A DNA stretch of 13,780 bases. Origin: Flavobacteriales bacterium (lineage in GTDB: Bacteria > Bacteroidota > Bacteroidia > Flavobacteriales_E > Vicingaceae). Each line of letters begins with the position of its first letter. The stretch's first letter is position 1. Position numbers and translations under genes: made by a program. Under the pieces are notes generated by a model. The model searched no databases and was not told where the DNA came from. It saw only the letters and a program-made list of their open reading frames with translations. The stretch covers positions 1 to 13,780 of the forward strand of contig JAJCYN010000508.1 in assembly GCA_029262915.1 (NCBI GenBank). Direction: 5' to 3'. Below are positions 1 through 13,780 of this stretch, in pieces.

Positions 1-2746
1 AAATAAACTGTTTTTTATTAGTATAATCGGTACTATTAGAAGAAGAACCATAAAATGGGCTATAGGCTGTTGATGCTGTAGTTGAAGTACCAATGTCAAC
101 CGTAAAGGTAGGTTGAGTACATCCAGCACTAATGCCACACGGCAAAACTATTGGAGTACCAGGTCCGTTTAAAACAGAAGTTAACTGAATGGGATCTCCT
201 GGACAGGCGTTCGTATCATTCGTAGCAACCACAGAATTTATACCATCAATGAATATACTCACATTAGCTGTAGTAGGACACCCTGGATTAGCTGGGTCGG
301 TAATTGTAGCGGTATAAGTAATGTCAGATGTAATGGTCGCTGTCGGAGATTGAATAGACGGATTGGACAACCCAGTTGTTGAAGTCCAGCTATAACTAGA
401 ACCAGCAGCTATACTATTGGTGCAAAATTTAAATCGTACATTGGGTCTATTGGTTTGTTTTGTTCCTGTAAGCTCATTACAAGAGTTGGCGACTGATACC
501 CCAACGTGATCATAGATAAACCTGTTTGCTGGAGTTGTTGAAGTATATCGCACACTCGACCCACCACCCAATGCTCCTCCATTAATTGCACAAAACTGAA
601 TAATAACATTAGAACTACCGTCCCAATCAAATCCGTTAATGTTAAAAACATTCCAGCCAGCACTTGTTGTATAGGCACTGCTAAAATAAACCTGGGTTAA
701 TGCTGCTGTAGGAATAAAAGTATTTGCCGGACCATATTCATCTAGGCTACTACACCCCATATAAATAGCGATATCATCAAAGGTTGTTGAAGCTGCAGTA
801 GATACATCAAGTGCTAACTCAGTTATGGTTCCTCCATTGAACCCCATTGCATTCATTTCTGCAGCGGTAAAAATCATCTGGCGTTTAAGATTCCAAACTA
901 TCGAACTATGACCTTGAAATGGACCATATGTTTGGGATGAAAAAGTATTAGTACCATTTATTCCTGTAGATATAATGCCTGTACAATTAGCATAACTAAT
1001 TCCACAACCTCCCCCCGGAGGTCCAGGTTCTAAATTTAGTGTAACTACATCTCCAGCACAAACCGTATCTCGAGATGCGGAGGCAGTAATTGGTATTCCT
1101 GCCACATCAACAATAACACTATCCAATGCTGTACAAACACCATCTGATGCATCTATGTAATAAGTCGTTTGACCGGTAGGAGTTGCTGTAGGGTTTGCAA
1201 TAGTTGAGGAAGACATTGCACCTGCTGGAGACCAGTTGTAAGTGTAAGGTCCTCCTGCACTCGGATTAGCCCCTAATGTAACTGTTGTACCTAGACAAAT
1301 AGGGCTACTAGATACACTTGGGTTTAAAGTAAAAGGAGGTGCTACAGTAATTATTACTTGACGAGTATTGACACAAGAGCCTCCTAAATTTCCAGTAACC
1401 GTATAAGTAGTAGTTACTGCTGGTGTAGCTATAGGGTTAGGACAATTGGTACAACTTAAACCTGTTGAAGGAGTCCACGCATAAGTCCCAGATCCAGAAG
1501 CTTGTAATTGTACAGACTCCTGATCACAAATAGTTGAATCAGAGCTAGCAACTAAGCCTATCGAAGCATCTAATTTAACAGCAAAACTATTAGACCCTAC
1601 CACTGGACAAGCATCATCTGTTGCCGTAAATGTAATAACGGTACCTAAAGCTCCTGATTGAGAGGTCCAACAGAAAGTTCCTGTAACTGGATTTGTTCCT
1701 GTTTGTGTAAATGTTGCTCCTGGAAATAAAGTAGTTCCATCCTGATTAATCGTTAAAATATCTCCAGGATTTACTAAGTCTTCAAAAACAACATCAAAAC
1801 AAAGAACATCGCCAAAACAAGTCGCAATAGTACTTGCGTCAATTTGTGTTGCAGTTCCGCTAAAATTAGTTATACCACCCGTTAAGTTAGTCGGAGGAAT
1901 ATTATTACACGCAATAACAATAAATTGAAAATCATGAATAATTGTAGCAATTAGATTTCCTCCTACATCAAAAGAACTAATTTGAACGGCTACTACATAA
2001 TTTCCAATGAGAGGATGGTTAAATGAAATACACCCCGTTAATGGATCTAAAGTAAAATTATTTAAAGGAGCCACTGTTGAGTATCCTGCTAAATGTGCAA
2101 TAGGAGGAGTAGCACCAGATCCAAGAGGAGTTAGCATGGAAAAATAAGTACTATCTCCTTCTAAATCTGCAATGGTTAAACAATAGGTAAAATTAGTATT
2201 TACACAAGCATAAGGTATAGGAGGGGCTGTAACCACTGGAGAGTTGTTACAAGGTGCAGTAAGTGTATTTAAAGTAGTGGAAACGAACATTTGATTAGTT
2301 GTAGTTCCTGTTAAATTACTTGATAGATCTCTACAACATAAACTTCCTTCTATAGTCCACCCATCACAATCTGCAGGAAGCGTAATTGTGGTTTGAAAAG
2401 TTTGCCGAAAGACTCCAGGATCAGTACCTCCCGCACAAGTACTCGTTGCAGAGGAACACAATTGATTTACATCAACTGTAGGACCTACCTGATTCCACAG
2501 TGCTGGTAATACAGGATTCGTTAATCCACATGAATTGGTTATAGCAAATCCCCCAGCAGCTAAAGGGTTTGGTTGAACCGTAGGGCATTTAACATAAAGT
2601 GAAATGGTAAAAATATAAGTCAATGGATTTGCTGGATCACACGTATAAGTAATGTTTGCACCAGGAATGTGTGTTGCAACAACTTCTTTTATGTTAAAAC
2701 TTAAAAAAGTTAATACTATAAACGAAATAAGTATTCGATTTTTCAT
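1..2746 (-). CDS. Large secreted Ig/PKD-like surface protein (adhesin type), partial, C-terminus beyond the left edge
   Basis: The frame is open for 915 codons from an ATG at 2746 to the window edge. Residues 1 to about 25 form a signal peptide (MKNRILISFIVLTFLSF, ending near VVA). The start of the mature protein (ATHIPGANITYTC, then a YxFTISLYVKC stretch) matches the N-terminus of large Bacteroidota proteins that usually end in a gliding-motility-associated or T9SS C-terminal domain; that end is not visible here. Ig/PKD-like domains sit at about residues 400-470, 480-548 and 780-832, each with a Cys near its start, a YxWTP or YNWSP core and a TTYTVT-like strand. Residues about 575-776 form a separate Cys-rich domain (FDWDGSSN, RPNVRFKFC), and a second copy seems to begin at about residue 860. 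The protein is presumably exported and held at the surface for adhesion or gliding, but the ligand is unknown. It is transcribed divergently from the propeller gene at 2897. Domain class is confident; function is inference. Confidence 0.85.
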   Translation of the reverse strand, partial: MKNRILISFIVLTFLSFNIKEVVATHIPGANITYTCDPANPLTYIFTISLYVKCPTVQPNPLAAGGFAITNSCGLTNPVLPALWNQVGPTVDVNQLCSSATSTCAGGTDPGVFRQTFQTTITLPADCDGWTIEGSLCCRDLSSNLTGTTTNQMFVSTTLNTLTAPCNNSPVVTAPPIPYACVNTNFTYCLTIADLEGDSTYFSMLTPLGSGATPPIAHLAGYSTVAPLNNFTLDPLTGCISFNHPLIGNYVVAVQISSFDVGGNLIATIIHDFQFIVIACNNIPPTNLTGGITNFSGTATQIDASTIATCFGDVLCFDVVFEDLVNPGDILTINQDGTTLFPGATFTQTGTNPVTGTFCWTSQSGALGTVITFTATDDACPVVGSNSFAVKLDASIGLVASSDSTICDQESVQLQASGSGTYAWTPSTGLSCTNCPNPIATPAVTTTYTVTGNLGGSCVNTRQVIITVAPPFTLNPSVSSSPICLGTTVTLGANPSAGGPYTYNWSPAGAMSSSTIANPTATPTGQTTYYIDASDGVCTALDSVIVDVAGIPITASASRDTVCAGDVVTLNLEPGPPGGGCGISYANCTGIISTGINGTNTFSSQTYGPFQGHSSIVWNLKRQMIFTAAEMNAMGFNGGTITELALDVSTAASTTFDDIAIYMGCSSLDEYGPANTFIPTAALTQVYFSSAYTTSAGWNVFNINGFDWDGSSNVIIQFCAINGGALGGGSSVRYTSTTPANRFIYDHVGVSVANSCNELTGTKQTNRPNVRFKFCTNSIAAGSSYSWTSTTGLSNPSIQSPTATITSDITYTATITDPANPGCPTTANVSIFIDGINSVVATNDTNACPGDPIQLTSVLNGPGTPIVLPCGISAGCTQPTFTVDIGTSTTASTAYSPFYGSSSNSTDYTNKKQFI

Positions 2747-2780
2747 ACTACAAAGAAGCTAATTAAAGACAAATAGACCT

Positions 2781-2843
2781 TCATCCTTCCGGATGCAAAT
2801 GAATTACTTAGGTATAAATACTTAATTTCATCCGGGAGGATGA
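2781..2843. repeat. Inverted repeat with nested palindromes between divergent genes
   Basis: Arms TCATCCTTCCGGATG (2781-2795) and CATCCGGGAGGATGA (2829-2843) are complementary at 14 of 15 positions, with a 33-base AT-rich spacer. Each arm is also a small palindrome (CATCC/GGATG around 4 bases), so the DNA could form one long stem or two short ones. It fills the space between the adhesin start (2746) and the propeller gene start (2897). It overlaps the upstream edge of the propeller gene promoter. It may be a dispersed REP-like element or a shared operator; the sequence alone does not decide. Confidence 0.75.
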
Positions 2844-2845
2844 GA

Positions 2846-2873
2846 TTGTTTTTCTGTCTTGGTGTTAGTTTTG
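2846..2873 (+). promoter_or_regulatory. Bacteroidota-type promoter for the propeller gene
   Basis: TTG at 2846-2848, a 17-base spacer, then TAGTTTTG at 2866-2873, an exact match to the TAnnTTTG -7 element of Bacteroidota. Transcription would begin near 2877-2880 and leave a leader of about 20 bases before the ATG at 2897. This argues against translation from the in-frame ATG at 2840, which lies upstream of the promoter. Confidence 0.55.
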
Positions 2874-2896
2874 ATTGTAAATTAAAACAAATTGAA

Positions 2897-4327
2897 ATGA
2901 AAAAAATTATTACACTTATAGCAATTTCTACTTTAATATTAAATTCTCATGCACAATGGACACAGTTGGGTTTAGATATTGATGGTGAAGCATCTGGTGA
3001 TCAATCATTCGCTTCAAGCATTAGTGACGATGGGTTAACAGTAGCTATTGGGGCTACTCGTAATGATGGAAATGGTAGTGCCTCTGGTCATGTTCGAGTG
3101 CATAAATTCATTGCTGGGATTTGGACTCAACAGGGTATCGATATTGATGGTGAAGCAGCTGTTGATTTTTTAGGAGAATCTGTAAACTTAAGTGGAGATG
3201 GGTTAACACTGGCCGCAGGAGGCTACCGCAACGATGGTGCAGGTGGAGATGCCGGTCATGTGAGAATATATAAATTTGTTGCTGGTATATGGGTTCAACA
3301 AGGTGCAGATATTGATGGTGAAGCAGGAGGTGATCAGTCAGGGTGGAGTGTAAGTCTCAGTAATGATGGACTAACAGTAGCTATTGGAGCACCTCAGAAT
3401 GATGGAAATGGTGCAAGTGCAGGGCATGTAAGGGTATATAAATTCATTGCTGGAACATGGGTTCAACAAGGTGTAGATATTGATGGTGAAGCAGGAGGTG
3501 ACCAGTCAGGATACAGGGTAAGCATTAGTAATGACGGGTTAACCGTAGCTATTTCAGCACGTTTAAATGATATAATAACTGGGACATTCACTAATGATGG
3601 ACATGTAAGAGTGTATAAATTCATTGCTGGAGCATGGGTTCAACAAGGTGCTGATATTGATGGTGAAGCAAATGGAGACGAATTAGGATGGGGTTTAAGT
3701 ATTAGCGGGGATGGGTTCTCTGTAGCTATTGGAGCAGCTCATAATGATGGGAATGGCGGAAATTCTGGACATGCAAGGGTGTATAAATTTATTACTGGAG
3801 CATGGGTTCAACAAGGTGCAGATATTGATGGAGATGCAGCAGGTGATTTGATAGGTAACTCAGTAAGTCTAAGTGATAACGGATTAGTATTAGCAGTGGG
3901 AGCTCATGGTAATGATGGGAATGGTGCAGACTCAGGACATGCTAAAGTTTTTAGATTTCTTGGTGGTATATGGGTTCAACAAGGTGCAGATATTGATGGT
4001 GAAGCGGCAGGTGATTTAGCAGGTGGTTCAGTAAGTCTTAGTAGTGATGGGCTAACTGTAGCTGTAGGAGCAAATCGAAATGATGGAAATGGTACAAGTG
4101 CAGGACATGTAAGAATTTATTCTATTCCTGCTCCACTTCCTATAGAATTAATCTCATTTATAGGAAAATGTAATAACAAATACAATTTGCTTACTTGGCA
4201 AACAGCAACGGAAATAAACAATGATTATTTTACTATTGAAAAATCCTTAGATGCCCTAAATTGGGAAGAACTAACTACTGTAAATGGGGCTGGTAATTCA
4301 AGTTCCACATTGAGAGCTACAGTATAA
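2897..4327 (+). CDS. Secreted seven-repeat (FG-GAP-like propeller) protein, C-terminus frameshifted
   Basis: The start is taken at 2897 because it gives a clean signal peptide (MKKIITLIAISTLILNSHA, cut before QW) and follows the promoter at 2846-2873. Residues 21-409 are seven consecutive repeats of 55-59 residues. Each begins W(V/T)QQGxDIDGEAxGD, continues with SxSxDGLTVAIGA and NDGNG, and ends with GHVRVYKFIAG; this pattern fits FG-GAP-like blades, and seven units would close a propeller. Residues about 411-472 (PLPIELISF...NLLTWQTATEINNDYFTIEKS) are the linker domain that normally precedes a T9SS sorting signal. The frame then shifts and stops at TAA 4325-4327 with a nonsense tail (RATV). 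As read, the product lacks its sorting domain and would be expected to stay in the periplasm. Ligand and role are unknown. Confidence 0.85.
   Translation: MKKIITLIAISTLILNSHAQWTQLGLDIDGEASGDQSFASSISDDGLTVAIGATRNDGNGSASGHVRVHKFIAGIWTQQGIDIDGEAAVDFLGESVNLSGDGLTLAAGGYRNDGAGGDAGHVRIYKFVAGIWVQQGADIDGEAGGDQSGWSVSLSNDGLTVAIGAPQNDGNGASAGHVRVYKFIAGTWVQQGVDIDGEAGGDQSGYRVSISNDGLTVAISARLNDIITGTFTNDGHVRVYKFIAGAWVQQGADIDGEANGDELGWGLSISGDGFSVAIGAAHNDGNGGNSGHARVYKFITGAWVQQGADIDGDAAGDLIGNSVSLSDNGLVLAVGAHGNDGNGADSGHAKVFRFLGGIWVQQGADIDGEAAGDLAGGSVSLSSDGLTVAVGANRNDGNGTSAGHVRIYSIPAPLPIELISFIGKCNNKYNLLTWQTATEINNDYFTIEKSLDALNWEELTTVNGAGNSSSTLRATV
2957..4123 (+). repeat. Seven in-frame tandem repeats of about 165-177 bp
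   Basis: The seven protein repeats are also similar as DNA. Strings such as GGTTCAACAAGGTGCAGAT and GATATTGATGGTGAAGC recur almost unchanged at the start of units 3 to 7. Unit 1 begins at TGG 2957 and unit 7 ends with the IYS codons at 4115-4123. Unit 4 is longest because of an insertion (IITGTFT) in the NDGNG loop. The similarity points to repeat expansion or gene conversion. Confidence 0.85.
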
Positions 4328-4689
4328 TTGATGATAATCCATTTCCTAATCTTTCATATTATCGGTTAAAACAAACTGATTTTGACGGCAAGTATGAATA
4401 TTTTGATATTGTAGCTATTAAAAAGATTACTAAAAATCTAACTTATGCAACTATTTATCCCAATCCAATATCTAATGGTATTCATCTGGAGGTTAACTCC
4501 TTTAAATCTGAAAATATTAAAATAAAAATATTTGATATGCTTGGCAACATTGTTCACAATGTAAATCCTTTACCATTAGTTGAAGGTGTCAATCGAATAA
4601 ATATAAATTCAGAAAAATTATCTAAAGGAGTATATATATTAAGGTTAGAAAAAGAAGGAAAACAATATCAAGTAAAATTCACTAAGTAG
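4315..4689 (+). pseudogene. Out-of-frame T9SS sorting domain belonging to the propeller gene
   Basis: This frame lies +2 relative to the propeller frame and carries 124 codons to TAG 4687-4689. It reads SYSIIDDNPF, then YYRLKQTDFDGKYEYF, which is the usual continuation of the linker domain seen upstream. A T9SS type A sorting domain follows, with IYPNP, IKIFDMLGNIV and LSKGVYILRLEKEGKQYQVKF. Removing one AG from the GAGAG run at 4312-4316 turns TTGAGAGCTAC into TTG AGC TAC and joins the frames without a gap, giving a protein of about 596 residues. Since the downstream frame is intact with no further stops, the lesion is recent, reversible or a sequencing error. Confidence 0.85.
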
Positions 4690-4732
4690 CTAAATCTATT
4701 GTCCTCCTTTTGTTATATTATAAAAAATAAAA

Positions 4733-4972
4733 ATGATTAGAATAGAGTTAAACAATTCAAATTTAAAAGTGTGGTCTAGTAATGAAAAAATAAACACTAA
4801 TAAGGCTAAAGACTTATTGCGTTTAGGAAGCAGAATCTCAAATGAAAAAAATGTTAATGCATTAATAATTGAAATTAATACTACTGTTAGAGTAGATAGA
4901 AGTGCATTAAAACTAATAGAAAAAGTTTTTTACAAACTAAATCAGTTGCCTATAATATTTATAAATTGTTAG
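4733..4972 (+). CDS. Small hypothetical protein, 79 residues
   Basis: I do not recognise this protein. It has no signal peptide or membrane segment and ends with a hydrophobic strand (LPIIFINC). The order of a strand (NALIIEIN), a helix (SALKLIEKVFYKLNQ) and a final strand loosely recalls the second half of a STAS-like fold, but this is only a shape resemblance. It begins 44 bases after the end of the propeller gene's displaced tail and is followed by a 12-bp hairpin at 4991-5036. No clear promoter of the TAnnTTTG type lies upstream. The frame is AT-rich like its neighbours. Coding status is moderately supported. Confidence 0.5.
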   Translation: MIRIELNNSNLKVWSSNEKINTNKAKDLLRLGSRISNEKNVNALIIEINTTVRVDRSALKLIEKVFYKLNQLPIIFINC

Positions 4973-4990
4973 TGTAATGTTAGTAGGTTA

Positions 4991-5036
4991 AAGAGTGCCT
5001 GTTTATACCTGTTTATAAAAATATACAGGCACTCTT
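4991..5036 (+). terminator. 12-bp hairpin after the 79-residue gene
   Basis: AAGAGTGCCTGT (4991-5002) and ACAGGCACTCTT (5025-5036) pair perfectly around a 22-base AT-rich loop. It sits 18 bases after the stop at 4972 and 20 bases before the next start. There is no long T run after the stem, so it could instead protect an RNA end or act as an attenuator before the 51-residue gene. Confidence 0.55.
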
Positions 5037-5055
5037 ATTAAAAAAATATAGAACA

Positions 5056-5211
5056 ATGGAAAAAATAGTATTATATCTTTTTAGTAAAATGTTTCAAGGA
5101 GGAAGTACAACTTCTTACAACGAAAAATTTGTTGTTTTAAGTTTAGCTCTCCTATTTTTATCTCTAACCGCCATAATAATGATATATGACAAAATTCTTT
5201 TTAAGTTTTAA
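5056..5211 (+). CDS. Small single-pass membrane protein, 51 residues
   Basis: ATG at 5056 opens a 51-codon frame ending at TAA 5209-5211. The first 24 residues are polar to amphipathic (MEKIVLYLFSKMFQGG, then STTSYNEK). Residues 25-43 are strongly hydrophobic (FVVLSLALLFLSLTAIIMI), followed by a short charged tail (YDKILFKF), so it should span the inner membrane once. It stands alone between two hairpins, 4991-5036 before and 5232-5264 after, as a short transcription unit would. I do not recognise the family. The composition, the membrane segment and the fit between two terminator-like hairpins favour a real gene; there is no homology evidence. Confidence 0.55.
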   Translation: MEKIVLYLFSKMFQGGSTTSYNEKFVVLSLALLFLSLTAIIMIYDKILFKF

Positions 5212-5231
5212 TTGACTGGACTTAAAAGATT

Positions 5232-5264
5232 AATGGCTACCTCTTTTTGAAGATGGTAGCCATT
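5232..5264. terminator. Bidirectional terminator hairpin between convergent small genes
   Basis: AATGGCTACC (5232-5241) pairs perfectly with GGTAGCCATT (5255-5264) around a 13-base loop. On the plus strand the stem is followed by TGTTATTTTATC, and on the minus strand by AATCTTTTAAG. It lies 20 bases after the 51-residue gene (plus) and 23 bases after the end of the Cys/Lys-rich gene (minus), so it can serve both. Confidence 0.65.
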
Positions 5265-5287
5265 TGTTATTTTATCTGATTGGAAAT

Positions 5288-5440
5288 TTAACCCCAATTA
5301 ATCGGACAAGATTTACAACAACCTTTTCCTTTCTTTTTGAATTTTTTGCAGCAAGAAGATTTTTCCTTTTTCTTCTTTTTGAGTTCAATAGTAATAGTGT
5401 TACTTACCGCTGGAAATATATGTGTTGAAATCTGTTTCAT
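5288..5440 (-). CDS. Cys/Lys-rich small protein, 50 residues
   Basis: ATG at 5440 opens 50 codons ending at TAA (5290-5288). The N-terminal half is ordinary (MKQISTHIFPAVSNTITIEL). The C-terminal half is KKKKKEKSS, then CCKKFKKKGKGCCKSCP and a short INWG tail, so it has five Cys in two clusters set in a strongly basic stretch. Small Bacteroidota proteins ending in a CC-KKGK-C-CP pattern are familiar to me but have no assigned function that I know. The Cys arrangement could bind a metal ion or Fe-S cluster, which would fit the Fur-family-like operator upstream; that link is inference. It follows the truncated haemoglobin gene by 57 bases. It is either the third gene of that operon or transcribed from its own promoter at 5450-5480. 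Confidence 0.7.
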   Translation of the reverse strand: MKQISTHIFPAVSNTITIELKKKKKEKSSCCKKFKKKGKGCCKSCPINWG

Positions 5441-5449
5441 TTTATGAAA

Positions 5450-5480
5450 CAAAAATACTATTTAGAATTATTCTAAACAA
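5450..5480 (-). promoter_or_regulatory. Promoter of the Cys/Lys-rich gene
   Basis: Read on the minus strand: TTG (5480-5478), a 20-base spacer, then TATTTTTG (5457-5450), an exact TAnnTTTG match with the spacing typical of Bacteroidota. The transcript would start only a few bases before the ATG at 5440, so the mRNA would have a very short leader. A small palindrome, TTTCAT-AAA-ATGAAA, covers the start codon. Confidence 0.6.
5461..5477. promoter_or_regulatory. Fur-family-like operator palindrome
   Basis: TTTAGAATTATTCTAAA is a perfect palindrome around the single T at 5469. Its core TTAGAAT-T-ATTCTAA has the 7-1-7 layout of Fur, PerR and Zur boxes. It fills most of the 20-base spacer of the promoter at 5450-5480, where a bound repressor would block RNA polymerase. 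Which family member binds, and whether any does, cannot be told from the sequence. Confidence 0.5.
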
Positions 5481-5498
5481 TACCACAAAAGTGGTATT
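5479..5498 (-). terminator. Hairpin at the end of the truncated haemoglobin gene
   Basis: AATACCAC and GTGGTATT form an 8-bp stem around an AAAA loop (plus-strand reading) and touch the haemoglobin stop codon at 5500-5498. The T tract after it on the minus strand is weak (TGTTTAG). It may end or slow transcripts coming from the haemoglobin gene before the internal promoter. Confidence 0.45.
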
Positions 5499-5866
5499 TA
5501 TGAATTTATTTTGATTTGCATCACAGCAGCAATTGAGTTTGCCCGACTAAGCATTGTTTCAGCTTTCTTGCCTTGAAAGTTTTCTTGAACGGTTTCAGTT
5601 AATAAGAACAACCAGCGCTCAAAATGCTGCGGTTGAAGTTTTTCTTTAGCATTCAATTGAAGATGAATGTCCATTACATTCTTTTTGTAACCATTTGGTT
5701 GGAGTAACATATTTTCCCAAAAGTTGGTAAGCGAAGGCAAATGTTCTTCTAGATCTAATTTGGCTACTTCAGTAAAAATATAACCAATTTCTTCATCCTT
5801 TAGCATCTTAGAATAAAACGCTTCCATTAAAAAGGATATGTCTTCTCTGGTTTGGATGTCTCTCAT
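5498..5866 (-). CDS. Group III truncated haemoglobin
   Basis: The 122-residue length and sequence fit a group III (TrHb3) truncated haemoglobin, a cytoplasmic haem protein that binds O2 or NO and is usually linked to nitrosative stress or oxygen handling. The likely B10 Tyr is Y18 (MEAFYSKML). The proximal F8 His is H68 (MDIHLQLN), and the G8 Trp is W85 within HFERWLFLL, a strong group III signature. HLPSLTNFWENML at about 42-54 is also typical. The glycine motifs of groups I and II are absent, as expected for group III. The start at 5866 lies one base after the stop of the DUF1801 gene (5868), so the two are almost certainly co-transcribed and perhaps translationally coupled. Ligand chemistry is not decidable here. 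Confidence 0.9.
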   Translation of the reverse strand: MRDIQTREDISFLMEAFYSKMLKDEEIGYIFTEVAKLDLEEHLPSLTNFWENMLLQPNGYKKNVMDIHLQLNAKEKLQPQHFERWLFLLTETVQENFQGKKAETMLSRANSIAAVMQIKINS

Positions 5867-5867
5867 T

Positions 5868-6284
5868 TTAGCAACTCAAACTTGGATTCTCATAAGATTC
5901 TTTAACCAACTCTTTTAATACTTCCATATCAATATCCGCTAATTTATTAATGTATAAACACCCCTTTCCAGTTTTGTGTTTTCCTAATCTATCCAACATT
6001 TCTTGTCCTTTAGAAATATCACAACCCATTAAATACATGGAGATTTTTGCTTTTCGTGGAGAGAATCCGCACTTAAACCAATCGCCTTCTCTGCCACTCG
6101 CATATTTATAATGCAGATCTCCAAAACCAATAATACTTGTTCCCCACATTTTAGGCTGTTCACCAGTTACTTGTTTCATCATTGCCAAAATCTCAAATGC
6201 ATCTTTCCGCTTACCTTCATGATCTACGGAGTTAATAAAGTTTTCAACGCTTAATTTTGTTTTTTGAGTTTTAAGTTCTGCCAT
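5868..6284 (-). CDS. DUF1801 domain protein (YdhG-like)
   Basis: The 138 residues are a single DUF1801 domain. Family marks are MWGTSIIGFGDLHYKY (47-61), FSPRKAKISMYL (74-85) and LGKHKTGKGCLYINKLADID (100-119). There is no signal peptide, so it is probably cytoplasmic. The family is widespread, distantly similar to frataxin-fold proteins, and has no firm biochemical role. It leads the cluster with truncated haemoglobin and the Cys/Lys-rich protein, and its stop lies one base from the haemoglobin start. A TATATTTG box at 6327-6320 is a possible promoter. Confidence 0.88.
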   Translation of the reverse strand: MAELKTQKTKLSVENFINSVDHEGKRKDAFEILAMMKQVTGEQPKMWGTSIIGFGDLHYKYASGREGDWFKCGFSPRKAKISMYLMGCDISKGQEMLDRLGKHKTGKGCLYINKLADIDMEVLKELVKESYENPSLSC

Positions 6285-6319
6285 TTTAGTGGTTGATTGT
6301 TAGTATTTAGCTGATAGTT

Positions 6320-6327
6320 CAAATATA
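6320..6327 (-). promoter_or_regulatory. Candidate -7 element for the DUF1801-haemoglobin operon
   Basis: TATATTTG on the minus strand matches TAnnTTTG exactly and lies 36 bases upstream of the ATG at 6284. No TTG is found 17-23 bases further upstream, where the sequence runs into the repeat at 6347-6418, so only half of the promoter signature is present. Confidence 0.4.
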
Positions 6328-6346
6328 AGAAAAAGTGAAAAAGGAG

Positions 6347-6418
6347 CGTCATTGCGAATGTAGTATAACGAAATGAAGCAATCTCATCAATAAGATTGCT
6401 TCGTTCCTCGCAATGACG
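6347..6418. repeat. 72-base dispersed-type hairpin repeat
   Basis: The outer arms CGTCATTGCG (6347-6356) and CGCAATGACG (6409-6418) pair, and so do the inner arms GAAGCAATCT (6375-6384) and AGATTGCTTC (6393-6402). ATTGCGA, ACGAAGCAATCT and CGCAATGAC are the recognisable pieces of a palindromic repeat found in many copies in some bacterial genomes; this is from memory. It lies just past the receptor stop (6429), where it could end or stabilise that transcript. Confidence 0.75.
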
Positions 6419-6428
6419 AACTACTGAA

Positions 6429-8870
6429 CTAAAACTTCATAGTCATCCCTACCAAGAAATTGGTTCCCGCTTGTGGATAATAAAAATTCTCAGTAATGGT
6501 TTCTCCAAAAATATAGCTGAAGGTATAACCATTGCTGCTGTAAAAAGTATCGAATATATTATTTGCCATAAAATTGATTGAAATCTCTCTAATTTTTTTA
6601 GGAAAAAGAGTGTAAGAAATTCTTCCGTTTACGGTTTGATAAGCATCAATTTTTCTTTTGTCATTAGCTGTATTGTCTAAAAATTGGTAGCCAACATACT
6701 TGGTTTGTAACATCAAATTAATTCCTTTAAACGGATTGTAGTCTATGGAAGCAGCTCCAATTATATCTGGCGAAAAAGAGATGTCAGAATTAGAAAAATT
6801 GTTTTCTACCAAGTCAAAACCATTGGTATAATCTGCAATAACCTCTATAAACTCGCTAATCTTGTTTTGAGAATAGGTTGTATTTAAATTCAATTTTACT
6901 TTTTTGCTAATTAAAAAACTAGTATTCAATTCAAATCCTGCTCGGTAACTTTCTACTACATTTATTCTAATTGGAGTACCCACATCGTTTAAAGCTCCTG
7001 TAGAAATTAGCTGATTATCGTAATCCATATAATAGAAATTTCCGTGAATAATTACTTTTTTAAATGTGAAATCTGCACCCAATTCATAATCATATAAAGT
7101 TTCGTGTTTGGGTTGCTTATTTGCCGGACTATCAATAAAATCGTTCCTGCTTGGTTCTTTATTTCCAACTGCAAAAGAAGCGTAAACTCTAATTTTCTTA
7201 TTTAATTTATGGCTAATTCCTACTTTCGGATTAAAAAACACAAAATTAGTGTCGACACTAATAGTACTCAAATCATTATCAATTCCTGAAACAATATAAT
7301 CAATTGTTCTAACTTGTAAATCGCCAAAAATATTGGTTTTTGAGCTCAATTTATAATTTGCTTTTAAGTAAGAATTAAAATCTTTTTTCTCTCCATTATT
7401 CCCATAATATTGATCTCTAATATCGCTTCCGTTAGAAAACTCCGTCCAAACAATTTCGCCAAAATGGTCACCATCATAAATGTTATAAGCTCCACCAAGC
7501 GTAACTTTAATCTTTTCTGATTTATAATTCAAATTATAAGTTGCTCCATAAAATGCATTATCCAACCATCTTCTTCTAATAAAATCGGAATTGGTAATTG
7601 TAGTATTTCCAATAACCAAATCGTTTAATCCGTAAGTAGAAAAAGCATCTTGCTTTCTAAACTGTTCAAAATAACCTCTTCCATAAGTATAATGAAAGGC
7701 CACTGTTGCATTTAGTTTTTCATTAAACTGGTTAGAAACATGCAATTGATAATGGTCTTGTTGGTAATTATCCACTTCATTTTCGTACTCATAAAAATTG
7801 TATGTTCTGCCAGAATTCAACAAATTATGTGATTGAGCAGAATCTAAACCATTGTTTATGGCATGGGTTTCCATAGCTTCTTTGTTACCCGTAATTCTAC
7901 TTTCTGGAGTACCCCACCATGACTGATAAGTAATTTCTTTACCAGAAAAAACAATCGCCTTTACGGACAATTTCTTGCCATAGTAACCACCAGATAAATA
8001 GAAACTTTTTAAATCTGAAGTTGCTCTATCAATGTAACCATCTGATTGAATGTTAGAAATTCTTCCATCAAAAGCAAAACGATTATTAATTAGCCCTGTT
8101 CCAAATTTTACGGTTTCTTTATGTGTATTAAAAGAACCGTAAGAGCCTGAAATTTCTCCGTAAGCTTTTTCCCTAAGTTCTAAAGTTTGTAAATTAACAG
8201 AACCACCAAAAGCACCAGCTCCATTAGTTGATGAACCAACTCCACGCTGTATTTGAATGCTTTCTGTAGATGAAGCAAAATCGGGCATATTTACCCAAAA
8301 AACTCCTTGCGATTCAGAATCGTTTAATGGAATTCCGTTAATGGTAACGTTAATTCTAGAAGCATCAGAACCTCTTAATCTAAAACCAGTGTAGCCAACT
8401 CCTGCACCTGCATCACTGGTTGAAACCATAGAAACAGAGTTTTCTAACAGAATTGGAATATCTTGACCTAAATTATTTTTCTCAAACTCTTGCTGGGAAA
8501 TATTGGTGTGTGCGAAAGGTGAATCATCTTCAACACGTGTTCCTGAAACAATTACTTCTTCTAATGAAGTGGTTGATTGTTTTAGATCAAAGTTTACCTC
8601 AACATCTTTAGTCAAATTATCTACATTAAAATGTTGCGTTTCATAACCAATAAAACTTACCTCAATCACATAGCTTCCTTCCTTGAGATTGGAGAGTTTA
8701 TACTTTCCATTATTGTCTGTAAAAACTCCCTTAAATGCTTCTGCAACACGAACTGTTGCTCCAATAATTGGTTGGTTTACTGAATCTTTAACTGTTCCCA
8801 ATATTGAAAATTGGGCAAATACATTAAACGTTGATACAATAATTACTGCTAAAAAAATAACTTTTTTCAT
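6429..8870 (-). CDS. TonB-dependent outer-membrane receptor, predicted thiamine uptake
   Basis: This 813-residue receptor has a signal peptide (MKKVIFLAVIIVSTFNVFA, about 1-19) and a carboxypeptidase-D regulatory-like domain (about 22-98, with GTVKDSVNQPIIGATV and GKYKLSNLKEGSYVIEV). A TonB-box-like segment follows (SLEEVIVSG, 102-110). The plug is at about 115-230 (GFRLRGSDASRINVTINGIP, IQRGVGSSTNGAGAFGGSV), and a beta-barrel runs to a terminal Phe in VGMTMKF. The length is normal and the frame is uninterrupted. The leader carries a complete TPP riboswitch, and the genes upstream encode a YkoF-like protein and a PnuC-family transporter. The substrate is therefore predicted to be thiamine or a derivative, as in the OMR1 receptors proposed for Bacteroidota. 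Substrate is inferred from regulation and context, not from barrel residues. Confidence 0.9.
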   Translation of the reverse strand: MKKVIFLAVIIVSTFNVFAQFSILGTVKDSVNQPIIGATVRVAEAFKGVFTDNNGKYKLSNLKEGSYVIEVSFIGYETQHFNVDNLTKDVEVNFDLKQSTTSLEEVIVSGTRVEDDSPFAHTNISQQEFEKNNLGQDIPILLENSVSMVSTSDAGAGVGYTGFRLRGSDASRINVTINGIPLNDSESQGVFWVNMPDFASSTESIQIQRGVGSSTNGAGAFGGSVNLQTLELREKAYGEISGSYGSFNTHKETVKFGTGLINNRFAFDGRISNIQSDGYIDRATSDLKSFYLSGGYYGKKLSVKAIVFSGKEITYQSWWGTPESRITGNKEAMETHAINNGLDSAQSHNLLNSGRTYNFYEYENEVDNYQQDHYQLHVSNQFNEKLNATVAFHYTYGRGYFEQFRKQDAFSTYGLNDLVIGNTTITNSDFIRRRWLDNAFYGATYNLNYKSEKIKVTLGGAYNIYDGDHFGEIVWTEFSNGSDIRDQYYGNNGEKKDFNSYLKANYKLSSKTNIFGDLQVRTIDYIVSGIDNDLSTISVDTNFVFFNPKVGISHKLNKKIRVYASFAVGNKEPSRNDFIDSPANKQPKHETLYDYELGADFTFKKVIIHGNFYYMDYDNQLISTGALNDVGTPIRINVVESYRAGFELNTSFLISKKVKLNLNTTYSQNKISEFIEVIADYTNGFDLVENNFSNSDISFSPDIIGAASIDYNPFKGINLMLQTKYVGYQFLDNTANDKRKIDAYQTVNGRISYTLFPKKIREISINFMANNIFDTFYSSNGYTFSYIFGETITENFYYPQAGTNFLVGMTMKF

Positions 8871-8884
8871 TTGTTAAATTTTAG

Positions 8885-8911
8885 ACGAACGATGTGGGGT
8901 AGCACATTCGT
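8885..8911 (-). promoter_or_regulatory. Candidate expression platform of the TPP riboswitch
   Basis: On the RNA, ACGAATGTG (8911-8903) can pair with CACATCGTTCGT (8896-8885) with a 3-base bulge. The ACCCCA at 8900-8895 is exactly complementary to TGGGGT in the 5' strand of the aptamer (9024-9019). The two pairings compete, which suggests a switch between aptamer and leader fold. There is no T run after the hairpin, and the start codon lies 15 bases downstream, so control of translation is likelier than termination. Confidence 0.4.
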
Positions 8912-8929
8912 TATGTTAATAATAAATTT

Positions 8930-9029
8930 AATTTACCTACGCCAGCATTATCTGGATCAGGTTTATTTTCCTATTCTTATAGAAAAAATGGGTATAATCT
9001 CAGCCTGAAAAGTAAGGCACCCCAATGAG
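8930..9029 (-). ncRNA. TPP riboswitch (THI element)
   Basis: Read on the minus strand, the conserved THI-box blocks occur in order. They are GGGGTGCC (9023-9016), CTGAGA (9003-8998) followed by ATACCC, ACCTGATCC (8962-8954), and GCTGGCGTAGG (8946-8936). The variable part between ATACCC and ACCTGATCC is a short AU-rich hairpin. The aptamer binds thiamine pyrophosphate and would lower expression of the receptor that begins 60 bases downstream at 8870. Confidence 0.95.
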
Positions 9030-9035
9030 ATAATG

Positions 9036-9064
9036 CAAATGTAAAAATTAAATGAACTTATCAA
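9036..9064 (-). promoter_or_regulatory. Promoter of the riboswitch and receptor transcript
   Basis: On the minus strand, TTG (9064-9062), an 18-base spacer and TACATTTG (9043-9036), an exact TAnnTTTG element. Transcription would start near 9031, right at the 5' edge of the aptamer (9029), as expected for a riboswitch leader. The promoter overlaps the last codons and stop (9050-9048) of the kinase fusion gene, so the receptor is a separate transcription unit. Confidence 0.65.
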
Positions 9065-9866
9065 TTATTTCTTTACACTTTTTTATTCGAGTAAGAACAT
9101 CACCAGAAATAACATAATAAGTGAGTTGATGTTTTTCAAGAAGTTTTTTATAACTCTCAAACAAACGTTTTCTATCTGCTAACTTTGGATGTTCTCTTAA
9201 GACGTCCTCTTCCCACTCAATATCAATGGCACACAAAAAGTAGATTTTACCTTTCCCTTTTTTTAAATAGTCATTAATCCATTTGATTTCTTGGTTGTAT
9301 TTTTCCTTTATCCAAATGGCATAAACCGTTAAATCTGTGTCTAAAAAAGTCAGTTGCTCTGCTAAGTTTTCCTCTTGATTCATTTGGCCTCTTGCCATAA
9401 TTAAAACATCTTTCAAATCGTAGGGCCGATTAAGGTCTTCTAAATATTCTCTGGCATATTCTTTAACAAAGGTGGTATTGTATTCCTTAGCTAATAAATT
9501 TGCTAAAGTTGTTTTTCCAGAAGATTCTGGTCCTGTTATGACAATTTTCTTAAAAAGAATGTCATCCTGAGCCTGTCGAAGGATAGAATTCTTCGACAAC
9601 TCTATTAATAAATCATAATCCTCATTAATTAACGCTTCTTTCTTTTTCCTCGACAACCCTTTTATTTGTTTCTCTTTTTCGATTGCTTGATTAATGTCAT
9701 TATAACACTCAGACCAAGTCAATTCCAACGGCCGTCTTTTAAAAACATAAGAATTTGGGTCATCACTACTTTGATGTTCATTAAATCTTTTTTCTAAATC
9801 ATTCGTTACGCCTGTATAGTAAGAATCATCAGAACATTTAAGAATATATACGTAGTAATATTTCAT
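9048..9866 (-). CDS. GIY-YIG nuclease domain fused to a NadR-like kinase domain, joined by a translated repeat
   Basis: Residues 1-90 form a small GIY-YIG domain (YVYILKCSDD, then YYTGVTNDLEKRFNEHQ, with R27 and a conserved Glu in AIEKEKQIKG), like the UPF0213/YhbQ single-domain nucleases. Residues 95-103 (ILRQAQDDI) are the translation of a 23-base dispersed repeat at 9582-9560. From 107 to 272 there is a P-loop kinase domain like the ribosylnicotinamide kinase part of NadR, with Walker A GPESSGKTT (112-120), FVKEYAREYL, FLDTDLTVYAIW and HPKLADRKRLF. It follows the PnuC-family gene by 112 bases filled with the same repeat. Its place beside YkoF-like and TPP-controlled genes makes thiamine a likelier kinase substrate than nicotinamide riboside, but this is inference. 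The kinase part has no ATG, GTG or TTG of its own at the joint. Whether the nuclease part is active is unknown. Confidence 0.88.
   Translation of the reverse strand: MKYYYVYILKCSDDSYYTGVTNDLEKRFNEHQSSDDPNSYVFKRRPLELTWSECYNDINQAIEKEKQIKGLSRKKKEALINEDYDLLIELSKNSILRQAQDDILFKKIVITGPESSGKTTLANLLAKEYNTTFVKEYAREYLEDLNRPYDLKDVLIMARGQMNQEENLAEQLTFLDTDLTVYAIWIKEKYNQEIKWINDYLKKGKGKIYFLCAIDIEWEEDVLREHPKLADRKRLFESYKKLLEKHQLTYYVISGDVLTRIKKCKEIIDKFI
9560..9599. repeat. REP-like repeat doublet inside the fusion gene
   Basis: The full repeat unit is 9560-9582, which starts TGTCATCCTGAGCC and ends TGTCGAAGG. It is followed by a half copy in the opposite sense (CTTCGACAA, 9591-9599), so TGTCGAAG and CTTCGACA form an 8-bp stem around 9 bases. 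The 23 bases recur exactly, inverted, at 9898-9920. On the minus strand the doublet is translated in frame as residues 90-103. Confidence 0.9.
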
Positions 9867-9897
9867 AGGAAAATGTAAAGATATGATAGTTTTTTAC

Positions 9898-9958
9898 CCT
9901 TCGACAGGCTCAGGATGACAAAACTAACAACCCTTTTTCACACTGAACTTGTCGAAGT
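9898..9958. repeat. REP-like repeat doublet upstream of the fusion gene
   Basis: Positions 9898-9920 are the exact inverse of the 23-base repeat at 9560-9582. A diverged copy in the opposite sense follows at 9939-9958 (CACACTGAACTTGTCGAAGT). The pair can form a stem of CTTCGACAGGCTCAG with CTGAACTTGTCGAAG, 13 of 15 matching. It occupies the gap between the transporter stop (9979) and the fusion gene start (9866) and may also affect read-through between them. Confidence 0.85.
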
Positions 9959-9978
9959 AAAGACAAAGAATAAAAATA

Positions 9979-10563
9979 TTAGACTCTTATCACATTTAAT
10001 TTCTTCCATTGCAAATAACCATAAACAGCAATAACCGAATAAGCTACCATCAACAAAGCATAAATTTCTAATCCTCTACTAAAATAAAGGTAAGTGGTAA
10101 CAGTATCTATCACTATCCAATAAATCCAATTTTCTATCCATTTTTTAGTAGTTAAATAAGTAGCTATAAAACTAAAAATAGTAGTAAATGAATCTATCAT
10201 TGGTCTTTCCGACTCTTCAAAAAATGAGGTTAGAACATAATAAAGTCCCATTGAAAAAACTATTCCAACCCCAATGATAAAAAGGTGAGTTAGCATTTTT
10301 CTTTGATAAACTTCTGCTTCATTTTTTTGATTCTTCCAGTTGATCCAACCATAAATTCCAGCCAACACATAAAAAATATACAGAACTGCTTCTGCATATA
10401 GTTTAGCATAAATCACAAAAAGAGCAATACTCAACAAAGAACCCAAAATGCCAAAAATCCAACAAGAAATTTTGTTTTTTGCAGCTAAAACAACATAGAT
10501 AATTCCAAGAATTACAGCCACAATTTCTAATAGTAAAGCAATATTATTAGATACCCAAGTCAC
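9979..10563 (-). CDS. pnuC: PnuC-family inner-membrane vitamin transporter, predicted thiamine (PnuT-like)
   Basis: The 194 residues contain about seven hydrophobic segments, as in the PnuC/PnuT family, which moves nicotinamide riboside or thiamine by facilitated diffusion and relies on a kinase for trapping. Family motifs are KNKISCWIFGILGSLLS (29-45), YAEAVLYIFYVLAGIYGWINW (56-76), KWIENWIYWIVIDTVTTYLYFSRGL (141-165) and YGYLQW (181-186). The start is GTG at 10563; no in-frame ATG lies nearby, and the frame overlaps the end of the YkoF-like gene by 17 bases, which implies translational coupling. The PnuC family is certain. Choosing thiamine rests on the overlapping YkoF-like gene and the nearby TPP-regulated receptor; nicotinamide riboside remains the alternative because the kinase resembles NadR. 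Confidence 0.9.
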   Translation of the reverse strand: MTWVSNNIALLLEIVAVILGIIYVVLAAKNKISCWIFGILGSLLSIALFVIYAKLYAEAVLYIFYVLAGIYGWINWKNQKNEAEVYQRKMLTHLFIIGVGIVFSMGLYYVLTSFFEESERPMIDSFTTIFSFIATYLTTKKWIENWIYWIVIDTVTTYLYFSRGLEIYALLMVAYSVIAVYGYLQWKKLNVIRV

Positions 10564-10795
10564 CCCATAATACTTTCATTACAAAAATGGCTTTACCATA
10601 TTTTTCAAAAGAAATTTTCATTTCTTTTTGAAGTATTCCCATTACCTCGTCATAATTACCAGTAATTTGAGTACTGGTGGCGTTGGTTTTTATTGTTAGG
10701 TTTTTATTCTCCTTTAATCGTTGAATGAAATCCAAAATTGATGGTTCGTAATCCTCATTTAAAGGGTATTTACTTATTTCTACAGTTGTTTTCAT
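10547..10795 (-). CDS. YkoF-like thiamine/HMP-binding protein, single domain
   Basis: The 82 residues match one copy of the domain found twice in Bacillus YkoF and once in MTH1187-type thiamine-binding proteins. The marks are VEISKYPLNEDY (5-16), a helix (IQRLKE), TNATSTQITGNYDEVM (37-52) and FEKYGKAIFVMKV (63-75). YkoF binds thiamine and hydroxymethylpyrimidine. This protein has no signal peptide, so it should act in the cytoplasm, perhaps receiving substrate from the PnuC-family transporter whose gene overlaps its 3' end by 17 bases. The upstream region has no TPP riboswitch. Only a weak promoter-like pair is seen there (TTG 10857-10855, 23-base spacer, TATATTTA 10831-10824), overlapping a terminator-like hairpin. 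Confidence 0.8.
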   Translation of the reverse strand: MKTTVEISKYPLNEDYEPSILDFIQRLKENKNLTIKTNATSTQITGNYDEVMGILQKEMKISFEKYGKAIFVMKVLWGDLGI

Positions 10796-10843
10796 AGTGT
10801 AGTTTTTCTAACAGAAGAGATTTTAAATATAATTATTAATCAA

Positions 10844-10872
10844 AAAAGACTACTCAATATGAATAGTCTTTT
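10844..10872. terminator. Terminator-like hairpin between divergent genes
   Basis: AAAAGACTA (10844-10852) and TAGTCTTTT (10864-10872) form a 9-bp stem around 11 bases. On the minus strand it is followed by a run of six T, the classic intrinsic terminator shape; on the plus strand by TTTTATT. It lies 49 bases upstream of the YkoF-like gene and about 117 bases upstream of the T9SS gene, in a gap (10796-10989) with no other structure I can identify. A terminator in front of both genes suggests a leader attenuator or a leftover of a lost gene. Confidence 0.6.
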
Positions 10873-10989
10873 ATTAACATTTTTCAACAATTATAGTATT
10901 GAATTTTTGCACCTACAAATTAACCTTATACACAAAATGCAACCATTTATTAATAATCTACATCTTCTGTATATTAATACAACTGAATT

Positions 10990-12360
10990 ATGAGTAAAAG
11001 TATTTTGATTTTTTCACTGTTGCTTCTGAGTAATTTTTTATTAGCTCAAAATGAAAGCAATATTTGGTATTTCGGCAGGAATGTTGGTGTTGATTTTAAT
11101 TCTGGGACTCCTGTAGCTATTAATAATGGAGCCTTAAACACACTAGAAGGATGTGCTACGATTTCAGATAGTCAAGGGAATTTATTATTCTACACAAATA
11201 GTGATACCGTATGGAATAAAAATCACAATGTAATGCCAAACGGTAGTGGATTAATGGGAACATTTTCTACAACACAGACGGCAATTGTAAAAAAGCCTGG
11301 CAGCAATTCTATATACTATGTTTTAACATTAGATGCTCTTGGAGGCCCTAATGGTTTCAGGTATTCGGAGGTAGATATGAATTTACAAGGTGGAAATGGT
11401 GATGTGACTTCAAACAAGAACATCCTGATTGTTAGTCCTGTATGCGAAAAAGTATTGGTAGCTAGACACCAAAACAATATAGATTATTGGGTAATTGTTC
11501 ATTTATTTGGTTCCAACATATTTCATAGCTATCTGCTAACCTCATCTGGGTTTAACATAACACCTGCTACTAGTTCCGTTGGAGCCACAATCAATTCCAC
11601 ACAAAACACATTAGGTTATATGAAAGTTAGTTTAGATAGAAGTCGCATCGCTTCTGCTAATACGGGTGGTTTTCAAATACCAAACACCGTAGATCTATTT
11701 GACTTTAACTCAGCAACTGGAATATTAAGTAATTCTATAACTTTAACTAATTTCCCCATAACAATGCAACCTTATGGAGTCGAGTTTTCCCCAAATGGAA
11801 AAGTCTTGTACGTAACTGACGGCACTGATCCAGATTTAATTCAATTTGATCTTTTGGCTGGTAGTGCAACAGCCATTAATAATTCAAGAGTAGATATCAA
11901 TACAGGAGGATTTGGTATAGGGGCACTTCAGATGGGACCAGATTTAAAAATTTATAGAGCTGTTAGTTTTGCTTTAGATTCTTCAGCTTTAGGAGTAATA
12001 AATAATCCTAATGTTATTGGACCGGGTTCAAATTTTGTTGCAAATGGAGTACCTCTTGACAACAAAAGAGTTACACTTGGCCTACCGCCTCTAATTAATC
12101 CATCATCTTTTGCTGTAGGAATAAAAGACATCATTAAGCCCAAACAAATCATTTATCCAAATCCATCCTCATTTAAGATAAATATTGAGATCTCAACGAA
12201 AGTAGATATGATTGATATTTTTGATATTTCTGGAAAACTAATAACTTCTTTTTCAGAACATCTGAATTCACTTAATATATCTAAACTACCTAATGGAGTT
12301 TATTTTTTAAGAATCTCTTCAACAGATGAAATAATTATCAAAAAATTTGTCAAACAATAA
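10990..12360 (+). CDS. Secreted propeller-type protein with T9SS C-terminal sorting domain
   Basis: The 456 residues begin with a signal peptide (MSKSILIFSLLLLSNFLLA, cut before QNES). The mature N-terminus (NIWYFGRNVGVDFNSG, then LEGCATISDSQGNLLFYTN and VWNKNHNVMPNGSGL) is a recurrent opening of Bacteroidota secreted proteins, followed by propeller-like repeats such as QPYGVEFSPNGKVLYVTD and GALQMGPDLKIYRA. The last ~70 residues are a type A T9SS sorting domain with IIYPNPSSFKINI, VDMIDIFDISGKLI and LPNGVYFLRISSTDEIIIKKF. It should be exported by Sec, carried through the T9SS and released or anchored at the surface with the tail removed. The frame is intact, unlike the propeller gene at 2897. 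It converges on the isocitrate dehydrogenase gene with only 10 bases between stops. Ligand and role are unknown. Confidence 0.9.
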   Translation: MSKSILIFSLLLLSNFLLAQNESNIWYFGRNVGVDFNSGTPVAINNGALNTLEGCATISDSQGNLLFYTNSDTVWNKNHNVMPNGSGLMGTFSTTQTAIVKKPGSNSIYYVLTLDALGGPNGFRYSEVDMNLQGGNGDVTSNKNILIVSPVCEKVLVARHQNNIDYWVIVHLFGSNIFHSYLLTSSGFNITPATSSVGATINSTQNTLGYMKVSLDRSRIASANTGGFQIPNTVDLFDFNSATGILSNSITLTNFPITMQPYGVEFSPNGKVLYVTDGTDPDLIQFDLLAGSATAINNSRVDINTGGFGIGALQMGPDLKIYRAVSFALDSSALGVINNPNVIGPGSNFVANGVPLDNKRVTLGLPPLINPSSFAVGIKDIIKPKQIIYPNPSSFKINIEISTKVDMIDIFDISGKLITSFSEHLNSLNISKLPNGVYFLRISSTDEIIIKKFVKQ

Positions 12361-12370
12361 TCTTTCTATT

Positions 12371-13780
<1,410 letters not shown>

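Follow-up and report, generated by a model that had tools for sequence, protein, structure and literature searches.

Small GIY-YIG nuclease genes bracketed by YGTC-tagged REPs as a candidate RAYT-independent REP system

In RAYT systems (REPtrons), the gene for a Y1/HUH tyrosine transposase lies between REP units with tagged ends, the tag being GTAG, and the same repeats occur across the genome as solo copies and dimers. The GIY-YIG fold is found in free-standing homing endonucleases, namely I-TevI and the Seg proteins. A further superfamily, the CGTC-tagged REPs, whose tag varies between CGTC and TGTC, was described by Di Nocera et al. (2013; PMC3733652), and the portions of that article available to us report no dedicated transposase and no known enzyme for these repeats and contain 0 occurrences of GIY-YIG. 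Word searches of the accessible text of PMC12306157 and PMC5896051 also returned "GIY" 0 times, and the accessible part of the literature searched, which included few subscription papers and lay outside bioRxiv, held no link between GIY-YIG enzymes and bacterial REPs. The only solved relatives found by sequence were the UPF0213 proteins PDB 1zg2 and 1ywl (E 1e-6 and 1e-5), which are likewise single-domain GIY-YIG proteins and whose molecule names mention no repeats.

Here we analyzed a stretch of 13,780 nt from a Flavobacteriales bacterium, referred to as the window, together with its relatives. We lean towards the reading that small GIY-YIG nucleases and REPs constitute a second, RAYT-independent REP system, with an enzyme fold unrelated to that of RAYT/REPtrons, and that the cassette in the window is an autonomous member of it. 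The locus shares with I-TevI and the Seg proteins the catalytic fold and the character of a small selfish nuclease gene, but no intron or intein was seen, dispersed REPs bracket the gene, and there is no defined cognate gene target. It shares with REPtrons the nuclease gene between units of a dispersed REP family, the tagged ends, and the solo copies and dimers across the genome, as far as these are described in the available parts of PMC3733652, but its enzyme is of the GIY-YIG and not the Y1/HUH kind, so that no covalent tyrosine intermediate is possible, and its tag is CGTC/TGTC instead of GTAG. The relevant features of the window are as follows.

9048..9866, minus strand: fused ORF of 272 aa, with a GIY-YIG domain (residues 3-76), a repeat-encoded linker SILRQAQDD and a kinase domain (residues 107-260)
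9639..9860, minus strand: GIY-YIG nuclease domain of clade A3 (PF01541 match)
9560..9584, plus strand: outer REP-like unit, TGTC tag at its outer end, in frame within the fused ORF
9896..9920, minus strand: inverted unit lying upstream of the GIY-YIG start; its TGTC tag faces outward, and it differs by one base (AGGGT)
9937..9957, minus strand: further diverged copy of the window repeat, 3 mismatches
9560..9920, minus strand: cassette of 361 nt, repeat - GIY-YIG - inverted repeat
9048..9548, minus strand: kinase part (AAA_28; NadR ribosylnicotinamide-kinase-like); the TTG start of relatives, overlapping the pnuC stop, is gone
9979..10563, minus strand: PnuC-family transporter (PF04973, 164 bits), abutting the kinase in at least 7 relatives

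On the minus strand, the window carries a thiamine-binding-like ORF, the PnuC-family transporter, and the 272-aa fused ORF. The GIY-YIG domain scores 61.7 bits against PF01541 (gathering cut-off 22.6), and the positions that we take to be catalytic (two Tyr, Gly, Arg, His, and Glu) are present; the columns invariant among 13 clade B sequences (Y4, Y15, G17, R25, H29, and E62) form a pattern that is also readable in the window protein. Between its 25-nt repeats, the cassette has an interior of 311 nt, compared with 310 nt in three cassettes of subclade B1. A candidate TPP riboswitch at 8917-9033 on the minus strand (45.9 bits, below the Rfam gathering score of 54.3) sits upstream of a TonB-dependent receptor and not of the pnuC-kinase genes.

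An earlier note on this DNA had described an exact 23-nt inverted pair, and 9560-9582 and 9898-9920 do match exactly; extension to 29 nt gives 93% identity. Its doublet of repeats on each side was borne out on the right, where the partner lies at 9937-9957 with 3 mismatches, but on the left no partner unit beside 9560-9582 was found at up to 6 mismatches, and the locus has three repeat places only. The likeness that the note saw on the left is probably coding similarity, because the GIY-YIG coding region ends with 9583-9606, which encodes ELSKN, and LSK recurs at this place in many clade A homologs. The left copy of the repeat is itself read in frame and supplies part of the linker SILRQAQDD. 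The window repeat is dispersed over 47 places on 39 contigs (up to 3 mismatches in the 2.76-Mb genome), with 0 places for the reversed-pattern control. The left unit, TGTC-ATCCT-GAGCCTGTCGA-AGGAT, folds into a 5-bp stem with an 11-nt loop (z -0.38) and leaves the TGTC tag unpaired, while the right unit takes another fold (z -0.81) without the 5-bp stem, because one base differs (AGGGT). Alone, the window repeat is a weak hairpin at best.

Compared with the CGTC-tagged REPs, as characterized in the parts of PMC3733652 available, both window units begin with the unpaired kind of tag (TGTC) and the repeat has many dispersed copies, but folding of both units did not yield the 8-9-bp stem with a 4-5-nt loop. 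We therefore call them REP-like and place them outside families 1-4 of that superfamily. Several other families in our data come closer, with the 8-9-bp stem and 4-5-nt loop (L153, L176, and Bradyrhizobium), and the likeness extends to the CGTC/TGTC tag, an A-T stem base, head-to-head dimers, a CCA tail in many cases, and alphaproteobacterial and Bacteroidota hosts.

The earlier note had also proposed that the cassette moved in as a unit, and the relatives bear this out. The pnuC stop overlaps the TTG start of the kinase in the same-genus relatives L040, L041, and L043, and the two genes overlap or abut in L039, L042, L046, and L047 as well; in none of these seven is there a GIY-YIG gene or a repeat between them. 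In the window, the overlap is lost, and read-through from GIY-YIG leads into the kinase. A kinase match is present in 40 of the 60 genomes (own included), in some other relatives at a different place (e.g., L044 and L048-L050), and no GIY-YIG-kinase fusion lacking repeats occurs among the kinase loci read in relatives. Judged by this comparison of gene order, the window cassette is an insertion between pnuC and the kinase.

The genome of the window contains seven PF01541 matches, six of them in small genes and one in a 602-aa frame that is probably UvrC, judged by its length. Read by eye, all six small genes have repeat units on both sides, and these are of five kinds, one of them common to L005 and L007. 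The flanks form an exact 26-nt pair in L007, a 12+20-nt pair in L004, a 12-nt pair of the L007 type in L005 (whose locus is cut by the contig end), and diverged units in L003, the frame of which is broken by a stop. The inverted flank score reaches at least 16 in three of the five testable loci (L001, 18; L002, 25; L007, 26) and falls below it in L003 (15) and L004 (14), with L005 left out at its contig end. The B1 nuclease of this genome (L007 = L284, G000:C472, 2966-3325) has lost the YxG glycine that is present in G001 and G010, and is therefore probably dead, though its REP arms are intact.

Taken literally, the proposal that such genes would lie beside the window's repeat failed, as only one of the seven GIY-YIG matches of this genome is near it, because every subclade of the nuclease goes with a repeat type of its own and there is not one repeat for one family. 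Placement must therefore be tested within subclades. Comparison of the window repeat with all GIY-YIG genes, as a refutation, was dropped once the flanks of the other genes showed five repeat kinds around six small genes.

In our survey of 60 genomes (the window's own and 59 relatives), at least 149 small GIY-YIG matches were identified in 125 loci, and clades A, B, and C were cut by hand on a midpoint-rooted FastTree phylogeny. Those of clades A and B are bracketed by repeats of the CGTC/TGTC-tagged REP kind. Of the 149 matches, 107 were kept for the flank-match test (multi-hit loci, of which there were ten, one large frame, and short flanks were left out), and an inverted match of at least 16 between the 220-nt flanks was present in 51 of these 107 loci vs. 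28 of 2346 control positions in the same loci, the direct match in 69 vs. 96. Neighboring genes of 90-330 aa in the survey loci gave such matches in 0/40 (inverted) and 3/40 (direct). In counts by clade, which like the neighbor-gene counts used 141 matches (36 A, 45 B, and 60 C), inverted or direct matches of at least 16 flank 28/36, 41/45, and 44/60 genes of clades A, B, and C, and inverted matches alone 21, 30, and 8; the direct matches of clade C are in good part tandem arrays and tRNA fragments. Neither kind of match was present in 8/36 clade A and 4/45 clade B genes.

The units around these genes have a recurring anatomy: YGTC, a stem starting with A, a loop, the other half of the stem, and CT or CCA; in the cassettes read, the tags point outward from the gene. 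A strict detector (YGTCA plus a 5-bp stem; 142 of 149 matches kept) found such hairpins on both sides of 22/45 clade B, 3/36 clade A, and 0/61 clade C genes, compared with 3/827 control positions. Clade A units are often imperfect in the stem and so are missed by this detector. Matches on either side (A 16/36, B 28/45, and C 14/61, nine of the latter from one tandem array; control 112/827) mean little. L153 and L176 are flanked by canonical CGTC REPs (8-bp stem, 5-nt loop, z -4.65), and so are Bradyrhizobium genes, whose units have a 9-bp stem, a 4-nt loop, and a CCA tail (z -4.77).

The repeat type follows the nuclease. Across 79 clade A/B matches with at least 60 aligned residues (2457 pairs, different genera only), protein identity and flank similarity were correlated (Mantel r 0.472), a value reached by 0 of 2000 permutations, the best of which gave 0.081. 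When the flanks were shifted outwards by 300, 600, and 900 nt, r fell to 0.058, 0.066, and 0.051, which is not zero (6, 9, and 28 of 1000 permutations reach these values). Since the correlation is almost gone 300 nt outwards, the shared unit is the gene with its repeats and not a conserved neighborhood. The window-type motif lies on both sides of 7/12 A3 loci and 0/67 other loci, and on one side also of 5/11 A1, 1/9 A2, and 1/15 B2 loci. Other subclades have their own motif on both sides (A2 6/9, B1 6/10, B2 5/15, B3 4/7, and B5 2/4), and the B4 motif as written is found in 4/11 loci on one side only. These motif counts are descriptive, as motifs and reference loci were chosen after viewing the same data; the Mantel test is free of such choice. 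As far as flank comparisons can tell, the repeat type is specific to the nuclease subclade. The suggested link between nuclease and repeat thus holds in the sense that this kind of nuclease accompanies this kind of repeat across genomes, and not as one repeat tied to one family.

Clade C has a different address. A tRNA gene lies within 250 nt of its small GIY-YIG genes at 28/46 loci vs. 0/79 clade A/B loci, and in 23 of the 28 a part-copy of that tRNA (score of at least 18, a score that has no random control) lies on the far side of the gene. Where the tRNA is upstream (18 loci), the copy ends at the last base of the tRNA in 17; where it is downstream (five loci), the copy begins at base 1 in three. 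This layout looks as if a mini-element enters tRNA genes and restores them. The tRNA-adjoining loci include L093, L108, L114, L117, L118, L122, L126, L130, L139, L141, L142, L144, L152, L155, L170, L171, and L177, among others. Beside tRNA-Met, clade C units are repeated in tandem, with 10 copies every 457 nt in L126 (G023:C9:906073-910392) and 8 copies every ~375 nt in L118 (G026:C2:183601-186426).

The bracketing extends well beyond the relatives of the window. A genome collection was scanned with subclade B4 (a narrower alignment, the first wide one being too diverse), and the best 80 of at least 559 confirmed relatives were compared, minus L203, which has a short flank. In this sample of one subclade, a flank match of at least 18 was found in 66/79 loci vs. 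24/1470 control positions, and an inverted match of at least 20 in 47/79 vs. 0/1470; 13/79 loci have no flank match of at least 18. Neighboring genes gave matches of at least 16 in 0/21 (inverted) and 2/21 (direct), or 0/61 and 5/61 when pooled with the survey. By record titles, and with phyla assigned as we presume them, the bracketed loci are spread over about ten phyla: repeats are present in Bacteroidota, Bradyrhizobium and other Alphaproteobacteria, Nitrotoga, Smithella, Margulisbacteria, Omnitrophota, Patescibacteria, a Dehalococcoidales MAG, Atribacteria, Planctomycetota, and Melioribacter. Records without a match of at least 18 include a Marinimicrobia MAG, two Chloroflexi MAGs, and Legionella and Rickettsiales records.

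The same repeats also occur dispersed and without the gene. Eight solo B1 stretches, picked as close pairs in G001 and G010, are head-to-head dimers with spacers of 10-18 nt that differ in sequence. The autonomous B1 form has the identical two-arm layout plus 310 nt carrying the gene and occupies one orthologous site in three species; its arms are identical within each genome and at 24-25 of 25 positions between species, while the interior is 78-81% identical. The gene-free form, REP - short spacer - REP, could be ancestral to the cassette or derived from it.

The proposal that repeat number tracks GIY-YIG presence applies to the B1 type, with a fitted threshold, and only loosely to the window's own type. 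At least six B1 repeat copies are found in 6/6 genomes with a B1 nuclease (at least 140 bits) vs. 5/54 without (Fisher p 9e-6); the threshold is fitted, as five of the six positive genomes supplied the profile and their repeats the pattern, so that only G010 is independent, and the test is uncorrected for shared ancestry. Among the five nuclease-less genomes that reach this copy number, G035 has two broken nuclease pieces beside such repeats. G039 has 59 B1-type copies and no B1 nuclease of at least 140 bits, only relatives of 94-119 bits. For the window type, copy number and nuclease are associated among the matches listed (p 0.0003 for A3, 0.0025 for A1 or A3), but the unrelated A2 nuclease, taken as a control, also gives p 0.02, and the link is therefore weak. 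Three genomes have window-type copies and no A3 nuclease among the matches listed (G001, 95; G050, 29; G054, 26).

The GIY-YIG gene of Bradyrhizobium frederickii sits between two dimers of about 105 nt each. Searching that genome with a 1.5-kb query yielded 66 further matches (40 of 372 candidates scored), of which 64 fall within these dimers and the other 2 within the gene itself. The gene and its flanking dimers are found at a common orthologous site in eight Bradyrhizobium species. Purifying selection on this nuclease is strong, with dN/dS of 0.022 (36 pairs, mean dS 1.21), and 0.062 in a second family (45 pairs). The dimers themselves turn over, and the occupant of a fixed site (a dimer of one family or another, a half, or a remnant) varies from species to species: one intergenic site (18 of the 30 fetched loci displayed) holds a GIY-linked, a CGTCATTGCGAG-type, or a GTAG-type dimer (by letter), depending on the species, and a second (30 loci displayed) two families, both together, or remnants. 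The solo-dimer sites compared in Bradyrhizobium included no clean empty site with a target duplication. At one address, TGTC and GTAG REP kinds replace each other; L343, L344, L349, L355, L357, L358, and L360 have a GTAG-type dimer (by letter) where B. frederickii has a TGTC-type dimer. At about 1807-1871 of L243, from one Bradyrhizobium species, a 65-nt insert splits a REP loop beside the GIY-YIG gene; it is absent from the near relative L250 (95% identical).

These patterns suggest that the nuclease acts on the repeats, spreading or maintaining them. The mobile unit would be a YGTC-tagged REP, the nuclease gene, and an inverted REP, or the gene between two REP dimers. The nuclease may recognize the REP hairpin of its own family and cut its own REP near the YGTC tag, and new copies would then arise through host break repair or through replication from the freed ends. 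GIY-YIG enzymes are, to our knowledge, not known to form covalent DNA intermediates, and for this reason copying by host repair or replication is proposed instead of strand transfer of the Y1 type.

The main and strongest rival, which we nevertheless consider unlikely, is homing into REP dimers, in which a GIY-YIG parasite cuts dimers and inserts between or beside their arms, and the REPs are a landing site moved by something else. The B1 geometry is attractive here, as the solo REP - 10-18 nt - REP of the eight stretches and the REP - 310 nt - REP of the cassettes have equal orientation; such insertion is classical GIY-YIG behavior, and the clade C relatives resemble insertions at tRNA genes. 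However, homing alone does not predict that genomes with a B1 nuclease are richer in B1 repeats (6/6 vs. 5/54 with at least six), the Bradyrhizobium gene is flanked by whole dimers on both sides and not by split halves, and the Y1 searches revealed no other mover of these REPs. That many solo REP dimers stay gene-free is compatible with the REP-system and homing models alike. It is also conceivable, although quite improbable, that a nuclease that once spread the repeats now serves the host, for example by trimming REP hairpins, or resolving them, at the DNA or transcript level. The strong purifying selection, the common orthologous site in eight Bradyrhizobium species, and the B1 site common to three species would fit such a domesticated role, but a selfish element, at least in Bacteroidota, is indicated by broken nuclease copies (L003, L374, L375, and L376), by the presence of several families in one genome, and by dimers that differ between species at a single site.

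Because REPs do gather at intergenic hotspots, the repeats and small GIY-YIG genes might simply collect in the same permissive sites, an explanation to which we attach very little probability: the repeat type tracks the subclade across genera and this signal is almost gone 300 nt away, neighboring genes have inverted matches of at least 16 in 0/61 cases (direct 5/61), and no clade C gene of these genomes has YGTC units on both sides (0/61). Scarcely credible is the reading of these repeats as ordinary RAYT REPs, moved by an undetected Y1 transposase with the GIY-YIG gene incidental. In its favor, a Y1 match is present in 42 of the 60 genomes searched, and the MAG of the window is 72.6% complete; against it, no Y1 (RAYT-type, PF01797) match was found in that MAG, and among relatives YGTC units lie on both sides of 0/23 Y1 loci and on either side of 1/23. 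These 23 loci, of 30 fetched (seven short ones left out) and drawn from a longer list, do have flank matches of other kinds at a score of at least 18 (inverted 6/23, direct 6/23). The available parts of PMC3733652 agree with the lack of Y1 linkage for CGTC REPs.

Returning to the favored reading of a GIY-YIG REP system, its widest form is in our view evenly balanced between right and wrong: single-domain GIY-YIG nucleases may be the missing dedicated enzymes behind the spread of YGTC-tagged REPs across about ten phyla, by a route of break and repair that RAYTs cannot take, and with clade C they may belong to a general class of mobile elements reduced to one domain, in which every clade has a genomic address of its own. 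If a GIY-YIG REP system exists, REP systems have at least two origins, based on nucleases of unrelated fold, and the repeat-encoded tails or fusions of small GIY-YIG proteins, such as the kinase fusion in the window, would be explained. CGTC/TGTC-tagged REPs are widespread in bacterial genomes, and a named small nuclease family makes their origin directly testable.
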